The notes under the pieces were generated by a model. That model saw only the letters and a list, made by a program, of their open reading frames with translations. It searched no databases and was not told where the DNA came from. Source: Myxococcales bacterium (lineage in GTDB: Bacteria > Myxococcota_A > Polyangia > Polyangiales > Houyiibacteriaceae). Taken from it: a stretch of DNA of 64,000 nucleotides. The stretch lies in NCBI GenBank assembly GCA_029861865.1, contig JAOTYL010000007.1:124001-188000 (forward strand), in the 5' to 3' direction. Of this stretch, positions 1 through 64,000 are shown in pieces (position 1 is the stretch's first letter; every line of letters starts with the position of its first letter). The position numbers were made by a program, and so were the translations under genes.

Positions 1-1634
1 CGCCAGAACTGCTCTCGAAGCTCGGGAATCTTCTCGAGAGCCTCCTCGAGCGCCTCGGCATTTCGCGACATGCCACACTTCTCCCAAATTACCTTGCCAA
101 GCTGGCGGTGGAAGTGCTCGGGAGCATGCTTGGGGTCAGGCGCGTTCATGAGCTTGCGAACACGGTCGTCGACGGCTTGGATCGCGGCCTGCACATCCGG
201 GTGATCCTCTGAGAGCGGAGGCAGCGTCCGTATGTGCCCGAGATAATTGCCCACCGTGAAAGGCAGGACGAAGTACCCGTCCGCGAGCCCCTGCATGAGC
301 GCTGAGGCGCCGAGTCGGTTGGAACCATGGTCTGAGAAATTGGCTTCTCCGCCCACGAACAGACCTGGGATCGTCGCCTCGAGATTGTAGTCTACCCAAA
401 GGCCGCCCATCGTATAGTGCGTCGCCGGGTAGATCCGCATCGGCGTCTCGTAGGGGTTGTCGCCGGTGATCCGTTCGTACATCTCGAACAGGTTGCCGTA
501 GCGCTCGCGGATCGTCTGTTCGCCGAGGCGGCCGATCGCATCGGCGAAGTCAAGGTAGACGCCGCGTCGCTCGCCGTTCACCGCTGGCCCAACGCCTAAG
601 CCATCGTTCGTCACGTACAAGGCGTTTCGTGACGCGACGTCGCGGGGAACCAGGTTGCCGAACGCGGGGTACCGCTCCTCGAGGTAGTAGAATCGGTCTG
701 CTTCTGGAATGTCCCGAGGTTGCTTGGTGACGTCTTCTTTCTTGCGCGGAACCCATACACGCCCGTCGTTACGGAGCGATTCGCTCATCAGGGTCAGCTT
801 CGACTGATAGCTGCCCGCTTGCGGGATACAGGTGGGGTGGATTTGCGTGTAGCAGGGGTTTGCGAATGCCGCGCCCTTGCGATGTGCACGCCAAGTGGCC
901 GTGCAGTTGCAGCCTTTGGCGTTCGTCGACAGATAAAAAACGTTGCTGTAGCCACCGGTGCACAGGACGACCATATCCGCGATGTGCGGGGTCACCTTGC
1001 CGGTATTGAGGCATCGCGTGACGATCCCCCGGGCGCGGCCGTCGTGCACGATCAGCTCGAGCATCTCGTGGCGTGCGAACATTTCTACTGTGCCGGCGTC
1101 TATCTGCCTGCTGAGCGCCTGATACGCTCCGAGCAAGAGCTGCTGGCCGGTCTGTCCCCGAGCGTAGAAGGTCCTCGACACCTGAGCGCCGCCGAAGGAG
1201 CGATTGGCCAACAGCCCCCCGTACTCACGTGCGAAGGGCACACCCTGGGCGACCGCTTGATCGATGATGTGCAGGCTGAGCTCCGCCAAGCGATAGACGT
1301 TCGACTCACGGGAGCGGAAGTCACCCCCCTTCACCGTGTCGTAGAACAGTCGGTACACGCTGTCCCCGTCGTTTTGGTAGTTCTTCGCCGCGTTGATGCC
1401 GCCTTGCGCGGCGATGCTGTGCGCGCGTCGCGGGCTGTCTTGGTAGCAAAAGCACTTGACGTTGTATCCCATCTCGCCGAGCGATGCCGAGGCAGCTCCC
1501 CCCGCCAGGCCGCTGCCGACCACGATGATGTTGTGCTTGCGACGGTTGGCAGGCGCGACGAGCTTGCTCGCCTCCTTGTGTTTTGCCCATCGTTCTTCGA
1601 TGGGACCAGTCGGCTCGTGTGATCGAAGCTCCAT
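1..1634 (-). CDS. sdhA: Succinate dehydrogenase/fumarate reductase flavoprotein subunit, 3' end cut by window edge
   Basis: Translating the minus strand from the ATG at 1632-1634 gives an unbroken frame of 544 codons that runs off the left edge, so the last ~90-100 residues are missing. It carries the FAD-binding GSGLAGG dinucleotide fold near residue 40, the [13 protein letters not shown] stretch with the histidine that covalently holds FAD, and the substrate-site motif HYTMGG. The enzyme oxidises succinate to fumarate at the cytoplasmic side of the membrane. It starts 8 bp after the stop of the cytochrome b gene, as in B-type operons (sdhC-sdhA-sdhB). The iron-sulfur subunit SdhB is not in the window and is expected just to the left. 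Start and identity are secure; whether it works as succinate dehydrogenase or fumarate reductase cannot be told from this alone. Confidence 0.95.
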
Positions 1635-1642
1635 GATGGTCC

Positions 1643-2290
1643 TTACAAGGTGACGATGCCGGTGAGAACCGAGATCGGAAACGAAAGGTTGCCAAGCGTG
1701 ACCACCGCAGAAATCGCGATCGCCAGATCGCGACGATACGAGTTGTAGCGAGGATGGTTTGCGCCGATGGATTGAAAAGCGCTGAAGATGCCGTGGAAGA
1801 TGTGCAAACCAAGCGCGAGGTTACCCGCGATGTAGAACGTCGAGATCCAAGGGTTTTGGAAGGCCTCGACGACGTTGCGATACACGTCACCGGGATGCGT
1901 CGGAAGGATGGTGAATTCGAGCAAGTGGTAAATCAAGTACAGCAACAGGATCGGCCCCGTCCAGTACATCGTCCGCGCCGCATAGTCGGTAGCCTGGTCT
2001 TTGCGTCGTTTGTAGTGCGAACCGCGCGCGGTGACGTTGCGGCGCCAAAGTTGGTAAGCAGACCCGATGTGCGCGCCAAATGCGAACAGCAGCAAGATCC
2101 TCGTCCCCCACACGAGCGCCGGCATGCTGTGCAGCTTTGCGGCATAGCCGTTGAGCGCCTCGGGTCCGAGGTAAAGGTTCAGGTTGCCGAGGAAGTGGCC
2201 GATCACGAAACCGACGATGATGCCGCCTGACAGGGCCATCACCACCTTCTTCCCGATCGTGGTTTGGTAGAGCGTTAGGGCTCGTTGCAT
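1643..2290 (-). CDS. sdhC: Succinate dehydrogenase cytochrome b558 subunit (B-type)
   Basis: This is a 215-residue membrane protein with five hydrophobic segments. Histidines placed in or next to helices ([33 protein letters not shown]) fit the diheme cytochrome b of B-type (Bacillus/epsilon/delta-proteobacterial) succinate:quinone reductases, where one large anchor replaces separate SdhC and SdhD. It anchors SdhA/SdhB and passes electrons to the quinone pool, usually menaquinone in this type. It lies 45 bp after the aminomutase gene and 8 bp before sdhA on the same strand, so co-transcription with sdhA is near certain. Confidence 0.93.
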
Positions 2291-2335
2291 GAGTTCTTCT
2301 CACTAACCTTCCGTGCGGATGCAGGAAAAGCGCAA

Positions 2336-3463
2336 TCAGGGCTCGGGCGGATCGTGATATTGCACCAAGTCGCCCCGGAAGGTCTCCAGCACCGTGACAC
2401 CCTCGTCATGACTGACCACGTAATTCGGTCCCACGGGCACTTTCCCGAGTCCGCCAGGGGTGTCGACGATGAGCTTGGGTAGGGCGATGCCACTGACGCG
2501 GCCTTGGAGTGCCTTCATCAACTCGACGCCGCGCTGGAGGGGGGTCCGCAGATGCCCTGTTCCGCGTACGGGATCCATTTGCAGCAAGTAATAGGGTCGC
2601 ACGCGTGCTCGGACAAGCCCGCGAAACAGGCGTTCGAGCGTGTCCGCATCGTCATTGATGCCCCGCAGCAGGACCGATTGGTTCATGACTGGTAGCCCCG
2701 CATCGGTCAGTCGCCCGCATGCTTCCTGCGCCTCGGTCGTGAGCTCCTTGGGGTGGTTGAAGTGCGTCATGACCCAAATACAGGGATGGCTCCGACGTAG
2801 GGCTCGGCAGAGCTCATCGGTGATGCGTTGGGGGAGGGTGACCGGGGCGCGTGTCGCCAAACGCACGTAGTCGACATGCTCGATCTCGCGCAAGCGAGAG
2901 AGCAAACGCGTGATCCGCTCGGTCGACATCATGCATGGGTCTCCGCCCGAGAGGATGACGTCGTGGACCTCGCGGTGGGTCGCAAGCCACTCGAAGGCAG
3001 GCTCGAGAGCTCCCATCGAACGTGTGCCGCCTCCGTCCCCGACGATTCGCGATCTCGTGCAAAAGCGACAGTACACCCCGCAACGGTCGGTGGCGATCAG
3101 CAGAACGCGGTCGGGGTAACGCTGAATCAGGTGTGGGGCCACCTCGTGAGCCTCCTCGCCGAGGGGATCGGCAAGATCGCCTTTGACGACGATGGCTTCA
3201 TCCGCTTGCGGGATACATTGCATTCGGATCGGGCAGTCGCGATCTCCCGGATCGCACAAGCTGAGATAGTAAGGAGTGACAGAAATCGGAAGCCCCGCAG
3301 CCATGGCCCGGGTGGCCCCGAGCCGCTCCACCTGCGTGAGCTGAAGTGCCCGTTCCAGGCCGTCCAAGTCGGTTACCGCGTGCTGTGCTTGCCAGCGCCA
3401 ATCTTTCCAATGGGCTTGGTCGAGAAGCGAGGCTTCGCGGAAATTGACAGGTAGCGGACGCAC
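2336..3463 (-). CDS. kamA: Lysine 2,3-aminomutase family radical SAM enzyme
   Basis: This 375-residue protein has the radical-SAM cluster motif CGVYCRFC near residue 130, followed by the family motif LSGGDP. It converts L-lysine to beta-lysine using SAM, a [4Fe-4S] cluster and PLP. The two aspartates that bind the lysine amino group in clostridial KamA are present, in QMDPVRG and in VDTPGG. EpmB, the shorter relative that modifies elongation factor P, lacks the second one. This favours a true free-lysine (or glutamate) aminomutase over EpmB. No beta-lysine acetyltransferase (ablB) or lysine-fermentation gene is adjacent, so the pathway is open. It is divergent from pckA and followed by sdhC. 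Confidence 0.87.
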   Translation of the reverse strand: MRPLPVNFREASLLDQAHWKDWRWQAQHAVTDLDGLERALQLTQVERLGATRAMAAGLPISVTPYYLSLCDPGDRDCPIRMQCIPQADEAIVVKGDLADPLGEEAHEVAPHLIQRYPDRVLLIATDRCGVYCRFCTRSRIVGDGGGTRSMGALEPAFEWLATHREVHDVILSGGDPCMMSTERITRLLSRLREIEHVDYVRLATRAPVTLPQRITDELCRALRRSHPCIWVMTHFNHPKELTTEAQEACGRLTDAGLPVMNQSVLLRGINDDADTLERLFRGLVRARVRPYYLLQMDPVRGTGHLRTPLQRGVELMKALQGRVSGIALPKLIVDTPGGLGKVPVGPNYVVSHDEGVTVLETFRGDLVQYHDPPEP

Positions 3464-3611
3464 GGCGCGGAGCTTAGTTGTTGTCCATCAGGCGGCAACT
3501 CCTCTTGCCCCTGGACATGCCGCGGAAACATTGTCATATCCAGAACTCTGAGCTGGTCGGATCCCGGTTTTGGCCCCATTGTCCAAACGAAGCCAACAAG
3601 GAAAAGAGGTT
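3464..3611. promoter_or_regulatory. Divergent intergenic region between kamA and pckA
   Basis: This 148-bp gap separates two divergent genes and must hold both promoters. A purine-rich AAAGAGG ribosome site lies about 5 nt before the chosen pckA ATG. I see no convincing consensus -35/-10 pair and no clear operator. Confidence 0.5.
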
Positions 3612-5375
3612 ATGGTCACCCCAGCAGATCCGCGCCCCTTTGACGTCGAGTACATCGAGAACCCCTCGCAGTCGGAGCTCCGCGAGCTAGCTGTCAAGCA
3701 CACCCCGTGCGTTCAACGCTCCGCGGTTGGCAGTATCAACAAGGTCTCCCGCAACAAAGCTCGGATGGCCAAGTATACGTACATCATCGACACCGAGGAT
3801 CGTTGGAGCCACCAGATCATCGAGCCCGCCAAGGCGCGAGAGCTGATCGATCGGCAGGCCGAGTACATCGCCAAGCGCGGGAAGCTCATCGCCATCGATG
3901 GCTACGTCGGTCTCGGCGAGCGCGCATTCGGCGCAACCTGGCTCTACACCCCCGAGGGCGCCAACATCGCCGGGATGCAACAGATCCTCGCCTTTCCGCG
4001 CTCGGATGTCGAGAGCAAGGGGCAACTCACGGAGCCCTTCAAGCCGACGTTCCGCCTCTTCTACACGCCGGACCTCATGCTCGAGGACATGCCCGGCCGG
4101 CAGGCGATCATCGTCGACATTGAGAACTGGACCACCTACGTGATGGGTGCGGATTACTTCGGTGAGTCGAAGAAGGGCATTCTTCGGATGCTGAACCACT
4201 ACGTGTATCAAGAGGGAGGACTGGTTCTGCACGCGGGCGCCAAGGCGGTCACCGCCCAAAATGGCGGCAAGCTCACCATGACGATCATGGGCCTATCAGG
4301 CACCGGCAAGACGACTACAACATTCTCCAAGCAAGGTGACCTCACCGAGCCGATTCAGGACGACATGGTGGTGCTCTGGCCGCATGGCGTTCTCTCGATC
4401 ACGGAGAACGGCTGTTTCGCCAAGACCGACGGCTTGTCGCTCGAGACCGAGCCCGTTCTATTCACCTCGACCTCTGGGCCCGACGCATGGATCGAGAACG
4501 TCTTCCTCGAGGCCGACGGTTCGTTCAACTTCAGCAAAGGCGCGCTCTCCATCGCAGATGTGAAGCGGCTTCGCGACATCCTGATCGCCACCGGTGCCAA
4601 CGAGCGGAACGTCGACAAGTATATCGCGGGCGGCGTCGATATCGACGACGTGGTCGACAGTCACGGTATCCCTGCCGATGGCTGGGACTTCGTCGTCTGG
4701 ACCCAGAACGGCCGTTCGATCGTGCCGATGAGCTCGATTCCCGGAGCCGCCGATCTTCACGACATCCCGCAGGTGAAGTCGATGGGTATCCTCAACCGCG
4801 ACGAGGGTTACGACGCGGCGATGCCCGGCATCCTCCGCTTCACCTCGCCCGAACAGGCCGCTGGCTACTTCATGCTCGGCGAGACCTCCAAGACCAGCGC
4901 TGCCGGCAAGGAGCGTGGCAAGACGCGTTCGCCCTTCACGCAGCCGTTCTTTCCAGCAAAGCACGGGCTTCAGGCGAAGCGGTTTGCTGAGCTCGCGGAA
5001 ACGATGCCCGGCGTCACCATGTGGCTGATGAATACCGGGTACATCGGCGGCGAGGCCAACGACGCCAAAGAGAACAAAGCGCTCAACATCAAGATCCCGC
5101 ATTCGAGCGCAATGCTCGAAGCGTTGTTGAGTGAGTCGATCAAGTGGAAGAAGGATCCCGACTTCGGCTACGAGATCGTCGATGTCGATGCGCCCGAGAA
5201 TGCTGCACTCCTCAAAAGAGTGCCGGCCGAGATCCTCGAGCCGCGCCGCTTCTACGACAGCCGTGGTAGGCACGCGGACTACGAGCAATGGGTCGGCCAC
5301 ATGAAGGAAGCCCGGCGGGAGTTTCTCAAGAAGTTCGAAGTCGCGGACACGATCGTCGAGGCGACCGCGGGCTGA
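3612..5375 (+). CDS. pckA: Phosphoenolpyruvate carboxykinase (ATP)
   Basis: This 587-residue protein is an ATP-type PEP carboxykinase, which turns oxaloacetate plus ATP into PEP and CO2 at the start of gluconeogenesis. It has the kinase-1a P-loop GLSGTGKTT (about residues 227-235), the metal-binding QDDMVVL stretch downstream, and the YFGESKKG segment whose lysine contributes to the Mn site. I chose the ATG at 3612 over the upstream in-frame start at 3570 because AAGAGG sits just ahead of it. The length is slightly above the ~540 usual for the family because of an N-terminal extension of about 40 residues. Next to complex II it completes a route from TCA intermediates to sugar. Confidence 0.95.
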   Translation: MVTPADPRPFDVEYIENPSQSELRELAVKHTPCVQRSAVGSINKVSRNKARMAKYTYIIDTEDRWSHQIIEPAKARELIDRQAEYIAKRGKLIAIDGYVGLGERAFGATWLYTPEGANIAGMQQILAFPRSDVESKGQLTEPFKPTFRLFYTPDLMLEDMPGRQAIIVDIENWTTYVMGADYFGESKKGILRMLNHYVYQEGGLVLHAGAKAVTAQNGGKLTMTIMGLSGTGKTTTTFSKQGDLTEPIQDDMVVLWPHGVLSITENGCFAKTDGLSLETEPVLFTSTSGPDAWIENVFLEADGSFNFSKGALSIADVKRLRDILIATGANERNVDKYIAGGVDIDDVVDSHGIPADGWDFVVWTQNGRSIVPMSSIPGAADLHDIPQVKSMGILNRDEGYDAAMPGILRFTSPEQAAGYFMLGETSKTSAAGKERGKTRSPFTQPFFPAKHGLQAKRFAELAETMPGVTMWLMNTGYIGGEANDAKENKALNIKIPHSSAMLEALLSESIKWKKDPDFGYEIVDVDAPENAALLKRVPAEILEPRRFYDSRGRHADYEQWVGHMKEARREFLKKFEVADTIVEATAG

Positions 5376-5437
5376 GCCGCCGTACCGTCTCGTAGGTTTT
5401 GCAGGGCGCCGGCAGGACCTGTGATAACAGTTTCTGC

Positions 5438-5971
5438 GTGAAGCGGTTGGCCCCAGCGCTGGTCCTGGTTTGGTTGAGCTTCCCCGCTACGGCCAGGGCG
5501 AGTGATCACGACACCTTCGTTTTCGACATGGTCTATGGCGGCACGGTCTCCAAGTTCTCGTTTGGCACCAAGTGGCAGCCGACCTTGTGGCTCGACGGCA
5601 GCTACGGCGTGATTGGACCCCTGCACATCGGGGCATATTTTCACTGGCTCGGGGAGACGTTCGCCCTCGACAACCCCGGCTTCGGAGGCGGCGCGCTGAT
5701 CGCCCTTCGTCGGAACATCAAGAAGGTGCGCTTTACAGGCGCGTTCGGCGGGGGCTATCTCGGAGTCCCAGTGCCTTCTTCGGTTTCGGGCGATCCGTAT
5801 CGACACGAGGGGTCGGGGACGATTACCGCTTTTGGCGGGCTCGGGTATGGTTTCATCGATTTCCTGGGTATCGAGCTTCGTGGGCGCTGGGCCCGTTACT
5901 TCCGCATGCCTGCGGGAACGCCGGATTCCGCCTGGAGCATCGAGGGCGGTTTCACCATCTTCATCGAGTAG
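5438..5971 (+). CDS. Predicted exported beta-barrel-like protein, function unknown
   Basis: From the GTG at 5438 the protein has 177 residues and a clear signal peptide (VKRLAPALVLVWLSFPATARA). The mature part alternates hydrophobic and polar residues, is rich in Gly and aromatics, and ends in an aromatic/hydrophobic stretch (FTIFIE), as small outer-membrane barrels do. I do not recognise a family. It ends 3 bp before the next gene, so the two are probably co-transcribed. The GTG start gives a proper signal peptide, whereas the upstream start at 5399 would bury it. Confidence 0.72.
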   Translation: MKRLAPALVLVWLSFPATARASDHDTFVFDMVYGGTVSKFSFGTKWQPTLWLDGSYGVIGPLHIGAYFHWLGETFALDNPGFGGGALIALRRNIKKVRFTGAFGGGYLGVPVPSSVSGDPYRHEGSGTITAFGGLGYGFIDFLGIELRGRWARYFRMPAGTPDSAWSIEGGFTIFIE

Positions 5972-5974
5972 GAC

Positions 5975-7519
5975 ATGGCCTCGAGCGATGTCCTGATCGT
6001 CGGCGCGGGGCACAACGGGCTCGTCGCGGCGGTGGTGCTGGCGAGGGCGGGGCTCAGCGTGAAGGTGCTCGAAGCCGCGGCGGTTGCAGGTGGAGCGTGC
6101 CGGACCGAGTACCCGTTCTCGAAGGCCCCGAACGTCGGGCAGTCGACAGGGGCCTACCTGCTCGGCCTCATGCCTCCAGAGCTCATGGAAGAGCTCTGTA
6201 TCTCGCTGCCCTTGGTTCGTCGCGACCCGCACTACTTTCTGCCAACCACAGGCGATCGGTACTTGCTCTCTGGCTCGGATGCGGATGCCACTCGGGATCA
6301 GCTCACGGCGATGTTTTCGAAGGCCGATGCGCGCGCCAACGACGCGCTGCGAGAGGAGCTCGCGAGGCTTCGTGAGGACATCGCACCGACGTGGCTACGA
6401 GCTCCGCTCTCGATCGAGGACACGGCAGAACGTTACGTGCGTCCCGCGCTGCGTCAGGTTTTTGTCGAGCTGTGCCGCGGGTCGGTCGGGACCTACCTTC
6501 GGCGCTTCGGTTTTCAAAGCGAGATCCTCGAGGCGATGTATGCCGTCACCGACGGTTTCACCGGGCTTTGCGGCGCATGGGACACGCCCGGGAGCGGGAT
6601 GAACTTCCTCGTACACAATATGTGCCGGCTTCCCGGATCTGACGGCACCTGGATGATCGTGCGCGGAGGTATGGGATCGGTCACGGAGGCGCTCGTCGAC
6701 GCCGCACGAAGGGCGGGCGCGGAGATCGAGCTCGACGCTCCGGTTTCGAGGATCGAAGTCGAGAGTGGCACGGTGCACGGCGTAGTGACCGGTGACGGCG
6801 GTTTGCATCGAGCTTCAGTGGTCGTAGTCGGCGCCGATCCATTTCGCTTGCGCGTGATGCTGGACGACGCATGTCCGTCGGAGCTCTCCGACAGGATCGA
6901 GTCCTATCGACGACCGGGCACCACCATGAAGGTCAACCTATGCCTGCACGACTTGCCGAAGTTCTCGTGCCTCCCCGAGCCACGCGGCCAACACGGCGCC
7001 ACCATCCATCTCCTTCCCGAGGAAGACACGCTCGCCCGGCTTCGTCGCGCCTTCGCGGATTGCCGGGAAGGGCGGCTCCCCGAGACACCGTCGATCGAGT
7101 GGTACATCCATACGACGCTAGACCCTTCCCTTCGGGACGCGCAGGGCCGTCATAGCGCCGCGCTCTTCGTGCAGTGGGTGCCGTACGCGCTCGCGCAGGG
7201 CTCCTGGGAGACCGAAACGGATCGTTACGTTCGGTCGCTCCTTGCCCTCTGTGATCGGTTCGCGCCCGGCACCTCCGAGCTGGTGGTCGATGCGTTCGTC
7301 CTCACGCCTCCAAAGATCGAGTCACACTTCGGGCTCACGGCCGGTCACATTCATCACGTCGACAACAGCTTTGGGTTCGCCGATAGGCTTCCATACTCGC
7401 TCGGCGTGGCGGGGCTATACGCATGTGGTGCGGGCTGTCATCCGGCGGGGTCGGTCATTGGGGCTGCAGGGTACAACGCCGCCAAGGTCGTATTGACGGA
7501 CCTGGCTATTTCTTCTTGA
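5975..7519 (+). CDS. FAD-dependent oxidoreductase, PYROXD2/phytoene-desaturase-like
   Basis: This 514-residue protein opens with the Rossmann motif VLIVGAGHNGLVAA, followed by the VLEAAAVAGGACRTE stretch typical of the CrtI/PYROXD2 amine-oxidase-like superfamily. The C-terminal segment ACGAGCHPAGSVIGAAGYNAA is the second FAD-contact region. Family members oxidise or isomerise polyenes and other hydrophobic substrates; no carotenoid gene is nearby, so the substrate is unknown. A paralogue lies at 53370-54815. Its 3' end overlaps the convergent TPR gene by 14 bp. Confidence 0.85.
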   Translation: MASSDVLIVGAGHNGLVAAVVLARAGLSVKVLEAAAVAGGACRTEYPFSKAPNVGQSTGAYLLGLMPPELMEELCISLPLVRRDPHYFLPTTGDRYLLSGSDADATRDQLTAMFSKADARANDALREELARLREDIAPTWLRAPLSIEDTAERYVRPALRQVFVELCRGSVGTYLRRFGFQSEILEAMYAVTDGFTGLCGAWDTPGSGMNFLVHNMCRLPGSDGTWMIVRGGMGSVTEALVDAARRAGAEIELDAPVSRIEVESGTVHGVVTGDGGLHRASVVVVGADPFRLRVMLDDACPSELSDRIESYRRPGTTMKVNLCLHDLPKFSCLPEPRGQHGATIHLLPEEDTLARLRRAFADCREGRLPETPSIEWYIHTTLDPSLRDAQGRHSAALFVQWVPYALAQGSWETETDRYVRSLLALCDRFAPGTSELVVDAFVLTPPKIESHFGLTAGHIHHVDNSFGFADRLPYSLGVAGLYACGAGCHPAGSVIGAAGYNAAKVVLTDLAISS

Positions 7520-8345
7520 GGCGGTCGATCGTTCCCCGCGCGCGCTTGGCCGCCTCGGGGTCGCTCTTCTTGATGTCTCGGATGTATCGTTCGTAGGTGG
7601 CGATCGCCATCTCGGTCTTGCCGAGCTTCTCGTAGCAAGAGGCGAGATCGAACAGAAGGTCGGACTGCCCGTCGCCCAGCTCGATCGCCTGGATGTAGGC
7701 GGGGATCGCCTCTTGGTAGCGTTCTGCGCCTCGATAGGCGACGGCGAGGTTGCGGGCGATGTTCGCGTCATACGGATGTGCCGTACTCGCCTTTTCGAGC
7801 ACCGTGATCGACCGGTCGTAGCGCCGTGCCCGCCGGAGGGCGACTCCGAGATTGTTGAGCAGTTGCGCGTCGTTTGGGAGTTGTGCGAGCCCTTTTTCGT
7901 AGGCGGCGATCGCTGCATCGTTGTTGTCTAGCCTTCGGTAGGCCACCCCGAGATTGAGCCAGTGGTTGGCTTCTTTGGGCTCGAGCTCGGCGGCCTTGCG
8001 AAGACACTTCACCGCCCGCTTGGGTCGATTCAATCGAAGCAGCACCGCCCCTGCCAGACCGTGGGCTCGTCCGCTCTCGGGCTCGAGCTCGATGGCCCGC
8101 TCGAAGGCTCCGAGGGCATCTTCGTAGCGCTCGAGTCGACGGAGAATCGTCCCGCGTGTGAGGTGCCCCTCGGCCGAAGCGGGTCGCGCCGCGAGAGCCA
8201 AGTCGATCTCCTTCAGCGCGTCTTCGTAGCGACCCTCGGCACGTAAGGTCTTCGCAAGGCGATAATGCGCGTCAGCCGCGTCGGCCAGCACCGATGCCGG
8301 GGCCAGCAAGGCGGCGCACGCCAATCCCACCCACATCCACCTCAT
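7506..8345 (-). CDS. Exported TPR-repeat protein
   Basis: This 279-residue protein has an N-terminal signal sequence (GLACAALLAPASVLADA) followed by about seven tetratricopeptide repeats covering nearly the whole mature chain. Typical TPR positions recur (for example AEGRYEDALKEIDLALAARP, LERYEDALGAFERAIELEP). TPR superhelices bind partner proteins and this one would act in the periplasm. It is the last gene of a minus-strand run after the Nudix and M50 genes, 12 bp after the M50 stop. No catalytic motif is visible. Confidence 0.88.
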   Translation of the reverse strand: MRWMWVGLACAALLAPASVLADAADAHYRLAKTLRAEGRYEDALKEIDLALAARPASAEGHLTRGTILRRLERYEDALGAFERAIELEPESGRAHGLAGAVLLRLNRPKRAVKCLRKAAELEPKEANHWLNLGVAYRRLDNNDAAIAAYEKGLAQLPNDAQLLNNLGVALRRARRYDRSITVLEKASTAHPYDANIARNLAVAYRGAERYQEAIPAYIQAIELGDGQSDLLFDLASCYEKLGKTEMAIATYERYIRDIKKSDPEAAKRARGTIDRLKKK

Positions 8346-8357
8346 GCCCCGAGCTTA

Positions 8358-9050
8358 TCACATTCCCCCGTAGAGCCACGCGATCGCGGTGTTGAACACG
8401 GGCGACATCATCTTATCGAAGAGGATCCATGCGATGATCAGTCCCATCAGTGCACCACCGCCCGAGAAAAGCCCGAACCATTTATCGCGCAGACGATCGG
8501 TCAGCACCAAGGGCACGATCGCGTACCCATCGAGAGGCGGAAGCGGGATGAGGTTGAAAGTCCCGAGGATGAGATTGACCGAAAAAAGGACGCTGAGAAA
8601 CAGGGCGAGCCCTTGCGCGAACCCCGAAGGGGCGACCGCGAGGGTCTCCAAGCTGAGCCCATCCGTCGGCAGCGCGAAGTAACCGGCAGCGATCCCGATG
8701 CGGATGCCGATCGCGGCCAACAAGGCCAATAAGAAGTTTGAAGCGGGTCCGGCGGCTGCCATCGCCGCGGCGCGTTTGGGATGGCGGCTCGCCCAGTGAG
8801 GATCGTAAGGCGCACTCGCCCAGCCGATCATCCACCCGCCGCCCTGCAAGAAGAACGACGCGATCGGAACGACAAGAGCGCCGAAGGGCTCCCGTCGAAT
8901 GTGCGGTAGCGGGTCGAGGGTCACCTGCGCCGCAGCTGTGTCGTCACCTCCAAGCCTGCCGACGAGCGCATGGGCGGCCTCGTGGCACGTCAGAGACAGC
9001 AGAAATGCAGCCAACCACAAGGGGAGCTTGGCGAGGAGATCCATGTCCAT
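8358..9050 (-). CDS. Site-2-protease-type (M50) intramembrane metalloprotease
   Basis: This 230-residue multi-spanning protein has the zinc motif HEAAH near residue 24 inside the first helix and the second M50 motif NLIPLPPLDG near residue 165, which supplies the third metal ligand. It matches the short, PDZ-less S2P branch with no regulatory domain. Such enzymes cut membrane proteins such as anti-sigma factors within the bilayer. No anti-sigma or sigma factor is encoded nearby, so the target is unknown. It sits between Nudix and TPR genes with 12-15 bp gaps. Confidence 0.9.
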   Translation of the reverse strand: MDMDLLAKLPLWLAAFLLSLTCHEAAHALVGRLGGDDTAAAQVTLDPLPHIRREPFGALVVPIASFFLQGGGWMIGWASAPYDPHWASRHPKRAAAMAAAGPASNFLLALLAAIGIRIGIAAGYFALPTDGLSLETLAVAPSGFAQGLALFLSVLFSVNLILGTFNLIPLPPLDGYAIVPLVLTDRLRDKWFGLFSGGGALMGLIIAWILFDKMMSPVFNTAIAWLYGGM

Positions 9051-9065
9051 CGTGTTGTCGCCAGT

Positions 9066-9623
9066 TCAGAGGCGCTGCGTCTCGAACAGGAAGTAGAACG
9101 CGGCCACCACCAAAGCGTGGGTAATCCCTCCTCGCGCGATGAGCGCTTTGATGTCGTCTAGTGGTACCGTCTTTACTTCAATCGCCTCGCCTTCATCAAG
9201 CGTTGGCTCGCAGAGGATGCGCGCCCCCTCGGCCAGCCACGTCGTGCAGACGTTGTTTTGAAGTGCTGGGTTTGGGTGGACCTCGCCCAGCTTGGTCCAT
9301 CGCGTGGCCTCGTAGCCCGTTTCCTCAAGCAATTCGCGGGCGGCGGCAGCCCGGTGCGTCTCCCCTGGGTCAACGGCCCCGCCCGGGATTTCGAGGGTGA
9401 TCGCGTCGGTTCCATGGCGGAACTGTCGGATGAGGACGACTTCGCGACGATCGGTAAGTGCGATGACATTGGTCCAATCCGCGCCTTCCAACACCGTGAA
9501 TCGATGCTCCTCGCTCGAGGTCGGGTGGGTCGCGATCTTGATGCGCGCGCGAAAAATCCGGAAATCGATCCTCCGCTCTTCCCGCACGAAGGGCCAGATC
9601 AGGTGACGGTCATCCGACGACAT
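9066..9623 (-). CDS. Nudix hydrolase, ADP-ribose pyrophosphatase-like
   Basis: The 185-residue protein contains a complete Nudix box, GGAVDPGETHRAAAARELLE followed directly by ETGYE, matching GX5EX7REUXEEXGU. The N-terminal half (DWTNVIALTDRREVVLIRQFRHG) resembles ADP-ribose/NDP-sugar pyrophosphatases. It probably hydrolyses nucleoside diphosphate-linked compounds in the cytosol. It is first in the Nudix / M50 / TPR run and is divergent from the HAD phosphatase gene. Confidence 0.9.
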   Translation of the reverse strand: MSSDDRHLIWPFVREERRIDFRIFRARIKIATHPTSSEEHRFTVLEGADWTNVIALTDRREVVLIRQFRHGTDAITLEIPGGAVDPGETHRAAAARELLEETGYEATRWTKLGEVHPNPALQNNVCTTWLAEGARILCEPTLDEGEAIEVKTVPLDDIKALIARGGITHALVVAAFYFLFETQRL

Positions 9624-9667
9624 CGCCCGATCCTAGTATGAAAACCGCCGGCTGCTACAGTTGCCGG

Positions 9668-10378
9668 ATGCAGGCGACGATCGCCTTGTTCGACATCGAC
9701 GGAACGCTCCTCCGAGCAGGTGGGGCTGGACGCCGTGCTGTCGAACGCGCACTCGAAGATCTGCTTGGCGAGACTCTAGGAAAGATGAGCCTCGAAGCCG
9801 TCGAGTTCGCCGGCCGGACCGATCCGTGGATCGTGCGCCAGGCATTGATACACCATGGGGTTGCACCGGACGAGGGGCTGATCGCGGAAGTGTTGCGGCT
9901 TTATGTGGACTATCTGCCAGACGAGCTCGAGCGCGCATCTGCCTTCGAGGTGCTCCCCGGCGTCCGCGCGCTTCTAGAGATACTGATCACGCGTGACGAC
10001 ACCTGCCTCGGTCTCGGCACGGGCAATACTGAAGCAGCCGCCTACGCCAAGCTGCGCCGAGGCGAGATCGATTCCTTTTTCGCGTTTGGCGGGTTCGGGT
10101 CCGATCATTTGGACCGTGCCGAGTTGCTACGCGTCGGGTTTGAGCGTGCTCGAGGGCTTAGTGCGGCGGCTGCACACAGAGTGGTCGTCATCGGGGACAC
10201 ACCCCACGACGTCGTTGCTGCGCACGCGATTGGCGCCGAGTGCATCGCCGTGTCCACGGGCTGGTACGACAGTGCATCGCTCGAAGCCGCTGGCGCCAAC
10301 CACGTCGTCGCTGACCTCGAGGACCCAAGTGTGCTCGATGCGATCACCGGATCTCTCGCCATCTCGAAGGACGTGTAA
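9668..10378 (+). CDS. HAD-superfamily hydrolase, phosphoglycolate-phosphatase-like
   Basis: From the ATG at 9668 the 236-residue protein begins with the HAD motif I, LFDIDGTLL, whose first Asp is the nucleophile. Motif II is the GTGN segment, and motif IV is IGDTPHDVVAA near the C-terminus. The helical cap between motifs I and II places it with Gph/beta-phosphoglucomutase-type phosphatases. The substrate is not determined. The start is taken at 9668, not 9638, because the conserved fold starts there. A second, distinct HAD enzyme lies at 55889-56542. Confidence 0.87.
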   Translation: MQATIALFDIDGTLLRAGGAGRRAVERALEDLLGETLGKMSLEAVEFAGRTDPWIVRQALIHHGVAPDEGLIAEVLRLYVDYLPDELERASAFEVLPGVRALLEILITRDDTCLGLGTGNTEAAAYAKLRRGEIDSFFAFGGFGSDHLDRAELLRVGFERARGLSAAAAHRVVVIGDTPHDVVAAHAIGAECIAVSTGWYDSASLEAAGANHVVADLEDPSVLDAITGSLAISKDV

Positions 10379-10409
10379 CTTTTTCGTGCGGTCGTGCAAT
10401 ACTCGGCGC

Positions 10410-11294
10410 GTGCACGACAGACCTGGGCGTTGGTACGCGCGGTGGTGGGCGGTTCTGATCGTCCTCGGATTGGTGCTTGGAGCGACCGCCATCGTTACCG
10501 TGAAGGCGCTCGGGCTCCGCTCGGTGGTGGTCGATGCGAAGCCGCTCCCGCAACCGCCAGAGGGCTTTGACACGCGATGGTGGAACGACGCGCTTGGGAG
10601 GTGGGTCCAAGGAGACCGGGTCGACTACGCCGAGGTCCTGAACGACGCGCCCGATCTGAAGCGGTTCGCAGCAACGCTCGCGGAGGTAGGACCGACGGCC
10701 ACACCTGCGCGGTTTCAGACCGAACAAGAGCGTCTCTCGTACTACATCAATGCCTACAATGCCCTCACGCTGCTCGGCGTCGTCGACAATTGGCCGATCT
10801 CCAGCGTGCAAGACGTACGTGGTTGGTTGAACCCTCGGGCAGGTTTCGGATTCTTCTATGGCCTGCGATTCTTCCTGGATGGCGCCAAGACCAATCTCTA
10901 CGATCTCGAGAACGGCGTCATCCGAGGCTTCCGCGACGCCAGAATCCACGCCGCGATCAACTGCGCGTCGATCTCCTGCCCGCCCTTGGCGCCTCACGCG
11001 TATGACCCGGTCGCCCTAGAAGGACAGCTCGATCTCGTCACGCGCGCTTTCTGCTCGAGCCCTGTCCACGTGCGCGTCGATGGCGAGGCGCATGAGATTC
11101 GGCTGTCCTCGATCTTCGATTGGTACCGCGCCGATTTCGAGGAACACGCGCGTCGGCTAGGGCGGCCGCCCACCGTCGAGGACTTCATCGTCGCCTTTGC
11201 CGAGCCCAGCGTGGCGGCGTCGCTCGAGCAGGCCCGAGAGGCCGGTTTCGAGGTAGTTTTTCAACCCTATGACTGGGGTCTCAACCAGTTTTGA
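10410..11294 (+). CDS. DUF547 membrane-anchored protein
   Basis: The GTG at 10410 gives 294 residues beginning with a basic stretch and one transmembrane helix (WWAVLIVLGLVLGATAIVTV). The rest matches DUF547, including the hallmark HAAINCASISCPPL with its paired cysteines and the preceding LSYYINAYNALTLLGV. DUF547 is common in proteobacteria and plants with no proven activity; a cysteine/histidine site is suspected. It would sit on the outer face of the inner membrane. The open frame extends back to 9993 through the HAD gene, but that part is out-of-frame overlap, not coding. Confidence 0.83.
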   Translation: MHDRPGRWYARWWAVLIVLGLVLGATAIVTVKALGLRSVVVDAKPLPQPPEGFDTRWWNDALGRWVQGDRVDYAEVLNDAPDLKRFAATLAEVGPTATPARFQTEQERLSYYINAYNALTLLGVVDNWPISSVQDVRGWLNPRAGFGFFYGLRFFLDGAKTNLYDLENGVIRGFRDARIHAAINCASISCPPLAPHAYDPVALEGQLDLVTRAFCSSPVHVRVDGEAHEIRLSSIFDWYRADFEEHARRLGRPPTVEDFIVAFAEPSVAASLEQAREAGFEVVFQPYDWGLNQF

Positions 11295-11389
11295 GTACAT
11301 TGGCTTACACAAAAATACTGCAGAACTCGACGAGCGGTGCAATACGTTACTAAGCTTCTACTCATGATTTGGGGGATCAGCACAACGCG

Positions 11390-11851
11390 ATGCGACGCTT
11401 AGCTTTGTCTATCATCGGCTCTCTTCTGCTCGTGGGCTGCCCGGGCGGGTTGAACAACTGCGAGGACTTCAACGCCTGTCCCGGCGGTGCCGGCGGGTCG
11501 CCTGGCGCTACCGTCGAGCTCGTGTTTGAGGTCAACTGCGGTAACGCGGTCTGCCACGATTCGGACCAGCCGGCCGCCGGTCTCGACCTCGTCTCTCCGG
11601 ACGTGGCGAGTCGAACAGTCGGCATGAACTCGACCGACCCCAACTGCGGCAGCGACGTCATCGTCATCGCGGGGGATCCAGACGAGAGCTACATGATCAA
11701 GAAGATCGTCAACGAGCCCGGCGTCTGTGGTGGGCAGATGCCGATCGGAACGCTTCTCGATGCTGAGGATACCAACGTGATCCGAGATTGGATCCTCGAT
11801 CTAGGCGGCGTCCCTGCGATCATCAACGAGGGACTCGACGGCGGGGTTTAG
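11390..11851 (+). CDS. Small lipoprotein with a CX4CH possible haem motif
   Basis: This 153-residue lipoprotein has a signal ending in the lipobox LLVGC and then a Gly/Cys-rich linker. One motif, CGNAVCH (CX4CH), is followed by a GLDLVSPDVASR stretch. Myxobacterial and planctomycetal secreted proteins that resemble the PSCyt cytochrome domains carry this pattern. The spacing differs from the standard CXXCH, so haem attachment is possible but not certain. It ends 14 bp before the next gene and is probably its operon partner. The ATG at 11390 was chosen because it starts the signal peptide. Confidence 0.72.
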   Translation: MRRLALSIIGSLLLVGCPGGLNNCEDFNACPGGAGGSPGATVELVFEVNCGNAVCHDSDQPAAGLDLVSPDVASRTVGMNSTDPNCGSDVIVIAGDPDESYMIKKIVNEPGVCGGQMPIGTLLDAEDTNVIRDWILDLGGVPAIINEGLDGGV

Positions 11852-11865
11852 AAGGGAAGAAGTTG

Positions 11866-13617
11866 ATGGGGGCGTGGCGCGTTGGCGCATTGACAGTGCT
11901 ACTCGGTTTGTGTCTCGGGCGAGGTACCGCGTATGCCGAGGACGGCACGGCTGCGATACTGCCGCTCAAAGGGCCGCAAGCCGCCAAGATTCGGCAGCGC
12001 GTGCAAAACGGGTTGAGTAACGCCGACGTTCAGCTCGTTCCGCTGAAAAGAGTCACCGCCGTCGTCAAGAAGACCAAAGGCTACGCAAAGCAGGCGGCCA
12101 AGCTCGAGGCAAGTGTACTGGTTGGTGGCCGTGTTCGTCGCTCTGGCGAGCGCTGGATTGCCGATATCGGCTTGCGCAACGCCGCGGGCGCGCGCGTTCA
12201 GAAGTTTCGCACCAGCTCCTCCAGCATCACGCGGCTTTCGAAGCGGATCGTTGCCGAACTCCTCGATACCGGCATGATGCCCGTTGCAGGTGACACCGAA
12301 GAAGGGGTGACGAAGCTCGGCGCGCCGGATGCAGCGATCGCCATTCCCGAACCGGAGGTCGAAGAGCCGGAGGTTCCGCGATTGGTCGTCCGCCGGTTCA
12401 AGGGCGCGCAAGCGGGCAAGATTCGGGGAGCTGCGGTGAAGGGCCTTCAGGGCAAACCCATCAGCCTCGTTTCCAACAAGCGGTTCGTGCAGACGGCCCA
12501 GAGCTTGAACTCGGACCTGAAGTCCGAACGGGGACACGTCCTTCCTGCACGGGCGATGGGGGTCAACGGGCTCTTGGAAGGCGATGTGCTCCGTGAGGAT
12601 GGCGTCTGGTCGGCTTATGTCCGACTCGTTGACGGCAAGAGCGCCGACGTCATCAGTCAGCACTTCTACGAAGGGAAGACGTCGACCGCGCTCGCGCGCG
12701 CGGTTCAAGCGGGCTTGTGGGACGATTTCCGGAGGGACATCAAGCGCTTCGAGCCTAAGCGGGCGGTTGCCGTCGCTCCCGCCCCAGTAGCGGTGGTCGC
12801 GCCCACGAGCCGGGAGGCCGTTGAGAAAGAGCCCACGGCCGAGGACAAGCCCAAGGTCAAGCCCAAGAAGGCCAAGCCCCCCAAGAAGGATCGACCCGCC
12901 GCGGTCGACATCGAGTTTGATTTCGTATTCGTACATCGCAATCTCTCCTGGAAAGACGACCTCATCGGAAACCTGCGCGACTACACACTCGCGTTCGGCC
13001 CGGGCATTCAAACGAAGTTCCAGTACTTTCCAGGCGCCCATTTCACGAGCGGGATCGGAGCACAATTCGGCATCGACTTCGAGTGGCAGCGGCTCTTCGA
13101 CTTCGACTCCACGCGCGACGACGGTGTGAGCTTTCCCACCGAAGCACAGCAATTTCTCGCGGGCCTTCGCTGGCGATATCCCGCTGGCCGATGGGAGCCG
13201 ACGATCATCGCCGACTACGGTCTTCACAAGTTCCAGTTCGGTGTGGGTGGGCCTCCGATCACGACGACGGGTATCCCCGGCGTGAAGTACAAGTTCATTC
13301 GTGCAGGCGCCGGGTTTCGGGTCGGCGCTGGAAAGGACGAGAACTTCATCATCGTCTTCAATGGGGCGTACCGTTACCTGCTCTCTGCCGGCGGCATCGA
13401 AAGCGCGCAATGGTTTCCGCAGGCAAAGGGGAACGGGATGGACGCGCTGCTGATGTTCGGATATGGGCTGCCGAAAGGCTTCGAAGTTCGGCTCGGGCTC
13501 GAGTATCGCCGCTACTGGTTCGACCTCAATCCGCTGCCGCCCGATCCGCCCTACGTCGCCGGAGGCGCCCTCGATCAGTACTGGGGCCTCTCGATCGGCG
13601 CTGCTTGGCGCTACTGA
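11866..13617 (+). CDS. Exported protein with duplicated N-terminal domain and C-terminal beta-barrel
   Basis: From the ATG at 11866 (after GAAGGGAAGAAG) the protein has 583 residues and a signal peptide ending TAYA. Two related ~110-residue domains follow (about 28-134 and 172-286). Each starts with a KGxQAxKIR motif, then a GLL/VGG-type strand and a W-A-x-I/V-R/L strand. A Lys/Pro-rich linker (about 298-344) leads to a C-terminal part rich in alternating aromatic residues that ends in WRY, like an outer-membrane barrel. I recognise no named family. The repeat units could be periplasmic domains, with the KP linker spanning toward the barrel. Confidence 0.75.
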   Translation: MGAWRVGALTVLLGLCLGRGTAYAEDGTAAILPLKGPQAAKIRQRVQNGLSNADVQLVPLKRVTAVVKKTKGYAKQAAKLEASVLVGGRVRRSGERWIADIGLRNAAGARVQKFRTSSSSITRLSKRIVAELLDTGMMPVAGDTEEGVTKLGAPDAAIAIPEPEVEEPEVPRLVVRRFKGAQAGKIRGAAVKGLQGKPISLVSNKRFVQTAQSLNSDLKSERGHVLPARAMGVNGLLEGDVLREDGVWSAYVRLVDGKSADVISQHFYEGKTSTALARAVQAGLWDDFRRDIKRFEPKRAVAVAPAPVAVVAPTSREAVEKEPTAEDKPKVKPKKAKPPKKDRPAAVDIEFDFVFVHRNLSWKDDLIGNLRDYTLAFGPGIQTKFQYFPGAHFTSGIGAQFGIDFEWQRLFDFDSTRDDGVSFPTEAQQFLAGLRWRYPAGRWEPTIIADYGLHKFQFGVGGPPITTTGIPGVKYKFIRAGAGFRVGAGKDENFIIVFNGAYRYLLSAGGIESAQWFPQAKGNGMDALLMFGYGLPKGFEVRLGLEYRRYWFDLNPLPPDPPYVAGGALDQYWGLSIGAAWRY

Positions 13618-13668
13618 GCCTTTGAGCTTTTGGTTCCGTCTCGAGCCATGTCCGCCTAAGATGCGCGG

Positions 13669-14400
13669 ATGACTCGCCTCTTCGGATCGTGCGCCAGCAT
13701 CTTGTTCGTCTTGTCCGTCTTGGGCTGTAAAGGCCGCGAGGCGCCGATGCAGCCTTCAAACCCGGTCGAAGCGCTGCCCTCTGACTCTGCGGAGCACGCG
13801 GTCCAAGCGGTCCCGCCCGAGGTCACACCCGAGCCTGAGCGAAAAGCGGCGGCGGCGGAGACAGCACGCACCGACGCACCGCGCGACCTCGGCGACGAGC
13901 TCCGCGCTGCGATTGGAAGCCCTGCGGATTGTCTTCGAGATTACCAACCGAGCACTCCAAAGACGATTCGGGTCAACATCAGCGCGATTGTCCGCCCGAC
14001 GGGAATGATCATCGAGCCTAGCGCAAGCGGTCTTGGGCTTTCGGTCAACGATCGGCGATGTATCGAAGAGCGAGTCGGAGATGTGACGTTGATCCCACTG
14101 GCGGGTGAGGCCTCGATGCCAATATCGACCTACGTGGAAATCCGTTACCAGCCACCCGAGATCGAGGAGGCCGACGTGGAGAGTCCGGCGCCCGAGCTGA
14201 AGGACGTCGTCGAGCCGCTTCCGAAAAAGGCTCCAATCGCACCGAGTGGTGTCCCGATCGAAGGGCCCGCTGCTGATCCCATCGAGGGTCCGAGAGGCGA
14301 CCCCATCGAAGGCCCGAGAGGGATCCCCGTGGAAGGCCCCAAACCGAAGCCGATCGAAGGTTACCAGGTCGATGAAGGTGCCGAGCGTTGGACGGAGTGA
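13669..14400 (+). CDS. Lipoprotein with TonB-C-like domain and PIEGP repeats (paralogue 1)
   Basis: This 243-residue protein has a lipobox (LSVLGC), a disordered Pro/Glu/Ala-rich stretch, and a ~100-residue domain. The domain (DLGDELRAAIGSP ... VRPTGMIIEPSASGLGLS ... CIEERV) resembles the TonB-C/AgmX-type C-terminal domains of myxobacteria, including the conserved Cys before an arginine. The C-terminus holds at least five imperfect copies of an 8-residue unit centred on PIEGP (GDPIEGPR) and ends GPKPKPIEGYQVDEGAERW. The next gene is a paralogue with the same architecture. The function is unknown; a periplasmic structural or linker role is a guess. Confidence 0.75.
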   Translation: MTRLFGSCASILFVLSVLGCKGREAPMQPSNPVEALPSDSAEHAVQAVPPEVTPEPERKAAAAETARTDAPRDLGDELRAAIGSPADCLRDYQPSTPKTIRVNISAIVRPTGMIIEPSASGLGLSVNDRRCIEERVGDVTLIPLAGEASMPISTYVEIRYQPPEIEEADVESPAPELKDVVEPLPKKAPIAPSGVPIEGPAADPIEGPRGDPIEGPRGIPVEGPKPKPIEGYQVDEGAERWTE

Positions 14401-14424
14401 TGCGCTGCCAGGTAAGCTGACCGC

Positions 14425-15153
14425 ATGAGTCGCTTGATGGTCTTACCGCTCGTGGTCTTGCTGGCGGTGGGATGCAAGAGCCGAGAGGAGTCGGCCCGAG
14501 GTGCCTTCCAAACCCCGAAGCCCGTTTTCGAGCCCGAGGTGCCGAGCAACCTGCGCCCGGTCATCGATACACCGGACCCTGCAATCATCGGCAGTCCCGA
14601 GCTACTCGAAGAACAACCTCCCGAAAAATCAGACAAGCGTGACCTGGCCGCCGAGCTTCAAAGCGCCATCGGAACCCCGACCTATTGTCTGACCGACTTC
14701 GAGGCGGACACTCCGACGAAAATTCAGATCCCGATAAGCGCGACGGTACGGCCGACCGGAATGGTGATCGAGCCAACGGTCGGCGGCGTCGGTCTCTCGG
14801 CGAAAGAGCGCGAGTGCATCGAGCAGCGGATCTCGTTCGTGAAGCTCCAACCTCTCGACAAAGCCTTCTCGGAAGCCGTCTCGGCCTTTCTAGAGTTCGA
14901 TTACACGCCTCCGGTGATCGTCGAGTCGGACACCCCGGCTCCCGACCCCGACCTGAAGAACGTGAAGGGGCCGATGCCAAAGCTTCCCGAGCTGGCACCG
15001 TCGGGAATACCGATCGACGATCCGTTTCGAGGCTGGCTCGAAGGTGGGAACGTGAAGCATCCCGATGGCCCGAAGCCGAGAAAGGTAAGAGGCCCAAAGC
15101 CCCGCCCGATCGACGGATACGAAGTGGACGAGAACGCGCAGGACTGGGATTGA
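14425..15153 (+). CDS. Lipoprotein with TonB-C-like domain (paralogue 2)
   Basis: The 242-residue product has a lipobox (LLAVGC) and the same globular domain as its neighbour (DLAAELQSAIGTP ... VRPTGMVIEPTVGGVGLS ... CIEQRI). The C-terminal repeats are degenerate here: the tail has GIPIDDP and HPDGPKP, then a clear GPKPRPIDGYEVDENAQDW. That final motif is shared with paralogue 1, so it is probably functional. The genes are 24 bp apart and look like a tandem duplication that has diverged. Confidence 0.75.
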   Translation: MSRLMVLPLVVLLAVGCKSREESARGAFQTPKPVFEPEVPSNLRPVIDTPDPAIIGSPELLEEQPPEKSDKRDLAAELQSAIGTPTYCLTDFEADTPTKIQIPISATVRPTGMVIEPTVGGVGLSAKERECIEQRISFVKLQPLDKAFSEAVSAFLEFDYTPPVIVESDTPAPDPDLKNVKGPMPKLPELAPSGIPIDDPFRGWLEGGNVKHPDGPKPRKVRGPKPRPIDGYEVDENAQDWD

Positions 15154-15177
15154 TCTGCTGACCGAGCATGTGATCTC

Positions 15178-16008
15178 ATGGGACAACGCATCACCGTGGT
15201 CGACGCTTTCACCGATGTGGCCTATGCGGGCAATCCTGCCGCCGTCTGTGTCCTCGACCATCCGACGACCGCGGCATGGATGCAGGCCGTGGCTCGTGAG
15301 ATGCGTCACTCCGAGACCGCCTTCTGTGTTCCTTTGAGAGACGGCAGCTTCGAGTTGCGGTGGTTCACCCCTGGCGGCGAGGTGCGCCTGTGCGGACACG
15401 CCACCCTCGCGACCGCGCATGTGCTGTGGGAAGAGGGGAGGCTGCCCCTTCGCGAAAAGGCGCGCTTTTCTACTCAGAGTGGCGAGCTCACGGCCACGCC
15501 GCTCGGGCGGCAGATCGAGCTCGATTTCCCGGCGCGTCCGCCTTCCGAGGTCGAAGCGCCGTCCGGGTTGCTCGAAGCGCTCGACGTTCCGGCAACTTGG
15601 ATCGGCCGTGATGAAGACGACTACGTCGTCGTCGTCGAGGACGAAGAAGCGGTGCGAGCTTGCAGCCCCGACTTCCAAGCGCTTCGAGCCGTCGAGACGC
15701 GCGGGGTGATGATTACCGCTCCGTCTGCCGACGACGACCTCGACTTCGTGTCACGCTTTTTCGCCCCTCGCTTTGGCATCGACGAAGACCCCGCGACGGG
15801 CTCGGCGCACTGCTGTATGACGCCGCTCTGGGCAGACCAGCTCGAAAAGACCGCACTTCGGGCGCGCCAGCTCTCGGAACGAGGCGCCACGTTCGAGCTC
15901 GAGCTTGCAGGCGACCGCGTAAAGCTCCGCGGCGCCTGCGTCACGACGCTCCGGGGCACCCTAGCGGAGAGCCCGCCGAACGCCACGGGCATGAGGGGCG
16001 CGCGGTAG
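15178..16008 (+). CDS. PhzF-family epimerase/isomerase
   Basis: The 276-residue protein has the PhzF fold signature: an N-terminal VDAFTDVAYAGNPAAV, the catalytic glutamate in RHSETAF, GHATLA, and the mirrored second-half motif DPATGSAHCCM. PhzF enzymes isomerise small metabolites by moving a proton with that Glu. Most homologues outside phenazine producers have unknown substrates, and no other phenazine genes are present, so phenazine synthesis is unlikely. A hexanucleotide repeat begins at its stop codon. Confidence 0.88.
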   Translation: MGQRITVVDAFTDVAYAGNPAAVCVLDHPTTAAWMQAVAREMRHSETAFCVPLRDGSFELRWFTPGGEVRLCGHATLATAHVLWEEGRLPLREKARFSTQSGELTATPLGRQIELDFPARPPSEVEAPSGLLEALDVPATWIGRDEDDYVVVVEDEEAVRACSPDFQALRAVETRGVMITAPSADDDLDFVSRFFAPRFGIDEDPATGSAHCCMTPLWADQLEKTALRARQLSERGATFELELAGDRVKLRGACVTTLRGTLAESPPNATGMRGAR

Positions 16009-16043
16009 ACGCTGTCGCTGACAGTGCCAGCGTCAGTGACGGC
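16008..16043. repeat. Hexanucleotide repeat array, site A
   Basis: Six successive 6-bp units of the form G-N-C-R-S-Y (GACGCT, GTCGCT, GACAGT, GCCAGC, GTCAGT, GACGGC) start at the last base of the PhzF stop codon. The same degenerate unit recurs at 18476-18529 and 55238-55288. Confidence 0.75.
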
Positions 16044-16108
16044 ACGTTCGAGGCGTGATAGCTGTATGGGACTGCATCACCAGACGCAGTCGCGACAAAG
16101 GCGGGTTC

Positions 16109-16993
16109 ATGATGACAGAGTCTGGAAAGCTCTTCTTGGCGCTGCTCTTCGTTTTCGTGCTTTGCGGCGAACCCGCTTCGCAGGCAGAGGCTCCAGACTC
16201 AGGTGCGGCTAGCCCAACTGCCAGCGAGATTTTCGCGCGGTCACTCAAAGCTATCAAGGCGGTGAATGACTATCAGGGCGAGTTCGTGAAGCGCGAGCTC
16301 ATCGGTAACAACCTGAAGACCGAAAAGATAGTCTTCAAGTTCGCTCGGCCCTTCAAGGTGTATATGAAGTACATCGACCCGCATCCGGGCCAAGAGGCTC
16401 TGTACATCCGCGGCCAGAACAAGAACAAAATCAAGGCGCACAAGGGGTCGTTTCCAGACATCACGGTCAATCTCAGTGTATACGGCCGCCAGGCGATGAA
16501 GGATAGCCATGCGCCGATCATGACGTTTGGCCTCCAAAGGCAAATCGAGATCATGGGCGAGATCTATCGCAAGGCAGTGGCGCGAGGAGAGGCGAACTAC
16601 ACGGTATCCGACGGCGGAGCTCTTTTCGGCGAGCCGGTCTGGAAGATCGAGGCGCGTTTTCCAAGCACCGGCGACATCGTAAAGGTCAAGGACGACGAGA
16701 ACCTATGGACGTTCGCCAAGCGGGTTGGCCAAGCCATGTATGTCATCCTTCACTACAACGACAACATCAAATCCCCGAAAGACATCGACGAAGGCGATGA
16801 GGTGTTCGTCCCCCATCACTACGGGAGCCGCTTGGAGTATCTGGTCGGAAAAGAGACATACATGCCGCTCAAAGAAACATCATGGGATCACAAAGGCCGC
16901 GTGTACGAATCGTACGAGTATCCGGTCCTGGATCTGAGTCCCGGTCTCACGGCAAAGGACTTCGATCCGGACAACGAAGCTTACGATTTCTAG
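16109..16993 (+). CDS. DUF1571 (LolA-like) exported protein with an internal LysM motif
   Basis: Starting at the ATG at 16109 (AAGGCGGG just upstream) the protein has 294 residues and a signal peptide ending around SQAEA. It matches DUF1571: YQGEFVKRE, the FKVYMKYIDPHPGQEALYI segment, and the C-terminal PGLTAKDFDPDNEAYDF. DUF1571 proteins are LolA-like periplasmic barrels of unknown ligand. Between the two halves (about 188-235) sits a LysM-like stretch (DIVKVKDDENLWTFAKRV, then DIDEGDEVFVP), which normally binds peptidoglycan. That arrangement is unusual. An alternative start is the next ATG at 16112. Confidence 0.85.
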   Translation: MMTESGKLFLALLFVFVLCGEPASQAEAPDSGAASPTASEIFARSLKAIKAVNDYQGEFVKRELIGNNLKTEKIVFKFARPFKVYMKYIDPHPGQEALYIRGQNKNKIKAHKGSFPDITVNLSVYGRQAMKDSHAPIMTFGLQRQIEIMGEIYRKAVARGEANYTVSDGGALFGEPVWKIEARFPSTGDIVKVKDDENLWTFAKRVGQAMYVILHYNDNIKSPKDIDEGDEVFVPHHYGSRLEYLVGKETYMPLKETSWDHKGRVYESYEYPVLDLSPGLTAKDFDPDNEAYDF

Positions 16994-17023
16994 AGGAGAG
17001 CTACGCGGCCGCGTGCAATCCAT

Positions 17024-17053
17024 CCCGCCGTTCAGGACGGGCATCGAGGCGGG
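17024..17053. other. Inverted repeat CCCGCC/GGCGGG, weak terminator candidate
   Basis: A perfect 6-bp stem (CCCGCC at 17024-17029 and GGCGGG at 17048-17053) lies between the DUF1571 and Cys-rich genes. It lacks a following T-tract, so its role as a terminator is doubtful. Confidence 0.3.
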
Positions 17054-17130
17054 CTAAATTCAAGTGATTCGCTCCATTGAATCGACCGCATCCCCGGACG
17101 TCTATGTGGGTAGAAAAGAGGGTTCTCGCC

Positions 17131-17568
17131 ATGGGACTTACGGTTAATTCACGCTTTACAATGTTGGGGATCGCGCTTTGCGCTTCGTTTCTTTCGGGCT
17201 GTATCTTCGTCGGGGAGTACGACGACCACTACTACGAGCCCCCTCTGCAATCGCCGATTTATGGCGTCTGCTACGAGGATATCGACTGCCTTGGGGGTTT
17301 GTACTGCGAGGAGTTGGCGTTGCCGGTCGATCACTACACCGACTTCGTCAACGCGATCTGCACGGTTGACTGCTACGACGACCTCGACTGCCCCTTTTCG
17401 GAATTCAACGGGTTGCCTGGCGCGTGTGTGGACCACGCTTTCTTGGGAGGCCCGATCACATCGCGAGTCTGCGTGGAGCGCTGTGAGTTCGACGGCGATT
17501 GCGACGTGGCGGCGGGCTTCGGATGCGAGTTCATCGCTGGGGATCGACTGTGCGTTCCGATCCGATGA
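17131..17568 (+). CDS. Cys-rich secreted lipoprotein
   Basis: This 145-residue protein starts at the ATG at 17131, with AAGAGGG 8 nt upstream. It has a lipobox (FLSGC) and at least eleven cysteines after it. They form repeats such as CYEDIDCLGGLYCEE, CYDDLDC and CEFDGDC, ending CVPIR. The C-x-x-D-x-D-C pattern is widespread in secreted Myxococcota lipoproteins and probably forms disulfide-bonded modules on the cell surface. I do not know its partner. Confidence 0.72.
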   Translation: MGLTVNSRFTMLGIALCASFLSGCIFVGEYDDHYYEPPLQSPIYGVCYEDIDCLGGLYCEELALPVDHYTDFVNAICTVDCYDDLDCPFSEFNGLPGACVDHAFLGGPITSRVCVERCEFDGDCDVAAGFGCEFIAGDRLCVPIR

Positions 17569-17630
17569 GCCTATTCCGATCCACCACACGCTAGCTGGCC
17601 TGTGATAGCCTTCCGAAGAGGGAGGGCGTC

Positions 17631-18290
17631 ATGGCAACGGTCTTGATCACGGGCGCGAACAAGGGAATCGGACTCGAGCTCAGCCGGCAACTCCGTGCGC
17701 GCGGCGATGAGGTGATCGCCCTTTGCCGTAGCGTTAGTCCCGAGCTCCAGGCGCTTGGGGTTCGATCGTTCGAAGGAGTCGACGTGACGAGCCGAGAGGC
17801 GCTACAAGCCGTATCACGGGAGCTCGGCGACACACGCATCGATATCCTGATCAACAACGCCGGAATCTTCGAGCAGGAGTCCTTCGATGACCTCGACTTC
17901 GATCGGATTCGCAAACAGTTCGAGGTCAACGCGTTAGGTGCATTGCTGGTCACCCAGATCATGCGACGCCACCTCGCAGAGGGCTCCAAGATCATTCTCA
18001 TCACCAGCCGGATGGGCTCGATAGGCGACAACGGATCAGGTAGCTACTACGGATACCGAATGTCGAAAGCGGCTCTGAACATGGCTGGAGTGAACCTCGC
18101 CCACGACTTTCGAGACAAAGGGGTGTCGGTTGCGATCCTGCACCCTGGTTTCGTTGCCACCAACATGACGGGGCGCCAAGGCATCCCTGCCGCGGAAGCT
18201 GCCAAGGGCTTGATCGCGCGCATCGACGAGCTGAGACTCGAGAGCTCCGGCGGTTTCTGGCACGCCAACGGCGAGCGTCTTCCCTGGTAG
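17631..18290 (+). CDS. Short-chain dehydrogenase/reductase, C-factor-like
   Basis: The 219-residue SDR has the NAD(P)-binding TGANKGIGLEL, the NNAG motif, and the catalytic Tyr/Lys of YGYRMSKAALNM with serine earlier (ITSRMGS). The short length and motif set resemble the Myxococcus C-signal/CsgA-type SDRs, but that assignment is weak, as many SDRs look alike. It probably reduces a carbonyl in the cytosol. The 163-bp palindromic element follows its stop. Confidence 0.85.
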   Translation: MATVLITGANKGIGLELSRQLRARGDEVIALCRSVSPELQALGVRSFEGVDVTSREALQAVSRELGDTRIDILINNAGIFEQESFDDLDFDRIRKQFEVNALGALLVTQIMRRHLAEGSKIILITSRMGSIGDNGSGSYYGYRMSKAALNMAGVNLAHDFRDKGVSVAILHPGFVATNMTGRQGIPAAEAAKGLIARIDELRLESSGGFWHANGERLPW

Positions 18291-18299
18291 GTTCACGGG

Positions 18300-18462
18300 T
18301 ATGCCGGGCTGCGGTGCGCGGCACGCCCTCGCCCACTCAGACATCCTCGGCGGGGATGTTTGGAAACGGTGTCGAAGCCCTCTAGGTGGTGGCGTTGGCA
18401 ATATGGGTTGGCGCCTGCGGAACTCGCGTTCGAGGACATGCCGCGCGCCGCAGCCTGGCATA
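18300..18462. repeat. 163-bp near-palindromic intergenic element (24-bp imperfect terminal arms)
   Basis: Positions 18300-18323 and 18439-18462 are inverted repeats of 24 bp with two mismatches. Inside, ACATCC (18341-18346) pairs with GGATGT (18354-18359) to make a small hairpin. It fits neither convergent gene (SDR and NlpC/P60), although the GC-rich stretch has open frames that look like noise. It could be a REP/MITE-like element or a folded RNA. Confidence 0.7.
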
Positions 18463-18475
18463 CCTACTTCACTAA

Positions 18476-18529
18476 GACACTGACGCTGGCGCTGACACTG
18501 ACGCTGGCACTGCCGCTGACGCTGTCAGT
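18476..18529. repeat. Hexanucleotide repeat array, site B
   Basis: Nine 6-bp units run without interruption: GACACT, GACGCT, GGCGCT, GACACT, GACGCT, GGCACT, GCCGCT, GACGCT, GTCAGT. On the minus strand the last unit supplies the TGA stop of the NlpC/P60 gene. The unit family matches site A and site C. Confidence 0.82.
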
Positions 18530-21524
18530 GTGGTCTTTCTCTCGTAGCGAACCAGCTTCTATATTTCTCCATTCGCCTTCGCTGCTCTTCGGGTGCGTGG
18601 CGTTTGCATGTCGTGTGCTCTTCCGTCCCTTGCGGCGCGCCCCAGCGAATCTCGGCGCAGTCGTTGGGGTTGTACGCCATCTCCATGGCCGAGCTCCGGT
18701 CGACGAGGTCGGCTAGGGTCAAACTCCATGCGCTCCCATCGGACCTCGTGTATTGGAAGGTTCGCTTGCCGATCTCTTCTGCGAGGGCCTGCCGGACCTC
18801 GGCAACCACGTTGTCCCGATCAGCCTCTCGTATACCGAAGCGGTCGGGATGGGCGGCCACGGTGCTCGCGAACGAAGTGACGGCGTCGATGCTGATCAGC
18901 AGCCGCATGTCTCGAGAAGGGGTCGAGTAGTCCTCCCAAGGGCCCGACGTCAGGAACAGGGCGGCGCCCGAGGGCATGTCGATTGTCGCGTAGCCTTGCG
19001 ATCGCATGAAGTCTTCGCCGTTTTGGACCGAGCTCAGGCGCCGCTGGACCGATTCCTCGAGGGCGTCGACCAGGCTCGTTTGCATTCGAACCGGGTCGAG
19101 CGCGCGAGGATTGATCATGCCCTCCATGGCGCTGTAGAAGTCGTCCGCTGTTCCACGGTATTGCGCGTCGGACCAGGCCTTCACACGGCCGGCTCGACGA
19201 AGCTCGGCGTTCGTTGCGATCTTCAGCGCCTGAGCCTCGCTATCGAATCCGACGGGGCGCCATCCCTTGAAGCCTGCGCCCACCAGGTCCGTCTTGGGCG
19301 TGAACAAGAACGAACCGCGCCAAAAGCGACGACGACCCACCGTTCCGTCCGGTTGGGCGTCCGCGCCGATCAACACGCCGTAGTCGTCGACTGCTTGCGG
19401 CTTCCAACGTGCGACCACCAATACGTGGCCGTACGGATCGGCAAACACCGTTCCCGGGCGGATCGCCGTGCGGCTCAGGCGCAAGGGATAGAAGTCGGTC
19501 TCCTCTTCGTCCGGGCGCGTGCGTGGGCTCGACGAATGGACCGTGCCCGCCACGCGCCTCATGAAACTCCGAAAGGCGCCGACATCGGTCGCGGCTTCTT
19601 GGAGGTCGAGGTTGCTGAAGACGGCGGGGTCGCAGACCGGAGGCTGATCTCTCCGGCCGCGGCTGCATGTTCGGTAGGCGAACGGAAGCCCGACTTTCCA
19701 AGCGAAGTAGGCGCGAAGGAAATAGGGTAGGTCGGCGCAGTCCGGCTCGAGGGAAAGCCGCGCGTCCTCGCCTTGGAGCCGGTAGTCGTAAAGCAGGTTT
19801 CGCTTCGGATCGCCGATGACCTCTTGAAGCCTCGTCCAGGTCACGTCCTCGTCCTCAGGATCGCGAAATAGCTGCTCGATGAACGCCGAGTAGAGATTTT
19901 CGGTGCTCCGGCTCCACTGCCGTGTCGTTGCCCAGGCTGGGCCAGCGGGTTGGCGTCGCGGCCCTCGGGGAGCGCGGGAGGCGACCACGAACCGATGACA
20001 CGCGAGCGTCCGATCGCCTTCACCCAACACCGCGGTCCACTTTCCAGGCATGGGTTGCGCGACTTCGACGAAGCGGCTGAATGGCGGCCCGTCGAGTATG
20101 CGCTCTTCGGCGTCGACCTGCTCACCATTTGGGCCATAGAGCACGAGTGCGGCGATCCCGGGGTCTCGCTCGCTCGTCGCGATCACGCGAAGGGGCTGCG
20201 TCGCATGTGGCCGTCGCGGCGACGCAAAGATCGCATTGCTCTGCGAGTCACGGCACGCGCCCTCAGGTCGGGCCATAGGCGCGCTCGGCCGCAGCACCGC
20301 ATTGGCCGCGAGGGCGGGTCCAGGTGTTCTTCCGATCACGGTAAGGTGTGTAATGCGACTGAGGAAATCGGTGCGTGAGCTTCCCTCACCGAGGGAAAGG
20401 TCGCTGATCGCGACCCGGTCGACTCGATTGACCGTTTCGAGCTCGGTGCCTTCGCACGGTGTCAGGTATTCGGAGAAGGCGTGCATCGCCATCGGAATCC
20501 CTTCCTCCGTCGTGCCGAGGTACAACATGATGTGCCCTGGGAAACGCAGCAGCACGATACCGCGACGCGCCGCTGCCTCGAGCAGGAGTCGCTTCTCGTT
20601 GAGGTCTCGCACTTCCGAAACATCGACCGAGAATGTGCCGGCCTTGGCCTGGCGTGCGCTGTGTCGTGGCAGATCGATGCCGAAACGACCAAAGACCTCG
20701 AGCAGAAACCGAGAGCAATCGTAGCCTCCGTCTTTTCCGCCCCAGCCGTAGGGCGCGCCGAGCAGCGAAAACGCCTCGGTCAAGAGGGCCCGACGCGTGA
20801 ACGGCGGCGGCTCAGACCGAGCGAGCTCTCGTTGCAAGGATTCGGGTGAAAGCGGCCCGGACAGGTCCTTACCCGTGACCCAGCCGAGTGCGTACGGGGT
20901 GCGTGCCAGAAAAAGCCCGTTTGGCCAGCGCGACAGAAGCTGAACGACTTCGCCCGGTCGAATGGTGCTGCATCGGTTGCGATCGAAGTCCAAGTCGACT
21001 GGTATGTGGTAGAGCCCCTCCGGATACGGGCCGCACCGTAGGGGCTTGAGCGCCTCGGCGAGCCGCCATTGCTGCAGCAGCTCGAGCCCGTCTGGTTGGT
21101 CGAATGGTGAAAGAGCGTCGGCCTCGATCGCTTTGCCCTTCGCATCGACCAACGTACCGTCGCCGAGCTTCGCGCGCAGGTAGTCGAGCCGCTCGCCGAC
21201 CTGAGCCAAGAGCGCCGCTTCGTCTACGGGGGCCGCGAGGTCGGCGTGCCCAAGTGGCTCCCCGTCGATCAGCTCACCAAGAGCGATGTTATGCCTTTGC
21301 ACTTCTTCTGGGGCGAGAAGCGGCGTGTCGACCGGCTCGTACGCCTCCGCACGCGTCAGCCAGTACTCGAGCTGTTCGTGTTCTGGTGCCACGTTCGCGA
21401 GAGGGGGCGCGACCCGGCGGACTTCGGGGCAACTCGGGTCGCGGCGTTCAGTGACGGGGGAATCGTCGCGGCAGCTCGGACACGTGAGACACACTACGGC
21501 CCCGAGGGCCGCGAGTCTCGTCAT
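18525..21524 (-). CDS. NlpC/P60 lipoprotein with SH3 and a second papain-like Cys-His domain
   Basis: The ATG at 21524 overlaps the upstream stop by 4 bp (ATGA) and gives 999 residues with a lipobox (CLTCPSC). An N-terminal helical region precedes an SH3-like segment (about 184-221, ending ALGWV). The NlpC/P60 domain follows: Cys in YDCSRF (about residue 270), His in GHIMLYLG (about 331) and a third polar residue near MHAF (about 348). These domains cleave peptidoglycan stem peptides. The last ~480 residues contain a second possible active site, Cys in DCADLPYFLRAY (about 596) and His in DPYGHVLVV (about 700), resembling transglutaminase/NlpC folds. This C-terminal part is otherwise unrecognised. 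It is last in the MepA operon. Confidence 0.87.
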   Translation of the reverse strand: MTRLAALGAVVCLTCPSCRDDSPVTERRDPSCPEVRRVAPPLANVAPEHEQLEYWLTRAEAYEPVDTPLLAPEEVQRHNIALGELIDGEPLGHADLAAPVDEAALLAQVGERLDYLRAKLGDGTLVDAKGKAIEADALSPFDQPDGLELLQQWRLAEALKPLRCGPYPEGLYHIPVDLDFDRNRCSTIRPGEVVQLLSRWPNGLFLARTPYALGWVTGKDLSGPLSPESLQRELARSEPPPFTRRALLTEAFSLLGAPYGWGGKDGGYDCSRFLLEVFGRFGIDLPRHSARQAKAGTFSVDVSEVRDLNEKRLLLEAAARRGIVLLRFPGHIMLYLGTTEEGIPMAMHAFSEYLTPCEGTELETVNRVDRVAISDLSLGEGSSRTDFLSRITHLTVIGRTPGPALAANAVLRPSAPMARPEGACRDSQSNAIFASPRRPHATQPLRVIATSERDPGIAALVLYGPNGEQVDAEERILDGPPFSRFVEVAQPMPGKWTAVLGEGDRTLACHRFVVASRAPRGPRRQPAGPAWATTRQWSRSTENLYSAFIEQLFRDPEDEDVTWTRLQEVIGDPKRNLLYDYRLQGEDARLSLEPDCADLPYFLRAYFAWKVGLPFAYRTCSRGRRDQPPVCDPAVFSNLDLQEAATDVGAFRSFMRRVAGTVHSSSPRTRPDEEETDFYPLRLSRTAIRPGTVFADPYGHVLVVARWKPQAVDDYGVLIGADAQPDGTVGRRRFWRGSFLFTPKTDLVGAGFKGWRPVGFDSEAQALKIATNAELRRAGRVKAWSDAQYRGTADDFYSAMEGMINPRALDPVRMQTSLVDALEESVQRRLSSVQNGEDFMRSQGYATIDMPSGAALFLTSGPWEDYSTPSRDMRLLISIDAVTSFASTVAAHPDRFGIREADRDNVVAEVRQALAEEIGKRTFQYTRSDGSAWSLTLADLVDRSSAMEMAYNPNDCAEIRWGAPQGTEEHTTCKRHAPEEQRRRMEKYRSWFATRERPH

Positions 21525-22459
21525 GTAGGCGCCAGCATCCATCGAATGATTTGGTCGTCGACCGTACCGCTGGTCCCTATACCGAGGTCCACTTGCTGCG
21601 GAAAGCCGACGTGTCCTCCCCGGTCGGTGATAACACGTCGGAGCCTCTTCGCGCTGGCAAGCCAGGGTCGCACCGTATCGATCAGCACCATCGGGTCCCG
21701 CTCGGCCGCTACGAAAAGCGTGGGGGTCTCGATATCGCCGAGGATGTTGCATGCGCTCGTCTTCGCCCAGTAGTCCTCGGCCCCAGCAAACCCGTGACGA
21801 GGCGAAATCACCTCTTCATCCCATTGCTCAAGCGTGTCGATTCGCATGGCCTTGTCGATGGGCAGGGGTACGCCTCGCCGTGCAGCGACCTTTTGGTAGA
21901 TCTCCTTGAGCCCGCGCAGCATGTGAAGTCGATAGAATGCGCGATGGGGTCTGTCGATCGCACGCGCGCCCTTTTCGAGATCGATCGGGGAGCAAACCGC
22001 CGCCGCGGCCCGCACACGCGGATCGGGGTTGCCCGCGAGATATCGAAGCACCATGTTGCCGCCCAGCGAATACCCAAGCAGTAGAATGCGATCGTACGCC
22101 TGCAGTGGTTTGCTACGAAGCGCGGCCTCGAGATCGGCTATCAGTCCTGCGTGGTAGAAGTCCTCGCCCCGGCGGTCTGCTCCGCGGAGGTTCAATCGCA
22201 AACTGTCGAGACCTGCCCGTGCTGCAGCTTGTGCGGCCCGTACCGCGTAGTAGCTCGTCGCGCTTCCGCCGAGCCCGTGCACGATCACGACGAGGGTGTT
22301 GGACGCGCCACTCTGCGACAGCCGGCCGTTGAGGCTCAAGGTGCCGACTACCCCGTCCTCGAGCCGCGTCACCCATTCCGTCGATTGCGGCGCCCGCGGC
22401 GGGATCAGCGTGTGGCGAAGAAACGGCGCGAGGGTCCAGAAGTGACCCCGCAGGCTCAT
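21521..22459 (-). CDS. Alpha/beta hydrolase, YheT-type
   Basis: The ATG at 22459 overlaps the stop of the MepA gene (ATGA) and gives 312 residues. Motifs: HGLGGS oxyanion region, nucleophile Ser in LLGYSLGGNM, and His in DRGGHVGF. The DLEAALRS and RSPID-type segments match the YheT/EMB8 family of esterase-like hydrolases, whose substrates are mostly unknown. Because it is locked between two peptidoglycan-enzyme genes, an envelope-related ester substrate is plausible, but this is inference. The open frame extending upstream to 22804 overlaps MepA and is not used. Confidence 0.87.
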   Translation of the reverse strand: MSLRGHFWTLAPFLRHTLIPPRAPQSTEWVTRLEDGVVGTLSLNGRLSQSGASNTLVVIVHGLGGSATSYYAVRAAQAAARAGLDSLRLNLRGADRRGEDFYHAGLIADLEAALRSKPLQAYDRILLLGYSLGGNMVLRYLAGNPDPRVRAAAAVCSPIDLEKGARAIDRPHRAFYRLHMLRGLKEIYQKVAARRGVPLPIDKAMRIDTLEQWDEEVISPRHGFAGAEDYWAKTSACNILGDIETPTLFVAAERDPMVLIDTVRPWLASAKRLRRVITDRGGHVGFPQQVDLGIGTSGTVDDQIIRWMLAPT

Positions 22460-23394
22460 GAATCGTTGGGTAGCAGCGCGCTCACGGCAGGCGCCTCGGT
22501 CGGCCTGTCGTGCCAAGCATAAAAAGGCGGGCGATCCTTGCAGATCGGCCGATCGTCGTCCGAGCAGTAGACGCGCACGTGGAAGTGACTGCGGTGTGGT
22601 GCTCCGCGACGCGGCTGCGAGATCACCCGCTTGGCGCGCATGAGGAGCTCGGGGTTCGCGCGCTCCTTCAGGGCCTGTTGAAGCAGCTTGCGCTTCGTAG
22701 AGTTCGTCACGAAGATGTGCTGGATATCGGTCGTCGGATGGCTGAGCAAGGATTCCATCAGCGCCCAGTTGCGTGCGGCATCGAACTTGTAGATCGCGCC
22801 CCATTGTCGACCGATTCCCTTGCTATTGAAGGGAACGAACACGTGATTGTTCACCGGCGTCGATTTGCGATCGAGCATGTAGAAACCAAGGTCCACGTCG
22901 CGACCGCTTTGATGCGACTTGTGAGGAACGAATCGACCGCCACCAGCTCGAGAGAGGTCGCCCACGGTCAGACGCGAGCGCGGGTAGCGGAAGGCGACTT
23001 CGTGCGCGGCGTATTCGATCAATCGGACCAACTCACCGGTGCCGTACCTCGTGTTGAGGGACCCGACCTTGACCGTTAGGTCCTTATCATCGTTGATCCG
23101 CACTCCGAAGCGCAGCAGCCCGCGGTTCGGGTATCCGACGGACACGCTAGGATTGGGTTCCAAATCGGAAGGCGCAATCCGGCGCGGCATTCGGGAGATG
23201 CGTTCGAGGTCCGCATCGCTTGGCTCGGCGTGCGTCTCAGCGTGGTAGGCTTCGCGAAGAGCTGGATCACCGGTCATCGGTAGCTCCGCAAGCGCGAAGG
23301 TGCCTGATAACCATACCAGCGACATGGCAGTCAGAGCACAGATCAACGGGACGAGCCTAGACTGCTTACCCCTCTTCATTTCTCGGCTGCCCAT
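22456..23394 (-). CDS. Penicillin-insensitive murein endopeptidase, MepA-like (copy 1)
   Basis: The 312-residue protein has an N-terminal signal (ICALTAMSLVWLSGTFALA) and the MepA (M74) zinc motifs HKSHQSGRDVD and HRSHFHVR. These enzymes cut the D-Ala-mDAP cross-link between peptide stems in the periplasm. It heads a three-gene operon with 4-bp overlaps to the hydrolase and the NlpC/P60 gene. A second ATG five codons in (23379) would also be acceptable as start. A paralogue lies at 34190-35191. Confidence 0.9.
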   Translation of the reverse strand: MGSREMKRGKQSRLVPLICALTAMSLVWLSGTFALAELPMTGDPALREAYHAETHAEPSDADLERISRMPRRIAPSDLEPNPSVSVGYPNRGLLRFGVRINDDKDLTVKVGSLNTRYGTGELVRLIEYAAHEVAFRYPRSRLTVGDLSRAGGGRFVPHKSHQSGRDVDLGFYMLDRKSTPVNNHVFVPFNSKGIGRQWGAIYKFDAARNWALMESLLSHPTTDIQHIFVTNSTKRKLLQQALKERANPELLMRAKRVISQPRRGAPHRSHFHVRVYCSDDDRPICKDRPPFYAWHDRPTEAPAVSALLPNDS

Positions 23395-23492
23395 GTCTCG
23401 CGTTGGCGGAGTTTTGCCCCGATTCCCCTCAAATGCCAGTTTGACCGCTCACAAAGTGAAAATCCAGAACTGAGAGCCCGTTCAGCGAGGGC
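23395..23492. other. Intergenic gap upstream of the MepA operon
   Basis: This 98-bp stretch contains the MepA operon promoter, which I cannot define further. It also lies after the end of the membrane protein gene that follows on the same strand. Confidence 0.4.
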
Positions 23493-24041
23493 TCATCCGA
23501 GCGCGGGCTCACCCTCAGCGGCTTCTTGCAGCGGCAGGTCGCTCGGAGGGGGAGCCTGTGCCCCCGCCAGATAGAGTGCGAAAAGCCACCAGATCACCCC
23601 AAGACCCCAAACGAGGCCGAGAACGACCCCGCCGTCGATAATCCCTCGCCAGGGCTGGGGTAGGCTCCTCACCCACCAAATCACCACGACCAGTGCCACG
23701 ATGAAGCTCCAGCTCACGGTCATCTGGCGGCGGGTCGAGTGGAAGAGGCTCATGCAAAAGGGGAGTGCCAGGACGACCCAAAGCGGTCGCGGGTTCTGGC
23801 CGAGATACACGGCGCGAGACACCACCCGAGGCGAAAAACGGAGCTGAAAGCCTCGGTAGCCTTCGAGATAAGCGTTGGCGACCAGCCAGCCGACGTAGAG
23901 AGCTTGCTGCCCCCTGGTCATGAGGCCCTCGGTCCAGGGCTCGAGGGCCAAGGGGATCAAGCTCCAAATCGCGCGGCCGAGCAGAATCGACACCCAGGCG
24001 ATCCCCCAAGCGGCGACCAGCTTTTCCCGCGGTGAGCGCAT
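23493..24041 (-). CDS. Predicted multi-pass membrane protein, function unknown
   Basis: The 182-residue protein has about four hydrophobic helices (for example ALYVGWLVANAY, WSFIVALVVVIWWV, GVVLGLVWGLGVIWWLFALYL) and basic loops, with a Pro/Glu-rich tail. I recognise no conserved motif. It is divergent from the Wzz-like gene by 88 bp. Confidence 0.68.
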   Translation of the reverse strand: MRSPREKLVAAWGIAWVSILLGRAIWSLIPLALEPWTEGLMTRGQQALYVGWLVANAYLEGYRGFQLRFSPRVVSRAVYLGQNPRPLWVVLALPFCMSLFHSTRRQMTVSWSFIVALVVVIWWVRSLPQPWRGIIDGGVVLGLVWGLGVIWWLFALYLAGAQAPPPSDLPLQEAAEGEPALG

Positions 24042-24129
24042 GGACGGCGCGACGGTAGCAGCCCGGCTCGGGATGTCGACTTGCCTCGGGCAGGCCTACA
24101 CCTCCATGCTCTTTTGACTGAGGCACTCT

Positions 24130-26658
24130 TTGGACGACACCGCTTACGGATTGGATGAGGAACAACAGGCTGCGAAGCCGAAACGACCAGGGCTCCCTGT
24201 AGAGCCGAGGCGGATCCTCGGGATCCTCGCCGAGCATCGCAAGGAGTTGGTTCTGGCCTTCGTCGGCACGGCCGTTCTCGCTCTGATCGCTTTTTTCTTC
24301 GTACCTCGCACCTATGAGTCTTCGTCCCACGTACTCTACGAAGGGACCCCGCTCCTCGATGCGGATCCCGAAAAGGGCGAGCTGAGCGCCTTCCTCGATA
24401 CGGTGCTTTCGTCGAGTCGGCTTCGTGAAGTTCGCGAGCAGCTCGGCTGGGATCACTCCTTGAAAGCACTCGAGGCGCAACTGAAGGTGACGCAGGAGAG
24501 CGAAAGCTCGATGCGAATCGTTGCCAAAGCGGGCACGGCCGAGGACGCGCAAGCGCTCGCGCAAACGGTGCTCGACGTGTTTCTCGCGCGACAAGCGAGC
24601 TTCAATGCGAACCGGCTCGAGACACTTCGCGCAGAAACCGAGGTCGCTCTCGTGCACGCAAAAGAGCGCCGCACCGAAGCTGCCAAGGCGTTCGAGTCAT
24701 TCCAACAAGAGAGCGGGAAACCGGATCTGCTTCAAGATCAGGCGCGCCTCCTCGAGCGGGTTGCCACGCTTCGTTCAAAGGCCGATGAAGCAGCGGTCGA
24801 GGCGGCTGCCCAACGGGCGCAGATCGAGGAGCTACAGAAGGCACAGCAAGAGCTCCCTCGTCAAGTCATGGGAAGCGCAACCGTGGGCACCCCGGTCGAT
24901 GCGCCGCTTGCCACGGCCCGGTCGGAGCTCGCGACGGCGCGCGCGACGCTGAGCGAAGAACACCCCCGCGTACAAGCGCTCCAACAGCGCGTCAACAGCC
25001 TTCAGAGGCAGCGTCAATCGCAGCCAAACGAGCGTGGCCAGCAGACGATGGTGTCGAACCCGGCTCGTGACGCAGTCGAAAAAGAGCTGGCGACCGCTCG
25101 AGCAGCCCTGGCGGCTGCTGAGGAACGCGAGGCCGCGTTGCGCGTGCTGATCAAGTCGGTAAAGGCCGAGGCGGACGCGTTGGCACCGGCCGAAGGGCAG
25201 GCGCGACAGGTTGTGCAGGCGCTTGCGGTCGCCGAGCAGCGGCTCCAGTACCTCGACGAGCGCGCCACTCGGCTGCAGGATGCGGCGGTCGGATCGATGA
25301 CCGGGTTTCGTGTTCTCTCAGCTCCGCCGCTACCAGAGGAATCCAGGCGGTCGAAGACGAGCGTGTTGCTGCTCCTACTCCTGCCGATCCTCGTCGTGTT
25401 CATCGTCGCGCTGGTCTTATTGGCGAGGAGGCTCCAAGCACTCGCCGTGGAGGCCCCGCGGGAGGTCGCTTGGTGGGGGAACGGCCCCGTGCTCGGGACG
25501 AGCGTCTGGCCCCGCGACCCCGACGCGCTCGACTTTTTCGTCGATGAGCTCGAGGACCATGGTGTCCACGGAGTAGGTCGAACCTTGGTGGTTCCTGCAA
25601 CGGAGACCGAGCGCGATATCGCATGTGCCTTCGCGATCCGCTTGTCGAAGGCGCCGTGGCTCGCGGCCGCGATTCTCGACGTGGAGGAAAGGCCGCCCGA
25701 TGTCGACACGCGGTCCTTGAGGACGCCGCTCGCCCGTACGCCGCGGCTCACACCATCAGCCACGGCAGTGCCGAGACAGCTTTCATCGCAGAACACGCCG
25801 AGGGTGCCGCCTGGGCGTGCGATCAAGACTCCGAAGCCCCCGGCCCGGCCCACTATCCAGGGTCTTTCAGCACCCACGTCGGAATCGACGCCCACCTCGA
25901 AATCGAAATGGAGCTCCGCGCCTCCTCCCCCTGCCAAGTCCGACCGAGCTCCGAAGGATGTCACCGAGCAGGAGAAGTCCTCGTCTTCGCGCCCACCCCG
26001 CAAGAAAACGATCGTCGGGTTTCCCGCCGTGCGAGGCTCAGGATCGTCACAACCCCCCCCCGCTACGGCACGCCAGACCACGCCTCGGTCCGTACGCGGC
26101 GTTACGCGAGCCACAGTTCGAATGGTGATTCAGCCAAGCGATCTCGACCGGTCGACCGGTGCTTTCGAATCTCGCGACGCCGGGAACGCCGACGAGGAAG
26201 CGTTTCTGCTGACGCGACCCGTTGCGACGGCGGGCGCATCGATCCCGCCCGAAAGCCATCGCGACGCGCCTGCATCCCACGCGGTCATGCGTGCTGCCGT
26301 GCGCTTGCTCGGTAACGGGAGCGATGAAGCGACGGGCCTTCGTCCCTCGGATCCCCCATCGGTTCCCGCGGTTGGCGAGACCACTGCCGTCGCGCTTGCC
26401 TGGAATGGTCCACTCAGTGGTCCCATCCTTCGCCGTGCAGCCCGTCTTGCGCATCGCGTTTTGGTTGTCGTCTCGTCCGGAATGAATGTCATCGAGCTGA
26501 CGCGTGTGACGACTCGCCTCGGACGCGAAGATGGGGTGGGGTACGTGCTGGTCAATCTAAAGGACGCCTACGTCGATCTCGACGACCGCGTGGGGGACGT
26601 CGAGGCATTCTGGGGTGCCCTTCAGCAGGGCGACAGACCGGAATCCCGCGCCTCTTAG
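24130..26658 (+). CDS. Wzz/GumC-like chain-length protein fused to a degenerate BY-kinase-like domain
   Basis: The 842-residue product has a Wzz layout: transmembrane helix (about 38-58), long periplasmic coiled coil (about 160-385) and second helix (about 411-432). The cytoplasmic part (about 446-525 and 745-815) looks like a bacterial tyrosine kinase with no Walker motifs. In the P-loop position it reads VVPATETERDIACAF instead of a GxxGxGK(S/T), with ILDVEERPP where Walker A' (DxDxR) should be. Between the halves lies a ~130-residue Pro/Ser/Thr/Lys-rich linker (about 528-660). The start is TTG at 24130. No capsule or O-antigen cluster surrounds it. It is probably structural or regulatory. 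Confidence 0.75.
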   Translation: MDDTAYGLDEEQQAAKPKRPGLPVEPRRILGILAEHRKELVLAFVGTAVLALIAFFFVPRTYESSSHVLYEGTPLLDADPEKGELSAFLDTVLSSSRLREVREQLGWDHSLKALEAQLKVTQESESSMRIVAKAGTAEDAQALAQTVLDVFLARQASFNANRLETLRAETEVALVHAKERRTEAAKAFESFQQESGKPDLLQDQARLLERVATLRSKADEAAVEAAAQRAQIEELQKAQQELPRQVMGSATVGTPVDAPLATARSELATARATLSEEHPRVQALQQRVNSLQRQRQSQPNERGQQTMVSNPARDAVEKELATARAALAAAEEREAALRVLIKSVKAEADALAPAEGQARQVVQALAVAEQRLQYLDERATRLQDAAVGSMTGFRVLSAPPLPEESRRSKTSVLLLLLLPILVVFIVALVLLARRLQALAVEAPREVAWWGNGPVLGTSVWPRDPDALDFFVDELEDHGVHGVGRTLVVPATETERDIACAFAIRLSKAPWLAAAILDVEERPPDVDTRSLRTPLARTPRLTPSATAVPRQLSSQNTPRVPPGRAIKTPKPPARPTIQGLSAPTSESTPTSKSKWSSAPPPPAKSDRAPKDVTEQEKSSSSRPPRKKTIVGFPAVRGSGSSQPPPATARQTTPRSVRGVTRATVRMVIQPSDLDRSTGAFESRDAGNADEEAFLLTRPVATAGASIPPESHRDAPASHAVMRAAVRLLGNGSDEATGLRPSDPPSVPAVGETTAVALAWNGPLSGPILRRAARLAHRVLVVVSSGMNVIELTRVTTRLGREDGVGYVLVNLKDAYVDLDDRVGDVEAFWGALQQGDRPESRAS

Positions 26659-26704
26659 GCGCATGTTTGCGGCCCCAAGTCCTCTAGTCTATCTAGCTTG
26701 CGCG

Positions 26705-28761
26705 GTGACGGACGCCCAAGAGCAACCCAACGTCTTTTCCCCAGTGACCAAGGCGGACTGGATCGCCAAGGTCGAGGCGGACCTCAAAGGAGCCTCGTTC
26801 GACTCCCTCGGCTCGGAGACGGCGGGTGGTATCCGGGTCGAGCCGGTGTACACGGCCGAAGACATCGCCGGTGAAGGGCCGACAGGCTTCCCCGGAGTCT
26901 TTCCATTCATTCGAGGTGCGACGCCTCTTGGTGGTTGGAAGATCCGGCAGGAGTACGACGACCCCCGACCCACCGTGTGCCGTGCGATGATTCGGCGGGA
27001 CCTCGGGCGGGGCGTCGAGGCATTGTGGCTACGCCTCGGTCCCCGGCACGGTTGTCGTGTGCTGACCGTCGACGACATCGACGCGTTGCTCGACTCAGTC
27101 GATTTGAGGACCACCTCGGTGTGCTTGGAGGCCGGGTCGGACGCGCTCGTGTTGGCAGCCGGGCTCGTTGCAGTGGCCGAGCGTCGCAAGGTTGGAGCGG
27201 ATCGACTCGAGGGATGTTTCGGGTTGGATCCGATCGGTCTCCTGGCGGTTAAAGGGCGGCTCGAAGGTGGCATGCATGCGCGTCTCGCCGAGCTCAAGGA
27301 CCTCGGCACCTGGTGCTCCGAGCACGCGCCGTCGATGCGCGCGGTCTGCGTGTCGAGCGAGGCGTTTCACGATGGGGGTGCCAGCACGGTGCAGGAGCTG
27401 GCTGCATCGATCGCCATAGGCGTCGAGTACCTCCGCCACCTCACCGATGCGGGCTTGAGTGTAGACGCGGCTGCACGACAGATCCTCTTCACGTATTCGA
27501 TCTCGAGCGACTTCTTCGCTCAGATCGCCAAGCTTCGCGCAGCGCGTTGGCTCTGGGCCAACATCGTCGTTGCAGCTGGGGGCGAGCGTCGAGCTGGTTC
27601 CATGGAGATCCACGCTCGGACGTCCCGTTTCACCAAGACCCAGCGCGATCCGTGGGTAAACATGCTCCGTGCCACCGCCGAGTGTACGGCCGCGGTTTTC
27701 GGAGGCGCCCAAAGTGTGGCCACACTACCTTTCGATGTCATGCTCGGGCCCCCAGACGAGCTCGCGCAACGCGTGGCGCGCAATACCCAGGTGGTCTTGC
27801 GCGAAGAGTCGCACCTCGACGCTGTCGCCGACCCGGCGGGCGGAAGCTGGTTCGTCGAGAAGCTCACGTTTGACCTCGGGCGTGCGGCCTGGGAGGAGTT
27901 TCAGCGCATCGAGGCGGGGGGTGGCATCGTTCGGGCTTTGGGATCAGGGCGTGTGGTGGACTCGGTCGGGGAGGTCGCGGCCAAGGCCCGGGCGCGCATC
28001 GCCACACGTAAGACTCCGATAGTCGGCGTCAGCGAGTTTCCGAACCTCCAAGAAGACGCCGTGGAGCGGGAGCGGATCAGCGTCGAAGAGATCAAGCGTC
28101 TGTTCAAGGAGTCGCTCGACTCGCTCGATTTGGGCGAGCACCGCGGCAAGCTCATCGCGATTGCGCGCACAGTGAGAGCCGACGGTCGCAAACCTGGGGA
28201 CCTCACGGATGTCTGCATCGGCGCGACTCTTTCCGGCGCAGATCTCTACAGCATCGCGACCGTGCTCCACCGCGGCGAACCGGACTTTCACCTCGAGCCC
28301 GTATCGCAGTGGCGTCAGTCCGAGGCCTGGGAGAGGCTTCGCGACCGTACCGATCGTCACGCGGTCGAGGCCGGGGCGCGACCAACTGCCTTCCTCGCGA
28401 ACCTCGGCCCGATTCCCGCGCACAAGGTTCGGTCCAATTGGACGAGCAACCTTCTCGCGGCTGCCGGTGTCGAAGCGATCACGAACGACGGATTCGACGA
28501 CGCCGACGCCGTCGGGGCCGCCTTTGGAGAATCCTCGGCGGGCATGGCGGTCGTCTGCGGCAGCGACCAAGACTACGAGCGGCTCTTAGCGCCCGTGGTC
28601 GCTTCCCTGAAGGTGTCGGGTTGCCCGTTACTTTTGGTCGCGGGCCGTCCGGGCGAACGAGAGCCCGCGCTTCGGGAAGCCGGCGTTAGCGACTTCGTTT
28701 TCGTAGGAGCCGACGTGTTGCAAGTGATGCGCAGGGTGCTCGAGGCTTTGGGAGTAGAGCG

Positions 28762-28765
<4 letters not shown>
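26705..28765 (+). CDS. mutA: Methylmalonyl-CoA mutase small (beta) subunit
   Basis: This 686-residue protein matches MutA. It shares the barrel-domain segments of MutB, but the C-terminal B12-like domain reads [10 protein letters not shown] where catalytic subunits have DXHXXG, as expected for the non-catalytic partner. The heterodimer interconverts methylmalonyl-CoA and succinyl-CoA. The GTG at 26705 is the chosen start; ATG at 26663 is possible. It overlaps mutB by 4 bp (ATGA). Confidence 0.92.
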
Positions 28766-30935
<2,170 letters not shown>

Positions 30936-30939
<4 letters not shown>

Positions 30940-31934
30940 AGCTACTCGACGCGCAGTCGTATGTCGCCGGCGTGCGCGAGGAGGATCGTGCCATCCTCGC
31001 GCGAACCATCACCTTGATCGAAAGCGAGAAACCGGAGCATGCGGAGCTCGCTCAGGAAGTTCTGGAAGCGCTGTTGCCCGATACCGGCGGCTCATACCGA
31101 GTTGGGATCAGCGGCGTCCCTGGGGCTGGAAAGAGTACCTTCATAGACGCGCTCGGGACGATGCTCACCAGTGAAGGCCATCAGGTCGCTGTGCTGACCG
31201 TCGACCCCACCAGCAGCGTGAGTGGCGGGAGCATCCTGGGCGACAAAACCAGGATGCCGACCCTAAGCAGCGACCCAAACGCCTTCATTCGGCCGTCTCC
31301 CACGAGCGGGACGTTGGGGGGAGTCACGAGGAAAACACGAGAGACGATTCTGGCCTGCGAGGCTGCGAGGTTCGACGTCGTGCTGGTCGAGACGGTCGGC
31401 GTGGGCCAGTCCGAGACAATCGTCGCAGAGATGGTCGATTTCTTTCTGGTGCTGATGATCGCGGGGGCGGGTGACGAGTTGCAGGGGATCAAGCGTGGGA
31501 TTCTCGAGGTCGCCGACATGCTCGCGATCAATAAGGCCGATGGCGACAACCTGGCGCGTGCGACCAGCGCACAAGCCTCGTACCAAAGCGCGCTCGGCCT
31601 CATGCGCCCGGGAAGCGAGCCGCCCGTCGTGACGTGCAGCGCACTCGAGAAGACCGGCCTCGAAGAGCTCTGGGCCCTCGCGGTCGATCAGCGCAAACGC
31701 CTCGAAGGCGACGGAACGTTTCAACGCAAGCGTCAAGAGCAACAGGTTCGCTGGATGTGGGACATGGTGGAGGACGGCTTGCGGCGTGCGCTTCGAGGCG
31801 ACCGCGAGTTGCGTGCGCTTGTCGAGCAACTCGAGAAGGCGGTTGGAGCCGGAACCGCGGCACCGAGTGCGGCGGCGACCCAGGTTCTACGACGGTTCGC
31901 CGAACGCGCCCACAAAGCGCTCAAGCCCGACTGA
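30936..31934 (+). CDS. meaB: MeaB/ArgK-family GTPase, mutase chaperone
   Basis: The GTG at 30936 overlaps the mutB stop (GTGA). The 332-residue protein has the P-loop GVPGAGKST, the switch-region [10 protein letters not shown] and the GTPase NKADGDN motif. MeaB protects methylmalonyl-CoA mutase from inactivation and gates cobalamin loading. Its position third in the operon fits this well. Its end overlaps the convergent AI-2E gene by 14 bp. Confidence 0.93.
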
Positions 31935-32988
31935 GCTCGTCTGGCGAGTCTTTCTTGTCCTTGGCTTTCGTCTTTGAACGACTGGGTTTCGGTATTGGCC
32001 CCAGAAGCTCCGCGATCCACTCGAGCTCTGGGCTCTGCGCAAGCGAGTGTTTGATCACCATCGTCAATGGAGCCGACAGAAGCGCGCCGATCGGACCGAG
32101 GAGCCAACCCCATACCACCATCGAGAGCAAGACCGACAACGCGGACAAGCCGAGCGCCTGCCCCATCACCTTGGGCTCGATCGCGCCGATCACGAGATTG
32201 ATGCCTCCAAACCCCACCGCCACCACCAATGCCTGGCCAGGGCCGAGTTGGATGAGCGCCAGCAGAATGGCGGGCACCGCCGCGATGATCTGGCCGACGG
32301 TGGGAATGAAGTTGAGGAGCGCGGCAAGAAGGCCCCACAAAAGCGGCACGTCGAGCCCTTGCCACCAACACCACACGAACACCAAGACGCCGGTTATCAC
32401 GCTCATTACGGTTTTCGCGACCAGGTAGGCGTTGACTTCTTGAACGGTGTCCGAGAGGTCTTTGATCCGACTGGGCGATGCGATCCGCGCCAGCTTCTCG
32501 CGGATGCCCGTCACCTCGAAGAGCATGAACGCTACGATCAGGAGAACCAGGACGATCTGAGAAATCAGAGAAGCTGCGTACTGAGCCGTGGTCGTTGCCA
32601 GATTCACCATCCACGTGGGCTCGGAGAAGTCGTAGATCGACTCCAGGTAGAGCCCGTGGGTTGCGAGCCAGACTTCGAACGCCTCCATTCGAGCTCCGAG
32701 GGTCGATGCGTAGAAGGGGATTCGTTCGGTGAAGGTCGCGAGCGCACCGGCGAGTGGGAACCCGAACGCCGATGCCGCCGCCACATCCAACAACAAGGCA
32801 GCGCTGACGGCCAGCGTGCGCGACACCCCGCGGTCGCAAAGCCAGAGAACGATCGGTGCAGTAACCACCGCAATGAATCCGGCCACCAAAACCGGGACGA
32901 GGAAAGGCGCGGAGAGCTTGATCCCCGCCCCGATCACGATGATCGAGGCCACGATCAGAACTACGCGTCCTCCTTTGGGGGTGGCCAT
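31921..32988 (-). CDS. AI-2E family transporter
   Basis: The 355-residue protein has about eight transmembrane segments in the AI-2E exporter pattern, including [31 protein letters not shown] in the second half. Members export AI-2 or act as Na+/H+ antiporters; substrate unknown. It follows the RNase D gene by 22 bp. Confidence 0.87.
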
Positions 32989-33010
32989 TCTTTCAACCTA
33001 GCGCGGATCG

Positions 33011-34153
33011 CTATGGAGCGCGATCCACCAACTCGAGCTGCGTCCCATCCACGCGAAGCGCGGCTGTTCCATCGATGATCGATTGGAGCTCGTGACCGAC
33101 CAGTGTTTGGCGCCATCCTCCGGTGAGGCGCGACTCTTGGTTCAGCACGAGCTCGGTGACATCGTCGCGGGTACCGAGGACACTCATGTCGAGCCTCTCC
33201 TCGCGGGCTCGCTGAGAGAGCCAAGCAAGACACAGCGTGATCACACCATCGACTTGAGGAAGGTTCGCCGGTTTCCGGGGTGGGAGGCGTAGCTGAGACT
33301 TGGGCAGCTCGAGGCCCCGCCGGATTGCGATGAGCAGATCGTCGGTGTGCTTGAACCGCTTCGGGTCTAGATTTCTCACACCGCGCAAGCCTCCAGCATC
33401 ACGCGCGGGCCGCTGCGCCAGTGAGAGCAAAGCCATGTCCGAAAGAACCGTTCGTGGCGGGCGGTTCTGGCGCTGGGCCACTTGCTCTCGCCAGCGTGCA
33501 AGCTCCTGTGCTACGCCGCGTGCTTTGCCGCTGAGCTTCGATTTCCCGCGGAGCTTCCACCAGAGTGTTTCCGGATCAGGACGAGACCGATCCCGCGAGC
33601 GAAGGCGTTCGATTTCTTCTTCAGCCCACGACAGGCGGCCCTCTTCTTCGAGCCTGGCGATCAGGACGTCTCGTAGGTCGAGCAAATGGGCGACGTCGGA
33701 CGCCGCGTATCGCTGTTCCGCGTCCGGTAAGGGGCGACGGGTCCAATCGGTCAGCTGTGCGCTCTTGTCGAGCCTTACTTCAAGCAAGTCTTCGACCAGT
33801 TTTCCAAGAGAAGTCGGGCGGTATCCCGAAAACAGCGCCGCTACCTGCGTGTCGAAAATTCGTTTGGGAACCTCACCGCAGGTCAGCTGCAGGATCTCGA
33901 GGTCTTGAGAGCCCGCGTGCATGGTGCAGGTCGCGTCGCTTTCGAAGGCGCGCTTCAGCTCTGCAATGTCGACGGCGAGAGGGTCGACCAAGGCGATGCG
34001 GTCTTCGGTCGCAACCTGCACCAGTGCAAGTCGCGGCAAGTAGGTACGTTCCCGGTGAAACTCCGTGTCCAAAGCGTACGCGCCTGCATCGACGAGGTCG
34101 TCGACGAGTCGGTCGAGCTCGGCTTGTCGTGCGATCCATTCGAAGCCCTGCAC
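33011..34153 (-). CDS. rnd: Ribonuclease D
   Basis: The 380-residue protein has the DEDDy exonuclease motifs: DTEFHRE (Exo I), AGSQDLEIL (Exo II) and YAASDVAHLLDL (Exo III with Tyr and Asp). Two HRDC-like helical regions follow. It trims the 3' ends of tRNA precursors and small RNAs. It is in a same-strand run after the second MepA gene (36-bp gap) and before AI-2E. That neighbourhood is probably only co-transcription. Confidence 0.92.
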   Translation of the reverse strand: MQGFEWIARQAELDRLVDDLVDAGAYALDTEFHRERTYLPRLALVQVATEDRIALVDPLAVDIAELKRAFESDATCTMHAGSQDLEILQLTCGEVPKRIFDTQVAALFSGYRPTSLGKLVEDLLEVRLDKSAQLTDWTRRPLPDAEQRYAASDVAHLLDLRDVLIARLEEEGRLSWAEEEIERLRSRDRSRPDPETLWWKLRGKSKLSGKARGVAQELARWREQVAQRQNRPPRTVLSDMALLSLAQRPARDAGGLRGVRNLDPKRFKHTDDLLIAIRRGLELPKSQLRLPPRKPANLPQVDGVITLCLAWLSQRAREERLDMSVLGTRDDVTELVLNQESRLTGGWRQTLVGHELQSIIDGTAALRVDGTQLELVDRAP

Positions 34154-34189
34154 GACGCTACCTTAGCTCGATGAGAGGGAGCTGTGATC

Positions 34190-35191
34190 TCATGGGCAAT
34201 ATCTGCGACCCGGATGCGGTCGGGCGCGCCATTGTTTGCGTCGGTCGAGCCAGCGCTCTACCTCGGCATCCAAAGGTCCGGCGGCTCGACGTGCTTCCTC
34301 ATGCCCGACGGTCTTGGTCCGGGCCTCTTCGCGTTTTGGGAGCATGGGCAGCGGCTTCACACCGCTTTTCGCGAGCGCTCTTTTTCGCCAAGGATACGTG
34401 GGCGCCGAATCCCTGCACCCCTCCCGGATGTCATCCACTGAGCAATAGAAGCGAAAATGGAAATGGTCGTCGTGCGGATACTCCGGTTGGCACGTCATTT
34501 CCGCGAACCGCGCAACGGTCGATTCGGGAACGCCTCGTTCGCGTGCGTGGTGGAGCAAGAGTGACCGCAGATGCTCTGCCAAGTAGATCGACTGCAGATT
34601 GGCGGCTTCGTCTTCGATGAGCGCCTGGACGAATCTCCAGGTTCGCGGCAAGTCGAAACTCAGCGGGACATCGTCCGAGGGGTCCGCGAGCTCCCGGAAG
34701 TCCATGCCCACACCGCTCGGATCGAAGAATGCCCCGACGCTCTCGATCGGTTCTCCATCAGGACCAAGCTGATAGAAGAAAACATCGACGTCCCGTCCAT
34801 TCTGGTGGGAGCCGTGATGGGGTATCGGCCCCCCTTGTTCGTAGCTCAAGTCGTTGATGGTAACCGGCAGACCGCCGAGCTCCTCATCGACGGTTCGACC
34901 TGCGCTCACCAGGGCGCGAACCACTTCCACGGTGCCATACCGGGCCGCCGGGTCGCGTTTCGGATTGAACCGCAGCCCTCGAGCGGAGAGGGGCAACGGC
35001 ACTCCGCCGACCAACGAGCCGTCGTTTGGGTTTCGTAGCGAGGTCGAGGAAAGGGAGTCCCAGTCGATCTCCGCTGTGTCAGTCGGTTCGTCGGTGTTGG
35101 TCGCAGGAGGCGGAGTCGGCCTCGTCTCCCGGCAGCCCGAGAAGGGTGCCAAACAAAGAAGCGCTACCGAGGCGAGTAACCGGAGCTTCAT
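34190..35191 (-). CDS. Penicillin-insensitive murein endopeptidase, MepA-like lipoprotein (copy 2)
   Basis: The ATG at 35191 overlaps the TetR stop (ATGA) and gives 333 residues with a lipobox (LAPFSGC). MepA zinc motifs HHGSHQNGRDVD and DDHFHFR are intact. Compared with copy 1 it is a lipoprotein, so it would be outer-membrane attached. It has an Arg/Glu/Lys-rich C-terminal tail of about 50 residues not seen in copy 1. The direct TetR/MepA coupling suggests induced control of this hydrolase. Confidence 0.88.
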   Translation of the reverse strand: MKLRLLASVALLCLAPFSGCRETRPTPPPATNTDEPTDTAEIDWDSLSSTSLRNPNDGSLVGGVPLPLSARGLRFNPKRDPAARYGTVEVVRALVSAGRTVDEELGGLPVTINDLSYEQGGPIPHHGSHQNGRDVDVFFYQLGPDGEPIESVGAFFDPSGVGMDFRELADPSDDVPLSFDLPRTWRFVQALIEDEAANLQSIYLAEHLRSLLLHHARERGVPESTVARFAEMTCQPEYPHDDHFHFRFYCSVDDIREGCRDSAPTYPWRKRALAKSGVKPLPMLPKREEARTKTVGHEEARRAAGPLDAEVERWLDRRKQWRARPHPGRRYCP

Positions 35192-35799
35192 CTGCGAGCG
35201 GGCGGATGAATGACCGAAGCGAAAACGTGCCCGGCCATTTGGACGAGCAGCTCGAGGAAAGCATCGGGCTCGAGCTGTTGCGTTCGCAACCAATCGAGCG
35301 TCGAGCCTTCGAGAAAGCCGATCCAGCCGCGCAATCGGAGGCGCGTCGGAGGATCGTCGACGACCCCGAACCGGGCTAGACGCATGAACATTCGTTGTAT
35401 CAGCGCCCCCCTCGTGTCTTCCAGGATCTCCCCCACTTCGGGATCGGATCCCACGCCGCTCACGAGAAACACGTACTCGGCACGACGGCGAGAGACGTAG
35501 CTGAGAAGGGCACGGAGCACCTCTCGCACCCCTTCGGGGTCAGGCTCGGGACCGGCACCGTGTTTGTCGATGTCGGTTTCTTCGAGGAGCTGGTCTGCGG
35601 CGGCCCTGACGGCGGCTATGTAGAAAGCCCGCTTGCTTGGAAAGTAGTGATACAGCAAGCCCTTCGAGACGCCGGCCCTTTTTGCAATCTCGTCGATGGA
35701 AAGGCCGTCGTAGGTCTGTCTGGCGAACAGCTCGAGCCCTAACTCGAGGAGTTGCTGGCGGCGAATATCCACCTGGAGACGTGTTCGGGCAGGCTGCAT
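35188..35799 (-). CDS. TetR-family transcriptional regulator
   Basis: The 203-residue protein starts at 35799. Its N-terminal helix-turn-helix reads YDGLSIDEIAKRAGVSKGLL followed by YHYFPSKRAFY, the classic TetR DNA-binding segment. The C-terminal ligand domain is not informative. It is followed by the MepA-like gene with a 4-bp overlap, making it a candidate regulator of that gene or the operon. Confidence 0.92.
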   Translation of the reverse strand: MQPARTRLQVDIRRQQLLELGLELFARQTYDGLSIDEIAKRAGVSKGLLYHYFPSKRAFYIAAVRAAADQLLEETDIDKHGAGPEPDPEGVREVLRALLSYVSRRRAEYVFLVSGVGSDPEVGEILEDTRGALIQRMFMRLARFGVVDDPPTRLRLRGWIGFLEGSTLDWLRTQQLEPDAFLELLVQMAGHVFASVIHPPARR

Positions 35800-35820
35800 G
35801 GTGCGGCGCAGTATAGCACC
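35800..35820. promoter_or_regulatory. Candidate promoter/operator region upstream of tetR
   Basis: GGTGC (35800-35804) and GCACC (35816-35820) form a 5-bp inverted repeat just upstream of the TetR start. On the minus strand TATACT lies in it as a possible -10. No convincing -35 partner is present, so this is a weak candidate for TetR autoregulation. Confidence 0.3.
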
Positions 35821-35863
35821 CCAGACATTTGCGTTTCCGCCTGCAATTTCACATGCTGCGCGG

Positions 35864-36115
35864 GTGCGTGAAGCCGTGCAGCGTGTAGTCGATGACGTTC
35901 TCAGCCCGCTCCTTGAGAGTGATGCAAGCACGATCGAGCTCGTGACGGTAGACCAGAACCAGGTCGTCGTCCGGGTGACCGGGCGAGCGGCATTTGGAGT
36001 CGGCGCCGAGTATGTATGCACCGGAGTGATCGAACCTGCGCTTCGAAAGATCGTTGGGAACGACTGCACGATCCGCATTGAGAAGGCGATACCGAAGCCG
36101 AAGCGACGCTCTTGA
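35864..36115 (+). CDS. NifU C-terminal-like small protein lacking the CXXC pair
   Basis: From the GTG at 35864 it encodes 83 residues that resemble the NifU/NFU domain (VVDDVLSPLLESDASTIELVTV ... VVRVTG ... VIEPALRKIVG). The CXXC that binds the iron-sulfur cluster is not there: the corresponding stretch is AAFGVGAEYVC with a single Cys. A further start at 35798 overlaps the TetR start and is less likely. It may be a degenerate or non-cluster-binding NFU domain. Confidence 0.55.
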   Translation: MREAVQRVVDDVLSPLLESDASTIELVTVDQNQVVVRVTGRAAFGVGAEYVCTGVIEPALRKIVGNDCTIRIEKAIPKPKRRS

Positions 36116-36142
36116 ACGCCGAGAGTGTCCGTAGCCAGTTGT

Positions 36143-36928
36143 CTAACGGCCCTTGAAGTTGCCTTCGCGGCGCTCGACGAAGGAGCGCACCCCTTCTTCT
36201 GCGTCCTCGGTTTCCATCAGCTCACGAGCGATCGGCAAGAGCTCATCGATCGCGGCTTGGGTACCTTTCAGCTGGGAGGTACGCGCAGATCGAATCGTTG
36301 CATAGACCCCGAGCGGTGCCCGCTTCGCGACTGTCTGGGCGATCTCGACGGCACGGTCGTGCAGTTGGTCGGCTGCGACGATTTCCTGCACCAGCCCAAT
36401 GCGCAGTGCTTCGCTGGCATCGAACCGATCGCCGGTCAGGAGCCAGCGCATGGCGTTGCCCCAGCCAGCCACTTCCGGCAGGCGTACAGTCGCACCACCG
36501 AAAGGGAAGATGCCGCGGTTGATCTCGATCTGCCCGAAACGTGTTCCCTCGGCCGCGAGTCGAATGTCGGCAGCCAGGAGCAACTCGATGCCGATGGTGA
36601 GACACCAACCTTGCGCCGCCATCACCAACGGTTTCGTCCGCCTCGGTTCGCGCAGGCTCAAGGGGTCGACAGACCCCCGCGGAAACAACGCTTCGCCCCG
36701 CCGCACCGAAGGTCCGACTTCCGCAAGGTCGAGCCCCGCGGTGAAGTTGTCTCCGTTCGCGTAGAGCACGGCGCACCGCAGCTCCGGTTCGGCTTCGTAT
36801 GCGGTGATGGTGTCGCCGAGCTCTCTCAGCATTTGGAGGTCGAAAGCGTTCATTTTGTCGGCGCGGTCGAGTACGATGTGCATCACGTGGCCGTCGCGCT
36901 CGGTGACGATGCGGGGTGAGTCGGTCAT
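36143..36928 (-). CDS. Enoyl-CoA hydratase/isomerase (crotonase) family protein
   Basis: The ATG at 36928 gives 261 residues. Crotonase features are present: VLYANGDNFTAGLDL forming the oxyanion hole and the QGWCLTIGIELLLAADI helix. The catalytic glutamates of ECH are not clearly both in place, so it could be hydratase, isomerase or another crotonase. It ends the run YbjQ / YbjQ / ECH and fits the fatty-acid theme. Confidence 0.87.
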   Translation of the reverse strand: MTDSPRIVTERDGHVMHIVLDRADKMNAFDLQMLRELGDTITAYEAEPELRCAVLYANGDNFTAGLDLAEVGPSVRRGEALFPRGSVDPLSLREPRRTKPLVMAAQGWCLTIGIELLLAADIRLAAEGTRFGQIEINRGIFPFGGATVRLPEVAGWGNAMRWLLTGDRFDASEALRIGLVQEIVAADQLHDRAVEIAQTVAKRAPLGVYATIRSARTSQLKGTQAAIDELLPIARELMETEDAEEGVRSFVERREGNFKGR

Positions 36929-36956
36929 GACCGGCGATCGTTGCCGACTTTCGCCG

Positions 36957-37445
36957 TTACCGCAACCGGGTTCGTTCGACGTTTTCGAAGACGATCGCGG
37001 TGCCATAGGCCAGCACCTCGATGGTCCCAAGGCCTTCATCACCAGAGCTGCTCGAAATCGTCGAGGTCTCGAGGCGGGTGTTGATGTAGGCGTCAGCGTC
37101 CGGCTGGGATTCCTTCATTCGCAAGACCGCTTCGCGCCGCGCGCGGTCGATCAGAGAAGAGTATGAGCGAATCTCACCGCCAAAGATCATTCGAAACCCA
37201 CTCAGGAAGCGTTTGAAGTAATCGACGGAAACCACCACGGACCCTATCGCCAGCTCGGCGCGGCGGACCGAGGCAAGGCTGTTCGATTGTTTGGTGGAGA
37301 ACGCTGGCTTCGATCGAAAGCGCACTTCGCGGTCCTCGATGCTCTGGTAGTGACGCCGCTCGAGGCTCGCCCCGACGAACTTGCCCAGCACGATGAGCAG
37401 GACTGGGATGCCCAGCGCGATGACCAACTCGATCCAGCGGCTCAT
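36957..37445 (-). CDS. Membrane-anchored YbjQ (DUF74)-like protein
   Basis: The 162-residue product has an N-terminal transmembrane helix (IELVIALGIPVLLIVLGKFV) fused to a YbjQ-like domain seen in the ALINR-type and EVLAYGTAIVFE segments. It starts 2 nt after the upstream YbjQ stop. YbjQ proteins form pentamers and are suspected heavy-metal binders. The helix would fix the pentamer to the membrane. Confidence 0.72.
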   Translation of the reverse strand: MSRWIELVIALGIPVLLIVLGKFVGASLERRHYQSIEDREVRFRSKPAFSTKQSNSLASVRRAELAIGSVVVSVDYFKRFLSGFRMIFGGEIRSYSSLIDRARREAVLRMKESQPDADAYINTRLETSTISSSSGDEGLGTIEVLAYGTAIVFENVERTRLR

Positions 37446-37447
37446 GT

Positions 37448-37762
37448 TCACTCCACCAAGACGGCGGTTCCATAGGCGAGAATTTCGGATGCGCCTTGGG
37501 CCACCGACGAAGTCGTAAACCGAACGTTGATTACCGCATTCGCACCGAGCTCTTGCGCTTGGGCTACCATCCGGCTCGTAGCCTCCGCACGGCTTTCCTG
37601 CAGTAGCTCGGTGTAGCCCTTGAGCTCTCCACCGACGATGTTTTTCAGTCCCGCAGCGAAATCACGGCCGAAATGTTTTGCGCGGATGGTGCTTCCTTGC
37701 ACGAGCCCGAAGTGCTTGAGGATGCGCCGGTCCGGAACGTTGTCGATGTTGGTGAGAATCAC
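37448..37762 (-). CDS. YbjQ (DUF74/UPF0145) family protein
   Basis: This 104-residue cytosolic protein has the family segments GLVQGSTIRAKHFGRDF, GGELKGYTELLQESRAEA and ANAVINVRF. It heads the small operon with its membrane-anchored paralogue. Confidence 0.88.
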   Translation of the reverse strand: MILTNIDNVPDRRILKHFGLVQGSTIRAKHFGRDFAAGLKNIVGGELKGYTELLQESRAEATSRMVAQAQELGANAVINVRFTTSSVAQGASEILAYGTAVLVE

Positions 37763-37775
37763 GGCGCCTCTTGAT

Positions 37776-37821
37776 GGTACTTGTACCAGCTTCGGCGTCG
37801 TCTTGACATCTTTCGAGATGT
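37776..37821 (+). promoter_or_regulatory. ugd leader: palindrome plus UUCG hairpin and TTGACA box
   Basis: GGTACTTGTACC (37776-37787) is a palindrome. ACATCT-TTCG-AGATGT (37806-37821) can form a 6-bp stem with a UUCG tetraloop, which is unusually stable as RNA. TTGACA (37803-37808) matches a -35 box, but no good -10 follows at 17 nt. It is 25 bp upstream of ugd. Confidence 0.45.
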
Positions 37822-37845
37822 GCCGATCGGTGCTAGAAGTCGACC

Positions 37846-39162
37846 GTGAGACTGTGCGTCGTCGGCACTGGGTATGTGGGTCTGGTCACCGGCGCGTGCT
37901 TCGCCGCGACCGGTCAGCGCGTCATCTGCGTGGACAAAGACGAGTCCAAGATCGAGAGGCTCCGAAGGTCCGAGGTCCCCATCTGCGAGCCCGGGCTCGA
38001 GGAATTGGTCGTGGAAAACGCCAAGGCAGGTCGTCTGGCCTTCTCGACCGACCTTGCGTCAGCGGTGCGCGATGTGGATCTGGCTTTCATCGCCGTGGGT
38101 ACACCTCCGACCTTCGATGGCGAAGCCGATCTGAGCGCGGTGTTTGGAGTAGCGCAACAGCTCGTCGAGCACGCGAACCATGATCTGGTCATCGTTTTGA
38201 AGAGCACCGTGCCCGTCGGTACCAACGCCCAGGTCCAGCGCCTCGTCGCCGATGCCAAACACGAGACCCAGGTCGTTTCCAACCCCGAGTTCCTGAAGGA
38301 GGGTGGGGCGATCGACGACTTCATGTATCCCGACCGCATCGTCGCAGGAGTTCGTCCCGTCCACGACCGCGCGCGGCTTCTCATCAATCGCGTCTATCAT
38401 CCACTGAACCTCTCGAATACCAAGATCGTTTGGATGAATCCGGAAAGCGCCGAGTTGACCAAGTACGCCGCGAATACGATGCTGGCGTTGAGGATCTCGT
38501 TCATGAACGAGCTCGCAGTTCTCTGCGAACAGGTGGGCGCAGACGTGCAGAGCATTCGTCGCGGAATCGGAAGCGATCCGCGGATCGGGCCGCAGTTCCT
38601 TCACGCAGGCCCCGGCTACGGCGGGTCGTGTTTTCCGAAAGACGTCAAGGCTCTCGTAGCGACCGCGCGCCGTCATGGCATCGAGCTCGAGCTCGCGGAC
38701 GCCACCAACCGCGTCAATGTGCGGCATCGGAGCTTCGTGGCGCGCAAGCTGAAGCGACGCTTAGGAAGCGAGCTCGCAGGTAAGCGAATCGCGATCTGGG
38801 GTCTGGCGTTCAAGCCGGGCACAGACGACATTCGGGAGTCGCCGTCGCTCACGACGATCGAGTTTCTGCTCAACGAGGGCTGCAAGGTCGTCGCCCACGA
38901 CCCGGAAGCCATGGAAAACACGAGAGAAATGTTCGGCGACAAGGTCGAGCTCGTCGACGAAGCATACGACGCGCTGAAGAGCGCCGACGCCCTGGTGCTC
39001 CTGACCGAGTGGCGGGAGTATCAGTACCCGGAGTTCGATCGCATCAAGGAGCTGATGCGCACGCCGGTGCTCTTGGACGGCCGAAACATTTGGGTGACCT
39101 ACCGGCTCGCCGAGCAAGGCTTCGAGTATGAGGGCGTCGGCGTGCAGGCTGTCCAGTCGTGA
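37846..39162 (+). CDS. ugd: UDP-glucose 6-dehydrogenase
   Basis: The GTG at 37846 gives 438 residues with the NAD motif GTGYVGLVTGACFAATG and the catalytic Cys in GPGYGGSCFPKD near residue 260. It makes UDP-glucuronate for polysaccharides or lipid modification. It is 6 bp from the SRAP gene on the same strand. No other polysaccharide gene adjoins it. Confidence 0.94.
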   Translation: MRLCVVGTGYVGLVTGACFAATGQRVICVDKDESKIERLRRSEVPICEPGLEELVVENAKAGRLAFSTDLASAVRDVDLAFIAVGTPPTFDGEADLSAVFGVAQQLVEHANHDLVIVLKSTVPVGTNAQVQRLVADAKHETQVVSNPEFLKEGGAIDDFMYPDRIVAGVRPVHDRARLLINRVYHPLNLSNTKIVWMNPESAELTKYAANTMLALRISFMNELAVLCEQVGADVQSIRRGIGSDPRIGPQFLHAGPGYGGSCFPKDVKALVATARRHGIELELADATNRVNVRHRSFVARKLKRRLGSELAGKRIAIWGLAFKPGTDDIRESPSLTTIEFLLNEGCKVVAHDPEAMENTREMFGDKVELVDEAYDALKSADALVLLTEWREYQYPEFDRIKELMRTPVLLDGRNIWVTYRLAEQGFEYEGVGVQAVQS

Positions 39163-39168
39163 GCCGAT

Positions 39169-39792
39169 ATGTGCGGTCGATACACGCTAGCGTGTCCCGA
39201 CGAGGAAGCACTCCTCCGCGGCCTCCCGTTCAACGAGTTTAGCGAGACCCGGATTCAGTTTCGGCCGCGGTACAACGTGGCGCCGGGGCAACGCAATCCG
39301 GTAGTCTACCTTTCCGACGCTGGGCCTGTCTTGGCCGACGCACTCTGGGGTCTGGAGCGACGCGGCGGTGGCATCGTGATCAACGCCCGTGCCGAGACAG
39401 CCGACCGCACACAGATGTTTCGTGACGCATTTCGCGATGGTCGATGCGTCGTGCCCGCCGACGGATTTTTCGAATGGAGGCGAGAAGGTCGAGTCAACCA
39501 GCCCTACCTCTTTCGACGAAAAGACGAGGGTCTGTTCTTGATGGCGGGCCTTTGCGAGGGCGGGCGCTACGTGATCCTCACGCGCGACGCCGAAGGCGAG
39601 GTAGTCGACATCCACGACCGCATGCCCGTTCTTCTCGAACCGGAAGAGGCCCACCGCTGGCTGAAGCAGGGAGACGTGGGGAAAGGCCCAGCGCTCAAGA
39701 AAGCCCGCGTATCACCCCGAGTCAACCGCATCGAGCACGACGACCCCGACTGCATCGTACCGGTCTCCCAACGATCCTTCGACTTCGACTAA
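39169..39792 (+). CDS. SRAP domain protein (YedK/HMCES-like)
   Basis: The 207-residue protein begins MCGRYT, whose Cys2 is the catalytic residue after Met removal. It also has INARAET, PADGFFEW and HDRMPVLL (Asn, Glu, His). SRAP proteins form a covalent bond with abasic sites in single-stranded DNA. It lies 6 bp after ugd, perhaps only by chance. Confidence 0.92.
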   Translation: MCGRYTLACPDEEALLRGLPFNEFSETRIQFRPRYNVAPGQRNPVVYLSDAGPVLADALWGLERRGGGIVINARAETADRTQMFRDAFRDGRCVVPADGFFEWRREGRVNQPYLFRRKDEGLFLMAGLCEGGRYVILTRDAEGEVVDIHDRMPVLLEPEEAHRWLKQGDVGKGPALKKARVSPRVNRIEHDDPDCIVPVSQRSFDFD

Positions 39793-39799
39793 GAGCTCG

Positions 39800-39853
39800 A
39801 CCGCCTACGGCAGGCGGTGGGTCCCGCCCCCACCACCCCCACACTAGCGCCTA
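39800..39853 (-). repeat. G-rich dispersed repeat with hairpin, copy 1
   Basis: Read on the minus strand this begins at the ACAD stop codon (TTTAGGCGCTAGTGTGGG...) and continues through a GGGGCGGGACC core. It ends in a perfect 7-bp hairpin: ACCGCCT (39800-39806) with AGGCGGT (39812-39818) on the plus strand. It is closely similar to 47572-47628 and lies in the convergent SRAP/ACAD gap. It may act as a terminator. Confidence 0.72.
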
Positions 39854-41593
39854 AATGGTATCCCAGCGGAAGCGCTCGGTTTCGAACGCGTCATCGGCGA
39901 GGGCCTTGACGATCTCGTCGTCATTGGTGTCGATCCGCCGGAAGTTGCGCTTGATCCGGACCTTGGCCTCACGGGCAAACGTTTTCAGAAGGTCGATCTC
40001 TAGCGCCGCGGCTTCGACGCCATTAGCCTCGATCGACGATTGAACGCGACTGATGGTGCACGCCATTACGAAGAGGTCGATCATGATTTCCGCCAAGCGT
40101 TCGCTCGCGAACTGCTTGCCGATGATGGCCTTGCCGTGCTTGCGGAGGATGCTGTCCGTGGCTTGGGCGAGGTAGCGAGTTTCTTCTTCGAAGATTTTGG
40201 CTTGCTCTTGGATCGCTTCGTGGATCTTCTGGAAGCCCGGCTCGCCGCCGACTCCGGTCCGGAGCGAGGCGTGCTTCCTCGCGTAATCCGACAAGACCCC
40301 GAACCCCTTGATCGGGTGGTTCAAGATGTCTTTCATGGTCGAGGACAGCTCTTGGAGTTGGCTCGCGACGTCGTTCATCGCGGTCAATGCGATGAGCAGC
40401 CTCAAGATCTCGTTCGTGCCCTCGAAGATGCGGTTGATTCGGCAGTCCCGCACGACGCGCTCGTACGGATACTCCCGCATGTACCCGTTGCCGCCGGCAA
40501 TTTGAAGCGCCTCATCGGCGGTCTTCCACAGACACTCGGTGGCGTACACCTTGGAGATGGCAGCTTCGACCTGATACTCCTTATAGCCCGCGTCGATCAG
40601 CCCGCCCACCATCGTGACGACCGCTTCGGAGGTGTAGCAGTCGATCACCATCTGCCCGACCTTCTTCTTGATCAGGCCGTAGCTCGAAATGGGCTCGCCA
40701 AACGTCTTGCGCTCGTTGGCTTGCTTGGTGGAGAGCTCGATCAGGCGCTTCATGGCGCCAACGGAGCCCCCGCCGAGGCCCGTGCGCCCGCTGTTCAAGA
40801 TCATCATCGCCACTTTGAACCCGTGGCCAACCTCACCGAGGACGTTCGCGTCGGGCACTCTGACGCCGTCGAAGAGAACCGTCGTCGTGGGGTTCGATCG
40901 CAGACCCATCTTGTCCTCGTGCGGCCCGATGCTGACGCCTTCCATGTCCTTGGTGACGATGAACGCGGTCATCTTGCCTCGGCCGCCTTCCTCAGGGGTC
41001 TTGGCAAACACGGTGAAGAAATCGGCGAAGCCGCCATTGGTGATCCACAGCTTGTTGCCGGTGAGAACCCAGTGGTCTCCCTCTTTGACCGCCGTCGTTT
41101 TGATGGCTGCGGCGTCGGAACCAGCGCCGGGCTCAGTGAGACAATAGGCCGCAATCATTTCGCCGGAAGCGAGTTTCGGCATGTAGCGTTTGTTTTGGTC
41201 CTCGGTGCCGAAGAGCAGCAGCCCGCGCATTCCGATCGAGCTGTGCGCTCCGATCGTCACCGCCACCGATGCGTCGTACTTCGCAACCTCTTGTAGCGTG
41301 CGTGAGTAGGCCATGTTGCCGAGCCCCATACCGCCATGGTCTTCCGGGATGACCAAGCCGAACATCCCGAACTCTTTGAGCTCGTCGATGAACTCTTGGG
41401 GCAGCTCTCCGGCGACATCCCACTTGCGAAAGTCCTCGGCGCGCGTCCCAAGCAACCCTTGAAGGGCACCCGAAATGTCGGTGAGCGTTTCCCGCTGTGC
41501 GTCCGACATGGTGGGAAAGGGGCAGATGACGTCCTGTTCGATGCGCCCCATGCAAAGCGAGCGCATGAAGCTGGTGGTTTCTTTGTCGGGCAC
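39851..41593 (-). CDS. Acyl-CoA dehydrogenase, VLCAD/ACAD9-like
   Basis: The GTG at 41593, preceded by AAAGGAGCG, gives 580 residues. It has the ACAD fold with FAD contacts (ITNGGFADFFTVFAK), the dehydrogenase core YCLTEPGAGSDAA and the active-site Glu in RIFEGTNEILRL. The C-terminal ~150 residues are an extra helical part as in the longer VLCAD/ACAD9 enzymes. It would oxidise long-chain acyl-CoA. The first gene in its direction is a barrel gene pair. Confidence 0.92.
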   Translation of the reverse strand: MPDKETTSFMRSLCMGRIEQDVICPFPTMSDAQRETLTDISGALQGLLGTRAEDFRKWDVAGELPQEFIDELKEFGMFGLVIPEDHGGMGLGNMAYSRTLQEVAKYDASVAVTIGAHSSIGMRGLLLFGTEDQNKRYMPKLASGEMIAAYCLTEPGAGSDAAAIKTTAVKEGDHWVLTGNKLWITNGGFADFFTVFAKTPEEGGRGKMTAFIVTKDMEGVSIGPHEDKMGLRSNPTTTVLFDGVRVPDANVLGEVGHGFKVAMMILNSGRTGLGGGSVGAMKRLIELSTKQANERKTFGEPISSYGLIKKKVGQMVIDCYTSEAVVTMVGGLIDAGYKEYQVEAAISKVYATECLWKTADEALQIAGGNGYMREYPYERVVRDCRINRIFEGTNEILRLLIALTAMNDVASQLQELSSTMKDILNHPIKGFGVLSDYARKHASLRTGVGGEPGFQKIHEAIQEQAKIFEEETRYLAQATDSILRKHGKAIIGKQFASERLAEIMIDLFVMACTISRVQSSIEANGVEAAALEIDLLKTFAREAKVRIKRNFRRIDTNDDEIVKALADDAFETERFRWDTI

Positions 41594-41660
41594 GGGTCGC
41601 TCCTTTTCGAGTGACCTATCATGCACGCTGGCTCCGCCCGCGTCCATGCGCTTAGGCAGC

Positions 41661-42338
41661 CTATTTCATCACGCCCCAGAACGACGTGCCGACCCAGATT
41701 CGCCAAGCGAACGAAACATCTGCGTTTCCGTTGCCGACCGATATGCCGGGTCCGAGCTCGAACAACACGAAGGGCGAAACTCGGTCGCTCGCCTTGATCT
41801 CGACTCCCATCCGGAAGAGAAGCGGGATCACACCGAAAGTGCCGACGTCCTTGTTGCTGATGTACACCGCGAAGGGGATCGTTCCGCCGGTGATGACGCT
41901 CACCCGCTGATGGACGTCGATCGACACTGGCGCTGCCGCCTCGGCTTTGATTCCAAAGGTGAACGAATCGGCGCGGTTTCCCGCGAGCAGGATCCCGGGT
42001 GTGAATCGAAACGCCACATCGTTGGTAACCCTTCGTCGGTTTTTGGTCGACAAGTGCCAACGCAACGGTGCGCTCAGTCCCAAGCCGATCCGGATGAAGC
42101 GCCCGCTGCCGTACGCCGCCGCCCAGTCCCCGTACACGAGCGCCCCCTTCAAAGCCCAGTCGAGCCTTCGTGGGCCCTGGTTCCACCATTCGTAAAACAA
42201 GCTCGGGTATCCCACACCGATGTTGTGTACGTTATCGTTTCGTAAACGCTTGCCACCAATCGTCGAGTTGGTGGGCCCCGCCAGCGCCGGGCTCGCCATC
42301 GCAAGCACCAACGCAACTACCCCAACTGCCTTCTTCAT
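41661..42338 (-). CDS. Exported barrel-like protein, paralogue A
   Basis: The 225-residue protein has a signal peptide (VALVLAMASPALA) and the mature start GPTNSTIGGKRL. It shares GGKxLxxDxVH and VGYPSxxYEWWN with its neighbour at 42420. Its beta pattern suggests an outer-membrane or periplasmic barrel. I recognise no family. Confidence 0.7.
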   Translation of the reverse strand: MKKAVGVVALVLAMASPALAGPTNSTIGGKRLRNDNVHNIGVGYPSLFYEWWNQGPRRLDWALKGALVYGDWAAAYGSGRFIRIGLGLSAPLRWHLSTKNRRRVTNDVAFRFTPGILLAGNRADSFTFGIKAEAAAPVSIDVHQRVSVITGGTIPFAVYISNKDVGTFGVIPLLFRMGVEIKASDRVSPFVLFELGPGISVGNGNADVSFAWRIWVGTSFWGVMK

Positions 42339-42358
42339 CGATCTCTCCCCCTAATGAG

Positions 42359-42399
42359 AAAAGGGGACTGTCCCCTTTCATGAGAAACAGTCCCCTAAA
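42359..42399. repeat. REP-like palindrome pair (GGGGAC/GTCCCC)
   Basis: A self-complementary AAAGGGGACTGTCCCCTTT (42360-42378) is followed by a related ACAGTCCCCT half-site (to 42399), forming a REP-pair. A further copy of the core is at 53312-53330. Similar GGGGACxGTCCCC units are known as REP sequences near RayT transposases; no RayT gene is in the window. Confidence 0.72.
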
Positions 42400-42419
42400 G
42401 TTGAGTGCTCACCCGCGGT

Positions 42420-43202
42420 TTATTCGACTTCGATCTCCTCGACCACGATAACCTCCTCGCCGCCGCCAGAGGCTGAGTCGCTCTTATCCTTGTTCTTGCC
42501 GAGAACACCCCAAAACGCGGTGCCTGCGCCGATGCGCCACGCAAACGAGGCGCCCGAGACCCCTTGGCCCACGTTGATGCCGGGGCCGAGGTCAAAAAAG
42601 AACCAAGGTGCGACGTTGTCATTGGCCTTGATCTCCACACCAAGACGCACGAGCAGCGGAATGAGCCCGTTATCGGGCCCATCCCGGAAGAAGTAGGTAA
42701 ACGGGATGTACCCGCCTGTCACCACGCTGACCCGCTCATGGACGTCGATTGAGACCGGTGCGCCCACCTCGGTTTTGATGCCGAAGGTAAAGTTTTCTCC
42801 GGCTACAAAAGCGGAACCTTTCGCGATGAGGATGCCCGGCTTGAAGAGAATACCAACGTCATTGGTGACCTTGGGGCGCTCCTTTTCAGCGAGGTGCCAG
42901 CGGAGGATGCCGTTGATGCCGAGGCCAATCCGGATGACGCGAACCCCAACGCTCCCAAAGCCGGTTCGACTGGTGGTTGCTGCTCCCCAGCTGCCGCCAT
43001 AAACCAGATCGCCTCCCAGCCCCCAGTCGAGCTTGTTCTTACCCTTGTTCCACCACTCGTACAGCATGCTCGGATAACCGACGCCACCGCTGTGGACCAT
43101 GTCCTGTTCGAGCTTCTTGCCGCCGATCGTCGAGTTTGCCGGCCCGGCGAGCGCAGGGCTCGCCATTGCAAGCACCAAGATGAATACACCTATAGCTCTC
43201 AT
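42420..43202 (-). CDS. Exported barrel-like protein, paralogue B
   Basis: The ATG at 43202 gives 260 residues with a signal ending SPALAGP. It is a paralogue of the gene at 41661, with GGKKLxxDxVH and VGYPSMLYEWWN in common. It ends with an acidic tail (EEVIVVEEIEVE). A REP pair separates the two paralogues. Confidence 0.72.
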   Translation of the reverse strand: MRAIGVFILVLAMASPALAGPANSTIGGKKLEQDMVHSGGVGYPSMLYEWWNKGKNKLDWGLGGDLVYGGSWGAATTSRTGFGSVGVRVIRIGLGINGILRWHLAEKERPKVTNDVGILFKPGILIAKGSAFVAGENFTFGIKTEVGAPVSIDVHERVSVVTGGYIPFTYFFRDGPDNGLIPLLVRLGVEIKANDNVAPWFFFDLGPGINVGQGVSGASFAWRIGAGTAFWGVLGKNKDKSDSASGGGEEVIVVEEIEVE

Positions 43203-43392
43203 TTCCAGCTGCTCCTTCCCCAAAGGTGGGCCGAGACTAGGCGACAATCGGACGTCTCGCTAGTGAATAAATCACTCGCAGGGGGTCGTACCAGAATCGC
43301 GCTCTCGAGAAGTATCATTGATGCATCAGAGCAGGTTCAAAGCCCTTGACCTGACGGGTTGAGCCACCATAAGCCGCCAGGAGGAGGGATCT

Positions 43393-44031
43393 ATGAGAGC
43401 TATCGTCTGTGTCGTCGCCGTGGGCTTAGTCGTCGGATGCGAGGATCCGGGAGCAAAGGTCGAGAGCGCCACCGTAGAGGCGCCCTCCGAGCAGGCCCAC
43501 GCCGCAGAACCAACCGAGACGCCGCCCGCGAAAGCCGGCCCGCTGCTCTCGATCATGCCCGGGAACACCAAGATCGCGTTCGTCGGAGCCAAGGTGACGC
43601 GGAGTCACGACGGCGGGTTCACGAAGTTCGCGGGGACCGTTGACGTTCGCGAGCCGATCGAAGAGAGCATCATCGAGGTCACGATCGACACGTCTTCCCT
43701 CTACTCCGATGAGGACAAGCTCACGAAGCACCTCAAGTCGCCGGATTTCTTCGATGTGGCGAAGTACCCCTCGGCGAAATTTCATTCGACCAAGATCACG
43801 AAAACCGACACTGGGCACGCGATCACGGGTGACCTCACGCTTCACGGCGTAACCAAGTCGATCACGTTTCCCGCGACGATCAGTAAGGGCGCCGACGGTG
43901 GCATTGCGAGCACTGCCGAGTTCGCGATCGATCGTCAGGACTTTGGGATCGCGTACCCGGGGATGCCGGACGACTTGATCCGCGACAAGGTCGTCATCAA
44001 GCTCGACTTGAAGCTCCCGCCCCAGAGTTAG
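43393..44031 (+). CDS. YceI-family lipoprotein
   Basis: The AGGAGG site just upstream supports the ATG at 43393. The 212-residue product has a lipobox (VVGC) and the YceI lipocalin-like fold: VRSH-type FAGTVDV, SPDFFDVAKYPSAKF, TGDLTLHGVTKSITFP. YceI binds isoprenoid lipids in the periplasm. This would put a lipid-binding barrel at the outer envelope. It overlaps the convergent DUF3556 gene by 35 bp. Confidence 0.9.
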   Translation: MRAIVCVVAVGLVVGCEDPGAKVESATVEAPSEQAHAAEPTETPPAKAGPLLSIMPGNTKIAFVGAKVTRSHDGGFTKFAGTVDVREPIEESIIEVTIDTSSLYSDEDKLTKHLKSPDFFDVAKYPSAKFHSTKITKTDTGHAITGDLTLHGVTKSITFPATISKGADGGIASTAEFAIDRQDFGIAYPGMPDDLIRDKVVIKLDLKLPPQS

Positions 44032-45679
44032 GCCAACTCGCTGCGTCGGGCCAAGGTTGGAGATCCCGAAGGTCATTCACGTCGACCTTGCCGGTTGCGA
44101 TCACGCCTGTCGCTGCGTCTGCGATCGTCCAGGCCATGGTGGGTCTTCCCATCGGCTGAGACTCGACGAAGATGCACCGCAGCTCGCCTTCTTCGAATCC
44201 GCACTGCTCCTGCACAGCTTGCAGCAGCTGCATGTCATGAAGATGCCCGTCCCCAAAGTTCCAGCCGATGACAATTCCAGCCACCAGCTCGCCGTCGAGG
44301 TATTCGTATTCGTCGATGTTGTCGACGGCTTTCGGCAAGATTTGGTGTAGAGCGCGTCCTTGTAAGTGCATCGCGCGAAACGCCAGAACCTTCGAGGTAA
44401 TCGCGGTAATCGTGGCGTCGTCGTACAGCTTTCCGAGCTGGTCCTGAATCCGGGGCGAAGCCTTGATGAGGTGCTCGTCGAGCTTCTTCGAGCTGTCACC
44501 TTTGAACAGCCATACGCCGTATGGCCAGTTGCCGGCGTAATACCGCATCGAGCAGAGAAACGATACCCGCGAAGGCACCAGGTTTCCGATCAAGGGCACC
44601 AAGATGACGGAAAACACGAGGAATGCGATCAAGAACGGAGAACTGATCGAGAACGCACTCACATCGGCGTAGTGCCCGAACAGAACGAATGCGCCGTACA
44701 CCATGATCACGTTCCATTCGATCGGAACACCCATCGGAATGCTGCTGGTGATGAAGGTGTGGAACAAGACCATCGTCGCCAGCGCGATCGTCGTCGTCGT
44801 TCCTCCATCGCTGAACAAGAGAACGAGTGGGAAGCTGAGCTCGACGACTGTCCCCGCATGCGCCATCACGCGCGCGAGGGTCGACGGCCGGAGATCGTCA
44901 GGGTAACTGCGAAATAAACGCTTGCGAATCGACCCGAAGTTCGTGAGCGGGCTGTTGCTCTGCATCACGGCCACGACCGATGGGAAGTGGTAATTGAGCT
45001 TCGAAGTTGCTGCCCAGAGCCAGATCGCCACCCAGACGATCTTCGTTCCGGCGATCCAATCGGCGGCAAAGAGGAAGACGACCAGCGCCGTGTAGTAGTG
45101 CTCCCCGCGGGAAGCCAAGAAGATCGTCTTGTCCGCTAACCCCAGCACGGGGAGGATGATGACCGGCGGCAGCAGCAACTCGAGGCTGAGCTCCTGTGCG
45201 AAGAGGGCGCGGAACAGGACGGCCAGATACAGGATGTAGAGCGCGACATCGAGCACTGCGCGTCTCGAGCCTCCTAGCAGTGGCAGCCGCGGATGGAACG
45301 ACATCTTCATCGTTCCGGGCCGCAAGAAGTAGAGGGCGCCGCCGAGAGGAGGATTGTACCGTCCCGTGAGTGGACCGCTCCCACAGCCGAGCCCGATGGC
45401 CTCGAAGGCCATGCTCCAAAGCACCGCTTTTTGAAACGCGATCGGCTCGAAGTACCAAGAACCGAACGCACTGAGGTCGCCGAGCCCGGTCGTGAACGAG
45501 CAAAAAAAGCTCCATGCCCAGACATAGAAAACGACCTTGAGCACGTACACGATGTAGATCGCCGCCGGAGTCCCATAGCCCTGGAGGGCCCACGACTGAC
45601 AGACCATCTTGACCCGCTCGGGGAACGGTTTTTTCTGCCATTCGCCGATGTCGTACGGAGGAAGCTTGGGGTTCAGCAT
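43997..45679 (-). CDS. DUF3556 multi-pass membrane protein
   Basis: From ATG 45679 it encodes 560 residues with about nine transmembrane helices and a soluble C-terminal domain of about 130 residues. The start MLNPKLPPYDIGEWQKKPF is typical of DUF3556, which is best known from mycobacteria and other actinobacteria. Function unknown; a lipid or transport role is guessed. The open frame reaching 46441 is spurious. Confidence 0.78.
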   Translation of the reverse strand: MLNPKLPPYDIGEWQKKPFPERVKMVCQSWALQGYGTPAAIYIVYVLKVVFYVWAWSFFCSFTTGLGDLSAFGSWYFEPIAFQKAVLWSMAFEAIGLGCGSGPLTGRYNPPLGGALYFLRPGTMKMSFHPRLPLLGGSRRAVLDVALYILYLAVLFRALFAQELSLELLLPPVIILPVLGLADKTIFLASRGEHYYTALVVFLFAADWIAGTKIVWVAIWLWAATSKLNYHFPSVVAVMQSNSPLTNFGSIRKRLFRSYPDDLRPSTLARVMAHAGTVVELSFPLVLLFSDGGTTTTIALATMVLFHTFITSSIPMGVPIEWNVIMVYGAFVLFGHYADVSAFSISSPFLIAFLVFSVILVPLIGNLVPSRVSFLCSMRYYAGNWPYGVWLFKGDSSKKLDEHLIKASPRIQDQLGKLYDDATITAITSKVLAFRAMHLQGRALHQILPKAVDNIDEYEYLDGELVAGIVIGWNFGDGHLHDMQLLQAVQEQCGFEEGELRCIFVESQPMGRPTMAWTIADAATGVIATGKVDVNDLRDLQPWPDAASWPNSGAGASSRA

Positions 45680-45714
45680 GTCGGGGCGACCATCGCAGCG
45701 AGAGTCGTCCGAAA

Positions 45715-45742
45715 CGCTCCCAAGCGCAACGGTGTGGGAGCG
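45715..45742. promoter_or_regulatory. 8-bp inverted repeat between DUF3556 and GDPD genes
   Basis: CGCTCCCA (45715-45722) and TGGGAGCG (45735-45742) are perfectly inverted, 12 nt apart, in the 139-bp divergent region. It is a candidate operator for either gene. Confidence 0.45.
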
Positions 45743-45818
45743 AGCACGAGGGCGCGTCTGTCGCGAGTAAGATCCGCTTGCATTCGAACGAAGATCCGGC
45801 GAACCTCCGTCCGGCTTG

Positions 45819-46709
45819 ATGGGCTTTCCTCGTGCCAGCCAGCGCGTAAGGTCGTCGTGCATAGCGACGTGCTTCCTCTTCTTGTGCGCAGCTTGCGGGG
45901 ACGACACCCCCGTTGCACCCGCCAACGAGCAGGTGCGCCAGCGAATCGTAAGCCTGGCGCCATCGGCGAACATTGGGCACCGAGGCACGGGGCTGACCCG
46001 CCCGGGACACGCGTTGCCCGAGAACTCGATCGTTTCGTTTGTGGCGGCAATGGCCGCAGGTGCCGACGGTATCGAGCTCGACGTGGAGATCACCCAAGAT
46101 GGCCAGCTCATCGTGATGCACGACGACGACCTCGTTCGCACGACCAACTGCACGGGGTGCGTCAGCGAGATGACGTTCGACGAGATTCGCGCATGTCGCT
46201 TGTTGGACGGCGAAGGGCAACCCACCGACGAACGTCCGCCGACTCTCGAAGAGGTGTACGACGCCATTCCAAGCCCGGCTTTGATCAACGTCGAGCTCAA
46301 AGTCTTTGGGCCGGATTGCTCGACCGACACCACCGGTGCCGATGCTCTCGTCCCCCGCGCCCTCGAGGAAGTGACGCGCCTCGGCGGGGAGGGCCGAACA
46401 TTGTTTTCGTCTTTCGATCTGGAGGCCGCCGAGCTCGTCAAGCTAGAGCAACCTGAATACTATTCGGCCCTGCTTCTCGGACAGGCCGATTCCGACGATG
46501 TCGACCAAGCGTTGCTCCTTGGGCAAGACGCGATCCACCCGTTTTTCTCGATCGCCGCCGCGACGGTTGAAGACGCGCTCGACTCCGGCCTGCAGGTCAA
46601 CGTGTGGACGGTGAATAGCGAAGTGGACATGGAAGCTAACCTCGACAAGGGCACGACCGGCATTATCACCGGCTTCCCCGGCGTACTGGCGGAGCTCCTC
46701 GCCAACTGA
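45819..46709 (+). CDS. Glycerophosphodiester phosphodiesterase lipoprotein
   Basis: The 296-residue protein has a lipobox (FLCAAC) and the GDPD motif NIGHRGTG ... PENSIVSF ... GADGIELDV ... HDDDL, with the acid/His residues in place. It hydrolyses glycerophosphodiesters released from lipids. Its divergent partner is DUF3556. Confidence 0.92.
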   Translation: MGFPRASQRVRSSCIATCFLFLCAACGDDTPVAPANEQVRQRIVSLAPSANIGHRGTGLTRPGHALPENSIVSFVAAMAAGADGIELDVEITQDGQLIVMHDDDLVRTTNCTGCVSEMTFDEIRACRLLDGEGQPTDERPPTLEEVYDAIPSPALINVELKVFGPDCSTDTTGADALVPRALEEVTRLGGEGRTLFSSFDLEAAELVKLEQPEYYSALLLGQADSDDVDQALLLGQDAIHPFFSIAAATVEDALDSGLQVNVWTVNSEVDMEANLDKGTTGIITGFPGVLAELLAN

Positions 46710-46744
46710 TTGCTACGAGCCCCTCTCCCGCCCAGACTACGAAG

Positions 46745-47575
46745 ATGCGTCGTCCGGTCCTGGTCGTGTTCATCCTGCTGGCGGTGGGGTGTACCGGCCT
46801 CATGCAGAACATCGGGGCGCGGTGGGTCACCCGGCAACTCGCCGAAGAATTCGACCTCGATGATCAGCAGACCGAGGCGACCCGAGCGTCGGTCGACCGA
46901 CTGATCGCCAAAGCGCCGAGTGTGATCGGGCCTCCCGTCGATTTCATCGTCGCCATCCTCGATCGCGGCATCGCCAAGGGCTTCACCGACCGAGAGCTGA
47001 TCGGTGTGTGGCGTCGAGCCGACGAGCTCCTCGATGAAGTGGTCGCACACATCATCGAAGAGGCAGCGCCAATTTTGGCGACCTTGAGCGATGATCAGAT
47101 CGATCATGCGCATGCACGCTTCGACAAGCGCTTCGAGGAAGTGCGGGAAAAGCTTGCGGAGCCGCCCGAAGAGAGGCTCGAAAAACGTCAGGAAGCGTTC
47201 GTCGCGGCGATTGAAGAATGGACCGGCGACCTCAGCTTCGAGCAAGAGAAGGCGTTCCGAGCCTATGTAGCCCGCTTTCCGGACGACGCAGCTTTGCAGC
47301 TAGCAGCCGATGAGGGGCGGGTCGCGGAGATCGAAAGCGTCCTGCGTCAGCGCCCAGGTGCCCCTGCGATACGGGAGGCCCTCTGGAAAGCCTGGAAAGA
47401 GCGGGGGGATTGGGGTCCCGAGGCACGTACTCCCGCCGAGCGGCGCGCGCAGAGCCGACAGACGATTCTCTACGTGTACGACTCGATGAACACGAGACAA
47501 AAGGACCACGCGAGCAGGCACCTTCACGAGCTTCACGACAAGGTGAAGCGCTTCCTCGGCATGGCCGACTCTTAG
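46745..47575 (+). CDS. DUF6279-like lipoprotein
   Basis: This 276-residue helical lipoprotein has a lipobox (LLAVGC) and a segment FDLDDQQTEATRASVDRLIA like DUF6279 lipoproteins. There are no catalytic motifs. A G-rich repeat starts at its stop codon. Confidence 0.65.
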   Translation: MRRPVLVVFILLAVGCTGLMQNIGARWVTRQLAEEFDLDDQQTEATRASVDRLIAKAPSVIGPPVDFIVAILDRGIAKGFTDRELIGVWRRADELLDEVVAHIIEEAAPILATLSDDQIDHAHARFDKRFEEVREKLAEPPEERLEKRQEAFVAAIEEWTGDLSFEQEKAFRAYVARFPDDAALQLAADEGRVAEIESVLRQRPGAPAIREALWKAWKERGDWGPEARTPAERRAQSRQTILYVYDSMNTRQKDHASRHLHELHDKVKRFLGMADS

Positions 47576-47628
47576 GCGATAGCGTGGGGGCGGTGGGGCG
47601 GGACCGACCGAGGCCGCAGGCCGACTAG
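47572..47628 (+). repeat. G-rich dispersed repeat with hairpin, copy 2
   Basis: Begins in the stop codon of the DUF6279-like gene. The first ~40 bases match copy 1 (39800-39853 minus strand) at most positions, including GTGGGGG, GGTGGGG and CGGGACC. It then carries a GGCC-GCA-GGCC hairpin. Confidence 0.7.
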
Positions 47629-48371
47629 AACAGCCAGCCTAGGAAGATTTTGAAGACGTGGGTGTTGGTGCGGAAGTCGGTCTTCGTCGCGCTGTTCATG
47701 CTGATGGTGTAGTTGAAATCAAAGTTGAGCGGGCCGAGGTCGAACTGAACGCCAAAGCGCGCGCCTGCGATGTAGATCGACAGGGGGTAGCCGGGGATGC
47801 CTTTCGGTTTGAACTGGAACGCCTTCCGGTTGCCGTTGAGGTCGACGAAGCCGCGGAGGTTGAACGTGCTGACCCACCCTCCGTAGAGAAAGAGCTTGAA
47901 GTAGGGATTCGCGTAGGGGACGTAGCCCGCCGTCAATGGAATCTCGAGGGAGTTCATCCTGGCGGTCTCGCCAACTAGCGCGTCGAGTAGCTCGAGTTGC
48001 TCGGGTGTGGTCTCAGGATCCGCTAGGGCGATGGTTCTAAATTCCTCAAAGACTTCAAAGTAGAAGCGGCTGAAGCCGATGCCGATCTCGCCAAAGACTT
48101 TCCCGGCGGTGACACGCGCGCTCAGTTGCATACCCCAGTTGAAAAAGCTAGCAGGGTTGCGGCCGCCGACAGTACCCAAGAACTCCCCCGGATTTTCAGG
48201 GTCGTCGCCGGCATAGAGGTTGATGTCGGGAACCCGAGAGACGAATGTCGTGCTGCCGATCCCGACTGCGATTTTGACATCCATTTTCGGGACGGCAGAC
48301 GCTGGGCTCGCCGCGAGCCACACGGAGGCGCAGACGGCGAAAAGAGCAAGCGTGGCGAGTGGTTTCTTCAT
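47625..48371 (-). CDS. Exported outer-membrane-like beta-barrel protein
   Basis: The ATG at 48371 gives 248 residues with signal peptide (AVCASVWLAASPASA) and a Gly/aromatic-rich barrel ending KIFLGWLF. I recognise no named family. It follows the arylsulfatase gene by 36 bp. Confidence 0.72.
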   Translation of the reverse strand: MKKPLATLALFAVCASVWLAASPASAVPKMDVKIAVGIGSTTFVSRVPDINLYAGDDPENPGEFLGTVGGRNPASFFNWGMQLSARVTAGKVFGEIGIGFSRFYFEVFEEFRTIALADPETTPEQLELLDALVGETARMNSLEIPLTAGYVPYANPYFKLFLYGGWVSTFNLRGFVDLNGNRKAFQFKPKGIPGYPLSIYIAGARFGVQFDLGPLNFDFNYTISMNSATKTDFRTNTHVFKIFLGWLF

Positions 48372-48407
48372 CGGATCCAATTCATGGGGGTGCGCGGACA
48401 CAGGGCG

Positions 48408-50018
48408 TCAGGCGGGGAACAAATACTCCTTGCCGTCGAGTACGAACTTCTTATCCATGATGCGAGGCCACATCGGCTTGGTCTTCAGCTTGGTCTTCTG
48501 CCACTCTTCGTGCTCTGTCTTGAGCTTCTCGTAGAGCTCCGGCATCTGCTCCCTCAAGTTGATCTTCTCCGACTGGTCGGTGACCAGGTTGTAGAGCTCG
48601 GCCCAGCCGTCGCGGGTGCTCAGGATGAGCTTGTAGTCCCCGTCGCGAATCGCCCAGATGTGATCGGCTCGCCAGAAGAGCACCTCGTGGGGGCGCTCTT
48701 TGTTTTCGCCCTTCACGTAGGGAATCAAATTCACGCCGTCGTATTCGCGATCGTCAGGCAGCACACCGCCCGCCGCTGCAACCGAAGTCGCGTAAATGTC
48801 GGTCGATGAAACCGGATACTTGTAACGCGTCCCCGCCGGGACCTTTCCCTTCCACTTCATCATGTAGGGCACTCGGATGCCGCCTTCGAACTGGGTGAGC
48901 TTCCCGCCTTTGAGGGGTCCATTGTCGGTGGCATGGGTGTAGGAGGCGCCCCCGTTATCGCTCAGGAAGAAGATCAGGGTGTCCTCCTCGATGCCGAGGT
49001 CCTTGATCTTCTGATGGATGTCGCCGACGGCGTCGTCGAGGGCCGAGATCATCGAGTAGTAGACGCGCTTGTTCTCGTCTTCGACCTGCGGGTATTGGCA
49101 GTAGTACTCGACCGGCGCCTGGAACGGCACGTGGGGCGCCGAGAACGCGCTATAGATGAAGAAGGGCTCGTCTTTGTGCTCCTCCATGTACTTCATGATC
49201 TCGTCGCGAAACGCAAAGGTCAGGTACTCCTCCTCCACGATGACCTTGCCGTTGCGCATGATGGCAGCCTCGTCTTTGCGTCCTGTCTTCCATTGATGCT
49301 GCGCGCTGAACGCCTCGTGCTCGTGGTTGATGATCCCGGACCAGTTCTTTTTGGGCGCATAGAGCGAGAAGGCGCCGTAGAACCCGTATTGATAGTCGAA
49401 GCCCCGGGCCATCGGCACTTGCTCGCGGTGCACGCCGAGGTGCCATTTGCCGATGAGCGCCGTGCTGTAATCATACTTCTTGAGGATCTCCGAAAGCATG
49501 ATCTCGGAAGGCGGCACGCCTTGCTTGTGGACCTGCCACGCTGCGGGGAACGAGGGTTTGGCCTTGACTTTGAACTCCCCCGTGTCGACGAGCCACCGAC
49601 CGGAGATGTACTCGACGTAGTTGCTCGGGTAAAACTCCATCACCTGCGTCTCGAAGCCGTAGCGATTCTGCACGCGACCCGTCATGAGACCCGCGCGCGC
49701 AGGTGCGCAGGTCGGCGCTGTGGCGTACCCCTCTTCGAAGACCACGCCCTCAGCACCGATCTGATCGATGTTTGGCGTGGAGATGTGCTCGACTCCGTAT
49801 GCGCTCACTTCGTAGGGGCCGAGATCGTCGGCCAGTAAGACGATGATGTTGGGTGGACGCTCCTTTTCGACTGGAAGCGGTGCCCCCAGGAAGGCAGCTT
49901 TGCTCGCTTCCATGTCTTTGTTCCACTTGATGCGCCATTTGACGCGAGTGATGGAACAACTCACCAGAACCAGCCCGAGGCCGACCAAGAGCAGCGCACG
50001 CAGATAGCGATGATTCAT
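48408..50018 (-). CDS. Arylsulfatase lipoprotein
   Basis: The ATG at 50018 gives 536 residues with lipobox VLVSC. It has sulfatase motifs: ADDLG, the CXPXR motif in TCAPARAGLMTG (Cys becomes formylglycine), LIGKWHLG and the metal-binding LSDNGG. It hydrolyses sulfate esters at the outer envelope. It is divergent from the FadL-like porin. Confidence 0.93.
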   Translation of the reverse strand: MNHRYLRALLLVGLGLVLVSCSITRVKWRIKWNKDMEASKAAFLGAPLPVEKERPPNIIVLLADDLGPYEVSAYGVEHISTPNIDQIGAEGVVFEEGYATAPTCAPARAGLMTGRVQNRYGFETQVMEFYPSNYVEYISGRWLVDTGEFKVKAKPSFPAAWQVHKQGVPPSEIMLSEILKKYDYSTALIGKWHLGVHREQVPMARGFDYQYGFYGAFSLYAPKKNWSGIINHEHEAFSAQHQWKTGRKDEAAIMRNGKVIVEEEYLTFAFRDEIMKYMEEHKDEPFFIYSAFSAPHVPFQAPVEYYCQYPQVEDENKRVYYSMISALDDAVGDIHQKIKDLGIEEDTLIFFLSDNGGASYTHATDNGPLKGGKLTQFEGGIRVPYMMKWKGKVPAGTRYKYPVSSTDIYATSVAAAGGVLPDDREYDGVNLIPYVKGENKERPHEVLFWRADHIWAIRDGDYKLILSTRDGWAELYNLVTDQSEKINLREQMPELYEKLKTEHEEWQKTKLKTKPMWPRIMDKKFVLDGKEYLFPA

Positions 50019-50109
50019 GATCCTTGGGGAGTGGTACTCAAGAAAAGGGTGGTCTGGCAACCAGTTTTTTGAAACGCAGCGCAGGCATTTCTGATCTAGG
50101 ATCCCGCGC

Positions 50110-51507
50110 ATGCGCCGAGCCTCGCTGATCCTGCTCATCGGTGTGGTATGGGCGCCGGTGCCTGCAAGCGCAGGGAACAGCGACGAGGTCAACGCCGGTC
50201 TTGACATTACCCTCACGGGCGGCGCTGTCGTCGCCATCACGTACACCGGCGCGGCGCTTTGGTACAACCCCGCGGGCCTCGCGCGAACCACCAAAGCCTC
50301 CCTCGAGCTCACCGGCGTGACGCTACAGGTACAGATCGTGAAGGTGCCCGGCCTCTTGACCATCGACACCGACCCTCAAGCCAAGAGCGAAGGCAAGACG
50401 GTGAACTTCTCGGTCGTTCCCCAGGCGGTCACCTTCACAATCGGGCTCCGGGAGAACCTAAAGCTCGGCGTGGGTCTGTTCAACAGCTCGATTCGCCGTG
50501 CGTTCGTCACCGAGGAGGTCACGACCGCGGCAGGCATAACGCGTGAGGCCAGGGCGATCGGCGGCCAGAACTCCAAGATCGACTTCTTTCACGTCAGCGC
50601 CGGCTTGGCGGGGACGTTCGGCAACAAGCAAAAACTTTTGCTTGGCGGCGCGTTCGATTTCGTCGTCGCGTCCGCCCGCGTCGATGGAACGCAGGCCATC
50701 TTCTACAACGGTGGAGAGTCAGGTTTCTTCACGGATGGCGACGTGGGCACGCAGACCGGTTTTGGCTTGCAGCTCAAGGCAGGCATCCAATGGGTCCCGA
50801 TCCCGGAAGTCCGGATCGGGCTCTCGGTTGCGTCGCCGACTTTTGCGTTCGTGATCCTCGAGCGCTTCGCGAACACGTTCGGACAAAGCCCGTCGGTGAA
50901 CCCGAACGAACCACCTCCAATCTGCGACCCTCCGAACCCACCCGATTGCAACGCCCAAAGCTCGGGCGGCTCCGAGTCTCGAGGGGCGAGGGGAGGCTGG
51001 TGGGGGGTCGAGCCCGGGAACTTGCGCTTCGGCATTGCCTACGTCGGGAACTGGGGCTGGGTCGAGGCGGATCTGTTTGTTCAGTGGCGGCTCCGCACGC
51101 CCGACCTCCAGATCGACCGCAAGGCGACGTTCAACGGCCGGATCGGAAGCGCCTTTCGACTGACGAGATTCATGCACCTTGGTCTGGGGTTCTTTACCGA
51201 TCTGAGCCCAGTTGACCGGCTCGGGCTCACCCCGCCCGCGACGACTGACGTCAATTTCTACGGCGTGCACGTAGGCTTTCTATTTGCGAATCACGAGATG
51301 CATCCTGGCCAGCCCGATGCCGAGAGCGATTCAAAGGATGGGGCCGGCTTCGCGATCGCGATCGGCCTTCGCTACTCACATGGACGTGGGCAGGCGTTGG
51401 GCTTCCTGTTCCCTGCGCAGTATGACCCGTCGTCGATCACGAGGCAGGGGACTGACGGCAAGATCAACGAGATCGCGCTCAACCTGGGTGTCAACGTCAG
51501 CTTCTAG
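50110..51507 (+). CDS. OmpP1/FadL-family outer-membrane transport protein
   Basis: The 465-residue protein has a signal peptide (VWAPVPASAG) and the FadL N-terminal hatch motif AALWYNPAGLAR, then a long barrel. FadL proteins bring hydrophobic compounds across the outer membrane. Divergent from the arylsulfatase, it suggests uptake of a desulfated substrate. It overlaps the convergent membrane gene by 4 bp. Confidence 0.87.
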   Translation: MRRASLILLIGVVWAPVPASAGNSDEVNAGLDITLTGGAVVAITYTGAALWYNPAGLARTTKASLELTGVTLQVQIVKVPGLLTIDTDPQAKSEGKTVNFSVVPQAVTFTIGLRENLKLGVGLFNSSIRRAFVTEEVTTAAGITREARAIGGQNSKIDFFHVSAGLAGTFGNKQKLLLGGAFDFVVASARVDGTQAIFYNGGESGFFTDGDVGTQTGFGLQLKAGIQWVPIPEVRIGLSVASPTFAFVILERFANTFGQSPSVNPNEPPPICDPPNPPDCNAQSSGGSESRGARGGWWGVEPGNLRFGIAYVGNWGWVEADLFVQWRLRTPDLQIDRKATFNGRIGSAFRLTRFMHLGLGFFTDLSPVDRLGLTPPATTDVNFYGVHVGFLFANHEMHPGQPDAESDSKDGAGFAIAIGLRYSHGRGQALGFLFPAQYDPSSITRQGTDGKINEIALNLGVNVSF

Positions 51508-51968
51508 CCCAAGACTCTGTTTACCGCCCAGACGAACGCGGGGCCTTGTTGTTCGAAGGTGAGCCCTGCGATCGTCGGGAATGGGTCGTCGAGGGTAGCC
51601 CGTGTGTAGGCGATGATCGCGGCGGCCCAGACGAGGAAGTAACCGAGGACATGCACGACGAGGAAACCGATCCCAAGTCGGTGCCGCTGCTGGCTAACCT
51701 CTAGCGTTGTCGCGTCTGCCCTTCGTCGAGAAAGAACCACGGAGGTTCGAGTCTCGATGCGTCGGTATCCATCGTCGCCGAGAAACAAGATGCTCCCGAG
51801 GATCAGCGCTTCCCCGATGCCCATGAGCCCAATGACCAGCGCCACGTAACCCCCACGCGTGAAGCCGAATGCAGCCACTCCGAGCCCGACGAGCGCAAGC
51901 GCATTACCGGTGACGAAGAGCGCAAAGCCGGTTCGGACAGTAAGGTTGCGTTGCGAGGGTTGGGACAT
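51504..51968 (-). CDS. Predicted membrane protein, function unknown
   Basis: This 154-residue protein has about four transmembrane helices. I recognise no family. It overlaps the FadL-like gene's end by 4 bp. Confidence 0.62.
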   Translation of the reverse strand: MSQPSQRNLTVRTGFALFVTGNALALVGLGVAAFGFTRGGYVALVIGLMGIGEALILGSILFLGDDGYRRIETRTSVVLSRRRADATTLEVSQQRHRLGIGFLVVHVLGYFLVWAAAIIAYTRATLDDPFPTIAGLTFEQQGPAFVWAVNRVLG

Positions 51969-52074
51969 CCGCGCCGTTGCGTCTACTGATGCCACGCGCT
52001 CGGTCAGACCTCTAGCGGAACACTACGGAACCGGCTTTGACAGCATCACCGTTTGCGGTCTACTACGGCGTGTG

Positions 52075-53292
52075 ATGAGCGAGACCCCCGAAGACCTGAA
52101 GCCCGGGTTCCCTTTTTCCCTAGTGAACAAGCTCGACAGACTGAGCATGCAGCTGATCCCGATCGAAGCAAAGCCGGCCATGAAGCTCGCGAAGCGCGTG
52201 ACTGGGTTGAGCGACTTCGGAGACGGTGGCTTCAGGTCACGCCTCGACTCGGCGGTGGCCGGGTTGAATGAGGCTGAACTCAATACGACAGGGCTTCTCG
52301 GAGCCCGTTACGTGCTGAACTGGCATTTGACCAATCGCCTCCGCATCATCGACTTCGCCAAACGCCACCCGGAGCTCGACGAGATCGAGATCGAGCGCCC
52401 GATCGTCATCACCGGCTTCTTTCGAACCGGTACGACGTTCCTTCACAACGTTCTCGCCGCCGATCCGGCGAATCGGGTCGCCAAAGCCTGGGAGCTTTCT
52501 TATCCACTCGGGAGGGTTGGAGACCCACTGGGAGACGTGGCCTTCCGGCGGGCCCAGGCGAAGTTCAGCTTCGGGTTCAACCAAAGCGCCATTCCCGACC
52601 AAGGGGTCGCTCATCATGTCACGCCCGACTCCTACGAGGAGTGTTTCTTCCTGCTCGAGAACGACATGGCCGTGCTGACGTTCTGGATCGCCTTCGCGGC
52701 TTATTCGTACGCCATGGACATGCTGGACTGGGACATGCGCGAGCCGTACGAGTTCCACAAGCTTCAGCTCAAAATCCTCACGGCGCAGCGGTCTGCGGAG
52801 CGCTGGGTGCTGAAATGCCCTTGGCACATCTGGAACATGGACGCGCTCATGGCCGTGTATCCAGACGCGCGCGTGATCTTCACCCACCGTGACATCGCCC
52901 AAGCTCTGGCCTCGCACTGCAGCCTGAGCGCTCGGATGGCGTCGAAGTTGCGCCGAAGCCTCGACATAAAAGAGCTGGGTGCGTTTTGGCTCGAGTACGC
53001 TCGTATCGGGCTCGAGCGCGGCATGGAAGCACACCGCAAGATTCCAGATTCCCAGCTCTACGATGTCCGCCTCAGCGACATGATGGCCGATCCGTTGAAC
53101 ACCCTCGAAGATCTCTATCGCCATTTCGGCCTGGAATACACCGATGGGCTCGCAACGCTGTTCAAGACTCGCATCGAGGACAAGCCCACCGCGCAAGAGG
53201 GCGAGCACGACTATGACATCGAAGACTTCGGGCTCACTGAGGAAAAGGTCCGCGAGGTCTTGGCCGAATACAGCGACCGATTCGGTGTCTAA
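52075..53292 (+). CDS. Sulfotransferase family protein
   Basis: The 405-residue protein has the 5'-phosphosulfate-binding loop GFFRTGTTFLHNVL and the 3'-phosphate-binding segment FTHRDIAQALASHCSL. Related sulfotransferases are common in mycobacteria, where they sulfate lipids. Catalytic detail and substrate are unknown. ATG 52075 is chosen; GTG 52072 would add only one residue. Confidence 0.9.
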   Translation: MSETPEDLKPGFPFSLVNKLDRLSMQLIPIEAKPAMKLAKRVTGLSDFGDGGFRSRLDSAVAGLNEAELNTTGLLGARYVLNWHLTNRLRIIDFAKRHPELDEIEIERPIVITGFFRTGTTFLHNVLAADPANRVAKAWELSYPLGRVGDPLGDVAFRRAQAKFSFGFNQSAIPDQGVAHHVTPDSYEECFFLLENDMAVLTFWIAFAAYSYAMDMLDWDMREPYEFHKLQLKILTAQRSAERWVLKCPWHIWNMDALMAVYPDARVIFTHRDIAQALASHCSLSARMASKLRRSLDIKELGAFWLEYARIGLERGMEAHRKIPDSQLYDVRLSDMMADPLNTLEDLYRHFGLEYTDGLATLFKTRIEDKPTAQEGEHDYDIEDFGLTEEKVREVLAEYSDRFGV

Positions 53293-53340
53293 CCCCAGCC
53301 CCACCGCCTTTTAGGGGACAGTCCCCTTTTTGTTGGGGTT
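53291..53340. repeat. REP-like palindrome with outer stem, possible terminator
   Basis: AGGGGAC/GTCCCCT is nested within an outer AACCCCA (53291-53297) / TGGGGTT (53334-53340) pair, just after the sulfotransferase stop. The core is the same as at 42359-42399. Confidence 0.72.
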
Positions 53341-53369
53341 AATTTCTCGGTCGGCACTATGTTTCCGCC

Positions 53370-54815
53370 GTGGGCGAGTCTTTTGATGCTGTCGTGATTG
53401 GGGCCGGGCCGAACGGTCTGAGCGCCGCCGTTGCGCTCGCTCAGGCCGGCGCGTCGGTGCTGGTGCTCGAAGCCACCAACGAGGTCGGCGGCGGGACGCG
53501 GACAGCTGAGCTCACGCTCGACGGATTTCGCCACGACGTTTGCTCGGCCGTGCACACCACGGGGATCCTTTCGCCGTTCTTTCGTTCGTTGCCGCTCGAA
53601 GAGCACGGGCTTCGATGGATCGTTCCACCGGCGTCGGTCGCGCATCCGCTCGACGATGAGCCTGCCGTCATGATGTGGTCATCGTTGACCGAGACCGCCG
53701 AAAGCCTCGGCGCAGACGCGTGCAGCTACGAAAAGCTCGTCGCGCCGTTCCTCGAGGATCCGCACCCCTTTTTCGAGGACGTGCTCGGTCCGCTAGGGTG
53801 GCCGAGTCGTCCCGGGTTGTTCATGCGGTTCGGGCTCAAGGCGATGTGGCCTGCGACCTGGCTCGCGAGCTGGAGGTTTCGCGAAGCCCGTGCCAGGGCC
53901 TTGTTTGCGGGCTGCGCGGCCCACAGCATCCTGCCACTGACTAACATGTTCACCGCAGCGCTCGGCGTGATCTTCTCGATCGCCGGGCATGTGGAGCCCT
54001 GGCCGATTGCAGCGGGAGGCTCCTTCGCGATTCCGACAGCGCTCGGAGGGTTGCTTCGGGAGCTTGGGGGTCAGATCCGCACGGGGGCGCGTGTCGACTC
54101 GCTTGCAGACCTTCCGCCCGCACGCGTGTACTTGTTCGATACCAGCCCCAACCAGCTCGCAGCGATTGGCGAACCCGTCCTGCCTGGCGGTTACGTCCGA
54201 CGCCTTCAGCGGTATCGCTACGGTCCTGGCGCCTTCAAGCTCGATTGGGCGCTCGACGGACCGATTCCGTGGCGAGATCCGAATTGTCTGCGGGCATCGA
54301 CGGTGCATTTGGGGGGCACGCTCGAAGAGATCGCAGCCGGCGAAGCGGCGATGTACCGGGGTGAGCACCCCGACAAGCCATTCGTGCTCCTTTGTCAGCA
54401 AAGTCAGCTCGACCCGACGCGGGCGCCCGAAGGAAAGCACACGGGCTATGCGTACTGCCACGTGCCAGGAGGCTCGACATTCGACATGACCGAGATCATC
54501 GAAAACCAGGTGGAGCGTTTTGCGCCAGGCTTCAAGGATTTGATCCTCGCGCGGCACGTCATGCGCACCGATGATTTTCAGCACTACAACCTCAACTACG
54601 TCGGGGGGGCGATAACCGGTGGGGTTGCCGACGTCTTTCAGCTCTTCACGCGGCCGGTGGCGCGTTGGAACCCCTACACGACGCCGAATCCCCGCATCTA
54701 TATCTGCTCTGCTTCGACGCCGCCGGGTGGTGGGGTGCATGGCATGTGCGGCTATCACGCAGCGCAGGCGGCGCTCCGCCGAATCGAACGGTTCGAGCCA
54801 GCGCCGCTCCGGTAG
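53370..54815 (+). CDS. FAD-dependent oxidoreductase, PYROXD2-like (paralogue 2)
   Basis: The GTG at 53370 gives 481 residues starting VVIGAGPNGLSAAVAL, then VLEATNEVGGGTRTAE and the C-terminal CSASTPPGGGVHGMCGYHAA. It is the second PYROXD2/CrtI-like enzyme here (see 5975). Next to the sulfotransferase it might act on a polyene, terpenoid or steroid. Confidence 0.86.
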   Translation: MGESFDAVVIGAGPNGLSAAVALAQAGASVLVLEATNEVGGGTRTAELTLDGFRHDVCSAVHTTGILSPFFRSLPLEEHGLRWIVPPASVAHPLDDEPAVMMWSSLTETAESLGADACSYEKLVAPFLEDPHPFFEDVLGPLGWPSRPGLFMRFGLKAMWPATWLASWRFREARARALFAGCAAHSILPLTNMFTAALGVIFSIAGHVEPWPIAAGGSFAIPTALGGLLRELGGQIRTGARVDSLADLPPARVYLFDTSPNQLAAIGEPVLPGGYVRRLQRYRYGPGAFKLDWALDGPIPWRDPNCLRASTVHLGGTLEEIAAGEAAMYRGEHPDKPFVLLCQQSQLDPTRAPEGKHTGYAYCHVPGGSTFDMTEIIENQVERFAPGFKDLILARHVMRTDDFQHYNLNYVGGAITGGVADVFQLFTRPVARWNPYTTPNPRIYICSASTPPGGGVHGMCGYHAAQAALRRIERFEPAPLR

Positions 54816-54830
54816 TCCCGACGCCCGAGT

Positions 54831-55205
54831 CTACCCGGTGGTGAACCAGTAGGCCCAGGCCATCAGGACGAACTGAAGTGGCAGCCGTGCCCAAAGCGCC
54901 CACCTCGGAATCGGCTTTCTCGGGTTGAGCGAAATGTTGTGAGTCAGCATGTAGATGTTCGCGGGGAACACCGCGACATAGAGAGCGATTAGCCCCCAAG
55001 CGGCAGCAACCCGTGTAGCCGGAACCAAGAGACCGACGCCACCGGCGATCTCGAAGAAGCCGCTGATGTATACGAGGGCCAGGGGCGAAGGCAGGTACTT
55101 CGGCACGATGCGGACGAAGGGCTTCGGCTGGACGAAGTGCAAGACACCGATTGCGATCATGCCAAGGGCGAGCGCCCACAGCGCAACGAGCTTTAGTCCA
55201 GTCAC
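54831..55205 (-). CDS. DoxX-family membrane protein
   Basis: The 124-residue protein has four transmembrane segments typical of DoxX-like proteins (IAIGVLHFVQPKPFVRIVP, GFFEIAGGVGLLVPATR). Function unknown. Confidence 0.85.
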   Translation of the reverse strand: MTGLKLVALWALALGMIAIGVLHFVQPKPFVRIVPKYLPSPLALVYISGFFEIAGGVGLLVPATRVAAAWGLIALYVAVFPANIYMLTHNISLNPRKPIPRWALWARLPLQFVLMAWAYWFTTG

Positions 55206-55237
55206 GCTCGCCTCTTGTACCGCAATCCAGGGAGAGC

Positions 55238-55288
55238 GTCAGCGCCTAATTTGTCAGCGCCAGTGCCGGCGTCATTGCCAGTGTCACC
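55238..55288. repeat. Hexanucleotide repeat array, site C
   Basis: GTCAGC, then GCC with a TAATTT interruption, then GTCAGC, GCCAGT, GCCGGC, GTCATT, GCCAGT, GTCACC. The last unit includes the TCA that is the stop (TGA) of the 55284-55856 gene on the minus strand. Confidence 0.75.
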
Positions 55289-55856
55289 CGTTTTCGCGTC
55301 CGGTGATCTCTTTGGCTTTCGCCCCGGCGGCGCGCAGGAATTTCCGAAGCTTGACGCCGCCCCAGATGAATAGGCCAAGCAATGCGAGCAGGAAAACGAT
55401 GTTGCCGTACGGGACGTAGACGTAATCCTCGGGGACCTTTTCGAGTGACAAGATGTTGGGGTAGAGGTCGAGTACGGGAACGCGGATGCCGTAGTACTTC
55501 ACCAGCACGATGGCTTTCTCCGTTGCTGCCCCCTCCGCCGTGTCGCCTGCCTCACCCTGGCCAAAGCTCATCGCTTGGGCCGCGATGTCTCCCGAGTCCC
55601 ACTTGAAGTACCAGCCGTTGTCCTCGTTGCGGAGCGCCAGAGCCTTCCCGCCCTCGAGCTCCGTCGCGTATACGAAACGAACGTCGCGTGTCCGAGGCTG
55701 CCCGGGCTCCGCACCCTTGCGATCCATGCGCTTCACGTCGGTGCCGGAGATCGTCACCTTCGTTGCGCGGGGCATGAAGTAGTATAGAGAAGACGCGAAA
55801 AGCACGGTGAACACCAGCGCCAGTGCCACACCGAGCTTCCTCATCCACTTCTTCAT
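55284..55856 (-). CDS. Predicted membrane protein with two transmembrane helices, function unknown
   Basis: The 190-residue protein has N-terminal helix GVALALVFTVLFASSLYYFM, a periplasmic domain and a C-terminal helix (IVFLLALLGLFIWGGVKL). I recognise no family. It is last in the run TER-like / HAD / membrane protein. Its stop codon lies within a hexamer repeat. Confidence 0.65.
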   Translation of the reverse strand: MKKWMRKLGVALALVFTVLFASSLYYFMPRATKVTISGTDVKRMDRKGAEPGQPRTRDVRFVYATELEGGKALALRNEDNGWYFKWDSGDIAAQAMSFGQGEAGDTAEGAATEKAIVLVKYYGIRVPVLDLYPNILSLEKVPEDYVYVPYGNIVFLLALLGLFIWGGVKLRKFLRAAGAKAKEITGRENG

Positions 55857-55888
55857 AGGCCCCGAGTCATACGGCCATCGAGAGACGG

Positions 55889-56542
55889 TTACAAATCAAA
55901 TAGGCGCGCTGGCTCTTCGAGCCAATGGTCTGGCTCCCCCGCCGCAAGAGTCTCTCGAGCAAAAGGCCCCCAAGTGACCGCCACCGTGGTCACGCCGGCG
56001 CGCTTTCCAGCTTCGATATCGTGAAGGGAGTCGCCGACGAATAACGCCTCTTCGGCCGAAGCCCCCAAGGCGCCGAGCGCCATCAGAACGGGCTCTGGGT
56101 GAGGCTTGCCGTTGACCACGTCATCCGCGCATACGCGGACTGAAAACTCTTCTTCGAGCCCGAGAAGGCGAAGCCCGCGCTTCGCTCCAGTGCTGAGCTT
56201 GCTGGTTACCAGCCCGAGCGCGACCCCCATATCGTGGAGCCTTCGAACCGTATCGACGACACCGGGGTAGGGCTTGGCCATCGCATCATGGTGCGTGAGA
56301 TTGTACGTCCGATAGGTATCGAGCATCGCAGCGAGCCCTTCTTTGGACTGGGCTACGCGGTTCAGCTGATCGCGAAGAGGCGTCCCAACGCCCGAAAGCC
56401 AATGAGCGTCCGAAAACTCCCGACCAAGGTGCACCCGGGACGTGTGATGAAACGACGTGAGAATCAGGTCGATCGAATCGAGCAGGGTCCCATCGAGGTC
56501 GAATAAGTAAGCGTGCATGGTTTTCGGCAATTGGTACGCCAC
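55889..56542 (-). CDS. HAD-superfamily phosphatase
   Basis: The protein has LFDLDGTLLDS (motif I), VTSKLS (motif II) and FVGDSLHDIEAG (motif IV). It resembles phosphoglycolate phosphatase or pyrophosphatase PpaX. Start may be 56518 instead of 56542. It is 10 bp after the TER-like gene. Confidence 0.88.
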   Translation of the reverse strand: MAYQLPKTMHAYLFDLDGTLLDSIDLILTSFHHTSRVHLGREFSDAHWLSGVGTPLRDQLNRVAQSKEGLAAMLDTYRTYNLTHHDAMAKPYPGVVDTVRRLHDMGVALGLVTSKLSTGAKRGLRLLGLEEEFSVRVCADDVVNGKPHPEPVLMALGALGASAEEALFVGDSLHDIEAGKRAGVTTVAVTWGPFARETLAAGEPDHWLEEPARLFDL

Positions 56543-56552
56543 CGCGCCGTCT

Positions 56553-57866
56553 CTATCGGACTAGCTGAGGACGTTCGGCACTCGCGTCGCCCGCTACAGT
56601 CTCGCTGACCGCATCAGTTTGGCTCTGGATTTCGAACTTCATGCCTGCATTCCGCAGACGTTCGATCAATCGCATCCCCATGGCGACGGCCGGCGTGGTG
56701 ATGCCGCCCTCGCTTTGCAAGTTCGCCCCGTCGAGCGCGAGGCAGAGCGCCGCCTCGCTCAACATGATCGCCGTAGCGCCGTAACCCGGGTCTTGATAGC
56801 CCTCGACGATCCCTCGGACTTCGTTGCCGTCGCCGAGCGCGATGAGCCTGGTCTTGAAGAATCCATTTTCGCGGGCTTCTTTGTCCGGCCCCTCTCCAGG
56901 CACGGGTAGCCGCTTTTGGATTATCGGTCGGGTGAGGGGGAAGGCGACCAGACCTAAGAAACCCATTATGCCGCCCGCGATCGTCACGGCCCGCGTGAAG
57001 CCTTTGGGGCCTTTCCCCGCGCTCATCACTTCGGAGTAACGAAAGTCTTTGCCCCAAGGGAGTCCCATGAGCGCGTGGCTTCGACGGACGATACGGGTGT
57101 TGATCCCTGCCATCACGAAGGGCGCGGTCCACATATCGAAGTCGTGATCGAAGCGTACGCCCGTTTGGTCGCTCTTGTCGGGCCCGCGCACGCCCTTGGG
57201 GTTCAGTGCGTAGGGGTTTCCGAGAACTTTTCTCACACTCGGGTTTGCTTTGATCTCGTCGACCATGTTCATCATGGTAGCTAGCGTTCCGCCGCTCGGT
57301 CCGCCTCTCAAATCGGCCGCCATCTTCACCTCTGACGCGTATTTGCCATGAAGCTTCTTCATGGCCTCTTGGACCATCAATGTGCCGAGGTCGGACGGAA
57401 CCGAATCGAAGCCGCAGCAATGGACGATGCGCGCGCCGTTGTTCTGCGCCGTTTCGTGGTGCGCGTCAATCATGTCTCGGATGAAGTTGGACTCGCCCGT
57501 CAGGTCGCAGTAGTCGGTCGCGTTTCGCACGCAGGCAGCGACCAGCTCATGCCCGTACTTGGCATAGGGACCTACGGCGGAGATGACCACCTCGGCGCGC
57601 GACGCGATCGCATCGAGCGACGCGCCATCGAAGCTGTCACCGATCAAGATCGGCAGCTCGGGGGCGCCGATCTCTCGGGCGAGCGCGTCGAGCTTTTCTT
57701 GGTTGCGGCCGGCGAGGGCGAGCCGAAGCTTCGCCGGGTTGCCGTCGCGGTGCAGGTAGTTGCGTACGAGATAGTCGGCGACGAGCTTGCCGGTGAAGCC
57801 GGTTGCGCCCCAGAGGACGATGTCGAAGTCGCGCGACCGATTGCGGGTACGGGGGAGGTTGGGCAT
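56553..57866 (-). CDS. Saccharopine-dehydrogenase-like / trans-acting enoyl reductase family protein
   Basis: The ATG at 57866 gives 437 residues. It has the Rossmann motif WGATGFTGKLVADYL and the segment CGFDSVPSDLGTL, which is conserved in this family, known from mycobacterial Rv2953 (PDIM/PGL synthesis) and from lipid-associated SCCPDH. It reduces double bonds in acyl chains in mycobacteria. The substrate here is unknown. The open frame up to 59099 is an artefact on the antisense side of the beta-CASP gene. Confidence 0.83.
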   Translation of the reverse strand: MPNLPRTRNRSRDFDIVLWGATGFTGKLVADYLVRNYLHRDGNPAKLRLALAGRNQEKLDALAREIGAPELPILIGDSFDGASLDAIASRAEVVISAVGPYAKYGHELVAACVRNATDYCDLTGESNFIRDMIDAHHETAQNNGARIVHCCGFDSVPSDLGTLMVQEAMKKLHGKYASEVKMAADLRGGPSGGTLATMMNMVDEIKANPSVRKVLGNPYALNPKGVRGPDKSDQTGVRFDHDFDMWTAPFVMAGINTRIVRRSHALMGLPWGKDFRYSEVMSAGKGPKGFTRAVTIAGGIMGFLGLVAFPLTRPIIQKRLPVPGEGPDKEARENGFFKTRLIALGDGNEVRGIVEGYQDPGYGATAIMLSEAALCLALDGANLQSEGGITTPAVAMGMRLIERLRNAGMKFEIQSQTDAVSETVAGDASAERPQLVR

Positions 57867-57974
57867 GGCAGATGCATAGGGCAGGGGCTGCCACGACGCC
57901 AGCCCGAAATCCGAGGCCCGCAAGAAGCCGCAAACGCCCTTTGCTCGAGGTCCTTTGAATAGTAAGAGGGTCCC

Positions 57975-59381
57975 ATGCACGTGGAGTTCGTCGGTGCGGC
58001 CGGTGGGAATGTCACCGGATCGCGACACCTGGTACACACCGAGCACGCCACGATCCTGCTCGACTGCGGCCTTTTTCAGGGGCGACGCAAGGATACCTAC
58101 GAGCGAAACCGTGACCTCGGCTTTCGGGCGTCCGATGTCGACGTCATGGTGCTGTCCCACGCCCACATCGACCATTCGGGGGCCCTGCCACGGCTCTATC
58201 GGCAGGGGTTCCGCGGCCCGATCTACTGCACGCCTGCAACACGCGATCTTTGTGCGGTCATGCTCGAGGATTCGGCCGAGATTCAACGGCAGGACGCAGC
58301 CTACATCAACCGCGCGATCGAACGAGACCACGCGGACATGGAGCCGGTCGAGCCGCTTTACACACAGGATGACGTCGTTGGCACCCTCGGCCTGATGGTG
58401 AACGTTCCCTATCACCGAGAGATCGTGATCGCAGAAGGTGTGAAACTCACCTATTGCGACGCGGGGCACGTGCTCGGAAGCGCGATGGTCGCGCTCGACA
58501 TCGATGTGGTGGGCGAGGAGCGTCGCCTCGTTTTTTCTGGCGACATCGGGAGGCGCCACATGCCGATCCTGCGAGACCCCGAAATCCCGCCGCGGGCCAC
58601 CTACCTGCTCATGGAGAGCACGTATGGCGATCGAAACCATGACCCGATCGAGCGGATGGAGGACGAGCTGCACGACGTGATCAGCCGAACGGTTGACCGG
58701 GGCGGCAAAGTGATCGTCCCGTCCTTCGCGCTTGAGCGCGCCCAGGAGGTCATCTATGCCCTCAAAGATCTCAAGAACCAAGGGCGTCTGCCCGATGTTC
58801 CGGTCTACGTGGATTCTCCGTTGACGGTGAAGGTGACCGACGTGTTCCGGATGCATCCCAACTGCTTCGACCGCAGAGCAAGGGAGCTCGTCCTGAGTGG
58901 CGACTCGCCCTTCGACTTCGAGGGGCTCAAGTACGTCTCTTCCGTCGAGGATTCCAAGGCGATCGACCGAAGTGACGATCCGGCGGTGATCATTTCTGCG
59001 AGCGGCATGTGTGAGTTTGGTCGCGTCGTTCATCATCTGGTCGCCAGCATCGAGAACCGAAAGAACACCGTCATGATCGTAGGCTTTCAGGCGCAGCACA
59101 CCCTAGGGCGACGCCTGGTGGAGCGGCGGTCGCGGGTTCGAATCTTCGGCGTCGAACGTGACCGTCACGCGGAGGTGGCCGTGTTGAACGGTTTCAGCGC
59201 GCACGCCGGGCAGGACGACCTCATCGACTATGCGGAGCGCGTCCGCGAAGCCGGCAGCCTTCGCACCGTCGCTTTGGTGCACGGAGAAGACGAGCCGCGC
59301 AACACGTTGAAGGAGTTACTCGAAGCGAGGGGCTTTCCGAGCGTCCTGACGCCGAAGCGCGGAGATCGTCTGCGGCTCTGA
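57975..59381 (+). CDS. Metallo-beta-lactamase fold beta-CASP RNA-processing-like protein
   Basis: The 468-residue protein begins VEFVGAAGGNVTGSRHLV and has the metal motif HAHIDHSG (HXHXDH). The beta-CASP segment and the C-terminal FSAHAGQDDL (motif C) are visible. Archaeal/bacterial homologues are CPSF-like RNA exonuclease or endonuclease proteins. RNA cleavage is expected but not tested here. It is divergent from the TER-like gene by 108 bp. Confidence 0.9.
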   Translation: MHVEFVGAAGGNVTGSRHLVHTEHATILLDCGLFQGRRKDTYERNRDLGFRASDVDVMVLSHAHIDHSGALPRLYRQGFRGPIYCTPATRDLCAVMLEDSAEIQRQDAAYINRAIERDHADMEPVEPLYTQDDVVGTLGLMVNVPYHREIVIAEGVKLTYCDAGHVLGSAMVALDIDVVGEERRLVFSGDIGRRHMPILRDPEIPPRATYLLMESTYGDRNHDPIERMEDELHDVISRTVDRGGKVIVPSFALERAQEVIYALKDLKNQGRLPDVPVYVDSPLTVKVTDVFRMHPNCFDRRARELVLSGDSPFDFEGLKYVSSVEDSKAIDRSDDPAVIISASGMCEFGRVVHHLVASIENRKNTVMIVGFQAQHTLGRRLVERRSRVRIFGVERDRHAEVAVLNGFSAHAGQDDLIDYAERVREAGSLRTVALVHGEDEPRNTLKELLEARGFPSVLTPKRGDRLRL

Positions 59382-59569
59382 CTAGCGCGCCAATTTTGCG
59401 TCGTGAATGGTCCTCCACCCTGAACGGTGCGTCTCGCCGCCCGAGCTGTCGCACGATCGGGGTGAGCGGTAGCTTGGTTCCAGACCGTTCGTGTCCCACG
59501 GTTATCCCTACACACGATCGCGCCACCGATACTTTGCATGCCGCGATCAGAGCCGGTAAAGCTCCACCC
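59382..59569. other. Intergenic gap beta-CASP / Rieske
   Basis: About 188 bp. It contains a weak AT-rich element but no clear hairpin or promoter. An open frame continues through it into the Rieske gene, so the Rieske start could lie further upstream (59396). Confidence 0.4.
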
Positions 59570-60718
59570 ATGCAGGGCAGTACCCTGGTCCGCCTTCGGG
59601 CCAACGAGAAGACGACGCGTCCCGGCCTCGCACACAAGGCGCGCCAAGTAGGGATGAACCCCAACCACTGGTATCCCGCAGCGTTCAGTCGTGACGTGAA
59701 GCGCAAGCAGGTGATCGAGACCCGGTTTTCCGGCGGGGATCTCGCCGTCTTTCGTGGAGACGACGGCGTCGCGCAAGTCCTCGAGAACCGCTGCGCCCAT
59801 CGACACATCAAGCTGAGCCACGGCAGTGTCGAGAACTGCACCCTCGTTTGCCTCTACCACGGCTGGACGTACGACCGGTCCGGCGAGCTCGTCGCCACCA
59901 AGCACGACGACTTTGGCAAAAAGCTCCCTTCTGCCCGCGTGCAGAGCTACCCGACTCGCGAGCGTTACGGCATCGTGTGGTTCTTTCCGGGGGACCCAGA
60001 GCTTGCGAAGGTCACACCGCTCGTCGAGATTCCGAATTTCGAAGGCACCGAGGCCTGGGCCTCGCTTTCGTTCGCCTATACCTGGGCGGCCCATCATTCG
60101 ATGGTGATCGACAATCTCTGCAACCTGACCCACCTCTGGGTGCACGGGAAATGGATCCCGTACGCCGACACGTTCCTGGCCGACCACACGCTCGAGGGTG
60201 ACAAGATCACGCTCACATGGAGGCACCAACTCCGCCGTGACTATCAGTACCCGCTCACGAGACGGCTCTTCGGGAAAGACCAGGGAGCCGAGAGCGACAC
60301 TTTCATGGTCTACGACTATCCGTACCAGAGTGCGCTGAGCAACAATCGGGTGCGTTCCAACAACTTCATGCTGCCGATGGACGACACTACGACGAAGGTG
60401 TTCTCGCTTCAGCAGTGGAAGCCCGCAACGATCCCATTCACCAAAGGCCGTCTTTTCCCGCGCGCCATGGCGCAGCTCATGATGCCCTTGCTTCGACCGT
60501 ACGTGAAAGAGGTCTTTCGTCAGGACGGCTTCACCGTCGAAGAGGAGCAGGTCGCCTATCTGCGATATGCCGACAAAGCCATCCCCGAGCCCAACCCGTC
60601 CGTCAACCGCTTCAACAAGCTCGCCGTTCAGAAATGGAACGACTACCTCGACTACGGCCAAACCGGAAAGCTCACCGAGCGACAAATGGCCGAACAGACC
60701 CGGTTAAAACGCCTGTAG
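59570..60718 (+). CDS. Rieske [2Fe-2S] aromatic-ring-hydroxylating-type oxygenase
   Basis: The ATG at 59570 gives 382 residues. The Rieske cluster ligands are CAH and CLYHGW (C-X-H ... C-X2-H). The mononuclear iron site DNLCNLTHLWVHGK (Asp/His/His) is intact. Related oxygenases include plant-type PaO/CAO and steroid ketosteroid 9-alpha-hydroxylase-like enzymes. The substrate is unknown. The next gene is ArsC/Spx-like. Confidence 0.87.
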   Translation: MQGSTLVRLRANEKTTRPGLAHKARQVGMNPNHWYPAAFSRDVKRKQVIETRFSGGDLAVFRGDDGVAQVLENRCAHRHIKLSHGSVENCTLVCLYHGWTYDRSGELVATKHDDFGKKLPSARVQSYPTRERYGIVWFFPGDPELAKVTPLVEIPNFEGTEAWASLSFAYTWAAHHSMVIDNLCNLTHLWVHGKWIPYADTFLADHTLEGDKITLTWRHQLRRDYQYPLTRRLFGKDQGAESDTFMVYDYPYQSALSNNRVRSNNFMLPMDDTTTKVFSLQQWKPATIPFTKGRLFPRAMAQLMMPLLRPYVKEVFRQDGFTVEEEQVAYLRYADKAIPEPNPSVNRFNKLAVQKWNDYLDYGQTGKLTERQMAEQTRLKRL

Positions 60719-60761
60719 CGACGCGCGGCGCAGCTTCGAACCGTGTGCTACGCATCGGGCG

Positions 60762-61121
60762 ATGTCGATTGTCGTGTATCAGTATTCGAAGTGCGGCACC
60801 TGCAAGAAAGCGCGGCAGTTTCTCGAAGAAGCGGGAGTGGACTTCAAGTCGAAGGACATCGTCACCAATCCGCCGTCGAAGGTGCTTCTCGCCAAGGCCT
60901 ACAGGTTGTCGGGCCTGCCCATCAAGAAACTCTTCAACACGTCGGGTCAGAGCTATCGCGATGGTGGCTTCAAAGACAAGCTTCCAAAGATGACCGACGA
61001 CCAAGCGCTGACCGCGCTGGCGGCGGACGGAAAGCTGATCAAACGTCCGTTGGTCCTGGGGGACGGGTTCGCGCTCGTGGGCTTCCAAGAAGACGAATGG
61101 CGGAAGGCGCTCGGGGTTTGA
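60762..61121 (+). CDS. ArsC/Spx/MgsR-family thioredoxin-fold protein
   Basis: The 119-residue protein starts with IVVYQYSKCGTCKKARQFL, a CXXC typical of Spx/MgsR/ArsC-related proteins, with the conserved RPLVLGDG segment. Its most common role is arsenate reductase-like or unknown; it is not diagnostic for Spx outside Firmicutes. Confidence 0.88.
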   Translation: MSIVVYQYSKCGTCKKARQFLEEAGVDFKSKDIVTNPPSKVLLAKAYRLSGLPIKKLFNTSGQSYRDGGFKDKLPKMTDDQALTALAADGKLIKRPLVLGDGFALVGFQEDEWRKALGV

Positions 61122-61169
61122 GCCCACGCGACTAGGCGTGTGCGACGACCTTGATCTCGATCAAGCCGT

Positions 61170-63086
61170 CTAGAGCGCGTTACACACGCTTAGCAGTCTG
61201 GCAGCTGTCGGCTCGAGGCCTGTGATCGACAAGTCGGCTTCGGCCGCATCGAGATCGGCGTTGAGACGGTCGACTGGACCTGCCTCGAGGTCACCATCGG
61301 AGAGCGCGCGGGCTAGGGAAGCGCGGCTCTGGTCGATCAAAACTTGGACTTGGCGAATGTCTTGGTTCGCCGAGGCGGGCGCGGAGTTCGCAATCGTCGC
61401 GGCGTTTTGAGCGCGCGCTCCCGCGGCGCAGCTTGCGTCACGGACGAGCAAGTCGTTCCGAATCGGCTTGTACCTCGAGATGCCGCCGATGATGTCTTCG
61501 ATGAGGTCCCCCAAGATCGCTTTGCCCGCCACGCGCCGCACCGGGGAGTTTGCAGTGTAGATGCCCCCGTCGGGCGCCACGCTCGTCACGGCGATCGATT
61601 CCTCCCGACCCTGGGTAAACGAGAGCAACTCACCTGTGTCGCGATCGAGAAGTCCGACCCCTACCTTCAGCATGATCTCTCGCCCCTGGATCGTCTGTCC
61701 GCCGCCGACGCTGACGGCGATTCCGTTGGCTGTGATCGTCGGAGTGAGCGCCTGAAACTCGAGGAGGATCTGTGGGTCGTCGGGGAAGGCGCCAAAGGTG
61801 GCCGTCCAATCGAGGCTCGCGCTGTCACCGTTGTCGGTCAGCTTGAAGACGTCTTTGCGGGTGACCGCGAAGAGCTCGCCGTTGTCGGGTGAAACCGCGA
61901 TCGACGCGGCGATTGGCTCGCCTACGTCAAAGCGCCAAAGCTCATTCATCTCGCGATCGAGCGCAATGACGTTCCCGAGATTGTCGGAGACGAAGACCCT
62001 CTCGCCGTCTTCGCTGATCGATGGCGTCGAGCCTGTGCCACCTTCGAAGGTAGTGGAGTTAAGGACTTGGAACTCCAGGCCGCCGTTTCCGTCGTCCGCC
62101 AAATCGACCGAGTAGAGGGCACCGAGCTCGGACTTACCGTCCGCGGTCCCGTCCGCTGCATCGTCTGCGGTCGCGGCGACGTAGATCACGCTCGTATTGG
62201 GGTCGATCGCGAAGTAGTTGGTCACTACCGAGCCACCACCGAAGATCACATCGATGATCACCGACCAAAGGCTCAGCCCACTCGGGGTTTGGCCAAACAC
62301 CTCGTCTGTCAGTGCGTTACTGGCGTCGATGACGAACGGGGGAAACTCGATCTCCACACTGGCTGCGGGCGCGCCCGGGATTTGGCCGTTGGGAGCCTTC
62401 TTGGTGCCGGTCGCTCGATCGAAGGCGAAGATTTCGCCGCCGATGGTCAGGCCTACGACTGAATCGGTCCGCGGATGATAGTTGAAACCAAACGAGTGTG
62501 TGGTGGAGCGTTCGCCCTGCACGATATCTGGCAGCGTGAGTCCGGTAGGCACTCGCCAGATCTCGCTGCCGTCGGGCCTCAGCGCCATCGCTTCGGTGTA
62601 GGTCGCATGATAGACGATCTGCGCTCCAGGGTTATCCGGGTCGTTCAAGATCAGGATCGCTCCGCTACCGGCGTTGCTTCCGTTGCTGGGGATCGCCCAG
62701 TTGCGTTCACCGGTTTCGGCGTCGAGCGACACGAGAGACACGTCGTCATCTTCCGGCGGGAACAAGGGACTGAAGTAGAGATTGCCCTCGTTGTCGTAGG
62801 TCGGCCCTTCGGGGACGTAAAAGCGCGTTTCCTTCGTCCAGGCGAGCTCCATCATCGGCGCTGCCGCAATCCATACATTGTCGCTGTTGTTGGGCCCGAC
62901 GTGCATCGTGTGAAAGGCGTTGGGCTCGGGAATGATCCCGTAGTCATAAACGCCCACGGTTCTCGCGCCCACAGGGACCCAACCGTCTACGCCGAGCGGT
63001 TCTTGTTCCGAGTCGGAACAGCCGACAGCGGCCATCAGGGCAAGGCTCACAACAAGGGCGACGAGCATCCGAGGATCGGTGCGCAT
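61170..63086 (-). CDS. PQQ-like beta-propeller lipoprotein
   Basis: The 638-residue protein has a lipobox (LMAAVGC) and repeated beta-propeller blades (for example SLDAETGERNWAIPS, FAFDRATGTKKAP, ALDREMNELWRFDVG). No PQQ-binding enzyme residues are evident. It probably serves as a surface protein-protein scaffold. The C-terminal ~70 residues are helical. Confidence 0.86.
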   Translation of the reverse strand: MRTDPRMLVALVVSLALMAAVGCSDSEQEPLGVDGWVPVGARTVGVYDYGIIPEPNAFHTMHVGPNNSDNVWIAAAPMMELAWTKETRFYVPEGPTYDNEGNLYFSPLFPPEDDDVSLVSLDAETGERNWAIPSNGSNAGSGAILILNDPDNPGAQIVYHATYTEAMALRPDGSEIWRVPTGLTLPDIVQGERSTTHSFGFNYHPRTDSVVGLTIGGEIFAFDRATGTKKAPNGQIPGAPAASVEIEFPPFVIDASNALTDEVFGQTPSGLSLWSVIIDVIFGGGSVVTNYFAIDPNTSVIYVAATADDAADGTADGKSELGALYSVDLADDGNGGLEFQVLNSTTFEGGTGSTPSISEDGERVFVSDNLGNVIALDREMNELWRFDVGEPIAASIAVSPDNGELFAVTRKDVFKLTDNGDSASLDWTATFGAFPDDPQILLEFQALTPTITANGIAVSVGGGQTIQGREIMLKVGVGLLDRDTGELLSFTQGREESIAVTSVAPDGGIYTANSPVRRVAGKAILGDLIEDIIGGISRYKPIRNDLLVRDASCAAGARAQNAATIANSAPASANQDIRQVQVLIDQSRASLARALSDGDLEAGPVDRLNADLDAAEADLSITGLEPTAARLLSVCNAL

Positions 63087-63141
63087 GCGGGCAAGCTTAG
63101 CCCGGGAATTCCGGAAAGCGAATGATTCACCGGAAGAAGTC

Positions 63142-64000
63142 CTAGATCGTCACGATCACGCGGCCGGCTCCCTTTCGTTCTTCGATGAATGCGTGGGCCT
63201 CCGCGATCTGCTCGAGCGCAAAGCGCGCGCCCACCGGCAGCCCCACCCACCCTTGCTGGATCGCGTCGTTCATGTCCCGCGCAGCCTCGCGCTTCGCCTC
63301 GAGAGGGAAGTCATCGCTGCCCAAGAAGAACACGCGCACATTCTTGAACACCAGAGGCCAAAATGGAATCGTCGCGTCAGGGGCGTTGCTCGCGTAGGTC
63401 GCGATCGACCCGCCGAGCTTCAGCATCTGCTCGTCGCTTGCGATGTTGGCGGCGAAGGCGACCTCGACGATGTGGTCAATTCCGCCAGGCGCGATGGCTA
63501 CAACTCGCGCTGCGGTCCCCTCGCCCGACTCGACGACTTGATGAGCCCCGGCTTCTTTCGCGACCTCTGACTGCGCCGGGCTCTGCACCGTTGCGATGAC
63601 CGTGGCGCCAGCTAGCCGCGCGAGTCGGACCGCACAGGTTCCAACCGCCCCCGCGCCACCTTGAACGAGAACGGTACGCCCCTCGACCGCGCCGCCCGCA
63701 TGGACCGCCCGATGCGCCGTCAGTCCCGGAATACCGAGGAGAGCCCCTTGCTCGAAGCTCACATCATCCGGCAGCTCGAACACCTGGGTTTCGGGGACGA
63801 CACAGAGCTCGGCGGCAGTTCCAAACGGTCGATAGCTCTGCGCGCCGAAACACCAGACCCGTTGGCCGATCCACTTGGGATCTACCCCATCGCCGACGTG
63901 GTCGACGACTCCCGCGCCATCGCTATGCGGTATGACTCGGGGATAGGGCATTCCGACCCCGAATGTGTCCTGCCGCTTTTTGACATCTCCTGGATTCACT
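63142..64000 (-). CDS. Quinone oxidoreductase/zinc-type alcohol dehydrogenase-like, 5' end cut by window edge
   Basis: The visible 286 codons run off the right edge; the N-terminal ~45 residues are missing. The segment VNPGDVKKRQ, the NADPH-binding LVQGGAGAVGTCAVRLARLAGA and the C-terminal AEAHAFIEERKGAGRVIV are characteristic of QOR (NADPH:quinone reductase) in the MDR superfamily. No zinc-binding residues are seen. It probably reduces quinones or enones. Confidence 0.9.
   Translation of the reverse strand, partial: VNPGDVKKRQDTFGVGMPYPRVIPHSDGAGVVDHVGDGVDPKWIGQRVWCFGAQSYRPFGTAAELCVVPETQVFELPDDVSFEQGALLGIPGLTAHRAVHAGGAVEGRTVLVQGGAGAVGTCAVRLARLAGATVIATVQSPAQSEVAKEAGAHQVVESGEGTAARVVAIAPGGIDHIVEVAFAANIASDEQMLKLGGSIATYASNAPDATIPFWPLVFKNVRVFFLGSDDFPLEAKREAARDMNDAIQQGWVGLPVGARFALEQIAEAHAFIEERKGAGRVIVTI

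Follow-up and report, generated by a model that had tools for sequence, protein, structure and literature searches.

A probable new family of non-autonomous mobile palindromic repeats in one myxobacterial genus

Integron attC sites have arms that are variable in sequence, are kept as a hairpin and lie directly behind stop codons, and the repeat bcr1 is about 155 bp long. ERIC, RU-1 and other bacterial MITEs are intergenic imperfect palindromes of about 100-170 bp. The bcr repeats of the Bacillus cereus group are mobile-like and intergenic, and several carry a conserved RNA structure, according to PMC3446304. REP and REPIN sequences, with their RAYT transposases, resemble the element described here in being dispersed intergenic palindromes that lie close after stop codons and often between convergent genes. 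PMC3733652 describes REPs as located for the most part between convergent or unidirectional genes; in convergent pairs the distance to the 3' end of the upstream gene is mostly below 20 bp.

Here we analyze a palindrome in a stretch of 64,000 nucleotides from a Myxococcales bacterium, which we call the window and whose positions are used throughout. An earlier note, made from the sequence alone, had pointed to a 163-bp near-palindrome with 24-bp arms carrying two mismatches, located between convergent genes and directly beside a hexamer array. The features of the locus are the following.

18296-18473, minus (the best-folding strand for the family overall): whole element, core I class, found by the plus-oriented R1 covariance model at 193.4 bits.
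18298-18323, no strand: left arm of the outer stem (columns 3-28 of alignment A2).
18439-18464, no strand: right arm of the outer stem (columns 145-170 of alignment A2).
18320-18359, no strand: conserved core block 1, which contains the inner hairpin (A2 columns 25-64, mostly invariant in 13 copies).
18360-18403, no strand: variable middle, with small indels among copies (A2 columns 65-109).
18404-18441, no strand: conserved core block 2 (A2 columns 110-147).
18465-18479, no strand: outer end on the array side, a version of the family's TACTYCKCGARRACA end with at least two changes in the window copy (alignment A1 and a pattern scan).
18476-18524, no strand: hexamer array of the CTGACR/CTGGCR type, a neighbor outside the hairpin (Tandem Repeats Finder; genus-wide repeat).
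17631-18290, plus: short-chain dehydrogenase gene (PF00106), with its stop 5 nt before the element.
18525-21752, minus: NlpC/P60-domain gene (PF00877), convergent; on the folding strand its stop precedes the element.

The palindrome is real and beyond chance. The window copy folds with -106.4 kcal/mol on the plus strand (z -6.5) and -92.6 kcal/mol on the minus strand (z -5.7), and on neither strand was any of 200 dinucleotide shuffles as good. The 24-bp arms were recovered at 18300-18323 and 18439-18462, where, on the plus strand, both mismatches form G-U pairs, and the convergent gene arrangement and the adjoining array are as had been described. The length of 163 bp proved slightly short, because the family model places the whole element, 178 bp, at 18296-18473. 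The TACTYCKCGARRACA-type end of the window copy is absent from the 22 pattern matches obtained with up to two mismatches allowed. Two short open reading frames overlap the window copy, and a coding element was rejected: the middle gains or loses single bases from copy to copy (A2, 176-179 nt), so that no reading frame is kept. An intrinsic terminator was rejected as well, the stem having no T run behind it on either strand; one weak terminator-like site lies at the end of the array, at 18514-18530 (0.5 expected).

The earlier note had proposed a genome-wide similarity search, and held that a single copy absent from close relatives would speak against its reading. Run on the 4.2-Mb genome of the window itself (G000; 23 contigs), this search gave 14 matches to the window element, 11 of them full length, and with further copies in congeners and a genus-wide sister family the element is neither single nor private. 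When 57 genomes were searched (56 relatives and the own genome), one full core I copy each was found in the sister species G018 and in G009, the remaining matches being short. The exact core I motif occurs, among 84,980 species, in two records only, metagenome bins named 'Deltaproteobacteria' and 'Myxococcales', both of which are relatives. In the 13 full core I copies (A2, 176-179 nt), two near-invariant blocks flank a middle that varies and has small gaps, and the outer arms, though different between copies, stay complementary.

Weaker R1 matches represent a different element, which shares both ends (CTCTGCGTCAACC-stem and stem-TACTCCTCGAGAACA) but has another core, and pattern searches with the shared ends gave further sites, some of them truncated or core-less. 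Across the order (183 genomes), the 5' end pattern, with no more than one mismatch allowed, was found 23 times in G000, 23 times in G018 and once each in G009 and G121, the single G121 match being probably due to chance. The shared ends occur with at least three core classes, and our catalogue of 36 full copies, about 145-180 bp long, comprises at least 13 of core I, at least 17 of core II and at least 6 of core III. It was built with loose pattern scripts and then filtered by core motifs, and it leaves out truncated copies (for instance C6:705970 and C10:981) and three matches of the core II model R2 (G000 C13:48637, G018 C11:105596 and G018 C4:293505). R1 matched only G000, G018 and G009 among the 19 genus genomes, R2 matched 17 of these 19 and none of 14 other family genomes (33 family genomes searched), and the core III model found full copies in G018 only; the match counts of all three models are not copy numbers, because they include opposite-strand matches of the same element and cross-matches between core classes, and the number of scored candidates was limited. 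Core II copies of other species have wholly different arms around GGGC-AGCACA-GCG ... CGC-GAGCAC-GCCC, an inner motif that is near-invariant across 16 species (alignment A9), with exceptions in single copies.

No match to a core I motif or a core II motif was found in IMG/VR, none to one core II copy among plasmids, and none to the window copy among phages; phage or plasmid cargo was ruled out on these searches. The open-access literature searched held no description of such repeats in this group.

In core I (13 full copies), both sides have changed with pairing kept at 13 of the 54 plus-strand pairs and at 12 of the 47 minus-strand pairs, and double changes affect 5 of 46 pairs in the core II copies. 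Across species, core II double changes rise to 23 of 46 pairs in alignment A7 (16 copies) and 27 of 46 in A8 (47 distinct copies; 93.1% of cells paired), both alignments being fitted to the structure of the core II model. None of 500 shuffles of A8 reached any of five measures, and slid versions gave 7-13 pairs. An independent MAFFT alignment (A9; 18 copies from 16 species) has compensatory double changes at 17 of 31 pairs, and compensatory changes above controls, as looked for in structured RNAs, were thus present in both A8 and A9. The alignments indicate that the folded shape is kept by evolution while the sequence of the arms changes.

Consensus folding favors the minus strand in all three classes, with minus and plus energies of -87.2 and -79.3 for core I, -95.0 and -52.4 for core II, where the preference is strong, and -82.3 and -74.5 for core III. 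Pairs were counted in the outer arms, where the register is identical on both strands. On the minus strand, G-U pairs outnumber A-C pairs by 49 to 7 over the three classes (29:3 in core II, 7:0 in core III and 13:4 in core I) in tests that treat copies without regard to shared ancestry, and the ratio of 15:6 across species is not significant (p 0.08). Judged by these wobble pairs, the predicted folding strand is put on the window's minus strand. The window copy is an exception: its plus strand folds better, and it holds two of the seven A-C pairs.

The family shares features with several of the systems named above. It can be likened to the bcr repeats as a mobile-like intergenic repeat with conserved RNA structure; it belongs to another phylum, and its exchangeable cores and hexamer arrays are particular to it. 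It has the size and imperfect palindromy of ERIC and RU-1, whereas its arms are conserved between species in pairing and not in sequence. With attC sites it has in common sequence-variable arms kept as a hairpin and placement directly after stops, but it carries long conserved cores. An attC identity was rejected, since the GTTRRRY and RYYYAAC end boxes were not seen by eye.

Gene contexts, based on our own ORF heuristic, place 18 of the 36 catalogued copies between convergent genes, 18 between unidirectional genes and none between divergent genes. In the unidirectional contexts, 10 copies lie on the same strand and 8 opposite to the plus orientation, and there is thus no strand bias. Of the 28 copies that follow a gene on the same strand, 19 begin within 20 nt of its stop.

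In the own genome, 15 of 23 copies have a hexamer array no more than 100 nt away on the array side and none has one on the other side (110 of 5556 random windows). The corresponding values are 5 and 3 of 12 copies in G018 (36 of 5182 random windows), and the one G009 copy has no array on either side. Intergenic arrays of this kind (CAGYGN type) gave 984 overlapping pattern hits in the own genome versus 121 for the reversed control, and they exceed the control in 18 of the 19 genus genomes, G010 having 0 versus 5 and G018 only 24 versus 13. Most genus genomes without these ends also have arrays above the control level, and the array as part of the element was therefore rejected as the sole reading; it is a frequent neighbor and a separate genus-wide repeat. 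The array units vary mainly at two of the six positions. In several congeners a different repeat, of the CCGCATCGCGTTCCGCCGCGCCCC type, replaces the hexamers before the hairpin (G005: L284, L287, L289 and L291; G016: L292 and L293). Another repeated palindrome, GTGATTTCCTTTCCGAG ... CTCGGAAAGGAAATCAC, was seen near several elements (L044 at about 5985-6075; L084, L154 and L160).

The own genome and that of its sister species G018 are about 88% identical in shared stretches, and 13 shared sites were read by eye. Of 17 pairs set up, 4 were unusable and one was too doubtful, and another contributed two sites; the total of 13 includes the L048 site. Both copies are intact at 3 sites, namely two pairs of core II orthologues and one site where core II faces core III, and at the other 10 truncation, emptying or loss has affected one copy or both. 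Core identity was readable in both species at 10 sites, and was the same at 6 and different at 4. At one of these four, G000 C5:54506, the DNA is almost identical to G018 C20 up to the stem, where a core I copy faces a damaged core II. In the first pair compared, G018 has hexamers where the own genome has a core I copy. At the window site, the dehydrogenase orthologue was without hairpin, as judged by eye, in all 13 relatives with downstream DNA compared, and in G009 hexamers directly follow the dehydrogenase stop, also by eye. These comparisons yielded neither a target-site duplication nor a clean empty site, and the window locus is rearranged in G018. When window positions 17600-19500 are set beside G018 C42:7000-9251, the flanking genes have another relative orientation, and in several congeners they are on separate contigs; the window junction is therefore a rearranged one. 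Tandem and inverted pairs of elements exist as well. On G018 C40 (L093, 1640-2480), about 600 bp, perhaps a gene, lie between two inverted hairpins, and in the counterpart on G000 C6 (L156, 2760-2880) both the 600 bp and the hairpins are gone, down to a TCACCGGT repeat.

We consider it probable that the window element belongs to a new family of palindromic repeats, non-autonomous and mobile, that measure 145-180 bp and occur in one myxobacterial genus. In the best reading, the family is REP- and MITE-like but without the size of a REP or a Y1 transposase; terminal inverted repeats, as in MITEs, are present. Dispersal is supported by copies at unrelated genes within one genome, and mobility by the hexamers found in relatives at the window site and at a second site where the own genome carries a hairpin. 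Against mobility, most compared sites are common to both species, which at about 88% identity makes many copies old. From the sequences we infer that copies have moved. They would be spread by an enzyme supplied in trans, which would recognize the conserved core or the inner loop of the folded single strand (single-stranded DNA or RNA), so that selection would preserve the fold while the element spreads. Most copies would decay after landing, and the cores would be subfamilies that replace one another at old sites, through short-homology recombination via the shared arms, repeated insertion, or loss from tandem or paired copies. A self-propagating element with a recognized single-stranded fold fits the fold itself, the dispersal, the species-specific arms, the decay and the absence of strand preference toward genes.

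The sites intact in both species leave room for function at some loci. It is unlikely, on present comparisons of sequence, that the family as a whole is a host non-coding RNA or UTR element that was multiplied and kept for function at each locus, as in 3'-end protection, processing or regulation. Such a role would suit the strong covariation with G-U tolerance on one strand, the near-invariant inner motif in A9, and the placement at gene 3' ends, with a gene upstream on the folding strand in 26 of the 36 copies. However, the other 10 have no such gene, no Rfam family matched above the gathering score, only sub-threshold chance matches occurring at the elements, and a scan of the window copy for sigma-70-like promoters, which is a weak test in this phylum, gave none. 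The lack of strand bias (10 versus 8) and the damage or loss in at least one species at 10 of 13 shared sites argue for self-propagation over a locus-bound host role.

We find it quite unlikely that the arms and ends are fixed chromosomal docking hairpins and the cores mobile RNA-like cassettes that home into or replace each other via a folded single-strand intermediate; cassettes exchanged in this way would explain why sister species hold different cores at the same position.

That the family belongs to the REP/REPIN type and was moved by a RAYT (Y1) transposase since lost from the own genome is distinctly doubtful. Its distribution between convergent and unidirectional genes and its short distances from same-strand stops agree with the REPs described in PMC3733652, 13 of the 19 genus genomes contain Y1 genes, and most core II and core III copies of G000 and G018 have GTAG at the stem base, read on the folding strand, with CGTC in the other flank. 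In copies of other species, however, GTAG is not at that position, and the full copies, at 145-179 bp versus 20-40 bp for a REP palindrome, are 4-9 times longer, with large conserved cores of at least three classes. The search for a mobilizer covered Y1 transposases, and PF01797 had no match in G000 or G018, both 100% complete; no repeat-flanked RAYT gene was found, and none of the eight Y1 loci examined in congeners had a core-II-type hairpin within up to 1.5 kb on each side. The congeners' Y1 genes are solitary (for example L208-L215). A REPIN with a resident RAYT was ruled out, as G000 has no Y1 transposase. Thus, both halves of the earlier description as a 'MITE/REPIN-type element or a folded RNA' hold in part, as a dispersed mobile-like palindrome and as pairing kept by compensatory changes, and by the tests made the element is not a REPIN.

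Template switching during replication can mend imperfect palindromes. That the arms pair without selection, through such mending and with double changes due to mutation alone, is very improbable: the double changes are concentrated in the long arms, as this would predict, but mending treats the strands alike, and yet G-U exceeds A-C in the arms also when counted by columns (11:3 in core II, 4:0 in core III, 10:4 in core I and 8:4 across species), and the inner motif stays near-invariant while the arms change.

The spread of short, gene-free palindromes in bacteria is a long-standing problem, as is the level, DNA or RNA, at which they act. The probably mobile family described here offers handles on it: it can be compared among about 20 related species whose arms differ while a single fold is preserved, its strand signal is clear, sister species have sites that look empty or have swapped cores, and genomes rich in copies have no RAYT. 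A mobilizer, if found, would represent a new way for hairpins to spread; should a host role emerge instead, the near-invariant inner loop (AGCACA / GAGCAC) would be a candidate binding site.

Follow-up and report, generated by a model that had tools for sequence, protein, structure and literature searches.

A predicted chromosomal lipoprotein of a Myxococcales bacterium carrying an NlpC/P60 domain and a second, predicted cysteine-hydrolase domain

Organisation of the locus

The window analysed here is a 64,000-nucleotide stretch of contig JAOTYL010000007.1 of a Myxococcales bacterium. An ORF of 999 amino acids is located on its minus strand at 18525-21524, and the product contains both DCADLPYFLRAY and DPYGHVLVV, the motifs of a second domain that follows an NlpC/P60 domain. 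The gene, the parts of its product and the adjoining genes were assigned as follows.

18525..21524, minus strand: whole gene, 999-aa lipoprotein with two cysteine-hydrolase domains (ORF and Pfam; matches in 48 of the 58 related genomes searched)
21471..21524, minus strand: signal peptide with lipobox Cys18, residues 1-18 (C18 aligned in 37/38 relatives; lipobox-like sequences in relatives)
20820..21455, minus strand: c-clip/SH3b region, residues ~24-235 (model residues 13-376 match DvLysin 3m1u and PnpA 6sqx)
20325..20807, minus strand: NlpC/P60 domain, residues ~240-400, with Cys270-His331-His348 (PF00877, E 1.1e-8; triad 75/75)
19959..20252, minus strand: Ig-like beta-sandwich, residues ~425-522 (VIA-align Z up to 9.7 to Ig domains over C-terminal model range 3-98)
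19239..19943, minus strand: second cysteine-hydrolase core, residues ~528-762 (105 distinct relatives; model pLDDT ~91)
19737..19739, minus strand: Cys596, predicted nucleophile (105/105; just before helix 576-588, model numbering)
19425..19427, minus strand: His700, predicted general base (105/105; directly before strand 678-685, model numbering)
19353..19361, minus strand: Asp722-Ala-Gln724, predicted counterparts of Glu134 and Asn136 of the LysK CHAP domain (conservation, model and CHAP profile alignment)
18528..19238, minus strand: helical tail, residues 763-999, with invariant C956 and C973 (conserved in full-length relatives)
21521..22459, minus strand: YheT-type alpha/beta hydrolase gene (PF00561, E 2.2e-15; 4-bp overlap with the lipoprotein gene)
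22456..23394, minus strand: MepA-type murein endopeptidase (M74) gene (PF03411, E 5.8e-16; 4-bp overlap with the hydrolase gene)

Both overlaps consist of ATGA, at 21521-21524 (start of the lipoprotein gene and stop of the hydrolase gene) and at 22456-22459 (hydrolase gene and mepA). The preliminary description had tied the lipoprotein gene to MepA and to the YheT-type hydrolase by 4-bp overlaps; both overlaps are real, but the lipoprotein gene overlaps the hydrolase gene only, and it is the hydrolase gene that overlaps mepA. A mepA neighbour was present in 9 of 80 relatives, every one within the closest cluster, and the alpha/beta-hydrolase neighbour extended somewhat beyond that range. A MepA operon as a general feature was ruled out, since the mepA link is confined to the closest relatives.

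Upstream of mepA, a predicted membrane-like protein (23493-24041, minus strand), for which Pfam gave no match, was conserved in eight of the closest relatives. Directly at the 3' end of the lipoprotein gene (18476-18524), an 18-bp unit with a 6-bp substructure, GACGCT, is repeated in tandem in 2.7 copies; this array was not seen at that place in the relatives inspected. The host genome, the assembly of which was rated 100% complete, contained a single NlpC/P60 match, which was this protein, while no CHAP match could be detected in it.

Domain layout and the two cysteine centres

A lipid anchor at the envelope is inferred from Cys18, aligned in nearly all relatives compared, while the lipobox of this copy is atypical (LTCPSC). 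AlphaFold2 modelling of residues 24-999 gave a mean pLDDT of 90.8 with a pTM of 0.89, and the C-terminal half modelled separately (residues 425-999) reached 91.6 and 0.90, respectively. The preliminary description had placed a second Cys-His domain over the last ~480 residues. Such a domain is present; however, this region is not one domain but divides into the Ig-like sandwich, the core and the helical tail, whose two cysteines, C956 and C973, were found in 42/42 relatives.

The first domain could be confirmed as the normal NlpC/P60 domain initially described. Pfam placed NLPC_P60 (PF00877) at residues 256-339 with 35.4 bits against a curated cut-off of 23, and NCBIfam matched only NlpC/P60 enzymes at the same place, with scores below their cut-offs. 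The Cys-His-polar triad of NlpC enzymes was present, and C270, H331 and H348 were each conserved in all 75 distinct NlpC domains of the fused proteins. Structural comparison of the N-terminal half of the model revealed similarity to the four-domain enzymes DvLysin 3m1u (Z 29.2 over 341 residues) and PnpA 6sqx (Z 26.7 over 344 residues), which share the c-clip, SH3b and NlpC arrangement as well as a Cys-His pair with a polar third residue. That third residue is His348 here and Asn415 in PnpA; moreover, DvLysin and PnpA end after NlpC, whereas the window protein adds the Ig-like domain, the second cysteine core and the tail. PnpA is a peptidoglycan endopeptidase (PMC7860986). Analogy with PnpA and DvLysin suggests the gamma-D-Glu-diamino-acid bond as the expected cleavage site of the first domain.

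Conservation in the second domain was evaluated over 105 distinct sequences drawn from Myxococcota and Pseudomonadota, with identity down to about 30%. C596, H700, D595, D598 and R668 were invariant, position 722 was D or E and position 724 was Q or H in every sequence; in the first alignment of 49 sequences, the second Cys and His were likewise invariant wherever present. Because the Cys/His pattern is so strict over sequences down to this identity, it does not represent chance. The preliminary description would have failed if these two residues were not conserved in homologues, and each was found in 105 of 105. The proposed structure prediction of the C-terminal half also yielded a confident model, in which D722 and Q724 lie at the end of the next strand after His700 (694-700, model numbering). 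The resulting order of elements, Cys with its helix, His with its strand and a polar residue on the following strand, is the papain-like order, and the predicted secondary structure of the second domain thus fits a papain-like site.

Since C270, H331 and H348 on one side and C596 and H700 on the other are invariant in their respective sets, both centres are maintained together. The earlier view of two different cysteine centres in one envelope lipoprotein was therefore borne out insofar as both are intact and conserved, and both may be catalytic.

Relationship, distribution and neighbourhood of the second domain

The second domain falls outside every Pfam and NCBIfam model; Pfam returned nothing in the last 600 residues of the window protein even at E 10, and a PDB sequence search with the C-terminal half gave no match at E 10. 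When 33 members were searched, CHAP (PF05257) was the sole recurring sub-threshold match (3/33, best E 0.034), with 11.6-13 bits in two members against a curated cut-off of 26 and no match for the window core itself. Profile comparison with hhalign, in which the best of 33 unrelated control profiles reached E 0.12 and the NlpC-CHAP positive control E 0.0012, gave a weak match to CHAP (E 0.007, probability 5.6%, 33 columns) that covers only the His, Asp and Gln strands. The corresponding values were E 0.14 for NlpC, E 0.39 for transglutaminase, and E 0.76 for DUF2272 (PF10030), the last against a four-sequence profile. The CHAP alignment pairs D722 and Q724 with the E and the N, respectively, of a CHAP E-x-N motif. 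In LysK, Glu134 is a proposed triad member and Asn136 a proposed oxyanion residue, and mutating either lowered activity (PMC4126393).

The residue set typical of CHAP (Cys, His and acidic-x-amide) is thus present as C596, H700, D/E722 and Q/H724. As in the LysK CHAP domain, the Cys lies near a helix start, the His near a strand start and the acidic-x-amide element on the next strand (D722-A-Q724 versus Glu134-x-Asn136). In contrast to CHAP amidases and peptidases, the second domain scores below the Pfam cut-off, is about twice as long, carries large insertions and has weak profile similarity. These sequence comparisons are suggestive of a likeness to CHAP and not of family membership. The best reading is a papain-like family that has not been catalogued and that lies closer to CHAP than to the transglutaminases. 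The Cys/His order had at first been attributed to transglutaminases and NlpC-type peptidases alike; the comparison favours the CHAP/NlpC side, while the suggested alignment with transglutaminase-like families lay within the range of the controls, and Transglut_core (PF01841) gave no match in the 33 members at E 10. Membership in the transglutaminases was accordingly rejected.

Most hits of the fold searches that compared the C-terminal model with the PDB and with viral models were Ig folds; the Ig domain filled the hit lists, so that a papain-like structure was not among them. One weak fold-search match, to the TssM deubiquitinase (E 1.4e-3, low TM-score), was given no weight. PHROG matches were unnamed and weak, and a literature search of open-licence papers found no description of the second domain.

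A scan of 84,980 species genomes revealed about 500 genomic stretches that encode relatives of this uncatalogued domain, whose cysteine active site appears to be intact. The best 80 of these 500, which were kept, came mostly from Myxococcota, with some Methylococcaceae, Chromatiaceae and records titled only 'Proteobacteria'. Within the phylum of the window, the domain occurred in 44 of 190 genomes. A phage or plasmid origin was ruled out by the absence of tblastn matches to the second domain in both a phage and a plasmid collection. Most Myxococcota show the order c-clip/SH3b, NlpC, Ig, core and tail. A solo form that lacks NlpC and is composed of Ig, core and tail occurs in Methylococcaceae, Chromatiaceae and some Myxococcota, and in a deep group (L041-L044) the core is accompanied by neither NlpC nor Ig. 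A maximum-likelihood tree, the deepest joins of which are unsure owing to long branches, required two changes of the fused/solo label and contained one solo clade of 12 (support 99/99).

Several individual loci departed from these layouts. Three MAGs of ruminant-gut Proteobacteria (L114, L119, L127) have NlpC, core and tail with no detectable Ig match. The solo forms L039, L040 and L041-L044 are divergent; the last four are without the C620/C631 pair and have position 724 occupied by H rather than Q, and the sequences of L043 and L044 end before the tail.

Of six gammaproteobacterial solo loci, four had a DUF2272 gene (Pfam E 4e-22 to 6e-28) as the following gene in the same orientation, a pairing that represents a lead and not a statistic, since six loci are few and four came from two related bacterial families. 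DUF2272 is a papain-like family tied to peptidoglycan and has been grouped with NlpC/P60, CHAP and amidases (PMC10318531). It is therefore a partner of the same superfamily by published classification, adjoining the solo form, although no profile similarity to the second domain was detected with the four-sequence profile. Among 141 genomes of the phylum to which the window belongs, DUF2272 was detected in just one. With NlpC fused in one lineage and a DUF2272 gene adjoining in the other, two lineages pair the second domain with different papain-like wall-enzyme families. The DUF2272 gene lies immediately downstream in L112, L120, L122 and L128; in L120 it is followed by an amino-acid permease, and in L118 the same type of permease stands directly after the solo gene with no DUF2272 between.

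A predicted two-headed wall hydrolase and its alternatives

The best explanation for the protein is a peptidoglycan hydrolase with two heads that is tethered to the envelope through a lipid anchor, with a probability of about 0.6; catalysis, the peptidoglycan substrate, the bond cut and the cooperation of the two sites are all predicted features of this reading. The N-terminal DvLysin/PnpA-type NlpC/P60 half would act on the stem peptide by cutting its gamma-D-Glu-diamino-acid bond. The Ig-like spacer would carry a further papain-like domain, folding on its own, from a family that is uncatalogued and has CHAP as its nearest neighbour. This second domain would most probably be a CHAP-like amidase or endopeptidase, with Cys596, His700, Asp722 and Gln724 as its catalytic residues. 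With the assistance of His700, Cys596 may attack a wall amide, which could be a bond of the stem peptide, of a cross-link or between MurNAc and L-Ala, while Asp722 would orient the histidine and Gln724 would help form the oxyanion hole. We infer that the second domain acts on peptidoglycan from the company it keeps, namely the NlpC fusion and the DUF2272 neighbours.

Alternatively, the second domain could be an active papain-like cysteine protease or amidase directed at a protein or another envelope component, and the large insertions and the tail with its two invariant cysteines, which separate it from CHAP and NlpC, are consistent with this, as are the solo forms without NlpC and the two of six gammaproteobacterial loci without a DUF2272 neighbour. 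However, the fusion to a murein endopeptidase is old and stable, the DUF2272 pairing points to the wall and CHAP is the nearest family, so that a non-peptidoglycan substrate is considered unlikely. A substrate-binding pseudo-enzyme that merely steers the NlpC domain would have precedent in inactive papain-like wall binders such as DUF1175 (PMC10318531), but the Cys, the His and both acid/amide positions are strictly conserved, also in solo forms that lack NlpC, which renders this explanation improbable. A cross-linker of the transglutaminase type, joining proteins with one another or with the wall, is suggested by eye by the G-[LI]-P following the Cys-helix and the conserved Asp after the His, both of which resemble transglutaminase cores; against the Pfam and profile results given above, it appears highly improbable.

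Returning to the two-headed hydrolase, a further-reaching version can be put forward as a tentative possibility. The second domain may define a papain-like family that is new and has a wall chemistry of its own. Different lineages would have coupled it to another papain-like murein enzyme, either by NlpC/P60 fusion or by adjacency to DUF2272, to give one machine that cuts the same network of wall peptides at two bonds.

Two-headed wall hydrolases are already known, and lysins such as LysK (CHAP plus amidase) likewise have two wall-cutting domains per protein; LysK, however, is a phage enzyme, whereas the window protein is a chromosomal lipoprotein in which both catalytic domains are predicted cysteine hydrolases. 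The pairing of NlpC with the second domain, and the second domain itself, are undescribed in the sources searched. An active second site would make the protein a naturally occurring cell-wall enzyme with two heads, each of them cysteine-based. A name for the family would then provide an annotation for many proteins listed as hypothetical in Myxococcota and in bacteria that oxidise methane or sulfur.
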